A model generated the notes under the pieces. That model searched no databases. It was not told the origin of the DNA and worked only from the letters and a program-made list of their open reading frames with translations. A program made the translations under genes and the position numbers. A stretch of 64,000 bases of DNA from an uncultured Pseudomonadales bacterium (GTDB lineage Bacteria > Pseudomonadota > Gammaproteobacteria > Pseudomonadales > Azotimanducaceae): positions 1 through 64,000 of the forward strand of contig CALIKQ010000014.1 of the NCBI GenBank assembly GCA_938017975.1. The letters are read 5' to 3'. Position 1 is the stretch's first letter, and each line of letters begins with the position of its first letter. Positions 1-64,000 of the stretch are shown piece by piece.

Positions 1-415
1 TGGAGCCTCAGAGGCTTGATACACCATCCAGTATCCTGAGTTTTCCTTAATAAAAAACCTACGAAACTACTGTTTACGGTTGTTACGCCGTTAGTAGTAG
101 TTCCTTTTTTAGAATTGGCCTTTTTTTGTGTCCAGGCTGTAACTACAACTCCTTCCGGAGGACAAACCGCCCCCGTGTCCTCATAAATGCTCCGGTATAC
201 TTTGGGTATACTTCAGGGGCAAAACGCGCTATTAAGCCTTTAAAAACATAGGGTTTATATGGAGTTAGGGCGTCTCCTCGGCACCATTTTTGATTCCATC
301 GCATCGACTGATGCTTTGCTGAAGCCTTCCTCGACTACATTGTACCGGGTATCGTCTTCGAGTACCGCTCATTTGTGAGCCCTTCAATCTCTTCCGTCTC
401 GGCACTTTAACGGTA
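1..415. other. Gene-free left edge of the window
   Basis: I see no credible gene here. It lies downstream of the leftward Ldh2-family gene. What can be seen is two T-rich runs near 105-110 and 121-127, a nested inverted repeat (CCGGAG at 155-160 with CTCCGG at 190-195; GAGGACA at 158-164 with TGTCCTC at 176-182), and two copies of GGTATACTT 11 bp apart (194-202, 205-213). A possible terminator at 66-110 is listed separately. The stretch could be the 3' flank of a gene that lies left of the window. Confidence 0.5.
66..110 (+). terminator. Possible intrinsic terminator, imperfect stem
   Basis: ACTACT (66-71) and ACGG (76-79) can pair with CCGT (88-91) and AGTAGT (93-98 or 96-101), giving an interrupted stem followed after TCC by six T residues. 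It would end transcription entering from the left. Read on the other strand the same hairpin is followed by a T-rich segment near 50-60, so it might also serve the leftward Ldh2 gene. The stem has an internal loop, so the call is weak. Confidence 0.3.
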
Positions 416-1471
416 TCAGGCTTCGAGCGCCTCGATTTCTGACGGACTAACACCTGCTTTTTCTGCGGCCATACAAATTGCGCCCCAGGATTGAGCATCA
501 ATCGGTATTCCCTCATTCAGTCGCTGCGCCCGACTTGCTCGCTCTGGGTCTCCAGGCAACTGCACTCGATCGAATCCCTCAGCCGGAGCGGCACTTCGCG
601 CGTAGGCTTGCATGCCCGCAACTTCTCGCGCAAAGCCTGCGGCACCGCCAAATACATCAGGATCAACAATGATCATCAACATGTGATTCACTGTCAGCTC
701 TTGCTGTTTGTCTAAATCTTGCATTGTCCATTCCCCCGCCAATGCCCCACCGAGCAGCTCACACATGAGTGCCAATCCAGATCCTTTGTGTCCTCCGAAA
801 GGCCCCAAAGATCCTCCTTCTGCAATGGCGTTTGCATCCTGGGTTGGCCGACCTGATGCATCAAATAAAGCACCTTCTGGAACCGGTTCTCCTTTCATAT
901 TTGCCACACGCACTTTGCCCAGGGCAATAGCGCTTGTCGCCATGTCTAGAATCAACGGCGCCTCATCAGTTGGGACACCACAGCAAAATGGATTCGTTTG
1001 CAGCCGTTTTTCTCGGCTGCCCCAAAGCGATACAAAAGGTGGATGTCCAACGACGTTAACAAAATGGATTGACACCATCCCCGCTGCAACGCAGTGCTCG
1101 GCATAAGTCCCAATGCGGCCCAGATGGTAATTATTGCGAGCGCCCACGCAGGCCAACCCGAACTGTTTTGCTTTTTCGATGCCAAGATCAGTAGCCTGAC
1201 GGCCAACGACCTGACCCAATCCAAATCCACCGTCCGTCAACAGCACAGCGCCATGGTCCTTCACGACCTCGACATTGCGATTGACTTGAAGACCGCCTTT
1301 CAAAGCGCTTCCAACATAATTGGGAATCATCCCGACACCGTGGGAATCATGTCCCTTCAAGTTGGCCTCAACAAGATGAGTCGCGGTTTCGAGGGCTTTT
1401 TCTGACTCTGCACCAAGGCGCTCAAAAATTGTCTGAGCAAATGATTTTAGCTTGAGATGATCAATGATCAC
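416..1471 (-). CDS. Malate/L-lactate dehydrogenase family (Ldh2/YbiC-type) NAD(P)-dependent oxidoreductase
   Basis: The 351-residue product belongs to the Ldh2 family, which is unrelated to Rossmann-fold malate and lactate dehydrogenases and oxidises 2-hydroxycarboxylates with NAD(P). The family signature GHDSHG is at residues 40-45, a second conserved His lies in NNYHLGRIG (about 113-121), and the late PFGGHKGSGLAL segment, typical of cofactor and substrate binding, is near residue 223. Length is normal for the family. The start is GTG at 1471 with AAAGGAA eight bases upstream. It is the last gene of the leftward block but is separated from purA by 269 bp of structured spacer, so it probably has its own control. 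The substrate (malate, lactate, ureidoglycolate, sulfolactate or another) cannot be read from the sequence. Confidence 0.85.
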   Translation of the reverse strand: MIIDHLKLKSFAQTIFERLGAESEKALETATHLVEANLKGHDSHGVGMIPNYVGSALKGGLQVNRNVEVVKDHGAVLLTDGGFGLGQVVGRQATDLGIEKAKQFGLACVGARNNYHLGRIGTYAEHCVAAGMVSIHFVNVVGHPPFVSLWGSREKRLQTNPFCCGVPTDEAPLILDMATSAIALGKVRVANMKGEPVPEGALFDASGRPTQDANAIAEGGSLGPFGGHKGSGLALMCELLGGALAGEWTMQDLDKQQELTVNHMLMIIVDPDVFGGAAGFAREVAGMQAYARSAAPAEGFDRVQLPGDPERASRAQRLNEGIPIDAQSWGAICMAAEKAGVSPSEIEALEA

Positions 1472-1490
1472 TGGGCATTCCTTTTAAAAA

Positions 1491-1571
1491 TAAATGTCGC
1501 TGATGGCGCCATCTCTCCATTCTGGCTCTCAATCATGTCCGGAAAAACTCCACCCCTCGCAGCGACATTTA
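1491..1571 (-). promoter_or_regulatory. Structured leader/operator region upstream of the Ldh2-family gene
   Basis: A perfect 12-bp inverted repeat (TAAATGTCGCTG at 1491-1502, CAGCGACATTTA at 1560-1571) brackets 57 bp. Overlapping its inner edge is a perfect 12-bp palindrome, GATGGCGCCATC (1502-1513), operator-like in symmetry. On the transcribed (minus) strand the closing arm is followed directly by TTTTT and then by the AAAGGAA ribosome-binding site of the dehydrogenase gene. The layout would suit an attenuator or a repressor site. No known riboswitch class was recognised. Confidence 0.4.
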
Positions 1572-1576
1572 GGCGG

Positions 1577-1619
1577 AAAAACGGCAACACCGTCAAGCTT
1601 TGCTCTGCGTAACAGCTTG
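1577..1619 (-). terminator. Probable terminator region after purA
   Basis: On the minus strand, downstream of the purA stop, a CAAGCT/AGCTTG hairpin (1614-1619 with 1594-1599) is followed by ACGG-TGTTG-CCGT (1581-1593) and then TTTTT. The second stem is short (4-6 bp with wobble), but hairpin plus T run in the right place makes it a reasonable end for the long operon. GGCGG (1572-1576) and CCGCC (1626-1630) can close the whole element into a three-way-junction-like fold. Confidence 0.4.
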
Positions 1620-1740
1620 AAAAAGCCGCCGTAAAAGATGCAGGTGCCTCTACTTAATCACCCTGGCCCCAAATACCACGCTATCCCAATCCAGATCGTT
1701 TGCTGTTGGGTCCGCGCAAAAGCCGCTTCAAGCGCTAGGG

Positions 1741-3024
<1,284 letters not shown>

Positions 3025-4200
3025 TTAAGACCCTTGTTCTATCGATTGAAGTTTCCACTCACCTTGCACCCAAGCCAAACGAAAATCTCCTGGTTTCTGC
3101 TCGGCCGAACCCTCGATGACGATATACCCCTCCGCTCGCAAAGCAGCAATGGCTGACCACTTTTGATCGGCATCCCTTGAGCTACCTCCATCACAGTGAA
3201 CCACCTTCGCCGCCGGCATTTCAGCAAGATGATCGCTGACGGAAAGTAGCTCTATATCAAAGCCTGTCGCTGCTCTGGCGCGACCAAACACTGCGCCGAT
3301 ATTATCGTAGCGCCCACCTTTAGCCACTGTTTGACCAGATTCGGGCAAGAAAACAGAAAAAACGATGCCCGTGTGGTATTCAAATCCGCGCAGCTCCGAA
3401 AGATCAAAGCTCAATCTGACATTGGGGAATCTTTGCGCAATGGCCTCACTCAATGCAGCGAGATTATCGATCGCTAGTGCAATTTGTGGCCATTCTCCGA
3501 CCAACGCACCTGCCTTGTCCAAAATCGCGACATCCCCAGAAAAACGGGGAAGCTCGCAAATCATCCGAGCAAGCTGCTCGGGCAATTGCTGCTCGCGAAC
3601 CATCTCAGACAAAGCATCATGTGATTTCCTCTGCACCAAAGAAAATATCTGAGCCTGCTGCGTCGGATCGAGTTGGGCTTGATCCAAAAGGCAGCGAAAA
3701 ATACTGACATCGCCTAGCTCCAATTGAACGTGCTCCAACCCCAAGGCATTCAATGCCTCCATCAGAAGACTGATCATTTCGATATCACCGAGGAGCTCTG
3801 TTTCACCAAAGAGCTCGGCGCCGACTTTTAGGGGGGTTCTAGAGGCCAACATATGATCGGGCCGACTTTGCAAGACGAAATCTGCGTAACACAATCTTGT
3901 CACGGCGGTATGGCCTAAGCTGTGCGCGTCGATCCGAGCCGTTTGCGGCGTTAGATCCGCAGGCAACCCCATCATCCGGCCCGTCAATTGATCGATCACT
4001 TTAAAGGTTTTGAGATCTAAGTCTTGCCCTGTTCCGGTCAGTAGGGATTCTAAAAACTCGAGCTTTGGGGGTATGACGTACTGATATCCCCAGCGCTTAA
4101 AAAGATCTAGGCAGATGCGACGGGCTTGTTCTAACTTCGCGGCAGTTTCCGGAAGAATGTCTTCAACGCCATCAGGCAGCAGCCAGTGCTCAATCGTCAT
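3025..4200 (-). CDS. hisZ: ATP phosphoribosyltransferase regulatory subunit
   Basis: HisZ is a histidyl-tRNA synthetase-like protein without aminoacylation activity. With the short form of HisG it makes the octameric first enzyme of histidine synthesis and carries the feedback-inhibition site. The class II synthetase fold is visible in the N-terminal half (LLPDGVEDILPETA at about 7-20, QTARIDAH near 84, RLCYADFVLQS near 102), with a later GLEHVQLELGDV segment and FEYHTGIVFSVF near 273. At 391 residues it lacks the anticodon-binding domain of true HisRS. Its presence predicts a short HisG elsewhere in the genome. It lies between yjeT and purA, 14 bp after the former. Confidence 0.93.
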   Translation of the reverse strand: MTIEHWLLPDGVEDILPETAAKLEQARRICLDLFKRWGYQYVIPPKLEFLESLLTGTGQDLDLKTFKVIDQLTGRMMGLPADLTPQTARIDAHSLGHTAVTRLCYADFVLQSRPDHMLASRTPLKVGAELFGETELLGDIEMISLLMEALNALGLEHVQLELGDVSIFRCLLDQAQLDPTQQAQIFSLVQRKSHDALSEMVREQQLPEQLARMICELPRFSGDVAILDKAGALVGEWPQIALAIDNLAALSEAIAQRFPNVRLSFDLSELRGFEYHTGIVFSVFLPESGQTVAKGGRYDNIGAVFGRARAATGFDIELLSVSDHLAEMPAAKVVHCDGGSSRDADQKWSAIAALRAEGYIVIEGSAEQKPGDFRLAWVQGEWKLQSIEQGS

Positions 4201-4214
4201 AAGGGCGGACCATC

Positions 4215-4406
4215 CTAGCCGTTCAACCAGTAAAGAAGCCCTGTACCTAACAACATCATTGCCAGCCCATAACCTCTCAGCGCGTTATCTTCCATATCCT
4301 GAACGGCGGAGACAAGTCGTTTCCAACGATTGGGCGCTGCAAACGGGATCAGTCCCTCGAGGACCAAAACCAAGCAGAGCGCGACCCACAAGTCATCAAG
4401 GTTCAT
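4215..4406 (-). CDS. yjeT: Small inner-membrane protein, DUF2065 (YjeT-like)
   Basis: The 63-residue protein consists almost entirely of two predicted membrane helices, about residues 5-24 and 46-62, joined by a short basic/acidic loop. Length, topology and position between hflC and the hisZ/purA pair match the DUF2065/YjeT family, which accompanies hflKC in many gammaproteobacteria. Its function is not established. An AAGGA ribosome-binding site precedes the ATG. Co-transcription with hflC is likely since the gap is only 27 bp. Confidence 0.85.
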   Translation of the reverse strand: MNLDDLWVALCLVLVLEGLIPFAAPNRWKRLVSAVQDMEDNALRGYGLAMMLLGTGLLYWLNG

Positions 4407-4433
4407 AAGTCCTTATCTCAACCACCCGGTCTC

Positions 4434-5312
4434 TCATTTTTTTAAGGACTGGCTATCATTGAGATATTTGAAAAAATCGCTATTAGGGTCCAGCAACAAA
4501 ATATCGCTCTTCTCAGCAAACGTTCGTTTGTAAGCAGCCATGCTTCGGTAGAACTTATAAAATTCCTTATCTTGGTTAAACGCGCGCGCATAGGAAGCCG
4601 CCGCTTGGGCATCACCATTACCCCTAACTATTTCGGCATCACCATAGGCTTCCGCGAGGATCACCTCTCGCTGCTTGTCGGCATCGGCGCGAATTCCAAC
4701 GGCCAACTCTTGCCCCTTCGCACGGTGCTCCTTGGCCTCGATATCTCGTTCAGTGTTCATGCGCATGTAGACGGACTGGCTTACTTCTTGTGGCAAATCG
4801 ATCCGTTTTACGCGCACATCAACGACTTCCACACCGAGTTCAGCGTCTGCAACCTCGTTGAGCGCAACCACCAACGCTTCCATCAATTCATCGCGCTGAC
4901 CAGAGACCACTTCATGCAGGGTCCGCTTACTGATTTCGTTCCGGAGACCGTTGTTAATGCGCTGCTTGAGTAGCTCTTCGGCCCGCCTCTGATCACCTGA
5001 GGTCGCGGTATAGTAGGTTTCTACTTTTTTAACTCTGAACTTGGCGAAGGAGTCGACGATCAACGCCTTTTTTTCAAGCGTTAAAAACCGTTCTGCGGGC
5101 GCATCAACAGTCAGTACTCTGCCATCGAATTTCCGCACCTCCTCCATAAAAGGTAGCTTTAAATGTATGCCGGTTGAGATATCAGGGTTTACCACCTTGC
5201 CCAGTCTAAGCAAGACCCCGCGCTCCATTTCATTAACAATGTAAATCGAGCTTGATCCAATCAGAACCAACCCCGCCAGAAGAATCATGATTACCGCTAA
5301 TCGATTCGACAT
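4434..5312 (-). CDS. hflC: HflC, SPFH-domain subunit of the FtsH protease modulator
   Basis: HflC pairs with HflK to form a large periplasm-facing cage around the FtsH membrane protease and limits its access to membrane substrates. One N-terminal transmembrane segment spans about residues 6-25, followed by the SPFH/band-7 domain (ERGVLLRLGKV near 30) and a long helical region rich in Arg, Glu and Ala (about 190-260), ending near NDSQSLKK. The 292-residue length is typical. It starts 16 bp after the hflK stop and is almost certainly translated from the same message. Confidence 0.95.
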   Translation of the reverse strand: MSNRLAVIMILLAGLVLIGSSSIYIVNEMERGVLLRLGKVVNPDISTGIHLKLPFMEEVRKFDGRVLTVDAPAERFLTLEKKALIVDSFAKFRVKKVETYYTATSGDQRRAEELLKQRINNGLRNEISKRTLHEVVSGQRDELMEALVVALNEVADAELGVEVVDVRVKRIDLPQEVSQSVYMRMNTERDIEAKEHRAKGQELAVGIRADADKQREVILAEAYGDAEIVRGNGDAQAAASYARAFNQDKEFYKFYRSMAAYKRTFAEKSDILLLDPNSDFFKYLNDSQSLKK

Positions 5313-5328
5313 GTCTGTCTCCTATAAT

Positions 5329-6456
5329 CTACTGACGATCGCGACGGCTGCGAGCAGACGTCGTATCTTGTGGTCTTTGTGAGACCGAGTCAGACCCAGC
5401 CATGCCATTGCCGCGGACGGTTTGGCTGCCTTGCTGCATCATTCGGTCGAGCGGGATATACATCATGTTGTTGCCGCCCTCGACGTCAATCATCACTTTC
5501 GATGAGTTGGACATCACCGCCTCCATCGTATCGAGGTACATCCGCTCACGAGTCACTTCTGGAGCCGCCTTATATTCCACGTAGAGCTGGTTGAACCGCT
5601 CGGCTTCACCTCTCGCTTGCGCGACAACTCTCTGCCGATAACCCTCAGCTTCTTCTAAGTACCGCTGCGCCTCACCCCGAGCCTCAGGAATGACTTGATT
5701 GGCATACGCATCCGCTTCATTGCGCACCCTGACTTCGTCTTCCCGCGCTCTGATCACCTCATCGAAGGCTTCACGAACCGCATCTGGCGGCGCTGTCTCA
5801 TCAACGTTAACTTGGGTTACGAAAATACCCGTCCCATAGGCGAGCATGTAATTCTGGATGCGCGATTTAATCTCATCCCCCATCAACGCACGACCCTCGG
5901 TCAGTACTTCATCCATCTCTGTGCTGCCTGCAACATGCCGGACCGCAGCCTCTGTGGATTGATGCAAACTTTTCTCTGGATCTTTTACTTCCAATGCGTA
6001 TTTTTTGACATCGTCAATAACGTACTGAACCGTCAGCTTCACTTTGACGATATTCTCGTCCTCAGTGAGCATCTCCGAATCATGAGGGTGTGATCTGACT
6101 CTAGAAACATTGTGAATAATCACCTTATCAACAATCGGCGGGTACCAGCTCAAACCGGGCATCACGATGGCTTCTTGCACTTCTCCAAATCTGAGCACAA
6201 CGCCTCTTTCCTGCTCGTCAAGGGTATAAATCCCCATCAGGCCATAACCGATGAGTCCGCCTAAGATAATTAATATGAGTAGCGATGAGGTCAGACCGCC
6301 CCCGCCTGATGGCGCGTTGGTTCTTCCACCGCCGAACATCCCGCCCAAATTGTCTCTGAGTTTCTTAAATGCCTCATCCAAATCGGGAGGCCCCTGATCC
6401 TGACGATTGCCCCAGGGATCCTTATCTCCACCGTTGCCGGGTTCATTCCAGGCCAT
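5329..6456 (-). CDS. hflK: HflK, SPFH-domain subunit of the FtsH protease modulator
   Basis: The partner of HflC. The N-terminus is a cytoplasmic Gly/Asn/Asp-rich tail with PWGNRQDQGPPDLD, then a transmembrane helix at about residues 55-75, the SPFH domain beginning ERGVVLRFGEV, and a charged helical region (about 225-300). The C-terminus is a low-complexity Ser/Gln/Arg tail. I place the start at the ATG giving MAWNEPG, the usual HflK beginning, because GGAG lies six bases before it; an in-frame TTG four codons earlier overlaps that ribosome-binding site. It follows hflX by 61 bp. Confidence 0.94.
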   Translation of the reverse strand: MAWNEPGNGGDKDPWGNRQDQGPPDLDEAFKKLRDNLGGMFGGGRTNAPSGGGGLTSSLLILIILGGLIGYGLMGIYTLDEQERGVVLRFGEVQEAIVMPGLSWYPPIVDKVIIHNVSRVRSHPHDSEMLTEDENIVKVKLTVQYVIDDVKKYALEVKDPEKSLHQSTEAAVRHVAGSTEMDEVLTEGRALMGDEIKSRIQNYMLAYGTGIFVTQVNVDETAPPDAVREAFDEVIRAREDEVRVRNEADAYANQVIPEARGEAQRYLEEAEGYRQRVVAQARGEAERFNQLYVEYKAAPEVTRERMYLDTMEAVMSNSSKVMIDVEGGNNMMYIPLDRMMQQGSQTVRGNGMAGSDSVSQRPQDTTSARSRRDRQ

Positions 6457-6517
6457 GTCTTTCTCCAAATCCGCTGTTGAGTGTTATCTTCCCACTAATC
6501 GCGTCAAGATGCATTGT

Positions 6518-7789
6518 CTAAGCGCTCGTTATTGCCGCATTTAGTCGAGCAAGATTCTTTTTTTCTATACGTAAATGCATTTCAATTGTTCCACCGTCCT
6601 GCATCACCTCATTAATAACCGATGCCATTTCAAAACACTTTGCTCGAATGCGGCCTTGCTCAGGGCTTAACTCGATCACTGTGTTCACAACATCATTGGC
6701 AATCAACTCATCGATGCAGCTGATCAACGCGGGCAGACCCGTGCCGTTAATCGCCGAGACTTGTACCGATACGGGAACCCCCATCGAATTTCGGCGAATT
6801 TCTGGCCCGGGGTCGTCCACGAGGTCGGATTTATTCAGTACCAACAACTGAGGCACCCGACTGGCGCCAATCTCAGACAAAACAGCATTCACCTCTAACT
6901 CTCGCTCCTGCTTTTCAGCAGCAGCAGCATCAACGACATGAAGTATCAATGTCGATTCAGCGACCTCCTCTAAGGTGGCTTTAAAGGCTTCGATCAACCC
7001 ATGCGGCAGCGCTCTGATAAAGCCAACCGTATCTGAGAGCACCGCTTTACCGGCTAGCGGAAGTGCGATCTGTCGCAAGGTCGGGTCGAGGGTTGCAAAC
7101 AATTGATCCGCTGCATGGACATTGGCCTCAGTCAGACGATTGAAAAGCGTCGATTTGCCCGCGTTGGTGTAGCCTGCCAAAGCGACTGTCGCAGTCTCTG
7201 ATTTACTTCGCGCTCGTCTACTTTGATGACGCTGACGCTGAACCTTGGCCAGCTTTTCTTTGAGTTTTTTATTCCGCGCACCTAAAAGTCGCTGATCAGC
7301 TTCAAGTTGGGTTTCGCCGGCCCCGCCAAGCCCAGCGCCTGCACCGCCGCGCTGACGATCGAGGTGAGTCCAGCCTCTGACAAGCCGAGAAGCGCTGTGC
7401 TCTAGTTGAGCAAGTTCCACCTGCAACTGCCCTTCAAAGGTACGCGCCCGCTGGGCAAAAATTTCCAAGATCAGCGCGGTCCTACCCATGACTCGCTTAC
7501 CAATTGCAGCCTCAAGGTTTCGTTCTTGAGTCGCCGTCAAATCCTCGCTAAAAATAATGAGTTCTGCGCCAGCTGTCTCAGCTGAGATTTTAATTTCCTC
7601 CACTTTGCCTGAGCCAACCAGAGTTTTGGGATGCGGCTCCTTACGCCCACTGGTGACGAACCCAACGACCTTCAAGCCAGCAGATAGCGTTAACTCCTCA
7701 ATTTCCTCTGGTGTTGCGAGCTCAGAGCCTTTGTTCTGAATGAAAACAAGGAGCGCCTCGGAGCCAATGGCAGGTCGGTCAAAAAACAC
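6518..7789 (-). CDS. hflX: Ribosome-associated GTPase HflX
   Basis: HflX is a GTPase that binds the 50S subunit and splits stalled or heat-damaged ribosomes. It shows the N-terminal HflX domain (VGSGKVEEI near 57), a glycine-rich linker GGAGAGLGGAGETQLE, and the G domain with G1 GYTNAGKST (about 209), G3 DTVGFI and G4 NKSD. Length (423) is normal. The start is GTG at 7789; no upstream alternative preserves the family N-terminus better. It lies 17 bp after hfq and continues into hflK. Confidence 0.95.
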   Translation of the reverse strand: MFFDRPAIGSEALLVFIQNKGSELATPEEIEELTLSAGLKVVGFVTSGRKEPHPKTLVGSGKVEEIKISAETAGAELIIFSEDLTATQERNLEAAIGKRVMGRTALILEIFAQRARTFEGQLQVELAQLEHSASRLVRGWTHLDRQRGGAGAGLGGAGETQLEADQRLLGARNKKLKEKLAKVQRQRHQSRRARSKSETATVALAGYTNAGKSTLFNRLTEANVHAADQLFATLDPTLRQIALPLAGKAVLSDTVGFIRALPHGLIEAFKATLEEVAESTLILHVVDAAAAEKQERELEVNAVLSEIGASRVPQLLVLNKSDLVDDPGPEIRRNSMGVPVSVQVSAINGTGLPALISCIDELIANDVVNTVIELSPEQGRIRAKCFEMASVINEVMQDGGTIEMHLRIEKKNLARLNAAITSA

Positions 7790-7806
7790 GCTATCGGCCT
7801 GATGCC

Positions 7807-8061
7807 TTAATGCGAAGCTTCCAGAGACTCACTGGCATCGCCATCGACATCAAAAGTAAAAGGACGAGACGGCACAACGGTTGAAATAGCAGATTTATAA
7901 ATCATTTGATTTACCGTATTGCGCAACAAAATGACAAACTGATCGAAGGATTCAATCTGACCCTGCAATTTGATACCACTGACAAGAAAAATAGACACCG
8001 GAATCCGTTCTTTCCTCAATGCATTTAAAAATGGGTCTTGTAATGACTGACCTTTTGCCAT
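7807..8061 (-). CDS. hfq: RNA chaperone Hfq, with Ser in place of His57
   Basis: Hfq forms a hexameric ring that anneals small RNAs to mRNAs. The 84-residue product has Sm1 (about 10-46) and Sm2 (about 52-66). Proximal-face residues Gln8 and Phe42, Lys31 of the distal face, and the rim run Arg16-Lys17-Glu18-Arg19 are all in the expected places. The highly conserved YKHA motif reads Tyr55-Lys56-Ser57-Ala58, so the pore His is Ser. The C-terminal tail is very short, only about 17 residues after the core. AAGGA precedes the ATG. The 139 bp before it, after miaA, probably carries its own promoter although no strong -35/-10 pair stands out. Confidence 0.96.
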
Positions 8062-8200
8062 GGTATTTCCTTATTGATCATTGGCAGCTGTTTACAAGCG
8101 CTGCTGTTGCTAAAGTATCCGACCACTGTCGATGACACTTTTTGTGAGCCCCTCCCTGGGCGGACTGTTCTTTGAACCTCGTTTTCTGAACCGTCCTCAA

Positions 8201-9127
8201 CTACCCACGTCTTAATATGTTGCCGACTTTGTCTATTTTCAAGAGCTGGTCAAGCGCTGGTTCCGATATTTGTTGCAACTCTGGCCAAGACCGGAGCCAA
8301 GTCAATTGTCGCTTGGCCAGCTGGCGAGTTGCAACCACAGCTTTCTCAAACAACCCCTCAGCACTGAGCTGGCCACCCAAATACTGCCAGACTTGACGAT
8401 ACCCGACCGCCTTCATTGATGGTAAATCCTCATGCAGGTCATAGTCACGCTTTAAACCCTCAACTTCTAAAACGAGGCCCTGATCCAACATTTGACGAAA
8501 CCGCAACGCAATGCCCTCGTGCAAGGCTGACCTTGACGACGGGATTATGGCAACTTCAGTCATTGCTGTTGTTGTCCCTTGCTGCCCTTCTTGAATTAAT
8601 TCTGACATCGAACGGCCGGTGAGCCGATAGATCTCAAGCGCCCTTTGTAATCGCTGCGTATCGCTGGGCTTTATCCGTTTACCGGCTTCTGGATCGACCT
8701 TCAACAGCTCCTGATGAAGCGTATTCCAACCTAGCTGGTCTGCCTCCGCTAAAACCTGCGCCCGAACAGCTTCATCGGCTCTGGGTAATCGGGCCAAACC
8801 CTCTCGCAATGCTTTGAGATAAAGCATTGTTCCACCCACGAGCACCGGTAACCGACCGCGTCCACGAATCTCAGCCATCGCGATCTCAGCGTCCTGGCAA
8901 AAATCAAACGCCGTATAAGGTTGGTCGGGAGACCTGACATCAATGATGTGATGAGGCACTTGGTTCTGTTGCTGCGTGCTTGGTTTCGCAGTGCCTAGAT
9001 CCATCCCTTGATAGACTTGCGCTGAATCGACACTGATAATTTCGATGTCGAACCGTTGCGCCAACTCGAACGCGAGCGCGGACTTGCCGCAAGCCGTAGG
9101 GCCTGTAATCACCAGAGCCGTCTTCAA
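8201..9127 (-). CDS. miaA: tRNA dimethylallyltransferase
   Basis: MiaA adds the dimethylallyl group to A37 of tRNAs that read UNN codons. The P-loop GPTACGKS is at residues 8-15, followed by SVDSAQVYQGMDLGTAKP, a segment specific to the family, and GGTMLYLKAL in the catalytic core. I choose the TTG at 9127, two bases after the mutL stop, because it gives MKTALVITGPT, the normal MiaA beginning, and has GAGGGG nine bases upstream inside the end of mutL. The longer reading from 9184 would add 19 residues with no family match and overlap mutL by 55 bp. From the TTG the protein has 308 residues, as usual. Confidence 0.93.
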   Translation of the reverse strand: MKTALVITGPTACGKSALAFELAQRFDIEIISVDSAQVYQGMDLGTAKPSTQQQNQVPHHIIDVRSPDQPYTAFDFCQDAEIAMAEIRGRGRLPVLVGGTMLYLKALREGLARLPRADEAVRAQVLAEADQLGWNTLHQELLKVDPEAGKRIKPSDTQRLQRALEIYRLTGRSMSELIQEGQQGTTTAMTEVAIIPSSRSALHEGIALRFRQMLDQGLVLEVEGLKRDYDLHEDLPSMKAVGYRQVWQYLGGQLSAEGLFEKAVVATRQLAKRQLTWLRSWPELQQISEPALDQLLKIDKVGNILRRG

Positions 9128-9129
9128 CG

Positions 9130-10938
9130 CTATTGGCCCCTCATAAAAAGCCCATCGAGTTCGGCCAAGCTGAGCTGAAACCACGTTGGTCGGCCGTGAT
9201 TACATTGCCCGCTTCTTTCAGTCTCTTCCATATCTCGAAGCAACGCATTCATCTCGGGTATCGACAGCTTTCGATTTGCTCGGACAGAGCCGTGGCACGC
9301 CATCGTCGAGAGTAATTCGTCTCTCTGCTCCGTCATGCGCTGGCTGCTTCCGTACTGCAGAAAGTCGGACAACACATCTCGCACTAAACCCTCTGGATTC
9401 CCTCGACCCAACATCGCAGGCACTCCGCGAATCACAACACTTTCCTCAGAAGCGACCTCAAGCTGTAATCCAAGTTGGATGAGTTCTGGCCCAAGATTTG
9501 TCACCAAATCAACTTCTTGCGCGCTGAGCGCCAAGCTGACCGGCACCAGAAGCGGCTGGACTTTTAGCTCGTCGTGATCCATCGCATTTTTGAGCCGCTC
9601 GTAGGTAATCCGCTCATGCGCCGCATGCATATCGACGGCAACCAGACCCTGCGCATTCTGCGCAAGAATATAGACGCCATGTAGTTGACCTAGGGCATAA
9701 CCTAAAGGCGGTATCTCGTCTGCTTCAAGCGATGTAAAATCAACACTGGCAGAGGAGTTTGTCCAATTACCCGGGTTACCGTTGGATGAGGCAGACAACT
9801 TAAAATACCCCGACCCCATCGAACTGCTCCTTGGAAAAGCCATATTCCTTTGCGTGAAGCCCTGGTCAAGTCGAGCACCTTCGTGCAAATCGATGAATGG
9901 CCCAGCGTCGTCAGCAGCTGGGGCCGTGTGACCTTCAGGCCTGACCGAGGCTAAAACTCGATGAACCGTTCGATAAATTAAATCGTGGATAGACCGACTG
10001 TCCCTAAAACGAACTTCGTGCTTCGTTGGATGAACATTGACATCCACTTGTGTGGGATCGAGGTCTAAAAAAATTGCGTACACAGGATGACGGCCATGAT
10101 AGAGAACGTCTTGATAACCTTGCCGTACAGCATGACTGCAGACCTTGTCACGAATACTTCGTCCGTTAACAAAAAAGTACTGTTGATCCGCTTGACTACG
10201 GGAAAACGTCGGCAGCGAGATCCAACCTTTGAACGTCACTTCTCCAAGTTTTTCCTCGAAATAAAGCGCCTGATCAACAAAACTCTGGCCAAACACCGTC
10301 TTAATTCTGAGTTGCTGATCGGCTTGGTCTGCCGCCGCTTGGACTTGGCGATAAGGTTTTCCGTTGTGGGTGACCATCAGGGTAATACTGGGATGGCTCA
10401 AAGTCATTTTTCGGATGATCTCATCAATACGAGAGAGTTCTGTTTTTTCAGTCCGTAAAAATTTACGTCGCGCCGGTGTATTAAAAAATAAATCCTTAAC
10501 TTCAACGGTGGTCCCTCGGGCATGTGGCGCAGGAGCCACTTCTGAGCGCATTGCCTCACCCACAACCTGAACTTTAAAGCCGGCCTTCCCGTCCGTCGCA
10601 TTAGACGTCAGGGTCAACTTGGAAACTGACGCAATTGAGGCTAGCGCCTCACCTCTAAACCCCAAAGAACAGATCCCTTCAAGATCCTGTTGACTGGCAA
10701 TTTTTGAAGTTGCGTGCCGAGACAAGGCTAAGGCTAAATCCTCCTCGTTAATGCCCGAGCCATTATCGCGTAATCGAATGCGCTTGGTACCACCTGCCTC
10801 AAGCGCTAAATCAACCCGGGTGGCGCCTGCATCGACCGCATTTTCCATCAGTTCCTTCACCACAGAAGCGGGTCTTTCGACGACTTCCCCTGCAGCGATC
10901 TGGTTGGCCAACCGACTCGATAGCAATTGAATGCGCAT
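9130..10938 (-). CDS. mutL: DNA mismatch repair protein MutL with C-terminal endonuclease motif
   Basis: MutL couples mismatch recognition by MutS to strand removal. The GHKL ATPase is N-terminal: ENAVDAG at about 32-38, DNGSGI at 58-63, GFRGEAL at 93-99. A variable linker (about 335-400) leads to the C-terminal dimerisation domain. There DMHAAHERITYE (residues 436-447) matches the DQHA-x2-E-x4-E metal-binding endonuclease motif with Met for Gln, and ACHGS (about 547) and CNHGRPT (about 579) correspond to the other two nuclease motifs. This is the nicking type of MutL found in bacteria without MutH. The start codon overlaps the amiB stop by one base (TGATG). Confidence 0.96.
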   Translation of the reverse strand: MRIQLLSSRLANQIAAGEVVERPASVVKELMENAVDAGATRVDLALEAGGTKRIRLRDNGSGINEEDLALALSRHATSKIASQQDLEGICSLGFRGEALASIASVSKLTLTSNATDGKAGFKVQVVGEAMRSEVAPAPHARGTTVEVKDLFFNTPARRKFLRTEKTELSRIDEIIRKMTLSHPSITLMVTHNGKPYRQVQAAADQADQQLRIKTVFGQSFVDQALYFEEKLGEVTFKGWISLPTFSRSQADQQYFFVNGRSIRDKVCSHAVRQGYQDVLYHGRHPVYAIFLDLDPTQVDVNVHPTKHEVRFRDSRSIHDLIYRTVHRVLASVRPEGHTAPAADDAGPFIDLHEGARLDQGFTQRNMAFPRSSSMGSGYFKLSASSNGNPGNWTNSSASVDFTSLEADEIPPLGYALGQLHGVYILAQNAQGLVAVDMHAAHERITYERLKNAMDHDELKVQPLLVPVSLALSAQEVDLVTNLGPELIQLGLQLEVASEESVVIRGVPAMLGRGNPEGLVRDVLSDFLQYGSSQRMTEQRDELLSTMACHGSVRANRKLSIPEMNALLRDMEETERSGQCNHGRPTWFQLSLAELDGLFMRGQ

Positions 10939-12314
10939 CAGCTTCGTCCTGGTATCTTGAGCACTTGTCCGACCCGCAACCGATCGGTTTTCAACGCATT
11001 CGCTGTCTTGATCGCTCGCTGGGAAACTCTGTAGCGCTGAGCAATCTCAGACAGCGTGTCTCCGCGCTTGATACGATAGTCCGTCATGGTTTGCTCCGAT
11101 TCAATCCGCTGAGCAAAAAAAGTTGCTTCCGGCGGATGTTCCTTGAAATAAGCATACACCCCCTCGAAAATCGCATTGGCCATTTTACCTTGATGCTTTT
11201 TCGTCCGGAGCTTCTTCTCTTCGCCAGGATTAGAAATAAACCCTGTTTCCACCAAGATTGATGGAATATCCGGCGATTTTAAGACGATGAAGGATGCCTG
11301 CTCTACAGAACGCTTGTGCATTTTATTGATTCGAGCAATCGATTTGACAACCTCGCTACCCATTTCAAGACTCGAGCTCAAACTTGCCGTCATAGAGAGG
11401 TCTAGCAATACACCCGCCAGCACGTCATCTTTATCATCAAGGCTCACGCTGCCTACACCACCGATCAGATCTGCGCGATTTTCTTTCTCGGCAAGCCATT
11501 TCGCAGTCTCACTGGTCGCGCCTCGCTGAGAAATCGCAAAAACGGATGCACCACTCGCAGACGGGGTTTTCCAAGCATCAGCATGGATCGATATGAACAC
11601 GTCGGCCTGGCTTTTTCGGGCCAATGCCGTTCTCTGACGATGCGCCAAATAATAATCACCGGTTCGTGTCAGAACTGCTTTAAAGCCCGGCTCACGATTG
11701 ATGGTCGCGGCGAGCGCCTGCGCGATTGCAAAGACCACATGTTTTTCATACGTTTTCGAGGGGCCAATTGCACCCGGATCATCGCCTCCGTGACCTGGAT
11801 CGATGACTATTATGATGTCCCGCAGAGGTTGGCTAGGTTCAATCATCGCGGGCTTAACGTCTGCCACCTGTTTTGGAAACAGATCAATCACTAGGCGGTC
11901 ACCGTACTGGGCAACCGGCTTGAGTAAAAAGCTTCGTGGTTTGACAGGCTCAGCCAAGTCGAGCACCACTCTTAGGTCATCGAGTTTCGCAGATGAAAAC
12001 CGAATTTTTTTGATAGCCGTCTCTTTAAGGCTTGCTTGGCTTCGCTTTTGTTGTCGCGCGTCCTTGCTCAACGATGATTGAGGCAGATCAATCACCAACC
12101 GCAGAGGGTTTTCAAGAATAAAAAGTGTGTGTTCTAAAGGGCCATTAACGTCTAGCACCAACCGAGTTTTTTCTGGCGAGGCATGCACTCGCAGGCTCTC
12201 GACCAGCGCATCCTGAGCCATCACTGGCGGCGCTACCGCCAGCCACACAACCATCAGAGCCGCTTTGCAGAAGAAAACTCGAGTAGCCAGCTGTCTTAGA
12301 GCACGCACTGTCAT
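10938..12314 (-). CDS. amiB: N-acetylmuramoyl-L-alanine amidase (AmiB type) with AMIN and LysM domains
   Basis: A periplasmic zinc amidase that splits septal peptidoglycan during cell separation. Signal peptide about 1-33, with likely cleavage after VMA. The AMIN domain (about 36-150) directs it to the division site. The Amidase_3 domain (about 167-395) has its zinc ligands in DPGHGGDDPGA (His), YEKHVV (Glu) and SIHADAW (His), and the catalytic Glu in ILVETGFISN. A C-terminal LysM (about 412-457: YRIKRGDTLSEIA) binds glycan. AmiB enzymes need EnvC-type activators, not encoded here. The start overlaps the tsaE stop (ATGA), as in the conserved tsaE-amiB-mutL order. Confidence 0.95.
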   Translation of the reverse strand: MTVRALRQLATRVFFCKAALMVVWLAVAPPVMAQDALVESLRVHASPEKTRLVLDVNGPLEHTLFILENPLRLVIDLPQSSLSKDARQQKRSQASLKETAIKKIRFSSAKLDDLRVVLDLAEPVKPRSFLLKPVAQYGDRLVIDLFPKQVADVKPAMIEPSQPLRDIIIVIDPGHGGDDPGAIGPSKTYEKHVVFAIAQALAATINREPGFKAVLTRTGDYYLAHRQRTALARKSQADVFISIHADAWKTPSASGASVFAISQRGATSETAKWLAEKENRADLIGGVGSVSLDDKDDVLAGVLLDLSMTASLSSSLEMGSEVVKSIARINKMHKRSVEQASFIVLKSPDIPSILVETGFISNPGEEKKLRTKKHQGKMANAIFEGVYAYFKEHPPEATFFAQRIESEQTMTDYRIKRGDTLSEIAQRYRVSQRAIKTANALKTDRLRVGQVLKIPGRS

Positions 12315-12766
12315 ATGCGCAGACCTGCCAGCGCGGCCTGACCCTTAAGCGTTTGAGCCGAAACCGAGAGACGCCGCTCAGTGTCGCCAGTGACCATCAT
12401 CGTTACCTCCAGGTCGGGCTTCGGCAGTAATCCCGAACCCTTCTGAGACCACTCAACCAAACACATGGCCTGATCATGAAAATACTCATCCACTCCCAAA
12501 TAGTTTAACTCGTCAGGATGACCGAGTCTGTACAGATCAAAATGGTAGACATGACCCAATGCCAACTCATAGGGCTCGACCAGCGTAAATGTCGGACTCT
12601 TTACCGCCCCCGTGTATCCAAGCGCTCGGAGCACACCCCGACAGAGTGTTGTTTTACCGGCACCTAAATCGCCATTTAGAAAAACAATGCCTGAGCCCTT
12701 CAATGCATTAAAAAGCTGCGCGCCCACAGCCTCAGTCGCTTCATCGCTTTGGGTCACATAGTCCAT
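12311..12766 (-). CDS. tsaE: tRNA threonylcarbamoyladenosine synthesis ATPase TsaE
   Basis: TsaE works with TsaD and TsaB to make t6A37 in ANN-decoding tRNAs. The P-loop GDLGAGKTT is at residues 32-40, with the family segments SPTFTLVEPYE and YHFDLYRL following. I use the ATG at 12766, which shares its first base with the nnr stop (TGATG) and gives MDYVTQSDEA and 151 residues, the normal size; a longer in-frame reading would run 48 Cys/Arg-rich residues back into nnr and has no family support. It is translationally coupled to nnr upstream and amiB downstream. Confidence 0.95.
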   Translation of the reverse strand: MDYVTQSDEATEAVGAQLFNALKGSGIVFLNGDLGAGKTTLCRGVLRALGYTGAVKSPTFTLVEPYELALGHVYHFDLYRLGHPDELNYLGVDEYFHDQAMCLVEWSQKGSGLLPKPDLEVTMMVTGDTERRLSVSAQTLKGQAALAGLRI

Positions 12767-14244
12767 CAACGGATTCCTGCCAGAGATTTTCCAATTCCCG
12801 CAATTACATCGCTGGCAAGCAAACCGACTTCGCCTTGTTTTAAAGATGCAGCGTCGGCAGCAGCCGCATGATGCGCGACAGAAAGCGTCGCGGCCTCCCA
12901 CAAGTTGCAACCCTGGGCAAGTAGCGATCCTATGATCCCCGACAGCACGTCACCCATACCCGCCGTCGCCATACCTGGGTTTCCGAAAGGGTTTAGCGCA
13001 GTCCGATGCCCATCCCCTACCAGGGTTCCATGTCCCTTTAACACCTTGACACCAGGGTAACGATCTACAAGAGCCTCAAGCACCCTCATACGATCTGCAT
13101 CAACATGAGCTTGACCAAGAAGCCGCGCCGCCTCTAGTGGGTGGGGCGTCATTACACTGCTTCGGTTCGCCAGCCCAAATCGACTCACTAAATTGAGTGC
13201 ATCCGCATCAATCACGAGTGGCTTCTCGCAGGCCATCACTTGGTGAAAGAGATTCAATGCCCAGGTATCTTGCCCTAGCCCCGGACCGATCACGATGGCG
13301 CTGGCCTGCGCCATCAGCTCTGTGAGATCCATTTCATCATTTGCGGCCCGAACCATGAGCTCGGGGCGCCGCGCTAGAAAGCCAGATACGTGCTCAGCGC
13401 GGGTAACCACTGACACCAATCCCGCACCACTGCGTAGCGCCGCTTCAGCTGCCAGCAATGGGGCACCGCCCATCCCCTTGTTTCCACCCACAACCAACAC
13501 CCGACCAAAAGTTCCTTTGTGCGACCGTTTTGGACGAGGCGATAGGGGCAAGGCGACCAGGGTTGAGACTGCTGCCGCCGCAAAATCTTTCATCAGCGGT
13601 TCGGGCACGCCGAGGTCATCGAGCACAACCCGTCCCGAAACTTCGGGCCCATCTTGGCTAAACAGACCTATCTTGTGGGCGATAAAAGTGACGGTGGCGG
13701 TTGCACGAACACAGACCGCATCTGCCACTCCGGTATCTGGATCTAAACCTGAGGGTAGATCCACCGAAATGACCGCCGCACCGGAGGTGTTGATGGCCGC
13801 GATAACAGACTGATACTCTGGCCGCACAGGACCGGAAACCCCTAGGCCGAGAAGCGCATCAATGATCACAGAGTTTGGGTCAATGACCGAAGCGGCGCCC
13901 TCATTACCCTCAACCCGGGACATTTGAGCCGCACTGCCTTGGCAAACCTTCAATGCGCTGGCAGCATCCAAACCAAGTTTGGAAGGGTCCCCAATCAAAA
14001 AAACCTGAACAGACCACCCTCGGTCGGCAAGGAATGCTGCGATGAGAAACCCGTCCCCAGCATTATTGCCAGATCCACAGAACACTTGAGCACGCTGGAC
14101 GTTGGGAATTTCTCTGTCAATAAATGCCAGAACGGACCTTGCTGCTTTTCCCATCAGCTTCAATCCCGATATGTCATACTCGAGCATGTACCGCCGATCG
14201 AGCGTTCTGATCGCCTCTGCAGGATAAAGCTTCAACTGCATCAT
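12766..14244 (-). CDS. nnr: Bifunctional NAD(P)H-hydrate epimerase/dehydratase
   Basis: This enzyme repairs hydrated, damaged NAD(P)H. The N-terminal YjeF_N epimerase domain (about 1-210) has GSGNNAGDGF near residue 58 and SVDLPSGLD near 160. The C-terminal ribokinase-like ADP/ATP-dependent dehydratase domain (about 225-488) has GRVLVVGGNKGMGGA, TPHPLEAARLL, VLKGHGT and the late GMATAGMGDVLSG motif. The 492-residue fusion matches E. coli YjeF. It is the first gene of the leftward block, starting next to the divergent queG; TATAAT on the minus strand at 14272-14277 is a likely -10 element. Confidence 0.95.
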   Translation of the reverse strand: MMQLKLYPAEAIRTLDRRYMLEYDISGLKLMGKAARSVLAFIDREIPNVQRAQVFCGSGNNAGDGFLIAAFLADRGWSVQVFLIGDPSKLGLDAASALKVCQGSAAQMSRVEGNEGAASVIDPNSVIIDALLGLGVSGPVRPEYQSVIAAINTSGAAVISVDLPSGLDPDTGVADAVCVRATATVTFIAHKIGLFSQDGPEVSGRVVLDDLGVPEPLMKDFAAAAVSTLVALPLSPRPKRSHKGTFGRVLVVGGNKGMGGAPLLAAEAALRSGAGLVSVVTRAEHVSGFLARRPELMVRAANDEMDLTELMAQASAIVIGPGLGQDTWALNLFHQVMACEKPLVIDADALNLVSRFGLANRSSVMTPHPLEAARLLGQAHVDADRMRVLEALVDRYPGVKVLKGHGTLVGDGHRTALNPFGNPGMATAGMGDVLSGIIGSLLAQGCNLWEAATLSVAHHAAAADAASLKQGEVGLLASDVIAGIGKSLAGIR

Positions 14245-14271
14245 ATTTGATCTGGCCTCTCGGAAAGCCTC

Positions 14272-14277
14272 ATTATA
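14272..14277 (-). promoter_or_regulatory. Candidate -10 element for the nnr-tsaE-amiB-mutL operon
   Basis: A perfect TATAAT on the minus strand lies about 27 bp before the nnr ATG, in the 64-bp divergent gap with queG. No good -35 hexamer is seen at 16-18 bp upstream, so this rests on the -10 match and location only. Confidence 0.4.
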
Positions 14278-14308
14278 CTAATTCCCTTGCTGCTTAGTGG
14301 GACATCCT

Positions 14309-15418
14309 ATGTCAGTGGAACACCTAAAATCTGAAATTCAAATTTGGGCTCGCGAACTCGGCTTCTCTGATGCCGGGTTCGTTAAACTCGAGCCCTCTGA
14401 TCACGAAGCACGATTGCGCTCTTGGCTCAGCAAAGGTTACCACGGCAGCATGAATTATATGGGGCGCAACATCGATTTGCGGATCGATCCCAGGGGATTG
14501 CTCGAAGGATCGGTCAGTGCGATTACAGTCAGGATGGACTATCTCTCCGCCGAGTCAATTCAGGGGATTGAGCCGCTGCTGAATCAGTCTAATCGCGCCT
14601 ACATTGCACGCTATGCCTTAGGTCGCGATTATCATAAAACCATCAGGGGACGACTCAAACGCTTAGCGGGCACCATCAATTCGGCAATTGTAGAACGCGA
14701 CCTGGGCGGATTTTTTGCACGGGCATGCACAGACAGCGCGCCCGTTTTAGAAAAGCGGTTGGCCGAAGCGTCAGGTTTAGGCTGGATCGGAAAAAACACC
14801 TTGCTGCTTAATCGAGAGGGCGGGTCTTGGTTTTTCATCGGAGAATTACTCACTAATCTTCCATTCGAATCATCGCCGGCATCGCCGGCAAATCACTGCG
14901 GCAGCTGCACGCGCTGTCTGGATATCTGCCCGACAAAAGCCTTCGTCGGCCCTTTCGAGCTCGACGCCAGGAAATGTATTTCCTATCTGACAATAGAGTC
15001 AAAGAGAGCAATTCCTGTCGACCTACGGCCAGCAATTGGCAACCGTGTTTTCGGCTGCGATGATTGCCAGATGGTCTGTCCGTGGAATAAGTTTGCAGTG
15101 TCCCGCGTCGACTCTGATTTTCAGCCTAGAGCCGAGTTTGCCAAAACAGATTTGATCACTTTGTTTTCTTGGGATGAAGCGACTTTCTTAAAAAAAACCG
15201 AAGGCTCGGCCATTCGGCGAACCGGTTACGCTGGCTGGCTTCGTAATTTAGCGGTCGCATTGGGTAACGCAGAATACGACCCAAAAATTGTTCACGTTCT
15301 GCGAACGCGGCTGCCCCTGGTCGACACCCTGGTAGCGGAACATATTGTCTGGGCGATTGATCAACAAGAACAGCGCGCTCGGTCAAAGGCTTCAGACGAT
15401 GCGTTGTTGAAGCCTTAA
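14309..15418 (+). CDS. queG: Epoxyqueuosine reductase
   Basis: QueG uses cobalamin and two 4Fe-4S clusters to reduce epoxyqueuosine to queuosine in the wobble position of GUN-decoding tRNAs. The cluster ligands are clear: [17 protein letters not shown] (about 196-212) and [14 protein letters not shown] (about 250-263). The N-terminal half is the DUF1730/cobalamin-binding part. I place the start at the ATG giving MSVEHLKSE; a GTG four codons earlier has no better ribosome-binding site. From the ATG it has 369 residues. CATCGCCGG is duplicated in tandem at about 14872-14890, just before the first cluster. The stop overlaps the convergent orn stop. Confidence 0.94.
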
Positions 15419-15960
15419 ATCTTAAAGACGTTTGCTCGATAGACCTTTAACTCATCGATCGATTCTCGGATGTCATCCAGTGCGCGGTGCTTACCTTGCT
15501 TGATCACCAAATCCATAATTTCAGGTTTCCAACGCATAACCAAAACTTTAATGGCGCTCACATCTAAATTCCGATAATGGAAAAACGCTCCCAGATTCGG
15601 CATGTGTCGGTCAATAAAACGACGATCTTGGCCTATGCTGTTGCCACACAGCGGCGAATCCCGAGGGCCAACATAGTCTGCCAAAAATTCCAGGGTCTCC
15701 GCTTCTGCCATGGCCTCGGTGGTTGTCGACGCAATGACCCGTGCGGTCAGGCCCGATTCGCCATGGTGTTTGGTGTTCCATTCATCCATCTGCGCCATAC
15801 GCTCCTCAGTCTGGTGAACGGTCAAACAGGGGCCCTCTGCAATGATATTGAGTTGCGAATCGGTGACAATCGTTGCCATCTCAAGTACCAGATCATGATC
15901 TGGGTCTAGACCCGTCATCTCCATATCAATCCAAACCAAATTATCTGGATTCACGGCCAT
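15415..15960 (-). CDS. orn: Oligoribonuclease
   Basis: Orn degrades RNA di- to pentanucleotides to mononucleotides and is essential in many gammaproteobacteria; it also clears pGpG from cyclic-di-GMP turnover. The DEDDh catalytic residues are in [12 protein letters not shown] (Asp12, Glu14), [10 protein letters not shown] (Asp) and [14 protein letters not shown] (His and Asp). The length of 181 is standard. The neighbouring RsgA gene often found beside orn and psd is not present; instead 352 bp without a gene separate it from the divergent psd. Confidence 0.97.
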
Positions 15961-16312
15961 GAGGCTTCTCCCTTTTTATTGGCTTATTTGTCCGCTTATT
16001 TGTTAGCTTTACCATCAGAATACGGCTCTAGATCGACTGCTGCCAGGCTTTTATTGACTATCCCGTGTTCTGTGCCGGCAGGGCAATTTAAGGCCAAGTT
16101 TTTTGGCGGCCCCACTTCTTTAAATTCTATTTAAACGCGTTCGAGCCTGAAATCCAAACCCAAAGGTTCCAAGCCCAGTGGGTTCATCACGGGGTATCGG
16201 TGAAGGCACGTCTTGGAGTTTGCGGCATCGAAGGCCCATCGCTCTTTTAATCCTGCGAAACCTCATTCATGATTCATCGTTGATGCTTCAATCTTGGTAA
16301 TCCAGACCGATC
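15961..16312. other. 352-bp divergent intergenic region without a recognised gene
   Basis: This spacer must carry the promoters for leftward orn and rightward psd. I see an imperfect tandem repeat GCTTATTTGT at about 15982-15991 and 15995-16004, AACCCA/TGGGTT arms that could pair near 16158-16185, and no open frame with a convincing ribosome-binding site. In many relatives rsgA lies at this place; no remnant of it is recognisable. Confidence 0.45.
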
Positions 16313-17113
16313 GTGAAACTATTTATTGCCCTCCAATACTTGTTGCCCAAACACTGGCTGTCGCGCTGGATCGGATTAATCGCCGAATCTAAGGTGTCTT
16401 GGCTCAAAAACTGTCTCATCAGAGGTTTTGCGAACTTCTACGACGTCGACTGGACTGATGCTGCTCGCCAATCACCAGAAGCATTCCAATCCTTTAATGA
16501 CTTTTTTACGAGAGAGCTAAAAGCTGGCGCAAGGCCCCTTTCGGGGCGTTTATGCGCACCCGCTGACGGCGTGGTTTCAGCTTTGGGATCCATCGAGGAC
16601 CACCAACTGCTACAGGCCAAGGGTCAACACTATTCGGTTGATCAGCTGCTGGGTGAGCCGCTTCCAGACCACTTTAGTCGTGGGGTTTACGCAACAATCT
16701 ATCTAGCGCCTCGCGATTACCACCGCGTTCATTTTCCCAGTGCTGGCCAACTATGCACCGCGCGCTACATTCCCGGAGACTTGTTCTCCGTCAACCAAAC
16801 CACAACCGAGGGCGTGCCAAATCTTTTTGCCCGCAACGAGCGATTAGTTTTAAAACTCAAAAGCCCCGCAGCCGACTATTATCTAATTTTGGTAGGCGCC
16901 ATGATCGTCGCTGGCATTCAACCATTTTGGATGGATGGACCCTACGCGCCTAAGACCTGCCACGAAGATGAGTTTGATGCTCTGAAAGTTGCTCAAGGCG
17001 ATGAGGCAGGCAGATTTCGTCTGGGCTCAACCGCTATTATTGTTGCTGAACAACCATTTGATTGGCAGATTCAATCCGGGGACGCGATTAGGATGGGCCA
17101 TCCATTGGTTTGA
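16313..17113 (+). CDS. psd: Phosphatidylserine decarboxylase proenzyme
   Basis: Psd makes phosphatidylethanolamine at the inner membrane. The proenzyme cleaves itself at LGST to give a pyruvoyl beta/alpha pair; the motif is seen in FRLGSTAII near residue 238. Other family segments are LQYLLPKHWLSRWIG (about 7-21), FNDFFTRELK, APADGVVS and DYHRVHFP. The start is GTG at 16313. At 266 residues it lacks the long acidic C-terminal tail of E. coli Psd but the core is complete. Confidence 0.95.
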   Translation: MKLFIALQYLLPKHWLSRWIGLIAESKVSWLKNCLIRGFANFYDVDWTDAARQSPEAFQSFNDFFTRELKAGARPLSGRLCAPADGVVSALGSIEDHQLLQAKGQHYSVDQLLGEPLPDHFSRGVYATIYLAPRDYHRVHFPSAGQLCTARYIPGDLFSVNQTTTEGVPNLFARNERLVLKLKSPAADYYLILVGAMIVAGIQPFWMDGPYAPKTCHEDEFDALKVAQGDEAGRFRLGSTAIIVAEQPFDWQIQSGDAIRMGHPLV

Positions 17114-17118
17114 GTTGA

Positions 17119-18096
17119 TCAGTGATCTGGCCACCCAAAAAGAGCGACGTCGTCGAGAGCGCTCTTTTCAAGCCAGAGCATCACCAATCGATCTATTCCG
17201 AGGGCAACCCCGGCGCATTTTGGTAACTCTGCGGAGGCGTCGGCTAGCCGGCCATCAAAGCGAACCGTTTCAAGCCCTCGCGTTCGGCGCGCCTTGTCAT
17301 GCGCCCGATAGCGCCGCTTCAGCTCCTGTGAATCTCTAAGCTCTTGGTAGCCGTTGGCCAGTTCAATTCCCTCCCAATACAACTCAAAGCGTTTGGCATA
17401 CCCGCCATCGACGTCGATCTCTGCCAGGGCAGCCTGACAGATTGGAAACTCTACCAAGTAAAAACACCGCGGTAAGGTGGGCGCAATTTCTTTTAAAAAC
17501 AAATAATCCAAAACATCAGATCGAAACTGCTCGTCATGGGGACCCCGCAAGTGTCCGACATCCGTCTCAGTCCCAGTCTGTTCAATTAACTGCGCCAGGG
17601 CTTCATAGGACAGCGTGTTGGGGTCAGCATCAAAACGGGCTTTAAACAATGCCGTATAGGAGCACTGCTTGATTCCCAGACTAGCGCTGTCTCGCCAAGC
17701 CTGTGGTGGCTGAGGCAAACTGTTCAGCAAAGCCGTCAATGCGTCCATCAATGCCGTTAAGCTGCTGTCCACCTGGTACCATTCCAGCATGATAAATTCT
17801 GGATTATGGAGCTGACCCTGGTCGTTTTTTCTAAAGGCATGCGTGATCTCAAAGACCGAACGGCCATAAGCAGCCACGACCCGCTTAAGGGATGATTCTG
17901 GAGAAGTCTGCAAAAAAAGATCAGATGCTTCCGCAAGTCGAAAACTTTGGAGGTGTGGATCGACAGCCGCGCCTTGAGACAGCACAGGTGTTGAGACCTC
18001 AAGCACTGACAACCCGTCTAGGTAAGCTCTAATCGCCGTCAGCAATTCGCCCCTTGCCTGGAGCACTGACCAAGGGATCTTTGGCCGCCAGGACAA
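17119..18096 (-). CDS. epmA: EF-P-(R)-beta-lysine ligase (GenX/PoxA type)
   Basis: EpmA is a lysyl-tRNA synthetase paralogue that ligates beta-lysine to Lys34 of EF-P instead of charging tRNA. It lacks the anticodon-binding domain (325 residues) and keeps the class II core: SVLEVSTPVLS near 30, FEITHAFRKND near 102, LEWYQVD near 118, and the motif 3 region CAGVALGIDRLVML near the end. It follows efp by two bases and must be in the same operon. EpmB, the lysine 2,3-aminomutase that provides beta-lysine and usually lies beside efp, is not in this window. Confidence 0.93.
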   Translation of the reverse strand: MSWRPKIPWSVLQARGELLTAIRAYLDGLSVLEVSTPVLSQGAAVDPHLQSFRLAEASDLFLQTSPESSLKRVVAAYGRSVFEITHAFRKNDQGQLHNPEFIMLEWYQVDSSLTALMDALTALLNSLPQPPQAWRDSASLGIKQCSYTALFKARFDADPNTLSYEALAQLIEQTGTETDVGHLRGPHDEQFRSDVLDYLFLKEIAPTLPRCFYLVEFPICQAALAEIDVDGGYAKRFELYWEGIELANGYQELRDSQELKRRYRAHDKARRTRGLETVRFDGRLADASAELPKCAGVALGIDRLVMLWLEKSALDDVALFGWPDH

Positions 18097-18098
18097 AA

Positions 18099-18674
18099 CT
18101 AAGCGCTTTTACTTCGGCCCTGATATTCGCCCGTGCGGGTATCCACTCGGATCGACTCACCAACATTGATAAACAGCGGTACTTTAACGACAGCGCCGGT
18201 ACTCAAGGTAGCGGGCTTCGAGCCCCCAGTCGCTGTGTCTCCTTTGAGCCCGGGATCGGTTTCGGTAATTTCAAGGTCAACAAAATTTGGAGCGAGCACT
18301 AAAATGGGGACATCATTCCAGAGCGTCACGGTGCAGCGGCTATTGTCTTTCAGCCAATGGATCGCATCACTCACGGCATTTTTATCGGCAGCGACCTGCT
18401 CATAACTGTCGTCGGTTTTCATGAAATGCCAGTACTCGCCATCAGAGTACATATATTCCATTTCATGCTCCATCACATCGGCGCCCTCAAGACTCTCCCC
18501 GGACTTGAACGTTCGCTCCCAAACCCGCCCTGTCTTTAGATTCTTGAGTCGAACACGATTAAAAGCTTGGCCTTTTCCAGGCTTCACAAACTCATTCTCA
18601 ACAATGCTGCAAGGATCACCTTCCAGCAAAACTTTTAATCCAGATTTAAACTCATTGGTAGAAAAATTGGCCAT
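18099..18674 (-). CDS. efp: Translation elongation factor P
   Basis: EF-P rescues ribosomes stalled on polyproline. The three-domain protein is 191 residues. The modification loop reads KPGKGQAF with Lys34 in the position that EpmA modifies in E. coli. The C-terminal OB domain ends with [13 protein letters not shown]. The preceding 74 bp to serB contain TATGAT on the minus strand that could be its -10. Together with epmA immediately downstream it forms a modification operon. Confidence 0.97.
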
Positions 18675-18748
18675 TTTGATCCTCTTACACGCGCATTACG
18701 CCGAATGCCATGCCCCTATCATACAAAGAAACACTACTTTTTGGTGAA

Positions 18749-19966
18749 CTAAACCCTTGTAACGTCGCCAACCAGTTCTCGATCGCGTATCCCCAGCAAA
18801 AATAAAATACTGTCGAGCCCCATGGTTGAAATTGCGTGACTGGACCTTTCCCGCACTAAATCCTTTGCATGATAAGCAATGCCCAGACCAGCCACACCCA
18901 ACATCTCCAGATCATTCGCTCCATCACCTACGGCAATGGTCTGCGCCATGGAAATACCCTCCCGATCGGCAAGTTCCTGCAGAATTCGCGCTTTTGCCTC
19001 GGCATCTACTACCGGCGGCTCAACTCGACCCGTCAGCTTGCCATTTTCAATCTCAAGACGATTCGCGAAAACATAATCAACACCCAATTGAGCTTGAAGG
19101 CGAGCCCCAAAATAGTCGAACCCTCCTGAGAGGATCGCCGTTTTATAGCCCAACTGCCTCAACGTCCGGAACAGTTTCTCCGCACCCTCAGCCAAGGGCA
19201 GCTTCCCCGCGACTTCGTTTAACGTTGATTCAGGTAACCCTTTAAGAAGAGCAACGCGAGCATTGAGGCTTTCGGTAAAATCTAGGTCGCCAGACATTGC
19301 ATGTCTTGTAATATCGGCCACCTCTTCGCCCACGCCGGCACATGCGGCGAGCTCGTCGATTACCTCGGTTTGAATTAAGGTCGAATCCATGTCAAAGGCA
19401 ATGAGCCGTCGGTGCCGCCGAAACAAACCATCTTCTTGAACCGCAACATCTAACTCCATTTCAGCAGCAACGGTCATCATCTGACGCCGAAATGATTCAG
19501 TTGCAGCACCGCGCAATGACCACTCAATACACGCTCGACCCGGCCCCTCCTCTGAATTGAGAGAAACCCGCCCAGAAAGCCGCGTTATATGATCAATATT
19601 CAAACCTGCCTCAGAGACCGTCAGCGCCAATTTAGACAGCTGCTGCGCGGAGATTCTTCTTCCGAGAATCGTCAAAATCGTGCGATCTTGCCCCTGTCGG
19701 TCCACCCAACTTTGATAGTCCAAGTCCGAGACGTCTGCCATCTCAACACTGAGCCCTTCGCTGAGAAAGAACGCGCGCACTGAATCAATCACCCCTTGTC
19801 TCGAGGCATCGAAGCGCACTAAAACGCCCAAGGTCAAAAAATCATGAATAATCGCCTGACCCATATCCAACACTTCCATGTCAGCCTCAGACAAAAGGCT
19901 TGTCATTTTTGCGGTTAGCCCAGGACGGTCACGGCCTGTTACATTGATTAACTTAATGGTTTGCAT
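18749..19966 (-). CDS. serB: Phosphoserine phosphatase with two N-terminal ACT domains
   Basis: SerB carries out the last step of serine synthesis. The HAD phosphatase core has the nucleophile motif FDMDSTLI (Asp192, Asp194), motif II ILSGGFDYF, and motif IV VGDGANDLEML. Two ACT-like repeats fill residues 1-180 (KLINVTGRDRPGLTAKM; LTILGRRISAQQLSK), the long form found in Pseudomonas and actinobacteria, likely allosteric serine sensors. The divergent neighbour is a YtjB-like protein, the same pairing as E. coli serB-ytjB. Confidence 0.95.
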   Translation of the reverse strand: MQTIKLINVTGRDRPGLTAKMTSLLSEADMEVLDMGQAIIHDFLTLGVLVRFDASRQGVIDSVRAFFLSEGLSVEMADVSDLDYQSWVDRQGQDRTILTILGRRISAQQLSKLALTVSEAGLNIDHITRLSGRVSLNSEEGPGRACIEWSLRGAATESFRRQMMTVAAEMELDVAVQEDGLFRRHRRLIAFDMDSTLIQTEVIDELAACAGVGEEVADITRHAMSGDLDFTESLNARVALLKGLPESTLNEVAGKLPLAEGAEKLFRTLRQLGYKTAILSGGFDYFGARLQAQLGVDYVFANRLEIENGKLTGRVEPPVVDAEAKARILQELADREGISMAQTIAVGDGANDLEMLGVAGLGIAYHAKDLVRERSSHAISTMGLDSILFLLGIRDRELVGDVTRV

Positions 19967-20073
19967 GCAGAAGAATTCCCTCTCACTTCCTATTATCCAT
20001 CAATTTGTGACCTCGAGACAGCGAGGCCCCCAATTGGGATATACTTTGGTCAGATCCATCCTTTTCATAATCG

Positions 20074-21060
20074 ATGCAATACCGCCTAATCTCGCTTTTG
20101 CTTATCCCCTTTTTTGCGGCCAGTGCTCTGCTCGCAGCCCTGGCTTTATCCAATCTCAAAAACCAACTCTTAATCGCCGAGGCCAACCTTGCACAAACGC
20201 TGATACAAACCAGCACGAACGATGCGGCCACCTACTTCGCGCAAAACGATTGGGTAGCGCTCTCAGCTGTTCTTGAAAACCTCTCTGGATCAATCGAGCA
20301 AACTCGCGCAGAAATTATAGACAGTTCGGGGCAAGTCATTCTGGCCAAAGGCCAATCAACCAAAACGGGGCAAACCTTTGAAAGTGCACTGCTATCAGAA
20401 GGGCAAACGCTAGGGATTCTGACACTCACAACCAGTGGTGAGGCGATTGAAACCCTTGTTTTTGAGACAGGGGTTTTAATGGCCTTTTGCGTTATCCTAC
20501 TTGCGTCAGCGATCGCACTTTTTTTGGCCCAGTTCGGCGATTTTGTTCGGATTTGGATCGGGCTTGACCCTCCACGCGCCGCGCCGGTCAAAAACCAACA
20601 ATCAGCCCCTTTGGATCGCAGGGTAAATGGTTTAGAGGTCTTGTTTGCAATCAAACTCACACCCTCGCGCTTGGCGCCGCTTTCAGCCCTTCATACCCTT
20701 ACCCAGCGGCACGAAGGGCGCCTATCGACGATTGTGCCGGGAGATTACGAAGCGCGTTTCGCGGGGAATGATGCAGTCGCTTCCGGTCTTCTTTTTTATG
20801 AAGGGCTCAAAACATTGCTTGATGACACAGAGACGCTAGACGCTCGATTTGCCTTAGGTATCTGTAACGATCATTCAGGGAGCGACGTTCCTAAACGGAC
20901 AAAGTTCCTTGCGACCCTCAGCACCGGTGAACTCGTCATAGACGAGACTACCCAAGCGATGCTCACCGACGCGCTAGGAAACCACTGGATGATCGAACCG
21001 TTTATTTCACCCCTGGCCTCTGATCTCAGCTTATCTCTGCTAAAACCAAGGCGGCTTTGA
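20074..21060 (+). CDS. AhpA/YtjB-like membrane protein, function unknown
   Basis: The 328-residue protein has an N-terminal membrane helix (about 5-25), an extracytoplasmic region (about 26-125), a second helix (about 128-150) and a cytoplasmic C-terminal domain of about 170 residues. Topology and its place divergent from serB match the AhpA/YtjB (SMP) family. The C-terminal part, with LEVLFAIKL, GDYEARFAGNDAVASGL and RFALGICNDHSG, resembles in arrangement a degenerate nucleotide-cyclase-like fold, but the catalytic residues are absent, so this is only an impression. The role of the family is unclear. Confidence 0.6.
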   Translation: MQYRLISLLLIPFFAASALLAALALSNLKNQLLIAEANLAQTLIQTSTNDAATYFAQNDWVALSAVLENLSGSIEQTRAEIIDSSGQVILAKGQSTKTGQTFESALLSEGQTLGILTLTTSGEAIETLVFETGVLMAFCVILLASAIALFLAQFGDFVRIWIGLDPPRAAPVKNQQSAPLDRRVNGLEVLFAIKLTPSRLAPLSALHTLTQRHEGRLSTIVPGDYEARFAGNDAVASGLLFYEGLKTLLDDTETLDARFALGICNDHSGSDVPKRTKFLATLSTGELVIDETTQAMLTDALGNHWMIEPFISPLASDLSLSLLKPRRL

Positions 21061-21069
21061 GTATCTCTA

Positions 21070-23316
21070 TCAATGGTTCAAAACGACTCGATCGACTTTT
21101 TGGAATCCCCTTGGCAATTTGAGACCTCGACGCGCACGTTCACCCCGATAATGCGTTAACTCTTTGAGGGTAAGGTGGATATAACGTTTGCCCGAATGAA
21201 CGGTAATCGTTTCTGATTCATGGAAAACGACCAAGTGCGCCATCACCTCGCTTCGGCTCTTGACCGCTGCACTCGGGATATTAATGATTTTGTTCCCCTT
21301 TCCCCGCGCAAGTTCTGGCAAATCCTTGAGCGAAAAAATCAACAGTCGACCCTCGCTGGTAAAAGCAGCAATCAGCTGCCCAGCCTCAGCGGCAATCGGA
21401 CAGGGCGGTAACGACTGAGCCCCTGACGGAACACTCAAGTAGGCTTTACCCGCTTTGTTCTTGCTGATCATGTCCTCGACCTTTCCAACAAAGCCATAGC
21501 CAGCGTCACTGGCGATCAAATACTTTCGATCCGGTTCGTCTAAAATTAACCCCGTGAACCGCGCTCCCTGGGGCGGATTAATCTTTCCTGAAAGGGGCTC
21601 CCCTTGACCCCGTGCGGAAGGCAGCAGGTGAGCTGCAAGTGCATAGCTGCGACCTGTATTGTCAAAAAAGACGGCGGTTTGATTGGTTTTACCGGCTGCA
21701 GAAGCCAAGAAGCGATCCCCTGATCGGTAACTCAATTCCGTGCCGTTGACTTCATGTCCCTTGGCGGCACGAACCCAACCATTTTCTGACAACACGACAG
21801 TAATCGGGTCGTTGGTCATCAAATCTCGTTCCGAAAATGCCTTCGATTCAGCCCGTTTTACAATCGCGGAACGCCGAGGATTACCATAAGTCTCAGCATC
21901 CGAGAGTAACTCTTTCTTGATTAACGTTTTAAGACGAGCTTTAGAGTCGATGATTTGTTGAATTGACGCCCGCTCAGCACCAAGCTCATCTTGCTCGGCC
22001 CTGATTTTCTGTTCCTCAAGTTTCGCAAGTTGACGTAACCTCAAATCCAAGATCGCCTCAGCCTGTCGCTCCGTCAACTCAAACCGTTCGATCAGTTTGA
22101 GCTTGGGTTGGTCTTCGGTTCGGATGATGTGGATTACTTCATCAATATTTAAAAACGCGACCAATAGGCCCTCTAAAATGTGAAGGCGATCGAGGATCTT
22201 CTCGAGTCGGAATTGAAGGCGCTTAAGCACAGTGGTCTGACGAAATTCAAGCCACTGTTTGAGCAACTCCCGCAGCGAGCAAACCCCTGGACGGCCGCTC
22301 AATTGGATCACATTTTGATTGATTCGATAGGTTCGCTCTAAATCAGTACTGGCAAACAAATGGCCCATCAAAGCCTCAATATCTACTCGATTACTGCGTG
22401 GGACGATGACAATTCGCGTTGGATTCTCATGGTCCGACTCATCTCTCAAGTCCACAACCATCGGAAGCTTCTTAGCCTGCATCTGCGCGGCAATCTGCTC
22501 CAGGATTTTCGTGCCCGAAACCTGATAAGGCAGCGCTTCAATCACAATCTCACCGGCCTCAATGCTGTAGACAGCTCGCGCACGGACGCTGCCGCGACCT
22601 GTCTCATAATTTTGTAGAATTTCCTCAGGGGAGGAAATAATCTCTGCGCCTGTTGGAAAATCAGGGCCCTTCACGTGGGTCATTAGATCAAGCACTGAAG
22701 CTTTCGGAGAATCCAAAAGGTGAATACAGGCGCTGACGATTTCATTGAGGTTGTGCGGCAGGATGTCTGTTGCCATACCCACGGCAATCCCCGTACCTCC
22801 GTTGAGCAACAAATTGGGCAATCGAGCTGGCAGCACCAGCGGCTCTTCCATCGTGCCGTCAAAATTTGCGATCCACTCGGCTGTGCCCTGCCCTAGTTCA
22901 GACAACAGGACTTTAGAATAGCCCGTAAGTTTTGATTCGGTATAGCGCATCGCAGCATAAGATTTTGGGTCATCAGGTGAACCCCAGTTACCTTGACCAT
23001 CAACGAGCGGGTACCGATAAGTGAACGATTGCGCCATCAAAACCATCGCTTCATAACTCGCAGCATCCCCATGGGGGTGGTATTTGCCGATTACATCGCC
23101 AATGGTTCTGGCCGATTTCATGTATTTAGCGTCGGCGTTTAATCTGAGTTCTGACATCGCATAGACAATTCGACGCTGAACAGGCTTGAAGCCATCACCA
23201 ATGTGCGGCAACGCCCGGTCGTTAATCACGTACATCGCGTAATTCAAGTAGGCATTTTCAGTAAACTCTGCGAGCGACAGGTTCTCAATGTTGCTCACAT
23301 CGATATCTTCAGTCAT
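21070..23316 (-). CDS. parC: DNA topoisomerase IV subunit A
   Basis: ParC is the DNA-cutting subunit of topoisomerase IV, which decatenates daughter chromosomes. The catalytic Tyr is residue 125 in AMRYTE. The quinolone-contact helix reads [15 protein letters not shown]: the position equal to E. coli ParC Ser80 is Ala85, and Glu89 equals Glu84. The breakage-reunion domain fills about 1-480 and a degenerate beta-pinwheel about 490-740, shorter than in GyrA, lacking a GyrA box. Length (748) fits ParC. AAGGAATCAAA precedes the ATG, and parE ends 15 bp upstream. Confidence 0.96.
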
Positions 23317-23331
23317 TTTGATTCCTTGGAT

Positions 23332-25230
23332 CTAAATCAATTCAGCAAGATCACCCTTGCGTTCGAGCCAGGTCTTCCGATCTCCAGCACGTTTTTTTGC
23401 AAGCAGCATATCTAATAAATTATTGACTTCGGTGGGTTCATCAATGGTCAGTCGCACCAGACGTCGAGTATCCGCCGACATCGCCGTTTCTCTCAATTGC
23501 AGAGCATTCATTTCACCGAGCCCTTTGAAACGTTGAACCGAGACCTTGCCTTTGAGTTTCTGAGTCTCGATACGATTGAGTATCGCGGCGCGTTCAGATT
23601 CATCCAGCGCGTAGAACACTTCTTTACCAACATCGACCCGATAAAGCGGCGGCATCGCAACAAATACGTGTCCCTCGCGCACCAGCGCCGGGAAATGCTT
23701 GACGAACAATGCGATCAACAGACTTGAGATATGCAAGCCATCAGAATCGGCATCGGCGAGAATACACACTTTGCCGTATCGCAACCCAGATAAATCGTCC
23801 GAACCAGGATCCATCCCTAAAGCGACGGAGATATCATGCACTTCCTGAGAAGCCAGAATATCGACGGAATCGACCTCCCAGGTGTTCAGGATTTTGCCCT
23901 TCAGCGGCATGATGGCCTGAGTTTCACGATCCCGGGCTTGTTTCGCCGAGCCTCCAGCGGAATCTCCCTCGACCAGAAATAGCTCTCCCATCATCGCGTC
24001 TTGGCAAGAGCAATCCGTTAACTTTCCTGGCAACGCAGGGCCAGTCGTGATTTTTTTTCGAACAATTTTTTTACCTGCTCGAAGACGGGCCTGAGCATTA
24101 TGGATCGCCATATCCGCCAGTAACTGGCCTTCTTCAGTATGTTGATTGAGCCACAAACTAAAGCTGTCCTTCACGGCGGAGGCAATGTAACCAGCAATTT
24201 CACGGCTATTGAGACGGTCTTTCGTTTGACCAGAGAATTGCGGGTCCAGCATCTTTGCAGACAACACGTAGGCGCAGCGCTCCCAGATATCCTCACCCGC
24301 GATTTTCAATCCCCGTGGCAGTAAATTGCGGAATTCGCAGAACTCCCGCAGCGCCTCAAGCAAACCCGTTCTCAGGCCATTGACATGGGTGCCGCCAAGA
24401 CCGGTTGGAATGAGATTGACGTAACTTTCGGTGAGCGGTTGTCCGCCTTCAGGCAGCCATTGAACGGCCCAATCGACCGCCTCACTTTGGGCAGCTTGGG
24501 AGCCTGTGAAAGGTGCCTTTGGCAATAGTTCAAAGCCTTCAAGCTCTGAGGATAAATAGTCCTCCAGTCCGGACTCATAGCGCCACTCGGTCGTCCGAGC
24601 CTCACCTGTCTCTTGCTCGTTAACAAAGATCACCGAAAGGCCTGGACACAGTACTGCCTTGGCTCTGAGCAAATGCTTCAATCTTGAAATCGAAAATTTC
24701 CCGGAGTCGAAGTACTTTGCGTTGGGCTTAAATTCTATGGTTGTTCCTGTGTTGCGCTTACTCACGCTATCGCGAACGCTCAACGGGGAAGTCATGACAC
24801 CATCTTGAAAAGCCATATGATGGAGATGCCCATCTCGTTTGACCAACACTTCAAAACGCTCTGAGAGCGCATTCACCACAGAGACGCCCACACCGTGTAA
24901 TCCGCCCGAAAACCGGTATTGATCGTTGTTAAATTTAGCCCCGGAGTGAAGACGCGTCAGAATTAACTCCACACCGGAAGTTTTCTCTGTGGGGTGAATG
25001 TCAACCGGCATACCCCGACCATTGTCAGCGACCGCCATCGCATCATCTTTACGTAATGTCACCACAATTTCACTGGCATGACCCTCTAGTGCCTCATCCA
25101 CACAGTTATCGATGACCTCTTGGGCCAGGTGGTTAGGGCGAGACGTCTCGGTATACATCCCTGGGCGTTTTTTGACAGGGTCAAGGCCTTCTAAAACCTC
25201 GATCGAATCCGATTGATAACTGTTTGCCAT
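23332..25230 (-). CDS. parE: DNA topoisomerase IV subunit B
   Basis: The ATPase subunit of topoisomerase IV. GHKL motifs: EVIDNCVDEAL (about 38-48), DNGRGMPV near 68, GGLHGVGVSVVNAL near 108. The TOPRIM domain is marked by FLVEGDSAGGSAKQ (about 411-424) and ILADADSDGLHI. 632 residues is normal for ParE and rules out the longer GyrB of this class. It is co-oriented with parC. A TATAAT on the minus strand at 25349-25354 may be the operon's -10. Confidence 0.97.
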   Translation of the reverse strand: MANSYQSDSIEVLEGLDPVKKRPGMYTETSRPNHLAQEVIDNCVDEALEGHASEIVVTLRKDDAMAVADNGRGMPVDIHPTEKTSGVELILTRLHSGAKFNNDQYRFSGGLHGVGVSVVNALSERFEVLVKRDGHLHHMAFQDGVMTSPLSVRDSVSKRNTGTTIEFKPNAKYFDSGKFSISRLKHLLRAKAVLCPGLSVIFVNEQETGEARTTEWRYESGLEDYLSSELEGFELLPKAPFTGSQAAQSEAVDWAVQWLPEGGQPLTESYVNLIPTGLGGTHVNGLRTGLLEALREFCEFRNLLPRGLKIAGEDIWERCAYVLSAKMLDPQFSGQTKDRLNSREIAGYIASAVKDSFSLWLNQHTEEGQLLADMAIHNAQARLRAGKKIVRKKITTGPALPGKLTDCSCQDAMMGELFLVEGDSAGGSAKQARDRETQAIMPLKGKILNTWEVDSVDILASQEVHDISVALGMDPGSDDLSGLRYGKVCILADADSDGLHISSLLIALFVKHFPALVREGHVFVAMPPLYRVDVGKEVFYALDESERAAILNRIETQKLKGKVSVQRFKGLGEMNALQLRETAMSADTRRLVRLTIDEPTEVNNLLDMLLAKKRAGDRKTWLERKGDLAELI

Positions 25231-25348
25231 CGATGACTATTCCTAGATTGAACGCTCAGTGGAACTTACAAGACCGCTCTCAATGCCATTGGACCGGCCC
25301 GAGAGGTCGATCGGCTGGTCAAAAAAGAAGGTCTTAATTCGAAAACAA

Positions 25349-25354
25349 ATTATA
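25349..25354 (-). promoter_or_regulatory. Candidate -10 element for parE-parC
   Basis: Perfect TATAAT on the minus strand, in the 146-bp spacer between the yqiB stop and the parE start. The only TTGATA-like hexamer is 20 bp upstream, which is longer than the usual spacing. Confidence 0.35.
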
Positions 25355-25376
25355 ACGGGAAACCAGCAGGATGGTA

Positions 25377-25850
25377 TCAATCATCGAGCACAAGCACGGG
25401 TTCCAGCATGCGCCCATGCTCGATGCAAGACGCGAGCAGCTCGCCCAAGGCGCGATTGACTTGAGATTTCTCATCAGGGTGATGAAGCGCCGCATTGGGC
25501 AGATCGTAACGTTGTTTTAATTTCTCGTGTGCACCCACCGTCAAAACTTCCGCAGTTGACAAATCATGATAAAGACAGATCGAGAGTTTAGGCCAGTCCA
25601 GCCAATCCAAATTGCCCAATCCTCCCGAGACGGTGAGATTAATGAACGTGGTGTAAGTGCATCGCTCGATTACCTCTAGATCCACTTGAGTTAAGACGCC
25701 GCTGACTTCGAGCGCGAACTTGCGCTCATCATCCTCTGCGTAAGACGGAAAAAGTTTTAGCATCCGTATGTAATTCGCATCGCAACTGGCCAAGTCCTGG
25801 GATAGGTCTGGCACGTAACGGCGACGGTTTTGAATAGACTGTTTCTTCAT
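25377..25850 (-). CDS. yqiB: DUF1249 family protein (YqiB-like)
   Basis: 157 residues, cytoplasmic, no membrane segment. The family is found upstream of parE in gammaproteobacteria, commonly with cpdA and yqiA; here those two are absent and yqiB alone precedes parE by 146 bp. Family-like segments are LCDANY-type ASCDANYIRMLKL near 21-33, SVVTLDVRLYHD-type KLSICLYHDLSTAEVL near 88, and NRALGELLASCIEHG near 132. The function is unknown. Confidence 0.85.
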   Translation of the reverse strand: MKKQSIQNRRRYVPDLSQDLASCDANYIRMLKLFPSYAEDDERKFALEVSGVLTQVDLEVIERCTYTTFINLTVSGGLGNLDWLDWPKLSICLYHDLSTAEVLTVGAHEKLKQRYDLPNAALHHPDEKSQVNRALGELLASCIEHGRMLEPVLVLDD

Positions 25851-25985
25851 GGCACTCTCAAATGAACATGGTTAGCCTAGCATTTTTTGGCGCCTTAAGG
25901 TCTTTTGAATATCAAACCAGACGGTTTACACCAACACCCACGGCCGAAGCCTGGCTCGCCGTCAACTCATTTCATAACGGCCTCA

Positions 25986-27236
25986 TCAAAGCTTCCCTGA
26001 CAGCGTGTCAAAGACGTCGTCCAGTGCACCGCGAGTCAGCTCAAGGGTCTGCAGTGCGCGCGCTACCGATTCCACGCGTAACGATTCATCAGACAGCATT
26101 TGATCCAGCGCCTCTACTAATTCCAAGTCACTATGAACGACTCGGATTGCTCCGGCCTGCTCGAACTCGTCAGCTTGAGACTCAAAATTAAAAAGGGAAT
26201 CGCCAGTAACAATGGCACACTCTGCGAGTGCCGCCTCCAAAAAATTATGTCCTCCATGATCAACAAGGCTGCCCCCGACAAACGCAACTTCACTGATGCC
26301 ATACCAGTAAAGTAGCTGTCCCATTTGATCAACCACTAAGACGTCGGCAGTGCTCGCCATAGGCACCTGTGATCGACACTCGGCGGTGAATCCGAAATCC
26401 CGCGCAAGCCGACAAATCTCATCCGCACGCGGTACATGACGAGGCACAAGTACCAGCCGGAGGGCCTCATGCCGTTTTCTCAATCTCTCAAAGGCCCGAA
26501 GCATCATGGCCTCTTCACCGGGATGCGTGCTTGCTGCCAACAAAATCCTCTGGTCTTTCAAATCTGCCTGCATCGCTTTGGTCACGATGGCGAAGTCGGA
26601 GGGCAAAGACTGATCAGATTTGATGGATCCCGTGACCGACACTTGATCCGAAGATGCGCCAAGATCGATAAACCGAGTTCGATGGGCCTCTGATTGCACG
26701 GCAATCCAATGGATGTGTGCAAGGGATTGACCTATTAAAGGCTGTAGTTTTTGATAGCCCCGACTGGATTTAAGGGAAAGGCGCCCGTTGACTAAAGCAA
26801 CGAACATATTTTGACGACTCATCACTGCCAGCCAATTCGGCCAAATTTCTGTTTCTACAAGTAGCGCCATCCTCGGCCGCACCCCTGTTAAAAACCTTTT
26901 GATCGCACCGCTTGTGTCAAAGGGCGCATAGTAAATTAAAGCTCTGCCAGAAAAATCACGGGTTAGCTGAGACCGACCGGCTGGTGTTGTCGTGGTCAGC
27001 GTAATGCTAAAACCCGCATCCAGTAACCGCTCCACCAACGGCCCAATCGCAATGCTTTCCCCGGCCGAAACAGCATGCACCCATATATCGGTATTCGCCG
27101 TTTTTAATCCCAACACACCAAAACGTTCTAACATATGCTGGCGATATGCTTTTTCTTTAAGACTGCGCACGCCCAGCCTCAAAACGGCAAATGGAAGCAA
27201 CAGACCAATCAAGAGGCTGTAAACAAATCGATTCAT
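25986..27236 (-). CDS. waaA: 3-deoxy-D-manno-octulosonic acid (Kdo) transferase
   Basis: WaaA adds Kdo to lipid IVA at the cytoplasmic face of the inner membrane, starting the LPS core. An N-terminal membrane anchor (about 5-22) precedes the glycosyltransferase N domain with VHAVSAGESIAIGPLV (about 50-65) and LVETEIWPNWL near 120. The C domain has AASTHPGEEAMML, LVPRHVPRADEI and HGGHNFLEAA, a strong family signature. I use the ATG at 27236 (MNRFVYSLL, 416 residues) because the longer reading to 27344 adds 36 polar residues before the membrane anchor. It is divergent from an LpxL-type acyltransferase. Confidence 0.95.
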   Translation of the reverse strand: MNRFVYSLLIGLLLPFAVLRLGVRSLKEKAYRQHMLERFGVLGLKTANTDIWVHAVSAGESIAIGPLVERLLDAGFSITLTTTTPAGRSQLTRDFSGRALIYYAPFDTSGAIKRFLTGVRPRMALLVETEIWPNWLAVMSRQNMFVALVNGRLSLKSSRGYQKLQPLIGQSLAHIHWIAVQSEAHRTRFIDLGASSDQVSVTGSIKSDQSLPSDFAIVTKAMQADLKDQRILLAASTHPGEEAMMLRAFERLRKRHEALRLVLVPRHVPRADEICRLARDFGFTAECRSQVPMASTADVLVVDQMGQLLYWYGISEVAFVGGSLVDHGGHNFLEAALAECAIVTGDSLFNFESQADEFEQAGAIRVVHSDLELVEALDQMLSDESLRVESVARALQTLELTRGALDDVFDTLSGKL

Positions 27237-27406
27237 TATTCTACCTGTCCTAGGCGGGCCCGACCCGACAACTGATTCGGTGGACCGTTTCAAACCAGTG
27301 CGCACATGACTGCGCATGTCAACGCTCCCAGCCCTGCCTAGCATAGCCTAAATTTAACAGCGACCCAGTTTCAACATACAATCAAAGATCCCAAGGAGCG
27401 CAGCCA

Positions 27407-28324
27407 TTGCCAATCCGACAGATTAAACCCGCTCAGCTTTTCCACCCACGGCATTGGTTTTTATGGCTGGGTATCGCCTTGGCTTGGTTGCTGACATTAA
27501 GCGGCGCGAGATCACGACGCTTCTTGCGTTATGGCCTGGCAAATCTGATGCGCGTTACGACACCCCGCCGGGTTCATATTGCAAAGATCAATCTCGAGCG
27601 ATGCTTTCCTGAACTCGACCCGCTGAGGCAAAGACAATTACTCAACGCTACTCTGGTTTCGACCGCTGAAGGGTTACTTGAAACCGCAGCAACATGGCTA
27701 CATCCCAAACAATTGCAAGACATCCCAATCCGCTATAAAGGACTAGAACATCTTGAGATCGGCCCGAGAGACAATGGCATTCTGATACTGGGCATGCACC
27801 TTTCGACGTTAGACCTTGCGGGGGCAGCCCTCGCACAAAAAGTGCCATTCGACGTGATGTACAAGCGCAACCGCAATCCTGTCTTTGAATGGCTGATGCG
27901 ACGAGGCCGGGGGCATTATTTTGCAGAATCTATAGAGCAGACCAATATCCGAGGCGTCATTCGAAACCTTCGAGCAGGACAGCGTGTTTGGTATGCCCCC
28001 GACCAAGATTATGGTCCAGACAACGCCGTCTTTGTGCCCTTTTTTGGCTATCCTGCGGCAACACTGACGGCGGCCAACCGAATCGCCAGAATCACCCAAG
28101 CAAAAGTTGTCTTCATGCGTCACTATCGATTTGAGGACGGCAGCTATGAGGTCGAGATTTTTCCGCCGGATGAAGTCTTTCCTACTCAGTCCGACGAGCA
28201 AGATGCGACTTTAATCAACCGTCACGTGGAGGCAACCATTCGTAAGGCCCCGGAACAGTACTGGTGGGTTCATCGGCGCTTTAAATCAACACCTACAGGC
28301 CGCTCCTCGCTTTATGAACAGTAA
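27407..28324 (+). CDS. lpxL: Lipid A lauroyl/secondary acyltransferase (LpxL/HtrB family)
   Basis: An inner-membrane enzyme that puts a secondary acyl chain on Kdo2-lipid IVA. The catalytic H-x4-D motif is HLSTLD (about 128-133), followed by YKRNRNP and the Asp-rich WYAPDQDYGPDNAVFVPFFG family block. One N-terminal membrane helix (about 16-32). The start is TTG at 27407, supported by AAGGAG eight bases upstream and the lack of any ATG before the anchor. 305 residues is typical. LpxL and LpxM/LpxP cannot be separated reliably from the sequence alone. Confidence 0.87.
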   Translation: MPIRQIKPAQLFHPRHWFLWLGIALAWLLTLSGARSRRFLRYGLANLMRVTTPRRVHIAKINLERCFPELDPLRQRQLLNATLVSTAEGLLETAATWLHPKQLQDIPIRYKGLEHLEIGPRDNGILILGMHLSTLDLAGAALAQKVPFDVMYKRNRNPVFEWLMRRGRGHYFAESIEQTNIRGVIRNLRAGQRVWYAPDQDYGPDNAVFVPFFGYPAATLTAANRIARITQAKVVFMRHYRFEDGSYEVEIFPPDEVFPTQSDEQDATLINRHVEATIRKAPEQYWWVHRRFKSTPTGRSSLYEQ

Positions 28325-28345
28325 TTTGCGCAATGCAACCAAGGG

Positions 28346-30118
28346 TTATTCGTAGCCCGAAATTGGCGCCACCCTTAAAACTTCGGCAATTGTGGTCTCG
28401 CCCGCGGCCACTTTTTCGGCGCCACTAAGCCTTAAAGTTCTCATCCCGCCTTGTCGACCTGCTTGACGAATTCGACCAGCATCCGTCTGTTCATTAATCA
28501 GCTTCTTAACATCGTCACTGAGCGTTAGCAGTTCGTATATCCCGGCACGCCCCTTGAATCCAGTGTCTCGACATTCAAGGCAACCTGGTGCTGCCGCAAT
28601 CGTGGAAGGTTGCGCCATCGACCAAGGTTTCACTAAATCTTGCCAATCATCTGGTTCGACCGCTTCAGGATGCTTGCAATCCGGACACAACGTGCGGACC
28701 AACCGCTGCGCCATCACACCGAGCACGGTTGCCTTTATCAAATAGGGTGCAACCCCCAGCTCCAAAAGCCTTGTGATCGCAGAAGGCGCATCGTTGGTAT
28801 GCAACGTTGAAATGACTAAATGGCCCGTGAGTGCTGCTTGAATAGCCATCTCCGCTGTCTCAAGATCTCTGATTTCGCCCACCATAATAATATCTGGGTC
28901 CTGGCGGAGCAGCGCTCGAACACCCTCAGCGAAGGTCAGGTCAATATTGGACTGGACCTGCATCTGATTGAAAGCGCCCTCGACCATTTCAATTGGGTCC
29001 TCAATGGTGCAGACATTGACCTCCTCAGTCGCAAGCTGTTTTAAGCTCGTGTAGAGGGTCGTCGTTTTGCCCGAGCCAGTCGGGCCTGTGACAAGGACAA
29101 TCCCATTGGGCTGACTCACCATCTGTGTCCAGCGCGTCAGCTCTTGGTCCTCAAGTCCCAATTCAGCAAAAGTCTTCAACAAAATGGTTGGATCAAAGAT
29201 CCGCATAACCAACTTTTCACCGTGCGCAGTGGGCAGCGTCGACAGGCGCAGTTCAACTTCTTGAGCGTCTGAGGCACGTGTTTTGAGACGACCATCTTGG
29301 GGCCTTCGCTTCTCTGCCACATTCATACGGCCAAGGGTTTTGATTCGACTTACAACGGCAGTCACAACGGGCATTGGCAACTCATAGACCGTATGCAGGA
29401 TTCCGTCGATTCGAAAACGAATCGCTCCTTTCTCACGGCGAGGCTCAATATGAATATCGCTGGCACGCTGAGTAAACGCGTACTGCAAAATCCAATCAAC
29501 GATGTTCACAACATGAGTGTCATTCGCCTCCATCTGCTCGAACTGCCCCAGTTCGAGCATCTGTTCAAGATTGCCGAGGGCATTTCCCGAAAATCCCTGT
29601 GCTGTAGCCTTCTTGACCGAATTCGCAACCGCATAAAATTCTTGGGTATAACGCTTGATGTCCTGTGGGCTGGCCAAAAACCGGACAATGGTTTTCCCAG
29701 GCTGAGATTGCTCGATCAAACCCATCCAATCACTCAAATGCGGCTCAGCACTGACGATGTATACAGCGTCTTTGGTGACATTGACCGCCAATATTTGGTG
29801 TCGCTGAGCAAACTCACTCGACATCACCTGGGTAACCATTTGGGTATCTATTTTTAATGGATCAATTCGGAGAAAAGGTTGGCCCACTCGATCGCCCAGC
29901 CATTCCAAGATCGCATCGGCGGTCAAGGTGCGGCCTGACCGAGAGCGATCTCCGGATTCGCTGGCCGCTATTACGTCAATTGGATGCCAGCTGCGCATCT
30001 GTTTTTGCTGAGCCTTCGTCTTCACAAAATCGGCGTCCACCTGCTCCATCCGGCCATCAGCGACCAAATCATTGAGCAATCCCCTTAGACTGAGTTTTTC
30101 CCCGAGGTTTATAGTCAT
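28346..30118 (-). CDS. GspE/PilB-type secretion ATPase, stand-alone
   Basis: A hexameric ATPase of the type II secretion/type IV pilus assembly class. The N1/MshEN-like domain covers about 1-150. The ATPase core has Walker A GPTGSGKTTTL, the Asp box IEDPIE, Walker B LLRQDPDIIMVGEIRD and the His box LHTNDAPSAITRL. A zinc-type tetracysteine is LCPDCKHP plus GCLECRDTG. No gsp or pil neighbours are present, and a related orphan ATPase near argA is known in Pseudomonas. I take the ATG at 30118 (590 residues, GGGG seven bases before); a TTG/ATG pair 33 bp earlier is possible. Confidence 0.85.
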   Translation of the reverse strand: MTINLGEKLSLRGLLNDLVADGRMEQVDADFVKTKAQQKQMRSWHPIDVIAASESGDRSRSGRTLTADAILEWLGDRVGQPFLRIDPLKIDTQMVTQVMSSEFAQRHQILAVNVTKDAVYIVSAEPHLSDWMGLIEQSQPGKTIVRFLASPQDIKRYTQEFYAVANSVKKATAQGFSGNALGNLEQMLELGQFEQMEANDTHVVNIVDWILQYAFTQRASDIHIEPRREKGAIRFRIDGILHTVYELPMPVVTAVVSRIKTLGRMNVAEKRRPQDGRLKTRASDAQEVELRLSTLPTAHGEKLVMRIFDPTILLKTFAELGLEDQELTRWTQMVSQPNGIVLVTGPTGSGKTTTLYTSLKQLATEEVNVCTIEDPIEMVEGAFNQMQVQSNIDLTFAEGVRALLRQDPDIIMVGEIRDLETAEMAIQAALTGHLVISTLHTNDAPSAITRLLELGVAPYLIKATVLGVMAQRLVRTLCPDCKHPEAVEPDDWQDLVKPWSMAQPSTIAAAPGCLECRDTGFKGRAGIYELLTLSDDVKKLINEQTDAGRIRQAGRQGGMRTLRLSGAEKVAAGETTIAEVLRVAPISGYE

Positions 30119-30261
30119 CTTTTTGCCCCAATCATTGTGGCTTTTCATCAATTCAACTGGTCGCCGGCTTATTTGCTGTGACGCCAGTTCCCCGTTAGCT
30201 CCCGGTACGGTAAATGCCGGGACTTGAGATCGGTGCCACAGCGAAACAGGCGCTAGAGGGG

Positions 30262-30267
30262 TATAAT
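30262..30267 (+). promoter_or_regulatory. Candidate -10 element for argA
   Basis: Perfect TATAAT 36 bp before the argA ATG. A convincing -35 is not present 16-18 bp upstream, so either an activator or a weak promoter is implied if it is used. Confidence 0.45.
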
Positions 30268-30302
30268 CATTGCACTACACAATCCATCATAACAGGTGAG
30301 TC

Positions 30303-31574
30303 ATGAGCGTCGATCACAGCCCTCTTCATTGGTTTCGGACAGCATCACCCTATATCTACGCACACCGTAATAAAACGTTTGTGATCAGTCTTGGGCGGGG
30401 TGCACTGACCAATGAATCGCTTCCCAATATTGCCAGAGACATCACCCTACTTCATGCTCTTGGAGTGCGCCTCATTTTGGTTCACGAAAACGCAGGGTCC
30501 ATTTTCGTTCGATCCGAAGCATTCGGTCAGTCACCCAGCATTACTCGAGATAATCTTGACGAGTATCTCCGTGACGCGGCCGTGACCAGTCAGCGATTAA
30601 TCGCACATTTATCAGCGAGTCCGACCACTGACTTTTTACGATCTTCTGAGATGGTCACGCTCTCAGGGAATTTTGTTCGAGCACAACCCCTTGGAATCGT
30701 GGATGGGGTTGACCAGCAACACATCGGTAAAGTGCGCAAAATTAATAGCACGGCAATCACCAACGCGTTGGGTGATCAGGCGCTCATCGTCCTCGCGCCT
30801 CTTGGTTATTCGCTGACCGGTGACGTCTTTGGTATCGATGCCGCCACGCTTTCTCGGGAAGTCGCGACCGCGGTCCAGGCTGATAAGCTCATTTACTATA
30901 TGAATGAAGATGGTCTTAAAGATGCTGATCAGCAACGCATCAGCGAACTAACAACGAGCACACTCGATCCCTCATCCTGGCCTGAACACCGATTCATTCT
31001 GGCAGAAGCAAAAGTTGCCATTGAGACAGGTGTTTCAAAATGCCATCTGATCAACCAACATCAAGACGGTGCGCTGCTTCAGGAGCTCTTTACAAGAGAA
31101 GGCTGCGGTACCCAAGTCGTCGGCCAAAGTACGTATGAATTACGCCCAGCCGTCGCGCAAGACATTAGCGGTATTCTCACGCTTATCGCGCCCCAGGAAG
31201 AAGCCGGCACGCTCAAAAAGCGTTCAAGAGAACTCATCGAATCCGAGATCGACCATTTCGTAGTGATCACTCTTGAGGGGCTCATCATCGCTTGTGGGGC
31301 ACTTTATCCTTTTGATCAGTATGCAGAGATTGCCTGTTTAACAACGCATCCAGACTATCGTGATATGAATTGCGGGGAGCGTATATTGCAAGCGCTCATC
31401 GAAAGAGCTCAAGGGCTTGAGCTAGAAAAGGTGTTCATTTTAACTACCCAAACCGCCCATTGGTTTGTCGAACGCGGTTTTGAAGCTGCGGCAGTGGAGG
31501 CACTGCCTGTGGCTAAAAAATCCGTATATAACGCCCAACGTAACGCCCAAATTTATATCAGAACATTAAGCTGA
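30303..31574 (+). CDS. argA: N-acetylglutamate synthase
   Basis: ArgA catalyses the first step of arginine synthesis and is the arginine feedback point. Two domains: an amino-acid-kinase-like regulatory domain (about 1-270, with FVISLGRGAL and GVRLILVHE) and a C-terminal GNAT acetyltransferase (about 285-420, with AEIACLTTHPDYR, GERILQALIERA and VFILTTQTAHWFVERGF). 423 residues is normal (about 440). The final nine bases overlap the convergent hemE. Confidence 0.95.
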   Translation: MSVDHSPLHWFRTASPYIYAHRNKTFVISLGRGALTNESLPNIARDITLLHALGVRLILVHENAGSIFVRSEAFGQSPSITRDNLDEYLRDAAVTSQRLIAHLSASPTTDFLRSSEMVTLSGNFVRAQPLGIVDGVDQQHIGKVRKINSTAITNALGDQALIVLAPLGYSLTGDVFGIDAATLSREVATAVQADKLIYYMNEDGLKDADQQRISELTTSTLDPSSWPEHRFILAEAKVAIETGVSKCHLINQHQDGALLQELFTREGCGTQVVGQSTYELRPAVAQDISGILTLIAPQEEAGTLKKRSRELIESEIDHFVVITLEGLIIACGALYPFDQYAEIACLTTHPDYRDMNCGERILQALIERAQGLELEKVFILTTQTAHWFVERGFEAAAVEALPVAKKSVYNAQRNAQIYIRTLS

Positions 31575-32618
31575 TCGGCGAATCTGAGCTGAGCGCTCAT
31601 GAACAAAATCAACCAAAGCTTTCACATTGTCCACCGGTGTTTCAGGGATGATGCCATGACCCAAATTAAAAATATGACCAGCCCGGGACCCCACTGCGCT
31701 GAGCAGGTGATCCGCCTCTTGTACGACCGCCTCCCGCGAGGCGCAAAGCACAATCGGGTCAAGATTACCCTGAACCGCTTTGGCGCCTGTCTCATCCCAC
31801 ACGCTCACAAGGTCGCTACGCCAATCTAGGGCCAAAACATCGCCCCCACTTTCAGCCATTTGCGCGGACAACGCAGGATTTCCTGTACCAAAATGAATAA
31901 CCGGCACTTTCCCCGCGATCGCCTCAAAGAGCGCCTTGCTATGAGGAGCAACGAACCGATTAAATTCGCTCACGCCAAGGCAACCAATCCAGCTATCAAA
32001 CACTTGAATCGCTTGGACACCCGCCTCAATTTGCATCGTTAAATAGTCAATCGAGGCATGCGTAAACTGAGTCATCAAAGCGTGCCACGCGCCCTCATCG
32101 CTGTACATCAGCTTTTTCACGTGCACGTAATTTCGCGATCCCTGACCCTCAATGGCGTAAGAGGCCAGAGTAAAGGGTGCCCCGCCGAAACCAATGAGCG
32201 GAATATTCTCTGGCAGTTCTTTACGAATCAAACTGATGGCTTCAGGAATGTATGGCATGGACGCACGCGCATCCTCTAGCCTGAGGGCATCGATTGCCTC
32301 GTGGGTTCGAATGGGATTGGCGATCTGAGGTCCAACACCCGGCAAATAATCAAGCTCAAGGCCCATTGGCTCTAAAATCGGAAGTAGATCTGCAAATAAG
32401 ATTGCAGCATCAACGCCTAAAATTCTTTGGGCATCGCAAGTCACCTGCGCGGCAAGGTGAGGCGTCTTAAAGAAGTCGAGACTGGGCGTCGTGCCCTTAA
32501 CAGCGTGGTATTCAGGCATATACCGGCCCGCCTGACGATTCAACCAAATGGGGGTGTAGTCGGTGGCCTCGCCTCGACAAGCCCTTAAGAAAGCGGAATT
32601 CAGCAAAGCGTCAGTCAT
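31566..32618 (-). CDS. hemE: Uroporphyrinogen decarboxylase
   Basis: HemE decarboxylates uroporphyrinogen III to coproporphyrinogen III. Signature one, PIWLNRQAGRYMPEY (about 23-37), holds the substrate-binding Arg; the usual WMMRQAGR here reads WLNRQAGR. Signature two is the GFGGAPFTLASYAIEG block (about 145). Also seen are ILFADLLPILEPMGL and HFGTGN. 350 residues, the standard size. On the minus strand a TATAAT (32644-32649) with TTGACC 20 bp upstream suggests a promoter. Confidence 0.96.
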   Translation of the reverse strand: MTDALLNSAFLRACRGEATDYTPIWLNRQAGRYMPEYHAVKGTTPSLDFFKTPHLAAQVTCDAQRILGVDAAILFADLLPILEPMGLELDYLPGVGPQIANPIRTHEAIDALRLEDARASMPYIPEAISLIRKELPENIPLIGFGGAPFTLASYAIEGQGSRNYVHVKKLMYSDEGAWHALMTQFTHASIDYLTMQIEAGVQAIQVFDSWIGCLGVSEFNRFVAPHSKALFEAIAGKVPVIHFGTGNPALSAQMAESGGDVLALDWRSDLVSVWDETGAKAVQGNLDPIVLCASREAVVQEADHLLSAVGSRAGHIFNLGHGIIPETPVDNVKALVDFVHERSAQIRRSA

Positions 32619-32643
32619 GATTAGATCTCGGGCCTAAAAACCC

Positions 32644-32675
32644 ATTATAGCGAGTCTTATCCTTAAAAGGGTCAA
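32644..32675 (-). promoter_or_regulatory. Candidate hemE promoter with long spacer
   Basis: On the minus strand TTGACC (32670-32675) and TATAAT (32644-32649) are separated by 20 bp. The hexamers are good but the spacing exceeds the usual 16-18 bp. The -10 lies 26 bp from the hemE ATG. Confidence 0.4.
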
Positions 32676-32685
32676 TCGTATTTCA

Positions 32686-33852
32686 TCAATCCAAAAGAGC
32701 ACTGTGCATGAGCCGAGATTGCATACCTGATACCTTGACCGGCAACCGTTGCTGGAGATGATATCGATCGTCAAGAAGACCGGCTGTTTCCGCTGAAACC
32801 AAAATTTCATTCGGCAGGGCCAATTGCTCGAGTCGCGCGGTAACATGCATTGCCCGTCCAAGCACTGTGTAATTGAGCCGCTCGGGGGATCCAAAACTCC
32901 CGACCAAACAGTCTCCAGTGTGAATACCGACACGCTGACCCACGGGTAGCTGGGATAATGCTGGCTCCCAACGTTGCAACATCAAATCAAGGGCCGGGCG
33001 CATTGCCAGCGCCATATCCGCACAGCGCTGAGCCGCAAGCGTCGGCCGACAACCATCAAGTCCGAAGACAACAACCAGACCATCGCCAGTAAACTTATCC
33101 AAGGTACCCCCAAATTTGAGTACCAATTGGCCCATGCAGATGATGTAGTCGTTGAGAAATGCTGTAAAAAGATCGTCACTCTGACGCTCAGAGGTCCCAG
33201 TAGAATCAACCAGATCAGAAATAAAGAGCGTCAATATCTGTCGCTTCGGAGCGGTTTCGAGCGGCGCATCTATCAGACTTGCAACCGGCAAGTATGGCCT
33301 GACTGCGTTAACTTGCTGTGTTACCCGCGCATGCTCGGTCTTGGTCGCTCTAAAAATGCTCGACCGAGCTGCAGATTCGCAGTAAACCAATCTTGCCGAA
33401 CCCCAACTAAACCCAATCAGCAACAACAGCGACAAACTCTGCTCAAAACCCAAGGCCTTAAAGCCGTCTACAAAATATCGTGCCTGTGTTGCAACGGTTA
33501 CAACCAACAGCATTCGTATACACTTCGACTGCCAAGTCCGCTTATCCAAACACAAGTTTGAACTCAAGCTGAGCGCGCTCAGCGCCGACAGCGTGCTCAT
33601 GAACGGCACATGAGTGAACACAACAAAACCCGAAACAATCGCCGCGTCGATCACAAAAAAGCTTTGGAAGAAGCCGATCTGTCGCTGCGAAACAGCATAC
33701 AAAGCCCACATTAAGAGCGGATAGAGCGCCAGCGACAGAGCGATTACCCTCATCCAGTCGCGGTTATCACCCATGAAAATCGTCAGTGCAAACCAGAAAA
33801 AGGCCGCCCCACGGAGCAAGAAAACCTGATGCGGAAGGTGAGGAGCGGCCAT
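32686..33852 (-). CDS. Membrane-bound class III adenylate/guanylate cyclase
   Basis: The N-terminal half (to about residue 155) holds several hydrophobic helices, probably five or six, forming an integral-membrane sensor like MASE-type domains. The C-terminal domain (about 200-385) is a class III cyclase: FISDLVDS gives metal Asp213, DKFTGDGL gives Lys253 and metal Asp257, and VGIHTGDCLVGSFG follows. The substrate position is Thr329 in NYTVLG, typical for bacterial adenylate cyclases. The transition-state motif reads AMHVTARLE: Arg340 is kept but the usual Asn is His336. I use the ATG giving MAAPHLPHQ; an in-frame TTG 33 bp upstream is possible. The product is likely cAMP if it is active. Confidence 0.82.
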   Translation of the reverse strand: MAAPHLPHQVFLLRGAAFFWFALTIFMGDNRDWMRVIALSLALYPLLMWALYAVSQRQIGFFQSFFVIDAAIVSGFVVFTHVPFMSTLSALSALSLSSNLCLDKRTWQSKCIRMLLVVTVATQARYFVDGFKALGFEQSLSLLLLIGFSWGSARLVYCESAARSSIFRATKTEHARVTQQVNAVRPYLPVASLIDAPLETAPKRQILTLFISDLVDSTGTSERQSDDLFTAFLNDYIICMGQLVLKFGGTLDKFTGDGLVVVFGLDGCRPTLAAQRCADMALAMRPALDLMLQRWEPALSQLPVGQRVGIHTGDCLVGSFGSPERLNYTVLGRAMHVTARLEQLALPNEILVSAETAGLLDDRYHLQQRLPVKVSGMQSRLMHSALLD

Positions 33853-34061
33853 GTTCAAAGTTTGGCCGATCCTGAGACTCCGCAAAGTCCGCGATGACGC
33901 GAAGCGATCACAGCCAGCACCGATAGGCCTGTGAGCCTTCTAAATTAAGCCGGAGGGTCCGCGCTCAAAAGATCCATGTTTCGTTGGCACCGAGGCGCAT
34001 TTTTTAAAACAGCTCGAAAAAGGAAAGTGCAAATTTGAAGCCCGTAACAAGCATTCACAAC

Positions 34062-35252
34062 CTAGATTGGTTCGAGAGCCATCGCCACATCAGGATCTTG
34101 ATCGCGTTCGTAATCAACCCCTGATATTTCGAACCCATGCAGGTTCAAAAATGCAGCTCTGTAACCTTCGAAGTCCGTGAGGTGATCCAGGTTTTCTTGG
34201 CTGACTTTGTCCCAATTTGATTTGACCATCGCCTGGATTTCTGGCGCCAACTCCCAATCATCCATTCGAATTCGGCCACCATCATCGCGTCGTTGATTTT
34301 CAGAGAAAAGCTGGGTCCTGAATAATCGATCCACTTGCTCAAGGCATCCTTCATGCGTGCCGGCACCCTTCATGGCTTTGAACAACAATGAAAGGTACAC
34401 ACTCATTCCAGGGATTGCAGAAGCCGCCTGAGTCAGCAACCCCTTCATTACAACAACATCAGCGCGTCCTTTTACGGATGCTAGCGTGGTTGCCAACGCG
34501 GCAGCCGCACGATCGAGATCCTCTTTCGCTCGACCAATCGTCCCGTGATAATAAATGGGCCAGGTCACTTCGCTACCCAAGTAAGTGTAATTGGTGGTCA
34601 ACGCGCCGTCAGCCAAGCATCCGCGATCAAGCAACTGCTGCATCCAATCTTCCCAGTCTTCACCGCCCATCACTTTCACAGTCGCTGCAATTTCATCGTC
34701 ATTAGCAGGCTCTAAAGCGATGCTTCGCAATTCGCGAGTGTTGAAATCGATCGTTGCGCCACTGAACGGCGCTCCAATGGGCTTCAAGGTGCTGCGGACA
34801 GTTTCTCCAGATGGCAGAGTTCTTCCTGGGGCAGCCAGTGAGTAGACCACGAGATCCACCTGACCCCAATCTCTCTCGATGCAATCAATGACTGCATCCT
34901 TCATCGCTTGAGAAAAGGCATCTCCGTTAAAATTTTTAGCATAGAGCCCTCGAGCGTGCGCGGTCTCGGTGAACGCGGCTGATTTGTACCAACCAGGCGA
35001 TGCCGTGCGGCCCTTTTGCGCGGGACGCTCAAAAAATACCCCTATCGTTTCAGCATTTCCCCCAAAGGCGCTGACAATACGCGTGGCGAGACCGTACCCT
35101 CCAGATGCACCTATCACCAAAACCCGCTTGGGCACATTGGCAATAGCGCCACCACCTTCAACTTGTTTAATTTGCGCTGATACATCGGCTGCGCACCCTC
35201 CAGGATGGGCTGTTGTACATAAAAAGCCTTTAATTTTTGGCGCGATGATCAT
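34062..35252 (-). CDS. fabV: Trans-2-enoyl-ACP/CoA reductase, FabV type
   Basis: FabV does the last reduction in each round of fatty acid elongation with NADH and, unlike FabI, is naturally little affected by triclosan. The N-terminus MIIAPKIKGFLCTTAHP is diagnostic. The dinucleotide site is GASGGYGLATRI (about 54-65) and the catalytic Tyr-x8-Lys is YYHGTIGRAK. The start is the ATG at 35252 with AAGGAAG eight bases upstream; the longer reading to 35402 would run back into lgt. 396 residues, normal size. It follows lgt by two bases and is probably co-transcribed with it. Confidence 0.95.
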   Translation of the reverse strand: MIIAPKIKGFLCTTAHPGGCAADVSAQIKQVEGGGAIANVPKRVLVIGASGGYGLATRIVSAFGGNAETIGVFFERPAQKGRTASPGWYKSAAFTETAHARGLYAKNFNGDAFSQAMKDAVIDCIERDWGQVDLVVYSLAAPGRTLPSGETVRSTLKPIGAPFSGATIDFNTRELRSIALEPANDDEIAATVKVMGGEDWEDWMQQLLDRGCLADGALTTNYTYLGSEVTWPIYYHGTIGRAKEDLDRAAAALATTLASVKGRADVVVMKGLLTQAASAIPGMSVYLSLLFKAMKGAGTHEGCLEQVDRLFRTQLFSENQRRDDGGRIRMDDWELAPEIQAMVKSNWDKVSQENLDHLTDFEGYRAAFLNLHGFEISGVDYERDQDPDVAMALEPI

Positions 35253-35254
35253 GA

Positions 35255-36088
35255 TCAGGACTTCCTTTTCTTCTGAGAACGGCCCCGTCCAGTAACCGTA
35301 GGCCTGGTCGGTGCGATTGCCGGTTTCGCAAAGATGACGACTCCGATCCCTAATAATAACATAGGGATACAAAGCAACTGCCCCTGAGTCGCCCATCCCC
35401 AAGCGACGAAACCGAGGTGCGGATCGGGTAAACGAAAAAATTCGGAGAAGAATCGTAGCCCGCTATAAGCAATCAGAAAGGAGCCTGAAACCACACCAAC
35501 CCGCTGCGACTTCAATGCAAGAACATAAACAACCGCAAAAAGCACAGGCCCTTCCAGCATCATTTGATAAAGACTGGAAGGATGGCGTCCAACTAACTCG
35601 CCCGGATAGACCAGCGACCAAGGCATCTCCGTGATGCGACCGGGCAGTTCCGCATTGATAAAATTTCCAATTCGGCCCAAACCTAACGCCAGTGGAACAC
35701 CGGGAGCGACAAAATCCATCGCTTCTAAAAACGTCCGTTGGTTTCGATGCGCGTAAATGGCCACCGCTGCGATAACCCCTAAAAGTCCTCCATGAAACGA
35801 CATACCCCCCTGCCAAATTTTGAACAGAGAGATGGGGTCTTGCAAAAAGTTTTCAAACCCATAAAACAGGACATAGCCAAAGCGCCCACCTAGAATCACT
35901 CCAAACACACCGTAAGAGAGCAGATCGGAAATTTGTTCGCGCCGCCATGCCTGGCGCTGACGATCGCTGAGCGACACGAGCACCCGCCAACACACATAAA
36001 AGCCCAGCAAGTAGGATATTGCATACCAATGAATATTGATTGGCCCAAAGGAAATCGCGACAGGATCGATCTGAGGATAATTGAACAT
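35255..36088 (-). CDS. lgt: Prolipoprotein diacylglyceryl transferase
   Basis: Lgt transfers diacylglycerol from phosphatidylglycerol to the lipobox Cys of prolipoproteins. It is a seven-helix inner-membrane protein of 277 residues. The essential His lies in MSFHGGLLGV (about 98-107), and the Lgt signature GRIGNFINAELPGR (about 137-150) is intact, with the conserved YPG and HPSSLYQ segments after it. The C-terminus is a basic tail. In enterics and Pseudomonas thyA follows; here fabV does. Confidence 0.96.
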   Translation of the reverse strand: MFNYPQIDPVAISFGPINIHWYAISYLLGFYVCWRVLVSLSDRQRQAWRREQISDLLSYGVFGVILGGRFGYVLFYGFENFLQDPISLFKIWQGGMSFHGGLLGVIAAVAIYAHRNQRTFLEAMDFVAPGVPLALGLGRIGNFINAELPGRITEMPWSLVYPGELVGRHPSSLYQMMLEGPVLFAVVYVLALKSQRVGVVSGSFLIAYSGLRFFSEFFRLPDPHLGFVAWGWATQGQLLCIPMLLLGIGVVIFAKPAIAPTRPTVTGRGRSQKKRKS

Positions 36089-36153
36089 GGCTGGCCCTTC
36101 AGGAGTTCTGCTATCATGCCCGCGTCTTTTCGATCCGCGGGCTGCGCTGCGTT

Positions 36154-36876
36154 ATGTGTCTTATTCTATTGGCCTATCAACCCAATGAACACCACCGTCT
36201 CATTGTTGCCGCCAACCGAGACGAATTCTACGCTCGGCCGTCAGCCTCAGCCGATTTTTGGCAGGACGCACCCGGCGTTCTAGCAGGACGCGACCTTGAG
36301 GCGGGCGGGACTTGGCTTGGCGTCAATCGTGACGGCCGATTCGCAGCCGTCACGAATTTCCGGAAGTCTGCGTCCGATCTTCAAAAAACGCGCAGTCGCG
36401 GCGAGTTAACTCAGGGATTTTTAACAAGCGCACTCTCTGCAACCGATTACTACGCGACCATCAGCCCGCATCGAGACGAATACCGGGGCTTTAATTTACT
36501 GCTGATGGATGAAACTGGACTCTTCTACGCGAACAACACAACCAGCCATTTAAAAGCGCTCGATGCCGGCTGCTACGGCTTATCCAATCAACGTTTGGAC
36601 TGCGACTGGCCAAAGGTTGCCGAAGGCCGAGAACGACTCAATGCGCTCACCGCAACTGCAACCATTGATTCAATCGCGCTGCTCGCACTGCTGAAAGACA
36701 CAGGAGATGATCGACCTTTTTCAAACAGCTTCATTGCCTCAAAAGACTATGGCACCTGCGTTTCGACCCTTGTCCAATTCGATCAAAGGGGAAGCATCAA
36801 ATTTTTAGAGCAAGGGTTTAACGCTGGGGGACTTGACGGGCAGAGCGTCACTTTCTCTCTCGAAATCGAATCTTAA
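36154..36876 (+). CDS. NRDE family protein (Tango2-like)
   Basis: The 240-residue product starts MCLILLAY and has the AANRDEFYARPS motif (about 19-30) that names the family; GTWLGVNRDGRFAAVTNFR follows. NRDE/TANGO2 proteins have an Ntn-hydrolase-like fold with an N-terminal Cys, and the eukaryotic members affect lipid and heme handling, but no reaction is proven for the bacterial ones. It stands between divergent lgt and convergent ptsP, splitting the usual ptsP-lgt pair, and its last four bases overlap ptsP. Confidence 0.88.
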   Translation: MCLILLAYQPNEHHRLIVAANRDEFYARPSASADFWQDAPGVLAGRDLEAGGTWLGVNRDGRFAAVTNFRKSASDLQKTRSRGELTQGFLTSALSATDYYATISPHRDEYRGFNLLLMDETGLFYANNTTSHLKALDAGCYGLSNQRLDCDWPKVAEGRERLNALTATATIDSIALLALLKDTGDDRPFSNSFIASKDYGTCVSTLVQFDQRGSIKFLEQGFNAGGLDGQSVTFSLEIES

Positions 36877-39140
36877 GCGCGATTTCGAATTAATTGCTCA
36901 AGACCTGCCTGGGACAGGGTTTGATCAACCAACTTTTTAACTTCTTGGGCTGACTCCAACTTCAAGGCCTGCTCCAAAACTTTTTTTGCGGCTTTCAAGC
37001 TAATGGTGGTAAGTACTTTCTTAACCACCAAAAGGTTAGGAGAATTCATTGACAGAACCTGATACCCCATGGCCATCAGCAGAAGCGCTGCCCCTGGGTT
37101 ACCCGCCATTTCTCCGCAAATCCCGGAGCCCTTACCAGCCAGCGTTGCCGCGGCTGCAACTTGATTCAAAGCCTTGAGGACAGACGGATGAAACTCCTGA
37201 TAAAGGCTAGCAACCTGAGCGTTATTGCGGTCAACAGCAAGCATATACTGCACTAAATCGTTACTTCCCACAGATAGAAAATCGACCCGTTTGAGTATTT
37301 CGTCAGCCTGAAAAACGGCGGCAGGAACTTCAATCATGACGCCAATATCAGGCCGCTTTACGTCGGCGCCTTCCTCACGTACTTCTTGAAAACACTGGTC
37401 AATGAGTTGCTTGGCCATGTCAATTTCGGTGACGCTGGACACCATCGGCAGCATGATTCTTAGATAGCAATCAATCCCTTCGCTGGCCCGAATCATCGCC
37501 CTGATTTGTGCAATAAAAATTTCTGGATGATCTAAGGAAACCCGAATCCCCCGCCAACCTAAGAAGGGGTTCTCTTCCTGAATTGGAAAGTAAGGCAACG
37601 ATTTATCGCCACCGATATCCAAGGTTCGCATCGTCACGGGCCTAGGCGCAAAGCCCTTCAAATGATCACGATAAATTTGGCGCTGGGATTCTTCTGTGGG
37701 AAAAGCTTCGTTCATCATGAAGTGAATTTCTGTGCGATAAAGACCTACCCCTTCAGCACCGCGATCGAGTGACCGCGCGACGTCGGAGAATAATCCAGTA
37801 TTCACCCAAAGCCGGGTTCGATGCCCATCGGGGGTCACGCACCGACCTGGCGCCAATCGCTCAAGATCACGGTTGAGCGCCGCTTCCTCTTCTTTGCGCT
37901 TTTGGTATTGACGCCGCTGATTTGGGGTGGGCGAGGTCAAAATCACACCTTGAAAACCGTCAACGACGATTTCGCCACCGTCGATCAGAGGCATTGGCAG
38001 ATCCTTGACCCCCATCACCGTCGGCACGCCCAGGGCCTCAGCCAAGATGGCCAGGTGAGAATTGACGGAGCCACTGCCTGAAACAAGACCTTTCAGCCGC
38101 TCCTTGGGAACCGATGCCAGATCAGATAGCGACAAATCATCGCCCACTAATATACTGTCCTTGGGAAAATGTAATCGGCGGCGATTGCGCTTTTCCAGAT
38201 GGCTCAGCATGCGATTTCCGAGTTCTCGCAGGTCATTCGCTCGTTCGCGTAGATAAGCATCTTCCATTAAATCGAAGCGCGCCAAGTGCTCATCGATGGT
38301 CTGCTTTAGCGCTCCTTGGGCCCATTGACCCTTCTTAATGCGCTGAACTACCTCCTTGGGGATCGCGCCTTCATCGAGCATCAGCAAATAAGCGTCAAAG
38401 AGCCCAAGCGTATCCTCCTGAAGTTCACCCGCCATCTTTTCTGCAATGACCTGAATCTCGGCCCGGGTCTCAGTAACGGCGACCGCAAACCGATCGACTT
38501 CCCTGGCCACGTTTCTTACTTTTCGAAAAGGGACCTGCGTTAAGTCCACCGATGGATAAATAACGATCGCCACGCCAAGCGCGACCCCAGGTGCTCCTGG
38601 AGCACCTCGAAAGGTTCTCGAAACTTTACGTCGGGTGATCGACAATCGCCCGGTCACTTTTGCGTGCGCAATCAGACCCGCGAGTTGCGCCGAGAGCGTG
38701 ACCAAAAAAGCTTCTTCACTTTCATCGAAACGGCGTTTGTTGCGTTGTTGCACCACCAACACGCCTAAGGTTTGCCCCTGATGGATAATCGGAACCCCAA
38801 GAAACGCATTAAATTCGTCTTCACCAATTTCAGCGATGTATTGGTTTCGCGGATGCTCTGTGACCACTTCTACGTTGAGCGGCTCTGCTCGCTCGGCAAC
38901 ATAACCGACGAGACCTTCTCCGGCGCCGAGACTGACTTTACCCACGACTGATTGGTTCAGGCCGCGGGTTGCCCTAAAGACGTATCGTCCTCGTTTCTCA
39001 TCAAGTAGGTAAACACTACAAACCTCAGTGGCCATAATGGAACGAACGCGATCAACCGTTGTTTCCAGGGCGTGCTCTAAATCAGGAGCGGCGCTGACTT
39101 CCTGAACGACTCTGCGAAGCGCTTCAAGCACGGCTGACAT
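36873..39140 (-). CDS. ptsP: PEP-protein phosphotransferase PtsP (EI-Ntr)
   Basis: PtsP starts the nitrogen-related phosphotransfer chain to NPr and EIIA-Ntr, which regulates rather than transports. An N-terminal GAF domain (about 15-150) senses glutamine in relatives. The EI part follows: the HPr/NPr-binding domain (about 175-300), the swivel domain with the phospho-acceptor His in VNSHLAILAEALGVPTVMG (about 360), and the PEP-binding barrel (about 425-730) with TLDIGGDKSLPYF and GSNDLVQYMLAVDR. I choose the ATG at 39140 (MSAVLEALRR, 755 residues); it overlaps the rppH stop by 17 bp. A further in-frame start 60 bp upstream is unlikely. Confidence 0.95.
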   Translation of the reverse strand: MSAVLEALRRVVQEVSAAPDLEHALETTVDRVRSIMATEVCSVYLLDEKRGRYVFRATRGLNQSVVGKVSLGAGEGLVGYVAERAEPLNVEVVTEHPRNQYIAEIGEDEFNAFLGVPIIHQGQTLGVLVVQQRNKRRFDESEEAFLVTLSAQLAGLIAHAKVTGRLSITRRKVSRTFRGAPGAPGVALGVAIVIYPSVDLTQVPFRKVRNVAREVDRFAVAVTETRAEIQVIAEKMAGELQEDTLGLFDAYLLMLDEGAIPKEVVQRIKKGQWAQGALKQTIDEHLARFDLMEDAYLRERANDLRELGNRMLSHLEKRNRRRLHFPKDSILVGDDLSLSDLASVPKERLKGLVSGSGSVNSHLAILAEALGVPTVMGVKDLPMPLIDGGEIVVDGFQGVILTSPTPNQRRQYQKRKEEEAALNRDLERLAPGRCVTPDGHRTRLWVNTGLFSDVARSLDRGAEGVGLYRTEIHFMMNEAFPTEESQRQIYRDHLKGFAPRPVTMRTLDIGGDKSLPYFPIQEENPFLGWRGIRVSLDHPEIFIAQIRAMIRASEGIDCYLRIMLPMVSSVTEIDMAKQLIDQCFQEVREEGADVKRPDIGVMIEVPAAVFQADEILKRVDFLSVGSNDLVQYMLAVDRNNAQVASLYQEFHPSVLKALNQVAAAATLAGKGSGICGEMAGNPGAALLLMAMGYQVLSMNSPNLLVVKKVLTTISLKAAKKVLEQALKLESAQEVKKLVDQTLSQAGLEQLIRNRA

Positions 39141-39621
39141 GCTCCCGAATACAATGCTTGAGATGCGGCGCCAGCTCTTTGAGGGCACGGCGGTAAGCAT
39201 CCCTTTTTGGCGCCCAAACCTGCCCTACAGGATACCAGTAGGGCACCCACGCCCAATCATCAAACTCAGGTCGCCGATCTCGATCTAAAACAAATCGATG
39301 CTGATCATCGAGAATTTTAAGCAAACAGTATTTTTGCTTTTGACCGACAAAAGCAGATGTATTGTGCTTGAGCATGTGCCGAGGCAAGCGATACCGATAC
39401 CAGCCTTTTGTCGTTGCAACCAGCTCTACCTCACTTTTGAGCAAACCGGTTTCTTCCTCAAGCTCCCTAAATAACGCAACCTCGAGAGATTCCCGAGGCT
39501 CGATGCCGCCCTGGGGAAATTGCCACCCAGCCTGTTGACGTCGTTTACCCCAAAAGACTTGGCCCTCACTGTTTGCAATAACAATGCAGACATTGGGCCG
39601 AAATCCATGTTCATCCATCAT
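39124..39621 (-). CDS. rppH: RNA pyrophosphohydrolase
   Basis: RppH removes pyrophosphate from the 5' end of triphosphorylated mRNA, opening it to RNase E decay. The beginning MMDEHGFRPNV matches E. coli RppH. The Nudix box is GGIEPRESLEVALFRELEEE (about 39-58), with all catalytic Glu and Arg residues. 165 residues. The downstream gene is ptsP, the same order as in E. coli and Pseudomonas. Confidence 0.96.
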   Translation of the reverse strand: MMDEHGFRPNVCIVIANSEGQVFWGKRRQQAGWQFPQGGIEPRESLEVALFRELEEETGLLKSEVELVATTKGWYRYRLPRHMLKHNTSAFVGQKQKYCLLKILDDQHRFVLDRDRRPEFDDWAWVPYWYPVGQVWAPKRDAYRRALKELAPHLKHCIREHVSRA

Positions 39622-39716
39622 ATTGATAGTGTCCCGTAACCCCTATCCGAGGTACTCTAATCGAACTACCATTCAGATATATCATGGAAACCTCTTACAA
39701 TCGACAGGAGTCGACG

Positions 39717-40370
39717 GTGCCACTCGCCATTTTTGATCTAGATGACACGCTGATTGCTGGAGACAGTGACCACGCCTGGGGTCAGTTTTTGGTTTCCAAA
39801 CATTTGGTTGATGAGGAAACTTTTAAGGCGCAAAACGATCGCTTTTTCCAGCAATACCGGCAGGGCGTTTTAGACGTTGACGCCTATCTCGCCTTTTCTT
39901 GCGCCCCATTGGCGCAAATACAGCCAGAGACCCTGGTTCAACTACAAGACGAATTCATGACCACCGTCATTGCGCCAATGATATTACCCCGCGCTCTCAA
40001 TTGCATTGCCAAACACAGAGAACAAGGCGACTTTGTCATGATCATCACGGCAACGCTCGATGCGATCACCCAACCCATTGCCCGCGCCCTCGGAGTGGAA
40101 ACACTGCTTGCGCCCGTCGCGGAGGTGATCGAGGGCCGATACACCGGATCGATTAAAGGCATTGCAACCCTCGGCCAAGGCAAGGTTGATCGTTTGCACC
40201 TTTGGCTCAAGGACGAACCTTATGATCTGACCGGAAGCACTTTTTACTCGGACAGTCGGAATGATATTCCTTTGCTGAGTGTCGTTGACCACCCTATCTG
40301 CGTTGATCCGGATCCAGTGCTTCGTGCGCACGCGGCGACGAAAAACTGGCCGATCATCAGTCTAAGATAG
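39717..40370 (+). CDS. HAD-superfamily phosphatase (SerB-like subfamily IB)
   Basis: 217 residues with all HAD motifs: FDLDDTLIAGDSD near the N-terminus (nucleophile Asp and acid Asp), IITATLD (motif II Thr), GQGKVDRL (motif III Lys) and FYSDSRNDIPLL (motif IV). The insert between motifs I and II is the small helical cap of subfamily IB. I place the start at the GTG at 39717 because AGGAG lies about seven bases before it and it gives MPLAIFDLDD, the usual start; an ATG 33 bp upstream has no clear site. An equivalent gene is beside rppH in Pseudomonas. The substrate is unknown; phosphoserine or histidinol phosphate are annotations used for relatives. Confidence 0.85.
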   Translation: MPLAIFDLDDTLIAGDSDHAWGQFLVSKHLVDEETFKAQNDRFFQQYRQGVLDVDAYLAFSCAPLAQIQPETLVQLQDEFMTTVIAPMILPRALNCIAKHREQGDFVMIITATLDAITQPIARALGVETLLAPVAEVIEGRYTGSIKGIATLGQGKVDRLHLWLKDEPYDLTGSTFYSDSRNDIPLLSVVDHPICVDPDPVLRAHAATKNWPIISLR

Positions 40371-40387
40371 CCAACGATCAATTCTGC

Positions 40388-41863
40388 TCATCCCTCAGCG
40401 ATGCCTGAGAAAGCAAGATCCAAATCTCGCGCGGCCTTAACATCATCCAACCGAGAGATAGGCAATGTGTGCGGCGCGGATGTGACCTGCTCCGGCGCCA
40501 CTCGAGCCTCCTCTAAAATCTCAGCCATCGCCGCTACGAACCCATCAATCTCTGCCTTTGACTCCGTTTCTGTCGGCTCAATCAGCAAACATTCGGGCAC
40601 CAACAGCGGAAAATAAGTGGTCGGCGCATGAAAGCCGTAATCTAACAGCCGCTTCGCAAAATCCATCGCCGTAACCCCCTGGTTTTTTGCTTCTTTTGAC
40701 AAGGTAACGATGAATTCGTGAGTGGCTCTCCGCATCGGATAGGCCAGCGTAAACCCTGCTTTTTCGAGGGCCTTTGCCATGTAGTTGGCATTTAAGGTAG
40801 CGTACTCACCCACTCGATGCATACCTTCGCCGCCCAGTAATCGCGCGTAGGCATAAGCGCGTAATAATATTCCAGCATTGCCCATAAAACAGGAAAGCCG
40901 CCCAATGCTATCGGGGCAGTCTTTCTTGTCCAGCCATCGATACGTTGGCGCTTCATCATCGCTCATGCCCACCATCGGCGTCGGCAAAAATGGCACAAGG
41001 CGAGGCCCCACGCCGACGGGTCCAGATCCTGGCCCTCCCCCGCCATGGGGCGTCGCGAAGGTCTTGTGAAGATTCATGTGCAGCACATCGAAACCCATAT
41101 CTCCTGGGCGAACCTGTCCTAAAATCGCGTTTAAATTTGCGCCGTCGTAATACAGTAGTCCTCCGGCATCGTGGACCGTTTCAGCAATCTCCCGAACTTG
41201 GCGCTCAAAGACACCACAGGTCGATGGATTGGTCATCATGAGGCCCGCTGTCGCAGGGCCAACCGCAGCCTTGAGCGCTTCTAGATCCACGTCACCATCT
41301 TGAGTTACTGGGATTTCTCGCACTGTAAACCCGCACATCACAGCGGTCGCAGGGTTTGTGCCATGGGCCGCTTCAGGCACTAAAATTTCGGTTCGCTGCA
41401 AATCACCCCGCTTAGCATGATAGGCGCGAATCATTGCGACACCGGCAAACTCGCCCTGTGCACCAGCCATTGGGGTCAATGACACCGCCTGCATGCCCGT
41501 GATCTCTTTCAAGTAATTTTGCAACTCATACAAACACGCCATGTAACCTTGGCTATTGGCGGTCGGCGCCAAGGGATGCCGATTTAAAAAACCAGGCAGG
41601 CTCGCGACTTGATGCGCACCCCGCGGGTTATATTTCATTGTGCATGAGCCGAGTGGATAAAACTGCCGATCGATCGCAAAATTCTTCGCAGACAGGTTTG
41701 TGTAATGGCGCACGGTTTCGAGTTCTGAAACTTCAGGCAAGCCCAATTCGCTTTGCCGCAGATGCGAACCCAGATCGTCAGCAAGGGTTTCATCAAGTCC
41801 TTTGGCATTGACAAACTGAGCTCTGGCCTGACGGCCAGCACGACTTCGCTCGTAAATTAGCAT
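40388..41863 (-). CDS. gcvPB: Glycine dehydrogenase (decarboxylating) subunit 2
   Basis: The PLP-binding half of the two-subunit P-protein of the glycine cleavage system. The Schiff-base Lys is in [19 protein letters not shown] (about 226-244). Other family blocks are [13 protein letters not shown] (about 69-81) and EAAHGTNPA. 491 residues. It overlaps gcvPA by seven bases, so the two subunits are translationally coupled. Single-chain GcvP would be about 950 residues; the split form occurs in Bacillus, Thermus, archaea and some gammaproteobacteria. Confidence 0.95.
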
Positions 41864-43224
41864 GGTATCCTCTCACTCTGGATTACAACTTCTAAGCATT
41901 CGATAAAAGTATCGATGTCCTCCCGGGTTTTTGTTTCCGTCACATTCACTAAAAGACAATGATCTAAACCGGCGTCCACAGTGCCAAGATCCAATCCCGG
42001 TAAAATTCCCCGCTGGGCCATTTTCCAAACCACCGCTTCGGCAGGAACCGGGAGCTCAAGCACCTGCTCGTGAAATACGGGACCTTCAAAGCGAGCCTGC
42101 ACGCCATCGATGGCCGTCGCTTTGTGCACTAAGTCTTTGAGTCCCGCGTGCGATTGCAGGGCTACTTGCCTCAGACCTTCATTACCCATCAAACTCAAGT
42201 AGAGTGTTGCAGCTGTCACCAGCAGGCCTTGGTTGGTACAGATATTCGAAGTCGCCTTGCCCCTCCGGATATGTTGCTCACGTGCTTGCAAGGTCAAGGT
42301 GTAACCCGGTCGATTATGCTGATCCACGGTTCGTCCGATGATGCGCCCAGGCATTTGACGCACGATCTGTTTCTTGCAACACATAAGCCCTAAGTAAGGT
42401 CCGCCTGAGGCCATCGGAATTCCCAGCGGCTGACCCTCACCCACAACGATATCCGCACCGTTTTGACCCCAAAGACCTGGTGGTTTTAGCAACGCGAGCG
42501 CCGTTGGATTAATCACCCCAATCACCAAAGCACCCGCTGCCGAAGCAATATCAGTCAGTCGATCAACGGGATCGAGGCCGCCAAAAAAATTTGGGTAGCT
42601 GATCGCAAGTGCAGCGGCCTCTTCAACCCGATCATGATCAACATCAATGCTCCCAGTACGCGGATCATAATCCAAGACATCCAGCGTCAATCCTTGTGGT
42701 TTCACGATGGCACGACAGGTCTCTAAGTATTGGGGATTGATATTGCCCGCAACCAGAATTCGCTTACTTCGATTACGTTTATTGGCGCGAACCGCCATCA
42801 GCATCGCTTCGGCCAAAGCAGTCGCACCGTCGTAGACCGAGGCATTAGCGACGTCCATTGCCGTAAGTCTGCTGATCATCGTCTGAAATTCGTAGATCAA
42901 TTGAAGGGTGCCTTGGCTCGCCTCCGCTTGATAAGGGGTATAGGCAGTCATGAACTCACCCCGAGCAACTAAATCCCAAATGGCAGCGGGAATATGATGG
43001 CTATATGCTCCGGCACCGAGAAAACAAAGGTCGACTTCATCCTCCCGGGCCCGCCGGTTCATCAACTGACTCAGCGCCATTTCGGAGATTCCGCTCGGCA
43101 TCTCCTTGAGTTTTTTGGCTCTCAAACCCTCGGGGATTTCGTCGAACAGCGCCTCAATATCTGGTGCGCCAATCGTCTCTAGCATCTGCTGTTGGTCAAG
43201 CGGCGTGTGCGGAATAAATGGCAT
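41857..43224 (-). CDS. gcvPA: Glycine dehydrogenase (decarboxylating) subunit 1
   Basis: The N-terminal half of the split P-protein. Recognisable blocks: [15 protein letters not shown] at the start, [13 protein letters not shown] (about 69-81), [18 protein letters not shown] (about 91-108), [10 protein letters not shown] and [15 protein letters not shown]. 455 residues. It works as a heterotetramer with GcvPB, decarboxylating glycine and passing aminomethyl to GcvH. It lies 100 bp after gcvH, a spacer that holds a stable hairpin. Confidence 0.95.
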
Positions 43225-43298
43225 GGTTGTCCCTTCTTTGGCTCAAATCGTCGTTTTAAATCGCAGAACCTGCCTTCAACAGCGAGACTCGGATGTTA

Positions 43299-43316
43299 CA
43301 AGGCGTCTGCGCCTTG
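43299..43316. promoter_or_regulatory. Stable hairpin between gcvH and gcvPA
   Basis: CAAGGCG-TCTG-CGCCTTG is a perfect 7-bp stem with a four-base loop, 8 bp after the gcvH stop in the direction of transcription. There is no T run on the minus strand, so it is more likely an mRNA processing or stability element that could set GcvH above GcvP than a true terminator. Confidence 0.45.
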
Positions 43317-43324
43317 CGGGGTTT

Positions 43325-43723
43325 TCAATCTGCCGCTTCACTGGCACACAAACTCGCGTAATCCTCCGCTGAGAGCAGCGCGTCGAGTCCGCTCGAATCC
43401 GCGATCTCCAGTTTAAAAAACCAGCCGTCATCAAAGGGTGATTCATTGACAGTTTCCGGCGTTGCTTCAAGCTGGTCGTTGTATGCAATGACTTTTCCTG
43501 CAAGCGGCGCATAGATATCAGAGGCGGCTTTGACCGACTCGACGACCGCAACGTCGTCTCCTGGGTTGACCGACTGACCCACCTCAGGCAGTTCAACAAA
43601 AACCACATCTCCGAGCGCATGCTGGGCATGGTCGCTGATTCCCACGGTCACGGTGCCATCATCCTCTAGCCGAACCCATTCGTGGGAACTCAGATATCGC
43701 AAACCTTCTCGTACTTCCGCCAC
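43325..43723 (-). CDS. gcvH: Glycine cleavage system H protein
   Basis: The lipoyl carrier that shuttles the aminomethyl group between P, T and L proteins. The lipoylation Lys is residue 65 in [12 protein letters not shown], the family signature, and the C-terminal NPxGDGW-like block is replaced by [12 protein letters not shown]. 132 residues, the standard size. The gene lies 51 bp after gcvT. The L-protein is not encoded here. Confidence 0.96.
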
Positions 43724-43774
43724 TGTCTTTTCCTTTAACTAAGTGTTCTTTTACAACTGAGTATTACTCTCAGA

Positions 43775-44866
43775 TCACCCTTCGGGGATCAATTTCTGAT
43801 AGACAACTTGCCCTTTACGTACAAAGGGCAAAGACACCGGTTCTACGGCCTGCCGTTTACCGCGTATTTCAACAAACAGCGGACCTTGCCAAGCTCCTAC
43901 GCGCGCGAAACCAATACCTGCCTGCAAAGTCGGTGAAAAGGCCCCACTGGTGATCTCTCCCACCAATGTCTCTTGCGCATAAACCGGATACTGCGCGCGC
44001 AAGACGCCGCGATCGAGCATGACCAACCCGACGAGCGCAGTCGACCCTTTATCTGCTTTCATCTTTAAAAGCGCGGCCTCGCCAATAAAATTTCGGCCAT
44101 TGTGCTTCACGGTCCACGCAAGGTTCGATGACAGCGGGGAATGGCCTTCATCCATATCTTGTCCATAAAGGTTCATTCCCGCCTCAAGACGCAAGGTGTC
44201 TCTTGCTCCCAGACCAATCGGTCGTACGCCGGCTGCCAGGAGCGTTGTCCACAAACCCTCTGCCGCTGCATTCGGCAGCATTATTTCGACGCCGAGCTCA
44301 CCCGTGTAACCGGTTCTGGCCAAAAACCAATCGCCCGCAGGCGCACCCTCAAATGACGTTAAGCTTCCGAGCACTGACTGTTGCGCTGGCGCGAGGGTGG
44401 TTTCCAAGATGCTTAAGGCCTCTGGGCCTTGGACGGCAATCAATGCCAAATCAGGACGCTCTATGATCTCAACCTCAAATCCGTCACTACACGCAAGCAT
44501 CCAGGCAAGGTCTTTGTCTCGGGTTCCGCAATTAACCACCAGGCGATATCCCAACTCCAAGCGGTAGACGATTAAATCGTCTTTTACGCCCCCAGCTGGG
44601 TTCAGCATTGCTGAGTACAAAGCACGACCCGGCTGCTTCAGCCGAGCCACATCATTGGCGAGCAATTTCTGAAGATAATCGGTCGCACTAGACCCCTTCA
44701 CATCAACCACGCTCATATGGGAAACATCGAACATTCCCACTGATTGTCTCACTGCGTGGTGCTCATCGATCTGGGAGCCATAGTGCAAAGGCATTTGCCA
44801 ACCACTGAAATCCACCATTTTCCCGCCGGCAGCGCGATGATGGGAAGCAAGACTTGTCTCTTTCAT
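43775..44866 (-). CDS. gcvT: Glycine cleavage system T protein (aminomethyltransferase)
   Basis: GcvT releases ammonia and gives methylenetetrahydrofolate from the aminomethyl-lipoyl H protein. Conserved blocks: KMVDFSGWQMPLHYGSQIDE (about 17-36), MFDVSHMSVVDVKG (about 46-59), RTGYTGELGVEI (folate-site region, about 188) and GLGARDTLRLEAGMNLYGQD (about 222). I use the ATG at 44866, with AGAGGA eight bases upstream; a GTG one codon earlier is equally close. No glycine riboswitch is visible in the 116 bp before it. Confidence 0.95.
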   Translation of the reverse strand: MKETSLASHHRAAGGKMVDFSGWQMPLHYGSQIDEHHAVRQSVGMFDVSHMSVVDVKGSSATDYLQKLLANDVARLKQPGRALYSAMLNPAGGVKDDLIVYRLELGYRLVVNCGTRDKDLAWMLACSDGFEVEIIERPDLALIAVQGPEALSILETTLAPAQQSVLGSLTSFEGAPAGDWFLARTGYTGELGVEIMLPNAAAEGLWTTLLAAGVRPIGLGARDTLRLEAGMNLYGQDMDEGHSPLSSNLAWTVKHNGRNFIGEAALLKMKADKGSTALVGLVMLDRGVLRAQYPVYAQETLVGEITSGAFSPTLQAGIGFARVGAWQGPLFVEIRGKRQAVEPVSLPFVRKGQVVYQKLIPEG

Positions 44867-44985
44867 CACGACTGTCCTCTCTAACCCCGAACGTCTTTAT
44901 TTTAACGAACTTTAAATCAGTGTGCCGCGCATTTGGATCAGCTTGATCATCAGTTTTGCTCATCATCAATGCGCCGCGGACACCT

Positions 44986-46182
44986 TTATAGCTGGCCCGA
45001 AGCGGCCAGCGTCAGTGCTTGCTTGAGCCGTGACTGCGAGTCAAGCCAACGTAGCCCAACGTTACGCGCCAGCCTGAGTGCCGGCGATGGTGGATCAAAA
45101 ACACGCTTGAGCAATTCAGTCGTCGCCATCATTCGAAGATTGAGCGGCCTGCGTTCACGCTGGTAGCCTTCGAGCAAAGCCGTCAGGCTCCGATTTGACC
45201 CAAACCGGGTTTTCTGGAGCGCCGCCGCCAACGCTTTGACATCGGCAAAACCAAGATTGAGTCCTTGTCCAGCTAGCGGATGAATACTGTGCGCCGCGTC
45301 ACCCACTAAAACAGAAGATTTGCCAACATAGCGGTGTGCCTGCTGTTGATGGAGCGGAAAATGCGCCAAGGGCCCTACCGCACGGACTCGGCCTAATGCT
45401 CGTTCGCCATACTTTTCGATTTCCGCGCACAGGGCTGCTGGGGGCAGGTCTAGGCGCTCCTCATTTTTGGTCGATGACCACACAATCACGTTTTGATCAG
45501 GCTCAGTCATCGGCAAAAATGCCAAGGGGCCATCGGGCGTAAAACATTGCCGAGCGATCTGGCCGTGGGGTCGTCCTGTGGCAATGACTGCGGCAATTGC
45601 GGTCTGATCGTATTGCCAAGCCAAGGTTTGGATCCCGAGTAAGTCTCGGGTTTTAGAATGCGCACCATCAGCAGCCACCAGCAGGCCAGCACTGACGGTT
45701 TCACCGGAGGTTAGGAGTACCGAAACGCCTTCTGCGACATCCTGGATATTTTGGATACCCGTCTGCCATCGACACACCAATCTCCCAGCTTGAATCAGCG
45801 CTTGAGCAGCTTGATAAAGCGCCCAACGCAGCCGGTCATTTTCAATGATCAAACCCCGGGCAGCAAACCCAAGGTCACCACCCCCCTCTCCGTCCCAAAC
45901 GCGCATTTCAGAGAATGGGCTGAGTCCTGCGCCGCTGTAATGCGCTTCCCATCCCAAGCGATCCAAAAATTCAATGCTCGCAGGATTGATCGCACTTACT
46001 CTGGATGATCCAACATCCAGCAGTTGATGGTCGTTGATAACAGCGCTACCGATCGCCCTGGGAGCACTGGGCGCATCGCCCTGATCAAACAGCAAACCCC
46101 GCAACCCCAGTTGCGCGAGCTCAATGCCGCAAGCAAGCCCAACCAGGCCGCCGCCGGCAATGACATAATCAAAGCGATCCAT
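44986..46182 (-). CDS. Ubiquinone-synthesis FAD hydroxylase (UbiH/UbiI/UbiF family)
   Basis: A flavin monooxygenase that hydroxylates the quinone ring. FAD-binding motifs: GGGLVGLACGIELAQLG (about 10-26), the mid DG motif VAADGAHSKTR (about 169) and GDAAHSIHPLAGQGLNLGF (about 282). 398 residues. In enterics ygfB-pepP-ubiH-ubiI-gcvT are neighbours; here a single hydroxylase stands between ygfB and gcvT and pepP is missing. Position next to gcvT suggests UbiI, but the ring position cannot be assigned from sequence; one enzyme may serve more than one carbon. Confidence 0.85.
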   Translation of the reverse strand: MDRFDYVIAGGGLVGLACGIELAQLGLRGLLFDQGDAPSAPRAIGSAVINDHQLLDVGSSRVSAINPASIEFLDRLGWEAHYSGAGLSPFSEMRVWDGEGGGDLGFAARGLIIENDRLRWALYQAAQALIQAGRLVCRWQTGIQNIQDVAEGVSVLLTSGETVSAGLLVAADGAHSKTRDLLGIQTLAWQYDQTAIAAVIATGRPHGQIARQCFTPDGPLAFLPMTEPDQNVIVWSSTKNEERLDLPPAALCAEIEKYGERALGRVRAVGPLAHFPLHQQQAHRYVGKSSVLVGDAAHSIHPLAGQGLNLGFADVKALAAALQKTRFGSNRSLTALLEGYQRERRPLNLRMMATTELLKRVFDPPSPALRLARNVGLRWLDSQSRLKQALTLAASGQL

Positions 46183-46212
46183 GACGATCCTGCACGACGG
46201 TTATTGCGCTCC

Positions 46213-46794
46213 TCACCGGAAACGCATCTGCGAGCGCTGGGCTTCTGTAGCAATCGATAAGACAACTACCCTAACGTACTCGATAATTTCAAAATAGTCG
46301 TTTTCGTTGGCTTCCGAATCAGGGACCGGGGCTAGGCTCCCTCCAATCTGGCTTAAATCGGACAGCATTTCTTGCAAATCTGGATCATCGAGCCAATCCT
46401 TAGACCCCTGGTTCACGTGCAATTCCTGAAGAAAACCGTTACACCAGCAGGTCAGCTCTGAAAACCGATCATCCATGGCAGCACCGTCATCAGGTAAGCA
46501 CAATGCTAGGTCAAAATCCGCGAACTCATCCAAGCTTTCAACAGCCGCCGAGTACAGACCTGATGCGACTCGATACAACGACTCGCTGGGGTTTTCAACC
46601 TGCAGCCAGCCCTTTACGGCCTCTAGGGAAAGCTCAGTTTCAATGGCGCCGAAAAGAGCCGCTCGAGCAACCACTTGGCCATGAAATTCCCCCGGCCCAC
46701 ATTCGCTTCCCAGCTCGAGTAATTCACCAGCAATCTGTTGATGGGTCATTTCCGCCATCGCCCTCAAACACGCCTTTTTGAACTCGACCTTCAT
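46213..46794 (-). CDS. ygfB: UPF0149 family protein (YgfB-like)
   Basis: A 193-residue acidic, all-helical cytoplasmic protein with conserved family segments: HQQIAGELLELGSECGPGEFHG (here shortened to its flanks, about 18-39), LALCLPDDGAAMDDRFSEL (about 96-114) and CWCNGFLQEL (about 116-125). YgfB homologues are found in front of pepP and ubi hydroxylase genes; in Pseudomonas aeruginosa YgfB affects beta-lactamase expression, but a general role is unclear. The start at 46794 (ATG) may be slightly upstream of the true one; MTHQQIAG at 46746 is an alternative. Confidence 0.85.
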   Translation of the reverse strand: MKVEFKKACLRAMAEMTHQQIAGELLELGSECGPGEFHGQVVARAALFGAIETELSLEAVKGWLQVENPSESLYRVASGLYSAAVESLDEFADFDLALCLPDDGAAMDDRFSELTCWCNGFLQELHVNQGSKDWLDDPDLQEMLSDLSQIGGSLAPVPDSEANENDYFEIIEYVRVVVLSIATEAQRSQMRFR

Positions 46795-46903
46795 TGTATG
46801 ACGATCACAGGAGACAGGCGAGTTTTACCCGTTGTCTTGGCTGTTTCATTGACCTTAGTCTAGGTCGACCTTTATATTACCGTCAGATAAAAGGAGCCTT
46901 TCC

Positions 46904-47101
46904 GTGAGCCTAGCCGATCTCGAATCTAAACTTGATGAACTCACCCAACTGTGCGAGGTTCTGTTGTCCAAGCAATCCCAACTGCAAGCTGACAACTTAC
47001 GACTCAGCCAAGAACGTTCCGTGTTGCTCGAGCGTAATGTCGCCGTCAAAAGCAAAGTCGAGGCCATGATATTAAGACTCAAATCGCTGGAGCAAGATTG
47101 A
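46904..47101 (+). CDS. Small coiled-coil protein, ZapB-like (TIGR02449 family)
   Basis: 65 residues that form an almost uninterrupted heptad pattern from residue 3 to 63, rich in Leu, Glu, Gln and Ser (ADLESKLDELTQL; LERNVAVKSKVEAM). GTG start at 46904 with AAGGAG upstream. It ends one base before zapA and is divergent from ygfB. Position and coiled-coil form suggest a partner of ZapA at the FtsZ ring, as proposed for this TIGR02449-type family upstream of zapA; this is inference. Confidence 0.8.
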   Translation: MSLADLESKLDELTQLCEVLLSKQSQLQADNLRLSQERSVLLERNVAVKSKVEAMILRLKSLEQD

Positions 47102-47102
47102 C

Positions 47103-47423
47103 ATGAAACAGCAAGAGACCATTACCGTCGCTATTTTTGACAAAGACTACCAAATCAGCTGCCCAGCCAATGAAGTTCAAGCGCTGCGGGACTCAGCCTT
47201 TTACTTAGACCAAAAAATGCGCGAAATCAAAAGTTCTGGCAGCGTTCTCGGTCTCGACCGCTTAGCCGTCATGGCGGCACTGAATATCACCAACGAATTT
47301 CTCGCCGCTGATCGCGGTAATCAATCGGCCCAAGCCTCCCTTGAGGCGCAAAACCTCAGCCTTGAAGGCAGCACTTTGAAAGTGGATCAATTGATCGAGG
47401 CACTCAAAGGGGCTGGTGCCTAA
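47103..47423 (+). CDS. zapA: Cell division protein ZapA
   Basis: ZapA binds and cross-links FtsZ filaments at the early divisome. The N-terminal globular part begins with VAIFDKDYQISCP and has a helical C-terminal coiled coil (about 65-105) that forms the tetramer. 106 residues is normal. It lies just before 6S RNA and ygfA, a conserved order in gammaproteobacteria. Its stop codon lies in the loop of an 8-bp perfect hairpin. Confidence 0.93.
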   Translation: MKQQETITVAIFDKDYQISCPANEVQALRDSAFYLDQKMREIKSSGSVLGLDRLAVMAALNITNEFLAADRGNQSAQASLEAQNLSLEGSTLKVDQLIEALKGAGA

Positions 47424-47434
47424 AATCACCAGCC
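47411..47434 (+). promoter_or_regulatory. Hairpin spanning the zapA stop codon
   Basis: GGCTGGTG-CCTAAAAT-CACCAGCC is a perfect 8-bp stem whose loop contains the zapA TAA. No T run follows, so it does not fit a standard terminator; it may protect the mRNA 3' end or separate zapA from the 6S RNA transcript. Confidence 0.45.
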
Positions 47435-47466
47435 AATGACCGTAGAGTCGTCCGCCCCGTCCCTGC

Positions 47467-47472
47467 TATAAT
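47467..47472 (+). promoter_or_regulatory. -10 element of the 6S RNA promoter
   Basis: Perfect TATAAT ending 8 bp before the predicted first base of 6S RNA. The matching -35 region is poor. Confidence 0.6.
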
Positions 47473-47480
47473 CTGCCCGA

Positions 47481-47653
47481 CGCCCTGGATTGTTAGCCAG
47501 TCGATATGTCCTCGACCCTTTATGCGAACGCTAGGAGGTCTTTTTACGATACTTGTGCGCACATCCGTTCTGCGGAGAGCCTTCGGTTCGTTGGAGACCA
47601 CCGTCTTGAACCGCAGGGTTCAAGGGCCTTTCAGACAGCGGCACTTTGGGGCG
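47481..47653 (+). ncRNA. ssrS: 6S RNA
   Basis: 6S RNA imitates an open promoter and sequesters sigma70 RNA polymerase in stationary phase. Evidence: position between zapA and ygfA; the conserved 3' arm CTTGAACCGCAGGGTTCAAGGGC (two halves, 47608-47630), nearly the same as in E. coli; and terminal pairing of CGCCCTGGA (47481-47489) with TTTGGGGCG (47645-47653), nine pairs counting G-U. The 173-nt length fits the family (about 180). Ends are predicted from pairing and the -10, so are good to a few bases. The ygfA gene follows in the same transcript. Confidence 0.9.
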
Positions 47654-47726
47654 TCGCTTTTGTTTCAATGAATCGCCATTTTCAATTTTCTGGCTAAGCA
47701 ATGGATCCTACTTTCTTGAGGCCATT

Positions 47727-48305
47727 TTGACCCTCCCTGTAAGGCAGCATTTTCGGTCCCTTCGGCGATCCCTCACCTTCGAGCAGCAGGAAGAGGCCGC
47801 CAACGCCGTCACTGTCAGCAGTCTCACTCTCCTTAAAACACTCAAGATCCGCCAGCTCTCTGCTTATTGGCCAAGCGATGGTGAAATTTCTCCGCTGAAA
47901 ATCGTCAGTGAATGCCTCAAGTTAGGTCTTGGCTGCACACTGCCTGTGATCAGGAAGGATCAATCACTTAGGTTCGCGCGGCTCGAGCCGAATACTCAAT
48001 ACGACTATAACCGCTATCATATTGCTGAACCCCAAGTGCCAGATGAACAATTACTGAACGCAACAGATCACGATGCGCTTTTGCTGCCGCTCACAGCTTA
48101 TTCGCGTTCCGGGCAACGTTTAGGGATGGGGGGTGGTTATTTTGATCGAACGCTCGCGGCTTGTGCTCAGGCACCTGGGCGACCCTACCTCATCGGGCTC
48201 GCCCATGCCTTTCAAGAGGCTGAGTTCGAAAGCAATCCATGGGACATTGATCTCGATTACGTGATCACGCCGGTTGAGGTCATCGAAATTTCCTCGCCTT
48301 TATGA
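47727..48305 (+). CDS. ygfA: 5-formyltetrahydrofolate cyclo-ligase
   Basis: It converts 5-formyl-THF to 5,10-methenyl-THF with ATP, returning a storage folate to use; in enterics it is processed from the 6S RNA transcript. Family blocks: YWPSDGEISPLKI (about 50), LLLPLTAYSRSGQRLGMGGG (about 126-145) with YFDRTL right after. I place the start at the TTG at 47727, five bases after GAGG; the open frame extends to 47646 but that part lies in 6S RNA and has no family match. From the TTG it has 192 residues. Confidence 0.9.
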   Translation: MTLPVRQHFRSLRRSLTFEQQEEAANAVTVSSLTLLKTLKIRQLSAYWPSDGEISPLKIVSECLKLGLGCTLPVIRKDQSLRFARLEPNTQYDYNRYHIAEPQVPDEQLLNATDHDALLLPLTAYSRSGQRLGMGGGYFDRTLAACAQAPGRPYLIGLAHAFQEAEFESNPWDIDLDYVITPVEVIEISSPL

Positions 48306-48370
48306 CCGCTTCATTTTCTGGGCTTGACCTCAGCGCCTAGATTCACTGCACATCACACTAGGAGACATTC

Positions 48371-48916
48371 ATGGCGATTCAACCGATTCTGCGTATGGGA
48401 CACCCGAATCTGCGGACGGAGGCAAGCGACTATCCCGTCGATCAGATTGGGACAGATGCTTTTTCCATGTTGATCGAGAACATGAGAGATACCCTCAAAG
48501 ATGCCGGCGGTATCGGTTTAGCCGCCCCACAAATCGATGTTCCTTTTAGGGTCGTGATCATTGATATTCCAGAGGGCAAGTCGCGTTATGGCGTGCTTTC
48601 AGCCCTCGGCTTTACCGTACTCATTAATCCAGTGATAACAGTACTTGATGAATCCACTGCCGGCTTTTGGGAAGGCTGCTTGTCGGTGCCGGGTTTACGC
48701 GGCTATGTCGAGCGCCCCCAATCCATCAAAGTCTCTTACCTCGATGATCAAGGCCAAACCATCGAACACGAGTTTATGGGCTTCCCCGCGACGGTGGTAC
48801 AGCATGAATTGGATCACCTAGCGGGGAGGCTCTACATCGATCACATTAAAGATACGACGCTTCTGAGTTTCGAAGCAGAGTTCGATCGTTATCTCGCCGA
48901 GCCATCGCGACCATAG
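48371..48916 (+). CDS. def: Peptide deformylase
   Basis: Def removes the N-formyl group from new proteins. All three metal/catalytic motifs are present: GGIGLAAPQ (46-54), EGCLSVPG (101-108, metal Cys) and QHELDHLAG (144-152, two metal His and catalytic Glu). 181 residues. It stands alone, without fmt, so may be one of several deformylase genes in the genome. Its stop codon is inside a 10-bp stem. Confidence 0.95.
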   Translation: MAIQPILRMGHPNLRTEASDYPVDQIGTDAFSMLIENMRDTLKDAGGIGLAAPQIDVPFRVVIIDIPEGKSRYGVLSALGFTVLINPVITVLDESTAGFWEGCLSVPGLRGYVERPQSIKVSYLDDQGQTIEHEFMGFPATVVQHELDHLAGRLYIDHIKDTTLLSFEAEFDRYLAEPSRP

Positions 48917-48926
48917 CGATAGGCTC
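48899..48926 (+). promoter_or_regulatory. Hairpin spanning the def stop codon
   Basis: GAGCC-ATCGC pairs with GCGAT-A-GGCTC (10 pairs, one bulged A) around a 7-base loop; the TAG stop runs from the loop into the descending arm. It is followed by TCTGCAAATT, not a T run, so it is a weak terminator at best. Confidence 0.45.
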
Positions 48927-48986
48927 TCTGCAAATTACGTATGGCCCAGGTCGGTTACCGCTTGGCAACACCGGAGAGGATCAGCA

Positions 48987-49061
48987 ATGACGACCAAGAC
49001 CCTTGGTTTTGAATTACCCGTCTCGACTGCTCACACAGCAGGAACGGTTGGGGTAAACTGA
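48987..49061 (+). CDS. Possible small ORF upstream of rpiA, 24 codons
   Basis: ATG at 48987 is preceded by GAGAGG with about seven bases spacing, a better site than many genes here. It encodes 24 residues beginning MTTKTLGFELP and ending TVGVN, then TGA 35 bp before the rpiA ATG. It could be a leader peptide, a fragment of a lost gene, or chance. I do not recognise it. Confidence 0.25.
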   Translation: MTTKTLGFELPVSTAHTAGTVGVN

Positions 49062-49096
49062 CCTAACCCCACAACATTTAAAAGGCCGGGACCTCC

Positions 49097-49786
49097 ATGA
49101 ACCAAGACGATAAGAAGAGGCTACTGGGTGTTGCCGCTGCCGATTACATCGATTTTCTCCTTGAAACCGAGCAGTACATTGGGGTGGGCACCGGCTCAAC
49201 GGCGAATTTTTTTATCGATGCACTGGCAAAGGTGAAACACAAATTTGCAGGCGCTGTGGCCAGCTCTGAGGTATCCGCACAGCGTCTCAAAGACCACGGC
49301 ATCCAGGTCGTCGCACTGACGGAAGTTTCATCCCTTACCGTCTACGTGGATGGCGCCGATGAAATATCAGGAGATTTCAGCATGATTAAAGGCGGAGGTG
49401 CCGCGTTAACCCGAGAGAAAATTGTGGCGGCAGCTTCCGACCGTTTTATCTGCATTGCTGACAGCAGTAAGTGGGTTAAGCAATTAGGTCGCTTTCCACT
49501 ACCCATTGAGGTCATACCAATGGCTCGGTCCCTTGTTGCACTCGAAATGATCAAGCTTGGTGGTACACCAGTCTTGCGACAAGGCACGATCACCGATAAT
49601 GGTCATCAGATCATCGATGTACACGACCTTGAAATCTCAGATCCGACTGGGCTTGAATCGGCAATCAACCAAATTCCTGGAGTGGTCACGAATGGCTTAT
49701 TCGCTCACCGGGGCGCTGATGTGCTTTTAATGGATCACAACAACGAAATTGGCACATTTACCCGTTCCGGCGGCGGACCTGCGTAG
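49097..49786 (+). CDS. rpiA: Ribose-5-phosphate isomerase A
   Basis: RpiA interconverts ribose 5-phosphate and ribulose 5-phosphate in the pentose pathway. Motifs: [15 protein letters not shown] (about 30-44), VDGADEIS (about 84-91) with catalytic Asp and Glu, and [12 protein letters not shown] (about 98-109) with Lys. The C-terminus [12 protein letters not shown] is also conserved. 229 residues. In Pseudomonas rpiA is near serA and a D-2-hydroxyglutarate dehydrogenase gene; a likely such gene is convergent here. Confidence 0.96.
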
Positions 49787-49922
49787 TCGCTTGCGCAAAC
49801 CTTGGTTAACTCCGCCGCTCACCGCGTGCTTTTTCCACCCCAGCTCATAGAGTCTGCATCTAAGCAATCAAATCGATTCGATCAGCCAAGGCCATTTGAG
49901 TAGGTTGGTCTGATTGAATGGA

Positions 49923-51317
49923 CTAATCGAGAATTTTACCTGGATTCATGACGCCGTCAGTATCATAGACCTGCTTGATGCGCCGCATCATGGCCCGCTC
50001 CGAATCACTTTTTGAGAAGGGCAAATAATCTTTCTTGAGCAACCCAACACCGTGCTCTGCAGAAACACTGCCATCAAATCTCGCCACAACCTGCATAATT
50101 TGAAGGCCTAGGGGCTGACAAGCTTTCATAAATCGAGCAACGGACCAATCCTCTGGCCGCAGAATATTCAGGTGCACATTACCGTCGCCAATATGACCAA
50201 ACCAAACGATTTCAAAAGGCAGGGCAGCATTTTGGATCGCCGCTTCTACCGCTTCTAAAAACTCCGGTGCCTGACTGATTCTGACCGCCAGATCGTGCTT
50301 GTAAGGAGTGCGTGACGTAATCGCTTCTGAAATACCCTCTCGATATCGCCAGAGAGACTGATTCTCCCGTTCACTTTGGGCAATGACACCATCGCTTACC
50401 CAAGATTTTTCAGACAGTTTCGTATAAACGGCCATCGCATCGCTCAACCCAGCCTCACCACCCCTGTGCTGCTCAAACTCACAAAGCACGTAAAACGGTG
50501 CGTCAGACAGCGGCGAGGATAGCGATAAATGCTCGCGAACATGCATCAAGGCTTCTTGCGAAAAAAATTCGAAAGCTGTCAAGTTCAAATGACTTTGACA
50601 TATCGACAATACGGACAAGGCAATCCGCATACTTGGAACAGCCAGGAGCATGACTCGCAGTGGCTGGGGCGCTTCCGTCAACCTCATCCACGCCGACGAT
50701 GTGAATCCTAAGATGCCCTCAGAGCCAACAAACAAATGTCTTTGATCAATTCCTGTCGCATTTTTAACCAAACCTTGATTAAGCGAAAGATAATCTCCAT
50801 TACCAGTCACGACCTCTAATCCTGCTACCCATTCCCGGGTTAAGCCATACCGCAAAACCTTAATGCCGCCAGCGTTGGTTGCAATGTTGCCGCCTACATG
50901 GCTTGAGCCCGAGGACGCGAAATCCACCGGGTAGTAAAGATTTTGATCGATCGCAAATTGTTGGAGATGTTGGGTAATAACGCCAGGCTCAACCTTTACC
51001 ATTCGAGAATCTGCATCAAAGTCTAGAACTCGATTCATCCGCTCGAACGAAACAACAATTTCGCCATTCGCCGCTGTTGCACCTCCGGAAAGTCCGGTTC
51101 GTCCACCCGACGGCACTAAGCCAATCTGGCTGGAGCGAGCGAGGGCAATCAACGCTTTGAGCTGAGACACTTCTTTTGGAAAAACTACGGCAGCTGGGTC
51201 TGGCGAGATGAACCGCGACCAATCCTGTCCGTAATGTGTCCTATCTGACTCAGAAACTAAAACCGCATCGGAATCAAAGATCTGCGCTAAGGACCGACTT
51301 TGTTGGCCTGAAAGCAC
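49923..51317 (-). CDS. FAD-linked oxidase, probable D-2-hydroxyglutarate dehydrogenase (GlcD/D2HGDH family)
   Basis: A VAO-type flavoprotein of 464 residues. The FAD_binding_4 domain (about 40-215) has PSGGRTGLSGGA (about 68-79) and GGNIATNAGGIKVLRYG (about 141-157). The C-terminal oxidase domain (about 215-460) ends with the signature GHIGDGNVHLNIL, SAEHGVGLLK and MNPGKILD; the His of GDGNVHLN is metal-binding. Neighbourhood with rpiA and the serine-related gene order of Pseudomonas favour D-2-hydroxyglutarate, the by-product of SerA, over glycolate or D-lactate. The start is GTG one base after the fba stop, so it is the last gene of the tkt-pgk-fba operon. Confidence 0.85.
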   Translation of the reverse strand: MLSGQQSRSLAQIFDSDAVLVSESDRTHYGQDWSRFISPDPAAVVFPKEVSQLKALIALARSSQIGLVPSGGRTGLSGGATAANGEIVVSFERMNRVLDFDADSRMVKVEPGVITQHLQQFAIDQNLYYPVDFASSGSSHVGGNIATNAGGIKVLRYGLTREWVAGLEVVTGNGDYLSLNQGLVKNATGIDQRHLFVGSEGILGFTSSAWMRLTEAPQPLRVMLLAVPSMRIALSVLSICQSHLNLTAFEFFSQEALMHVREHLSLSSPLSDAPFYVLCEFEQHRGGEAGLSDAMAVYTKLSEKSWVSDGVIAQSERENQSLWRYREGISEAITSRTPYKHDLAVRISQAPEFLEAVEAAIQNAALPFEIVWFGHIGDGNVHLNILRPEDWSVARFMKACQPLGLQIMQVVARFDGSVSAEHGVGLLKKDYLPFSKSDSERAMMRRIKQVYDTDGVMNPGKILD

Positions 51318-51318
51318 A

Positions 51319-52368
51319 TTAGCCGCCGTTGGCGCGGTAACGCTGAGCCATCGCTTCTAAATTTACGGGCTTGATAGATGACGCATGACCCGCCGTCCCG
51401 AAAGCCTCATAACGCGCGATCACGATCTCTTTCATGGCCTTGGTCGATGCAGCGAGATACTTTCGAGGATCAAATTCCGCCGGATTTTGTGCGAGAAATC
51501 GGCGTATCGCGCCGGTCGAGGCCAACCTTAAATCCGTATCGATATTGACTTTTCGAACTCCGTGACGAATACCTTCCTGAATTTCACTGACAGGTACCCC
51601 ATAGGTTTCGGGAATCTCGCCACCAAATTCGTTGATCACTGCCAACCAGTCCTGAGGCACACTCGAAGAACCGTGCATCACGAGATGAGTGTTGGGGATT
51701 TTCTGATGAATTTGTTTAATTTGCTCGATGGCCAAAATATCGCCCGTTGGCGGTCGGGAGAACTTGTAGGCACCATGACTGGTGCCGATCGCAATCGCGA
51801 GAGCGTCACATCCCGTTTGTTCAATAAAGTCAGCGGCCTGCTCCGGATCGGTCAATAGTTGATCCATAGACAAGGTGCCGCTTGCTCCGACCCCATCTTC
51901 CTCTCCAGCCTCGCCGGTCTCTAGCGAGCCCAGACAACCGAGTTCACCCTCCACGGTCACACCACAGGCATGCGCCATCGCCACAGTTTGCTGAGTCACG
52001 GACACATTGTACTCATAGCTTGCTGGCGTCTTTTGGTCCTCTAGCAAGGATCCATCCATCATAACCGAGGAAAATCCAAGCTGAATAGATTGTTGGCATG
52101 CAGCGGGCGAGGCACCATGATCTTGGTGCATTACCACCGGGATCTCCGGAAACTCTTCAATCGCCGCTAAAATCAGATGTCGCAGAAAGTTGCTCCCCGC
52201 ATATTTTCGTGCGCCTGCAGAGGCTTGCACAATGACCGGGGCATCGGTCTCTCTTGCGCCTTCCATAATCGCCCGCATCTGCTCGAGATTGTTCACATTA
52301 AAAGCCGGGACGCCATAATCGTGCTCGGCGGCGTGATCCAGCAACTGTCTCATACTCACTAATGCCAT
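51319..52368 (-). CDS. fba: Fructose-bisphosphate aldolase, class II
   Basis: A zinc aldolase that splits or makes fructose 1,6-bisphosphate. The N-terminus [20 protein letters not shown] and the MHQDHGAS zinc/catalytic motif (about 80-87) place it in the Calvin-cycle-type class IIB subgroup used by Pseudomonas. Further: GSSSVP near 232, and NIDTDLRLA (about 274). 349 residues. It lies between pgk (11 bp gap) and the D2HGDH gene. Confidence 0.94.
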
Positions 52369-52379
52369 GATGCTTCTCC

Positions 52380-53576
52380 TTAAACTGGATTTCGAAAGTG
52401 CGGGTCAGCCGCAACCCTCGCCTTAATGGCCGCAATCGCGGGTAAAGGTTTACCTTCAATGAACTCTAGAAATGCCCCTCCACCGGTCGAGATATAGCCG
52501 ATCTGATCTTCGACGCCAAATGTTTCGATGGCCGCCAAGGTATCTCCGCCACCGGCCAAAGAATATCCTTCACTACTTGCAATCGCTTGAGTGAGCACAC
52601 GCGTTCCGTCAGCAAACTGCGGGTACTCAAAAACCCCAACTGGACCATTCCAGATAATCGTTTTAGCGTGGGCGATGCGCGGCTTGATGCCCTTCATCGT
52701 CTCAGGCCCAAGATCAAGAATCATATCCTGGCTGCCTACATCACCAATCCGTTTCGTCTGAGCAGGCGCATCCGGAGCAAACTGCTGGCTCACGACAACG
52801 TCAATCACGTCTGGAATCTGGACTTTCTTGGCAATTCTTTGCGCTGCGCCCACGAGATCAGGCTCATAAAGCGATGCCCCGACATCAATCCCAGCTGCCG
52901 CTAAAAACGTGTTCGCAATACCGCCGCCAACTATTAAGGTATCGACTTGATCACTTAAAGACTCCAACACACTGAGCTTACTCGAAACCTTGCTGCCGCC
53001 TACAATCGCAACAACGGGGGGCTGGGGAGACTCAAGGGCCTGCGCTAACGCCTTCAACTCGGCTTCTACCAACGGCCCAACACAGACCACTGGCGCAAAT
53101 TGGACTATCCCCGCTGTCGAAGCTTGGGCGCGATGCGCTGTACCAAAGGCATCCATCACGAAAATATCGCAAAGTGCTGCAAGCTGCCTTGCCAGGGTCT
53201 TGTCATTCTTTTTTTCACCTGCATTCACACGAACATTTTCAAACAACACAATCGCGTCGCCCCCTCCGGAAACTCCGGAGAGATAATCGTCCACCAGCGT
53301 CACCTTCTCACCCAGCGCAGCCTCGAGCGCGGCGGCCACAGGCGCTAAACTGACCTCCGGCTGATTCTGTACAGGAATTCCTTCTTTTGGGCGCCCTAGG
53401 TGAGACATGATCCTTAACCTGCCGCCTTTGGCTAGAATTTGACGCAACGTTGGTAGCGCGGCGCGAATTCTCGCATCGCTCGAGATTTGACCGTTCTGGA
53501 TCGGCACGTTGAGGTCTTGGCGAACTAAAACGGTCTTACCGTTCAGCTCAAAATCAGCGAGCGTCGGCAGCTGCAT
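52380..53576 (-). CDS. pgk: Phosphoglycerate kinase
   Basis: Pgk makes ATP from 1,3-bisphosphoglycerate. Motifs: [11 protein letters not shown] (about 17-27), [12 protein letters not shown] (about 55-66), [13 protein letters not shown] (about 139-151, where most Pgk have DAFGTAHRA), GGSKVSSKL, and [10 protein letters not shown] with GGGDTLAA late in the C domain. I use the ATG at 53576 (MQLPTLADF, 398 residues), one base after the tkt stop. A gap or epd gene, often between tkt and pgk, is absent. Confidence 0.96.
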
Positions 53577-53577
53577 A

Positions 53578-55587
53578 TCAAAAAAGATCTCTGACGCGGC
53601 GCTCAATGGCCTCTGCACTGAATCCGAAATGCGCCAATACATCATCGCCTGGCCCAGATTCTCCGTACTGGTCTAAGCTGACGACGCCGCCCTCGAAGCC
53701 GACCCATTTTCGCCAGTAATCACCATGACCCGCTTCTACTGCGACACGGGCTCGAATGGATGCGGGCAATACCGAGTCCTGGTATTCAGATGACTGTGCA
53801 CTGAAAACTTCCGCCGACGGCATCGAAACCAATCGGGTGGGTAGGCCATCTTCAGACAACCTGACCGCTGCCTTACGCGCGATTTCAACTTCCGACCCTG
53901 TGGCAATAATAATGGCCTCAGCAACCGATTGAGGCTCAAAGAGTACATAGGCACCCTGACTAATTTGAGAGAGTTGGTGATCATTTCGGGTTTGATGCGC
54001 CAGCTTCTGCCTTGAAAAAACCAAAGCCGTCGGCCCTTCAGAGCGCTCAACCGCCGCTTGCCACGCGCCGACCGTTTCTACCGCATCGCAGGGACGCCAG
54101 ACATGCAGACGCGGCGTTGTGCGCAGGTTCGTGAGTTGCTCAACAGGTTGGTGGGTCGGCCCATCCTCTCCCTGACCAATGCTATCGTGGGTATAGACAT
54201 GAATGTTTTGCAATCCCATCAACGCAGACATTCGAACCGCGTTGCGGGCATACTCCATGAACATCAAAAAGGTCCCGGTGAAGGGCCGAATGGCACCGTG
54301 CAAAGCAAGACCATTGGCAATGGCGGTCATGCCGAATTCCCGCACACCATAATAAATGTAATTGCCGCTGGATTGATCAGCTCCCACAGCCTGCGCGTCT
54401 GGCCAAACTGTATTATTCGAGCCCGAGAGATCAGCCGATCCACCCACCAGCTCCGGCAACAACGCAGAAAGCCGAGAGATAATTTCTCCTGAAGCTTGCC
54501 GACTGGCGAGGGCTTTCCCAGCTGATTGATACTCCTGGAGGAGCGCCGAGATGGACTCAGACCAGTCCTTAGGCAACCGATTCGATATTCGACGCGCAAA
54601 TTCTGCTGCGAGCTCAGGGAAAGCTGCCTCATACTCTTCAAATAACTGATGCCATTCGCTTTCAGAGGTTGCTCCCCGCGGCCTGCAATCCCAATCCGCG
54701 AGCAGGTCAGCCGGAATATCAAAGGGCGGGTGAGGCCAATCCAATGCCTCTCGAGTTTTTGCGATCTCCTCAGCCCCTAGCGGCGAGCCATGACTGCCTG
54801 CAGTGCCCCCTTTGTTAGGCGCACCAAATCCAATGGTGGTTTTACAGCAAATCAGTGTTGGTTGATCCGGGTTCCCGCGCGCGCTCGCCAGCGCTGCTCT
54901 GACAGCTTCGGCACTATGTCCGTCGACAGCTGGAATTACTTGCCAACCATAGGCTTCAAACCTAGCGGGCGTATCATCGGTAAACCATCCCGACACCGGG
55001 CCATCAATAGAAATCCCATTATCGTCATACAGACAGATGAGCTTTCCAAGTCTAAGGGTCCCTGCGAGCGAACAAGCTTCATGAGAAACTCCCTCCATCA
55101 AACAGCCATCACCCGCAAAGACGTAGGTATAATGATCAACAATATCCAAACTGCGGCCGTCGCTGGCTGTTCGATTAAATGTACTGGCCAGCAACTTCTC
55201 AGCTAGTGCCAGTCCCACACCGTTGGCTAGGCCTTGTCCTAGGGGTCCAGTTGTAGTTTCTACACCGGGTGTGTAGCCCCGCTCAGGATGTCCTGGTGTT
55301 TTTGAGCCGAGCTGCCTAAAAGATTGGAGGTCCTCCATACTTACGTCATAACCGGTGAGGTGTAATAGGCTATAAATCAGCATCGAGCCATGGCCATTGG
55401 ACAACACAAACCGGTCACGGTCCGGCCAATCTGGGTTGGCTGGGTTGTGCTTTAACACTTCTCGCCACAGTACTTCGGCCATATCCGCCATCCCCATCGG
55501 GGCACCGGGATGGCCGGATTGAGCTGTTTGGACAGCATCCATGGCAAGGGCGCGAATGGCGTTGGCGCGTTCTCTGGCTGTGCTCAT
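53578..55587 (-). CDS. tkt: Transketolase
   Basis: A thiamine-diphosphate enzyme moving two-carbon units in the pentose and Calvin-type pathways. Motifs: [13 protein letters not shown] (about 25-37), [18 protein letters not shown] (about 157), the metal site [21 protein letters not shown], and in the C-terminal half [19 protein letters not shown]. 669 residues, standard. The ATG at 55587 has AAGGATGACACC before it. It is the first gene of the leftward tkt-pgk-fba-D2HGDH operon and is divergent from metK. Confidence 0.96.
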
Positions 55588-55705
55588 GGTGTCATCCTTT
55601 CTTGAAAAACCCATTGTCGCTTAAGGTCATCGAATCAGCAATTCTTTCACCCTTTTCATCTAAATTTTTCCTGTTGCTGCAAGCGCTGAAACACTGAAAA
55701 TGAAT

Positions 55706-55770
55706 GGTCTCCAAGAGGACCTTGAACGCAATTCAAGGCTAAAAAGTAGTTCAAGGCCCTAAAAATCAGT
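55706..55770 (+). promoter_or_regulatory. Repeat-bearing structured leader before metK
   Basis: A weak hairpin (GGTCT...GGACC, 55706-55721) is followed by a perfect 7-bp stem CCTTGAA-CGCAA-TTCAAGG (55720-55738). The 3' arm begins a direct repeat: TTCAAGGC-TAAAAA (55732-55745) and TTCAAGGCCC-TAAAAA (55750-55765). The CCTTGAA arm can therefore pair with either copy, a two-state arrangement about 45-80 bases from the metK start. A weak TTGCTG/GAAAAT promoter could start transcription near 55705. No known SAM riboswitch fold is met. Confidence 0.4.
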
Positions 55771-55803
55771 ATGATTGGCGCTCTTTTTCATTTGGATATC
55801 AGC

Positions 55804-56961
55804 ATGGCGAACAATAGCGTTTTCACATCGGAGTCGGTTTCTGAAGGACATCCAGACAAAATGTCGGACCAAATCTCCGATGCCATACTCGATGCTTTAC
55901 TCCAGCAAGATCCAAACGCCCGAGTCGCCTGCGAAACCATGGTGAAAACAGGCATGGTTGTTTTGGCCGGCGAGATTACCTCAAGCGCCCAGATCGACTA
56001 CGAGCAGATTACTCGAGACGTGATCTTGGACATCGGCTACGACAGTTCAGACGTAGGTTTTGATGGCGCCTCTTGCGCCGTATTGAATGCGCTGGGTAAG
56101 CAATCTCCCGATATTGCCATGGGCGTTGATGAGTCAACAGATCACGAGCAAGGTGCCGGTGATCAGGGCTTAATGTTTGGATATGCAAGCAATGAAACGG
56201 ATGTGCTCATGCCGGCGCCCATCACTTACTCACATTTGCTGGTCAAACGCCAAGCGGAGGTGAGAAAAAGCGGTGCTCTTAAGTTTTTACGCCCGGACGC
56301 GAAAAGCCAAGTTACCTTCCGCTACGATGCATCTGGCAACCCTCAAGGCGTCGAAGCGGTGGTGTTATCTACTCAGCACGATCCTGATATCAGCTTAAAA
56401 GACCTCCAGGAAGCCGTGATGGAGGAAATTATCAAACCTGTTTTACCCGCGAACTGGCTTTCCGCGAGTACCAAATTTTTCATCAATCCGACCGGGAACT
56501 TTGTCATTGGAGGTCCTGTGGGCGACTGCGGACTGACGGGCCGTAAGATCATCGTCGACACTTACGGCGGCATGGCGCGCCACGGTGGGGGCGCTTTTTC
56601 TGGCAAAGATCCATCCAAAGTCGACCGCAGCGCTGCCTATGCTGGTCGCTATGTGGCGAAAAATATCGTTGCTGCTGGTCTCGCTGATCGATGCGAAATC
56701 CAAGTCTCCTACGCCATCGGAGTCGCCGAACCTACTTCGATCAGCGTCGAGACCTTCGGGACGGGAAGGTTATCAGACGATCGCATCGAAGCATTGGTTG
56801 CCGAACATTTTGATCTTCGACCCAAGGGCCTAATCGATATGCTTGACTTAAAACGGCCGATTTATCTTCCAACCGCGGCTTATGGTCATTTCGGACGGAC
56901 CGAGGATAGTTTTTCCTGGGAGCGAACCGACCGCGCTGAAGCCTTAGCAAGCGAGAAATAA
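55804..56961 (+). CDS. metK: S-adenosylmethionine synthetase
   Basis: MetK makes SAM from methionine and ATP. Motifs: [17 protein letters not shown] (GHPDK at 15-19), [12 protein letters not shown] (about 117-128, with DxxxE metal region nearby), and [20 protein letters not shown] (about 262). 385 residues, standard. The ATG at 55804 gives [10 protein letters not shown]; an ATG 33 bp earlier has no ribosome-binding site. It leads a metK-metF-rsmE operon. Confidence 0.97.
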
Positions 56962-56970
56962 CCGTTCACC

Positions 56971-57798
56971 ATGAACAAACTCCCCATCAGCTTTGAGTTT
57001 TCAGCCCCCAAGACGGCAGATGCGACTGCAGCATTGCTTCGCAGTCAAGATCGACTCAAAGGTTTCGATCCTGAATACGTCAGCGTGACCTACGGCGCTG
57101 GTGGCTCAACCCGTGATGGCACCAAAGAGGCCGCGATCGCCCTGGGGCAAGGAGCAGTCCCCGTTGCGCCGCACCTCTCTTTTGGCGGAGACACGCCGGC
57201 CGCTATTTCAGCGCTCTTGGACGAATACCAAGAAGCCGGCATCCATCGACTGGTTGCCCTGAGGGGGGATCGTCAATCCGGTTATGGCCGCAGTAAAATG
57301 TCGCACGCCGCTGAACTTGTTGCCTTTGTGCGAGAAGCGACTGGTTCACATTTTCATATCAGTGTTGCCGCTTATCCGGAAATTCATCCTGAATCGACTT
57401 CAGTCCAAAGCGAGCTCACTTTTTTTAAAGAAAAAGTTGATGCCGGAGCAGATGCAGCGATTACACAATATTTTTATAACGCCGACGCCTACTTTAGATA
57501 TATCGATGAATGCCAAGCACGAAATATCGACATCCCGATCGTTCCCGGCATCATGCCCATTACTAATCTCAAAGGGTTGCAGCGTTTTTCAGATATCTGC
57601 GGCGCTGATCTGCCCCAATGGATGGTCAAGCGTTTAGAAGATTTTGGCGATGATGCAGATGCTATCAAAGCTTTTGGGACTGACTTCGTGACCGGACTTT
57701 GCCAGCGACTCATTGCCGGCGGTGCACCGGGGCTGCACTTCTACACCTTGAATCTCTCTCAACCCAGTGCGAGGATTCTTAAAAACCTCGGTTACTAA
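56971..57798 (+). CDS. metF: 5,10-methylenetetrahydrofolate reductase
   Basis: MetF reduces methylene-THF to methyl-THF, the methyl donor for methionine synthesis, with FAD and NADH. Visible: ISFEFSAPKT (catalytic Glu), VSVTYGAGGSTRDGT (about 33-47), RLVALRGDR, ADAAITQYFYN and PGIMPITNLKGL. 275 residues. It starts 9 bp after metK and ends one base before rsmE, an arrangement that joins methyl-group supply, SAM synthesis and SAM use. Confidence 0.95.
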   Translation: MNKLPISFEFSAPKTADATAALLRSQDRLKGFDPEYVSVTYGAGGSTRDGTKEAAIALGQGAVPVAPHLSFGGDTPAAISALLDEYQEAGIHRLVALRGDRQSGYGRSKMSHAAELVAFVREATGSHFHISVAAYPEIHPESTSVQSELTFFKEKVDAGADAAITQYFYNADAYFRYIDECQARNIDIPIVPGIMPITNLKGLQRFSDICGADLPQWMVKRLEDFGDDADAIKAFGTDFVTGLCQRLIAGGAPGLHFYTLNLSQPSARILKNLGY

Positions 57799-57799
57799 C

Positions 57800-58543
57800 G
57801 TGCATATTCCTCGGGTCTTCATTGACCGCGCCATAACGCTCAGCGACGTCATAACCCTCGATGGACCCAAAGCCCATCATCTCTGTCATGTCCTTAAGTT
57901 GCGCAACGCTGATCCAATCACCATCTTTAATGGTTGCGGCGGCGAATTTCACGGCACAGTCGCCGAGATCAAGAAAGATCAACTTCAAGCTCGCATTGAG
58001 CGACACGACCCCGTGAGCAGAGAATCCCAACTTCGCATTATTCTGTTGTTGGCGATTCTCAAAAAAGACCCGATGCGCCAAGCGCTGCAACGGGCGACTG
58101 AATTGGGCGTCTCGGAGATTAGACCGATTTGGACCCAACACCTGAGTGATGGCAAAAGCCAAAGCGCTCGCCGATTTGAAGTTTGGCAGTCCGCCGTAGA
58201 GAGCGCGAGTGAACAATCCGGCAGAACTCAAGTCCCGCTCATCGCGGAACCACAATCGTTTCAATCGGCATTGCTGCAGATCCAAAGTGAACCGATTGAC
58301 CTTAGGCTGATCGCTCATCTCAATCAGAGCCCGCTCAATGTGAGCAGTGAAGCCGTCATTCCCATGGCGAGTTTGGCGCTTGCGATCGGTCCCGAGGGCG
58401 GGTTCAGCGAAACCGAGATCTCAGCCGCAGTCGACGCGGAATTTCTGCCTTTTTCCATCGGGGCGCGAATTCTCCGGGCTGAAACTGCCCCGGCAGCCCT
58501 TTTGGCGTATCTTCAAACTCGATTTGGAGATTTTTCGATCTGA
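57800..58543 (+). CDS. rsmE: 16S rRNA m3U1498 methyltransferase
   Basis: A SPOUT-family SAM methyltransferase with a trefoil knot. The PUA-like N-domain has HHLCHVLKLR (about 24-33); the C-terminal knot is marked by ALAIGPEGGFSETEI (about 195-209) and GARILRAETAPAALL. I place the start at the GTG at 57800, one base after metF stops, giving MHIPRVFID, as in other RsmE. 247 residues. An earlier in-frame ATG lies inside metF. Confidence 0.94.
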   Translation: MHIPRVFIDRAITLSDVITLDGPKAHHLCHVLKLRNADPITIFNGCGGEFHGTVAEIKKDQLQARIERHDPVSRESQLRIILLLAILKKDPMRQALQRATELGVSEIRPIWTQHLSDGKSQSARRFEVWQSAVESASEQSGRTQVPLIAEPQSFQSALLQIQSEPIDLRLIAHLNQSPLNVSSEAVIPMASLALAIGPEGGFSETEISAAVDAEFLPFSIGARILRAETAPAALLAYLQTRFGDFSI

Positions 58544-58628
58544 GCATCATTAGACAACACAACTTCAATTAAATGACCATCGCAGGCTTCTTGGTTTACA
58601 CTTGGGGCCATCTGAAGGGAACCCATCT

Positions 58629-59087
58629 ATGGCGCACCACGAAAACCAAAAGCTGATTCGCTGCCAATTATCATCCCCCAGCGGCACAACACAAACCCGC
58701 TTTATAGAGTTTGAACTCTTCAAGTTGTGGCAATACATGATGCAGACGAAACATGGCTTCGATATCTCAGATTTAACAATGAGCCTCTGGGTGAGCGAAC
58801 AAGACTATCAAAGCAAGCAAAGCCTTTATGAGAGAAGCGGCGATATTATTTCTGTGGACCGACTCACGGTTTCCATTTTTGATCAACGCAACGGATTTAC
58901 CCATGTAACCCATCGTTTCGCGCATCGGGATGACACCGACCAAGTGAAGTCCATTCTCTTATCTCATGTACCCGAGGCACTCATCCAAAGCGACGACTTC
59001 ACGCTTGAGATTAGCCAAGGCCGAACCATTGAGAAAGGACCTATTTCAGGAATGAGCGAGATCAGCCTTGGCCTGTCTAACGATTGA
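58629..59087 (+). CDS. Conserved-looking hypothetical protein, 152 residues
   Basis: I do not recognise the family. The ATG at 58629 has AAGGGA eight bases upstream and gives a soluble, slightly acidic protein beginning MAHHENQKLI with no signal peptide, membrane helix or Cys-rich motif. Residues 15-75 carry a His/Gln/Met-rich region (LWQYMMQTKHGFD); the rest looks alpha/beta, with QRNGFTHVTHRFAHRDD in the middle. Codon use is like that of its neighbours. It stands alone between rsmE and a trpS remnant. Confidence 0.65.
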   Translation: MAHHENQKLIRCQLSSPSGTTQTRFIEFELFKLWQYMMQTKHGFDISDLTMSLWVSEQDYQSKQSLYERSGDIISVDRLTVSIFDQRNGFTHVTHRFAHRDDTDQVKSILLSHVPEALIQSDDFTLEISQGRTIEKGPISGMSEISLGLSND

Positions 59088-59273
59088 TGGGAACTTTTAC
59101 CCATCAGGCTACGGCAAACATCAAGCAATCTAACCGCTTTGAAATCGCCAGTATTCCGTCATTTAAGTGATCTTACCTGCTTAAAACCGGCATTGAAGCA
59201 CTCTGCTGCATTTCAGCTTTGGCTTGCTCAGCCGCACACCCATCTGTCCACTAATCTGCTTTAAGAATCCTCT

Positions 59274-59498
59274 ATGAACAGCTCCAATGACGCCGCACAA
59301 CGCAAGACGATACTTTCCGGCTCCACCACAACCGGTAACCTCACCCTTGGGAATTACATCGGCGCGGTGTCGAACTGGAAAGCCGTGCAGCAAGACTGTC
59401 TGCGACAGTTGATGCGGGCTGGCGCGGAAAAAGCGACTGCAAGCGCCTCAGCAACCTTCACAAATGTTTATGAGAAAACGAGGTTGTTGCCGCGCTGA
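59274..59498 (+). pseudogene. trpS: Tryptophanyl-tRNA synthetase remnant with large in-frame internal deletion
   Basis: The 74-codon frame joins the two ends of TrpRS. Residues 10-41 match the family N-terminus (KTILSGSTTTGNLTLGNY, containing the HIGH-type TxGN motif, then IGAVSNW). Residues 42-74 match the C-terminus (LMRAGAEKATASASATFTNVYEK then the end TRLLPR). About 250-260 codons between, including the KMSKS loop and the whole tryptophan pocket, are missing. The frame is kept across the join (near 59394-59399) and both ends stay intact. AGACTGTCT, an odd palindrome, sits at the join. It cannot be an active synthetase; a full trpS must exist elsewhere if the cell charges tRNA-Trp. Confidence 0.85.
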
Positions 59499-59613
59499 CT
59501 GATAGCCCTCCGGCAGTTTTAGCGGAGTTACCACCGCGCGACGGTGATCGCTGACTGTTTCATCTTGTGCGAACTGGTTACAATCATCGATCGATACATT
59601 AATGGAGGCGAAA

Positions 59614-60561
59614 TTGACTCGTCACCTCGGAATTGTGATGGACCCCATCGAGTCCATCAATCCTAAAAAAGACAGTACTTTTGCCATGATGTTGGCTGCT
59701 GAGCAGCGAGGCTGGCGGATCTCTGTGATGACCCTTGGCGATCTATCTCTTGATAAAAACGTGTTGAAACTGAACTATCAGACGATCACGGTTACAGACG
59801 ATCCAAAAGACTACTTCCAGAGCGCTGGTTTTTCGAAGGGAGATGCCAACGACTTTGATCTTATTTTAATGCGCAAAGACCCACCTTTTGATATGGATTT
59901 CGTCTACGCGACCTACCTACTTGAGTTCGCTGAGCACGCAGGAACCCCGGTATTTAACCGGCCAGGTAGTATTCGAGATTGCAACGAGAAATTGTTTGCA
60001 CTGCAATTCCCAAATTGCGTACCCGAAGTGATCGTCACCTCAAACCCAGCCCAACTAAAAGCTTTTCATGACGAACATCTGGACATTATTTTGAAGCCTC
60101 TGGACGGCATGGGAGGACAATCTATTTTCAGGGTCAAAGCCAAAGATACCAATCGCAACGTGATCATCGAAACCTTAACCGAGCTCGGAACCCGCAAGAT
60201 TATGGCGCAGCGCTTTATTCCAGAAATAAAAGACGGCGATACTCGAATATTATTGATTAACGGTGAACCTGTGCCGTACGGCCTTGCTCGAATTCCCTCT
60301 GCTGGGGAAACACGGGGCAATCTCGCGGCCGGCGGCAGCGGTGTCGCCAGACCGCTGACTGATCGAGATCGATGGATTTGTGATGAAGTCGGCCCAGTCT
60401 TGCGTGAAAAAGGGCTCTTGTTTGTTGGTATTGACGTCATTGGTGATTATCTCACCGAAATAAACGTGACCTGCCCTACCTGCATCCGGGAACTCGACAC
60501 CAGCCAAGGCTTGGATATTGCCGGAAATTATCTTGATCACCTCGAAACAGAGATAGGCTAG
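59614..60561 (+). CDS. gshB: Glutathione synthetase
   Basis: An ATP-grasp ligase adding glycine to gamma-glutamylcysteine. The start MTRHLGIVMDPIESINPKKD is the typical one; I choose the TTG at 59614 because GGAGG ends five bases before it and the nearby ATG at 59602 overlaps that site. ATP-grasp features: ILKPLDGMGGQSIF (about 145-158), RNLAAGGSG (about 230-238) and VGIDVIGDYLTEINVT (about 268-283). The usual NVTSPT reads NVTCPT. 315 residues. It is followed three bases later by tonB as in Pseudomonas. Confidence 0.95.
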   Translation: MTRHLGIVMDPIESINPKKDSTFAMMLAAEQRGWRISVMTLGDLSLDKNVLKLNYQTITVTDDPKDYFQSAGFSKGDANDFDLILMRKDPPFDMDFVYATYLLEFAEHAGTPVFNRPGSIRDCNEKLFALQFPNCVPEVIVTSNPAQLKAFHDEHLDIILKPLDGMGGQSIFRVKAKDTNRNVIIETLTELGTRKIMAQRFIPEIKDGDTRILLINGEPVPYGLARIPSAGETRGNLAAGGSGVARPLTDRDRWICDEVGPVLREKGLLFVGIDVIGDYLTEINVTCPTCIRELDTSQGLDIAGNYLDHLETEIG

Positions 60562-60564
60562 GCC

Positions 60565-61362
60565 ATGCTCACTGTGCAAAAACTCGGCGGTGATCGTCTG
60601 GGCTTTGCACTTTTTCTTGCGGTAGTTGTCCACGCCATGTTCATACTCGGTATCTCGTTTTCAACAGAATTAAGCCGCGTTCCCGAACGGGTACTGGACG
60701 TTACAATTGCCTTGACGCCGAGCCAAACCCGGCCCGAGACCGTGGATTTTTTATCAGATGTTCATCAAGCGTCTGACGAAGAAAAAGATGTGCCTTTGAA
60801 ATCCCGGTCAATCAAAGAGTCTGCGCCATCCGTCCAAGCGCTTCGATCGCTGGAGATGACTCCCCCCGAAGCTTCTCTGACACCAGTAGATTTGAGTCCC
60901 TCTTCGGCAGCCAGAAAAATGCAATCTCTGCAAACTGATCTCAGTCAGTTTAGGAAAGCCCAGCAACAGCCAACAACGGATGTGCTTTTTTCTGGACCTC
61001 GGGTCCAGCGCTTGAGTCGCGCTAATGCCGCGGCGAGCCCAGAGGCCTTTTACTTGCGTTCTTGGCAGCGCAAAGTCGAGACCATCGGTAACCTCAATTA
61101 TCCTGAGGCTGCCCGCCGCGCTGGTATCTACGGAAAACTCAGATTACTCGTCGCCATCCGAGCAGATGGTTCGCTCCAAGAAATTCTTATTCTTGAGAGC
61201 TCAGGGGAATCACTCCTCGATCAGGCCGCCATCAATATTGTCTCGCTCGCTGAACCCTTTCCGCCGTTCTCAGAAGCGCTCCGACAAACCACCGACGTTC
61301 TTGAAATTGTTAGAACTTGGCAGTTCCGAAAGAACACCAGCACAGTTGACTTCACACCATGA
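60565..61362 (+). CDS. tonB: TonB-family energy transducer
   Basis: One N-terminal membrane helix (about 12-34), a Pro/Ser/Glu-rich periplasmic linker (about 45-165) and a C-terminal TonB domain (about 180-262) with YPEAARRAGIYGKLRLLVAI and the terminal WQFRK. 265 residues. In Pseudomonas the equivalent gene (tonB3) is beside gshB and linked with type IV pilus motility; with pilT close by the same may hold here. ExbB and ExbD are not encoded. The stop overlaps yqgE. Confidence 0.87.
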   Translation: MLTVQKLGGDRLGFALFLAVVVHAMFILGISFSTELSRVPERVLDVTIALTPSQTRPETVDFLSDVHQASDEEKDVPLKSRSIKESAPSVQALRSLEMTPPEASLTPVDLSPSSAARKMQSLQTDLSQFRKAQQQPTTDVLFSGPRVQRLSRANAAASPEAFYLRSWQRKVETIGNLNYPEAARRAGIYGKLRLLVAIRADGSLQEILILESSGESLLDQAAINIVSLAEPFPPFSEALRQTTDVLEIVRTWQFRKNTSTVDFTP

Positions 61363-61889
61363 TCGAACAAGTCATCGAAGGGAGTTTCTTGATCGCTCAT
61401 CCAAGGTCTGAAACCAACTATTTTTCCGAAACATTGATTTACGTTCTGGAAAATAATTCAGACGGGAGTTTCGGGTTTATCATTAATCGGTCCGCGGGCA
61501 CTTCGTTGGGTGAGGTGCTCAGCCAAACGCCAGATGCAATCGCTGACGAAACGCTATTGATCGGTGGACCTGTCCAAAACGATTGTCTAAGGTTTTTATC
61601 CGTCTGTAAAAATAATCAATTAAAACGGCCGCCCAAACTCATCTCGGACTTAGCGACAGCGGCAGCGCATGGTCAGGAAGATGATTGTGCGGTGCTGCCG
61701 CTACTCGGCTACGCAGGCTGGGCCGAAGGTCAGCTCGAGCATGAAATCAGTGAAGACGTCTGGCTCATTGCGACAATTGATTGGATGACGCTCCTGTCCG
61801 CGCCAGAGACCGAACGTTATGGCCTGGGGTCGTCTCAGTTAGGATTTGATCCCAAGCTGATCGGCTTAACGCCTGACTATTTGCAATGA
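61359..61889 (+). CDS. yqgE: YqgE/AlgH family protein (UPF0301)
   Basis: 176 residues with the family pattern: EGSFLIAHPRSETNYFSETL (about 6-25), GFIINRSAG (about 42), LIGGPVQND (about 66), LPLLGYAGWAEGQLEHEI (about 110-127). A cytoplasmic protein of unknown biochemical role; AlgH was first linked with alginate regulation in Pseudomonas. It overlaps tonB (ATGA type) and ruvX by four bases each, so all three are coupled. Confidence 0.93.
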   Translation: MIEQVIEGSFLIAHPRSETNYFSETLIYVLENNSDGSFGFIINRSAGTSLGEVLSQTPDAIADETLLIGGPVQNDCLRFLSVCKNNQLKRPPKLISDLATAAAHGQEDDCAVLPLLGYAGWAEGQLEHEISEDVWLIATIDWMTLLSAPETERYGLGSSQLGFDPKLIGLTPDYLQ

Positions 61890-62287
61890 GCCAACAAATG
61901 ATCATGGGTTTTGATTATGGGACGCACAGGATTGGTGTCGCCATCGGTCAGCGCATCACCCAAACCGCATCGCCATTGGCAATCCTCAAAGCGCGCCAGG
62001 GTCAGCCCAATTGGTCTGAAATTGAAGCGCTGGTCAATGAGTGGCAACCTGTCGCCTTCGTGGTGGGTTTACCACTACATATGGATGACGAAAACAGCCA
62101 TTTATCCGATCAAGCCGAAAAATTCGCACGACGCCTCACCGGTCGGTTTAACCTGCCCCATGAAATGGTCGATGAGCGCCTGAGCAGTGTGGAGGCGAGA
62201 AGTCTCAGCTTAAGCGATACGATCGATGATGTTGCCGCAGTTTTGATCTTAGAAACCTACCTCAACAGCGACCGCTCGCTGCCTTAG
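61886..62287 (+). CDS. ruvX: Pre-16S rRNA nuclease YqgF/RuvX
   Basis: A RuvC-fold nuclease that matures the 5' end of 16S rRNA. Motifs: GFDYGTHRIGVAIG (about 7-20; catalytic Asp), VGLPLHMDDENS (about 60-71), VDERLSSVEA (about 95) and late DDVAAVLILETYL with the final acidic residues. 133 residues. It ends two bases before convergent pilT stops. In Pseudomonas the same yqgE-ruvX order is followed by pyrR and pyrB, which are missing here. Confidence 0.94.
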   Translation: MSQQMIMGFDYGTHRIGVAIGQRITQTASPLAILKARQGQPNWSEIEALVNEWQPVAFVVGLPLHMDDENSHLSDQAEKFARRLTGRFNLPHEMVDERLSSVEARSLSLSDTIDDVAAVLILETYLNSDRSLP

Positions 62288-62289
62288 CC

Positions 62290-63327
62290 CTACATAAAAT
62301 CTTCTGGAATTTTGGCTTTCTCTTGCGCTGCCTCTCGAGTGATCAAACCTTTGGCCAACAAATCTTTAAGGCATTGATCGAGCGTCTGCATCCCCAACTG
62401 GCCGCCAGTCTGAATAGCGGAATACATCTGAGCGACTTTGTCTTCTCGAATGAGATTACGAATCGCTGGCGTACAGAGCATGATTTCATGCGCTGCCACA
62501 CGACCGCCGCCTACCTTTTTAAGCAAATTCTGCGAGATAACAGCCTGCAGCGATTCCGACAACATTGATCGCACCATCGCCTTCTCGGCCGCCGGAAATA
62601 CGTCGATAATACGGTCTATGGTCTTAGCCGCTGAGGACGTGTGCAAAGTTCCAAAAACCACGTGACCTGTTTCAGCCGCTTCAAGAGCAAGGCGTATGGT
62701 TTCCATATCTCGCATTTCACCAACCAAGATAATATCCGGGTCTTCTCGAAGTGCCGATCTCAACGCCTCATTGAATCCCAGAGTATCTCTGTGGACTTCC
62801 CTCTGGTTGACTAAGCTCTTCTTACTTTCATGAACGAACTCAATTGGATCCTCAATGGTCAGAATATGTTGATAACGATTGGCGTTAACGTAATCCATCA
62901 TCGCTGCGAGGGTTGTACTCTTACCCGAACCCGTAGGTCCAGTGACGGTGATCAAGCCACGAGTGCTTTGGGCAATCTTGCTAAAGACATCCCCCATTCC
63001 CAAATCTTCCATTGTCAAAACCTTCGAGGGGATTGTTCTAAATACACCTCCTGCACCCCTATTTTGGTTATAGGCGTTGACTCGAAAACGCGCGATGCCG
63101 GGTATCTCAAACGAAAAGTCGCATTCTAAAAACTCCTCGAACTCTTTGCGTTGCTTGTCATTCATAATTTCATAGATCAGCGAATACACTTCCTTCGAAT
63201 CAAGTGCAGGGACATTGATTCGACGGATATCGCCATCAACTCGAATCATCGGGGGCAAACCTGCAGACAGATGGAGGTCAGAAGCACCCTGTTTATGACT
63301 AAATGCCAGCAGTTCGGTGATGTCCAT
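62290..63327 (-). CDS. pilT: Type IV pilus retraction ATPase PilT
   Basis: PilT depolymerises pilin to retract the pilus for twitching motility and DNA uptake. MDITELLAFSHKQGASDLHL is the PilT start; I use the ATG at 63327 (345 residues), as the open frame to 63420 adds 31 unrelated residues. Walker A GPTGSGKSTTL (about 131-141), Asp box TIEDPIEFVH, Walker B REDPDIILVGEMRD, His box FGTLHTSSAAKTID, and the AIRNLIREDK motif near 287 that marks PilT. It is divergent from yggS as in Pseudomonas. No pilU follows. Confidence 0.95.
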   Translation of the reverse strand: MDITELLAFSHKQGASDLHLSAGLPPMIRVDGDIRRINVPALDSKEVYSLIYEIMNDKQRKEFEEFLECDFSFEIPGIARFRVNAYNQNRGAGGVFRTIPSKVLTMEDLGMGDVFSKIAQSTRGLITVTGPTGSGKSTTLAAMMDYVNANRYQHILTIEDPIEFVHESKKSLVNQREVHRDTLGFNEALRSALREDPDIILVGEMRDMETIRLALEAAETGHVVFGTLHTSSAAKTIDRIIDVFPAAEKAMVRSMLSESLQAVISQNLLKKVGGGRVAAHEIMLCTPAIRNLIREDKVAQMYSAIQTGGQLGMQTLDQCLKDLLAKGLITREAAQEKAKIPEDFM

Positions 63328-63411
63328 AAAAATTCCTTTTGAAAAATTAACCAAGCTCTGAGACAGACGATTGAATGAACCGATGCATCGACCTTGCTCG
63401 TTTATCTTAGT

Positions 63412-64000
63412 ATGCGACAATGGCTTTCGCCATCTTCAGACGACGTCATTTCATTGATCTCCGAAAATTTACAACAGGTGCAGACCCGCATCCATGAGGC
63501 TTGTCTTGTAGCGAACCGTTCGCCTAGTGACGTCCAACTGCTTGCTGTATCTAAAACAAAGCCCATTGAGGATGTTGCCCGAGCAATGGCCGCTGGCCAG
63601 CGCCATTTCGGCGAAAACTATCTACAAGATGCGATCCCGAAGGTCCTTGCCTTGCCTGACGCCTGCTGGCACTTTATTGGACAGATTCAGTCCAATAAAA
63701 CACGCGACATTGCGACGCATTTCGATTTTGTGCATGGCGTTGCCTCTGAAAAGGTCGCAACCCGATTAAACGCACAGCGACCCGACGACAAACTTCCTCT
63801 GCGAGTTTTTGTTCAGATCAACCTTGTCGATGAGGCCACCAAAAGCGGGGTCGAACCCAAAGCCTTACCGGCGCTGGTTGACCACATCCAACAACTTTCA
63901 AGGCTTGAATTCATGGGGCTGATGGCAATACCACCGCAATCGTTCGGACAGCAAGCGCGGCGAGATTTTTTTATTGGGTTGAGACAACTCCTTGAGCAAT
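63412..64000 (+). CDS. yggS: PLP homeostasis protein YggS (cut by window end)
   Basis: The first 196 codons of a YggS/PROSC family protein, which binds pyridoxal phosphate and balances vitamin B6 and amino acid pools without a known catalytic reaction. The PLP Lys is in LLAVSKTKPIEDVA (about 43-56), followed by GQRHFGENYLQDA (about 61-73), WHFIGQIQSNKTR and EFMGLMAIPP. ATG at 63412, in the divergent gap with pilT. The frame stays open to the last base, so the C-terminal part is beyond the window. Confidence 0.92.
   Translation, partial: MRQWLSPSSDDVISLISENLQQVQTRIHEACLVANRSPSDVQLLAVSKTKPIEDVARAMAAGQRHFGENYLQDAIPKVLALPDACWHFIGQIQSNKTRDIATHFDFVHGVASEKVATRLNAQRPDDKLPLRVFVQINLVDEATKSGVEPKALPALVDHIQQLSRLEFMGLMAIPPQSFGQQARRDFFIGLRQLLEQ

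Follow-up and report, generated by a model that had tools for sequence, protein, structure and literature searches.

Remains of an accessory tryptophanyl-tRNA synthetase gene, probably shortened by deletion at a short repeat, upstream of gshB in an uncultured Azotimanducaceae bacterium

Examination of a 64,000-nucleotide stretch of contig CALIKQ010000014.1 (hereafter the window) revealed an open frame at 59274-59498 on the plus strand, running from ATG to TGA and coding for 74 amino acids, that joins the start of a tryptophanyl-tRNA synthetase (TrpRS) directly to its end. This frame is very probably a pseudogene, left by a laterally acquired accessory trpS gene that was cut by a repeat-mediated deletion and whose loss was tolerated. 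Against such a reading, the frame itself has no stop. In the following, G000 designates the genome of the window, G003 and G004 two other genomes of the same genus, and G173 a genome of another genus.

A reduced trpS frame and the resident synthetase

The 74-codon frame was assigned to an accessory trpS of E. coli type by NCBIfam models, by phmmer against PDB chains and by comparison with a G173 protein. The NCBIfam trpS model TIGR00233 matches it with an E-value of 1.3e-6 and 27.9 bits, far under the cut-off of 176.75, and PF00579 gives 16 bits against a Pfam cut-off of 21.1; with both scores below the curated cut-offs, the frame does not qualify as a functional TrpRS. The phmmer search returned bacterial TrpRS chains with both ends in order. 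For PDB 6dfu (337 residues), query residues 7-41 align with 3-37 and query residues 41-69 with 303-331, at a whole-sequence E-value of 1.8e-8, the C-terminal stretch by itself being weak (independent E-values of 2.9 for 6dfu and 0.4 for 5v0i). Both structures belong to what we take to be the E. coli/Haemophilus type.

Much closer matches were provided by an intact TrpRS of G173. Frame residues 1-41 are identical to it at 37 of 41 positions (E 7e-24), and frame residues 39-74 match its residues 303-338 at 28 of 36 positions (E 1e-16). A chance resemblance of an intergenic frame to TrpRS was discarded on the PDB and G173 matches at both ends. Alignment to G173 places the TrpRS start, with its TLGN motif, in codons 1-41 (59274-59396, plus strand) and the last 33 codons of the enzyme in codons 42-74 (59397-59495, plus strand). 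The initial annotation, made from the letters of the window, had placed the TrpRS start at residues 10-41 and its end at residues 42-74; both ends do align, although homology to G173 already begins at residue 1. It had also described frame, start and family-typical termini as intact, as they are here, and had put the loss at about 250-260 codons, slightly less than the 264 codons (792 bp) measured against G173.

Both termini of bacterial TrpRS of the E. coli/Haemophilus type (TIGR00233; PDB 6dfu, 5v0i) are thus found in order in the remnant, which differs from these enzymes in lacking 264 codons, KMSKS among them. The KMSKS motif is present in the G173 protein, within the segment deleted here. 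Having kept TLGN, the HIGH-type (TxGN) motif, and lost KMSKS, the frame does not carry the pair of motifs expected of a functional TrpRS. In the TrpRS fold the lost segment would hold most of the tryptophan pocket and of the tRNA-binding region. A product without the KMSKS loop and these parts should not work as a synthetase.

A PF00579 search of G000 yielded three matches in two genes, both apart from the remnant. The first gene was read as a 437-aa tyrosyl-tRNA synthetase. The second, on contig C48, encodes a 406-aa TrpRS that scores 720.3 bits with PRK12283 against an NCBIfam cut-off of 572; its neighbour is presumably scpA. A second trpS in the genome had been predicted, and a complete one is there, of another subfamily. 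When this resident TrpRS was aligned with the two ends of the frame, as had been proposed, the N end matched weakly (13/27 residues) and the C end not at all, and its candidacy as the source of the remnant was rejected on these grounds. The resident protein is of the same enzyme family as the remnant but, with 406 aa and another subfamily, is not its parent; the remnant stems from a TrpRS subfamily other than the resident PRK12283 type. Loss of the accessory gene would have been tolerated since this complete TrpRS gene, presumably functional, stays in the genome.

An intact relative and the deletion junction

When 206 family genomes were searched at the DNA level, four of them (G000, G003, G004 and G173) gave matches below an E-value of 1e-5. 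Nine genomes matched at E <= 0.01, and five of these, in which the matching stretch was 20-40 bp long (E 0.001-0.01), were discarded as chance. In G173 both ends of the remnant lie about 1.08 kb apart, inside an open gene for a 338-aa protein (C96:2611-3627, minus strand) that reaches 350.6 bits for TIGR00233. The 42 bp preceding the frame in the window (59232-59273, plus strand) are homologous to the leaders of the G173 trpS and of the G003 remnant, as determined by blastn and gap-free comparison. By sequence and by this common leader, the G173 gene is the same gene as the remnant; it differs in being complete, in another genus and in another neighbourhood, of FMO-like monooxygenase, alpha/beta hydrolase and kynureninase genes.

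Over 222 bases, the identity between the remnant and the gene of G173 is 87.8% (79.7% at third positions), whereas gshB, the only core gene compared, is 60.3% identical between G000 and G173, with 33.4% at third positions. Being closer to a distant genome than this one core gene allows (88% against 60%), the trpS gene is best explained by lateral movement. The contig of G173 was not taken as a stray because its G+C content of 48.6% fits the rest of that genome (48.2% and 48.4% in two other stretches). The spare trpS therefore appears, from these sequence comparisons, to have been acquired laterally and not to be a duplicate of the resident gene. As for a carrier, none of the phage (35) and plasmid (135) records matching the G173 TrpRS reached at least 60% protein identity, nine viral-contig loci with relatives of it showed 53% at most, and a scan of genome contigs gave none above 57% among the best 80 matches listed. 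Phage or plasmid cargo was set aside, no carrier having been seen in the phage, plasmid and viral-contig scans for relatives of the intact protein.

The G173 gene also accounts for the position of the junction. A 9-bp word, CAAGACTAT, occurs in it at positions 118 and 910; the two copies agree in codon phase and are 792 bp apart, a multiple of three that corresponds to 264 codons. It is the joint longest direct repeat of the gene (it ties with one other), and four repeat pairs reach 8 bp. A single copy, CAAGACTGT, remains in the window at 59391-59399 (plus strand), differing by one base from CAAGACTAT of G173. The lost segment is thus bracketed by the repeat in the intact relative, and the window retains one copy at the junction. 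The base triplet beside the junction is TGT in G000 and G003 and TAT in G173; the repeat length is read from G173, and 7 rather than 9 bp are possible in the lost ancestor if its second copy was already TGT.

The junction is observed; as its mechanism we infer replication slippage or single-strand annealing, in the lineage of the window, between the two in-phase 9-bp repeats, which would have removed 792 bp and left codons 1-41 fused to the last 33 codons. The loss would be clean and in frame because the repeats are in phase and their spacing is a multiple of three. The second mark of a deletion pseudogene is the complete PRK12283-type TrpRS gene of G000, assumed to be active. A single clean deletion in a spare trpS copy, as initially suggested, is borne out by the one repeat copy at the junction together with that separate complete gene.

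Related remnants and their insertion sites

A search of the 15 genomes of the genus, run to an E-value of 10, identified a real match to the trpS remnant in three of them, G000, G003 and G004; the matches above 1e-5, with E-values of 0.1-10, were dismissed as chance. No intact copy of this trpS was found in any searched genome of the genus, and at the locus itself, where close relatives might have kept the full-length gene, only G004 has a trpS remnant. The full-length ancestor at the gshB site is for this reason a reconstruction.

In G004 the remnant occupies the same site as in G000, between a gene of no assigned function and gshB, and contains a one-base frameshift, a TAG codon and a deletion different from that of G000. 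It keeps gene positions 118-183, which are missing in the window, and is without the C-terminal piece. Because the pieces kept at this one site differ, the ancestor of G000 and G004 had a longer, probably complete trpS. The N-terminal parts of the two remnants differ at 34 of 165 bases, in keeping with a gshB identity of 83.0% and descent from one insertion. The ancestor of G000 and of its sister species G004 would accordingly have gained a second trpS, of E. coli type, upstream of gshB. The initial annotation had held the event to be recent or the product tolerated; 'recent' holds only in a relative sense, the site being common to G004 with its gshB 83% identical.

In G003 the junction is identical to that of the window and the site is another one, between genes read from their sequences as slyD-like and enoyl-CoA hydratase-like. 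This remnant has an in-frame TAG, and its TLGN is changed to ILRN. Identity between the remnants of G000 and G003 is 81.1% (77.0% at third positions), against 70.0% and 41.0% for gshB, which points to separate arrivals of the two trpS copies rather than descent from the common ancestor of these genomes. At informative sites of the N-terminal part, three of four pair G000 with G003 and one pairs G000 with G004. This pattern, and the TGT common to G000 and G003, would be explained if the donor allele already had TGT. Most likely G003 received the same gene in a transfer of its own, with a deletion following there at the same repeat, so that the matching junctions of G000 and G003 are probably independent, parallel deletions.

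The recurrence of the junction also bears on the assembly. A full-length gene whose middle was lost by assembly collapse is highly improbable: G000 is indeed a genome of 3.19 Mb in 79 contigs, 96.54% complete with 2.66% contamination, and assemblers can err at repeats, but 9 bp are short for such an error, no separate piece of an E. coli-type trpS occurs elsewhere in G000, and the same junction is found at another site in the separate genome G003 (8 contigs). Two doubts voiced in the initial annotation are answered in this way, the end segments aligning with TrpRS and a collapse being unlikely given a junction that recurs in G003.

The flanks of the window remnant were compared with those of its relatives. 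The upstream neighbour (58629-59087, plus strand) is a conserved gene of no assigned function, present in 14 of the 15 genomes of the genus and without a Pfam or NCBIfam match; stop codons occur inside its matches in G001 and G009, and a weak PHROGs match (E 0.0069) is to a family labelled toxin. The downstream neighbour is gshB, the glutathione synthase gene (59602-60561, plus strand; NF003573, 432.6 bits against a cut-off of 272). The stretch between them, first given as 526 bp, is 514 bp by the frames (59088-59601). With the stop codon counted, G000 has a gap of 517 bp and G004 one of 456 bp; eight of the 14 genomes have 81-102 bp here and four (G013, G001, G009 and G011) 254-389 bp, the ends of the gap being taken from partial matches in G009 and G011 and from the second or fifth codon of gshB in 12 genomes. 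The other 12 genomes gave no trpS match at the gshB site (G003, which is among them, has its match elsewhere). Because four relatives also have wider gaps, the G000 insert can be delimited only approximately.

Shuffle tests were applied to both flanks. The 139-bp upstream spacer (59088-59226, plus strand) is matched only in G004 among the 58 genomes searched, its own included; shuffled sequences reached the score in 0/2000 cases for G000-G004 and in 1457/2000 for G000-G173. This spacer may be part of the insert or older. The 3' flank (59499-59557, plus strand) is common to the three remnants of the genus, with 0/2000 shuffles reaching the score for G000-G003, 0/2000 for G000-G004 and 2/2000 for the third pair of the genus. 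Compared with G173, 3/2000 were obtained for G000, a weak resemblance, and 315/2000 for G003 and 1824/2000 for G004, which show none.

At the slyD site the gap is 349 bp in G003 and 22-31 bp in nine of 11 other loci; as it is 23 bp in the four closest relatives of G003, the insert there measures about 326 bp, and nearly all of it is homologous to window positions 59227-59551. Wider gaps downstream of slyD, of 427 and 233 bp, occur in G014 and G007 (L092 and L093); neither resembles trpS, and the site may readily take up inserts.

In another history, the deletion happened once and the shortened mini-gene then moved between species, to the gshB and slyD sites; in one variant, the G000 copy was later replaced by such a moved mini-gene. 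In favour of this, G000 and G003 agree in the junction, in the TGT and at three of the four informative N-terminal sites, the G003 insert consists almost solely of the block common with G000, and its 3' limit lies near the point where, by eye, host sequence seems to resume in G000. The G003 region further contains two inverted pairs, one of which, a perfect 10-nt pair (L005 1419-1428/1843-1852), straddles the insert, and none of the 11 other slyD loci contains the exact words of its arms. These arms, however, lie inside both flanking genes and do not abut the insert, no inverted repeats were reported for window positions 59050-59640, and the gene positions 118-183 that G004 keeps at the same site, missing in the mini-gene, indicate a longer ancestral copy there. 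We regard spread of a mini-gene as unlikely, and return to a longer, probably complete gene lost by separate deletions. The inverted-repeat results, with attC judged by eye, are also what was observed on an integron cassette or transposon cargo, for which an attC site, terminal inverted repeats or a target duplication would be expected.

Changes unique to the G003 remnant comprise seven synonymous and 16 nonsynonymous ones, with 72% nonsynonymous expected under neutrality (p 0.82), which fits free decay. Those unique to the window remnant comprise eight synonymous and nine nonsynonymous ones against the same 72% (p 0.10, not significant). A slight deficit of replacements is as expected if part of the divergence dates from the working gene. 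A scan of 58950-59700, which covers the sigma-70-type consensus only, showed neither a promoter nor a terminator pattern. The gap gave no Rfam match above the gathering score, and a non-coding RNA was rejected, the sole match (15.4 of 50 bits, E 0.77) lying far under that score and being taken as chance.

Retention of the 74-aa product because it is useful, for instance as a small peptide that binds nucleotides or interacts with TrpRS, is very unlikely. Frame, start, stop and TLGN are all intact in the window and replacement changes are slightly under the neutral expectation, but this deficit is not significant, both other remnants of the genus have stops, G003 has lost the motif, and the sigma-70-type scan gave no promoter; positive evidence of retained function was not found for the product. 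The pseudogene would owe its open frame to a repeat spacing that is a multiple of three and to limited time for decay, and not to demonstrable selection.

Accessory TrpRS genes in the family

Of 37 genomes of the genus and family that were searched, 35 had a TrpRS match, for the most part long-type as judged by frame length; a short-type gene (E <= 1e-40) was present in about 19 of 206 family genomes. Except for the G173 gene itself, these short-type genes are 35-55% identical to that of G173, scattered, and set in varied neighbourhoods. Accessory TrpRS genes seem to have been acquired repeatedly in the family.

In G173 (C96; L217 1240-5869), trpS and an FMO-like monooxygenase gene point towards each other, while an alpha/beta hydrolase gene is oriented divergently to trpS and has a kynureninase gene (TIGR01814, 295 bits) after it; this neighbourhood is possibly a tryptophan-breakdown cluster. 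Ten of its proteins were compared with 16 other short-type trpS neighbourhoods of the family, G199, G200 and a second G064 copy being left out. Kynureninase had no match in any of the 16. A related hydrolase lies next to trpS in G064 (38%) and an FMO-like gene in G157 (28%), and enoyl-CoA hydratase matches were found in the neighbourhoods of G095 and G124. A constant tie between accessory trpS and tryptophan breakdown was dropped as a general rule, kynureninase being missing from all the neighbourhoods compared. A literature search did not find tryptophanyl-tRNA synthetase, kynureninase and gene cluster together, which does not prove absence. G064 (C139; L224 4680-7243) has an accessory trpS that is only distantly related to the G173 gene, at 44% identity; it is divergent from the hydrolase gene, with a short overlapping frame listed between the two.

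Second TrpRS genes are known for indolmycin resistance and tryptophan nitration (PMC9437257). These are likewise second, divergent TrpRS beside a housekeeping one, and are described there as working enzymes, whereas only the ends of the gene remain here. Another comparison is offered by the class I 'protozyme', a 46-residue N-terminal aminoacyl-tRNA synthetase fragment excised as a laboratory model (PMC8835825). The remnant resembles it in retaining TrpRS residues 1-41 with TLGN, and differs in having the C-terminal end of the enzyme after residue 41. By this analogy, the 74-aa product might conceivably be expressed and fold as a natural counterpart of the protozyme, with an N-terminal ATP-binding crossover capped by the C-terminal end of TrpRS itself, weakly binding ATP or activating amino acids, and be tolerated or used by the cell; we see hardly any likelihood for this.

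Small in-frame proteins of such origin can be mistaken for new genes in annotation, and it is the junction repeat, together with sister remnants, that reveals the likely origin of such a frame. The gene upstream of gshB is decaying in an ordinary way, and what sets it apart is how clearly its history can be read; it is a well-resolved example of the gain and loss of an accessory aminoacyl-tRNA synthetase gene. At least two arrivals of a spare trpS in a single genus seem to have been followed by loss through deletions, the same short repeat probably having served in two species.
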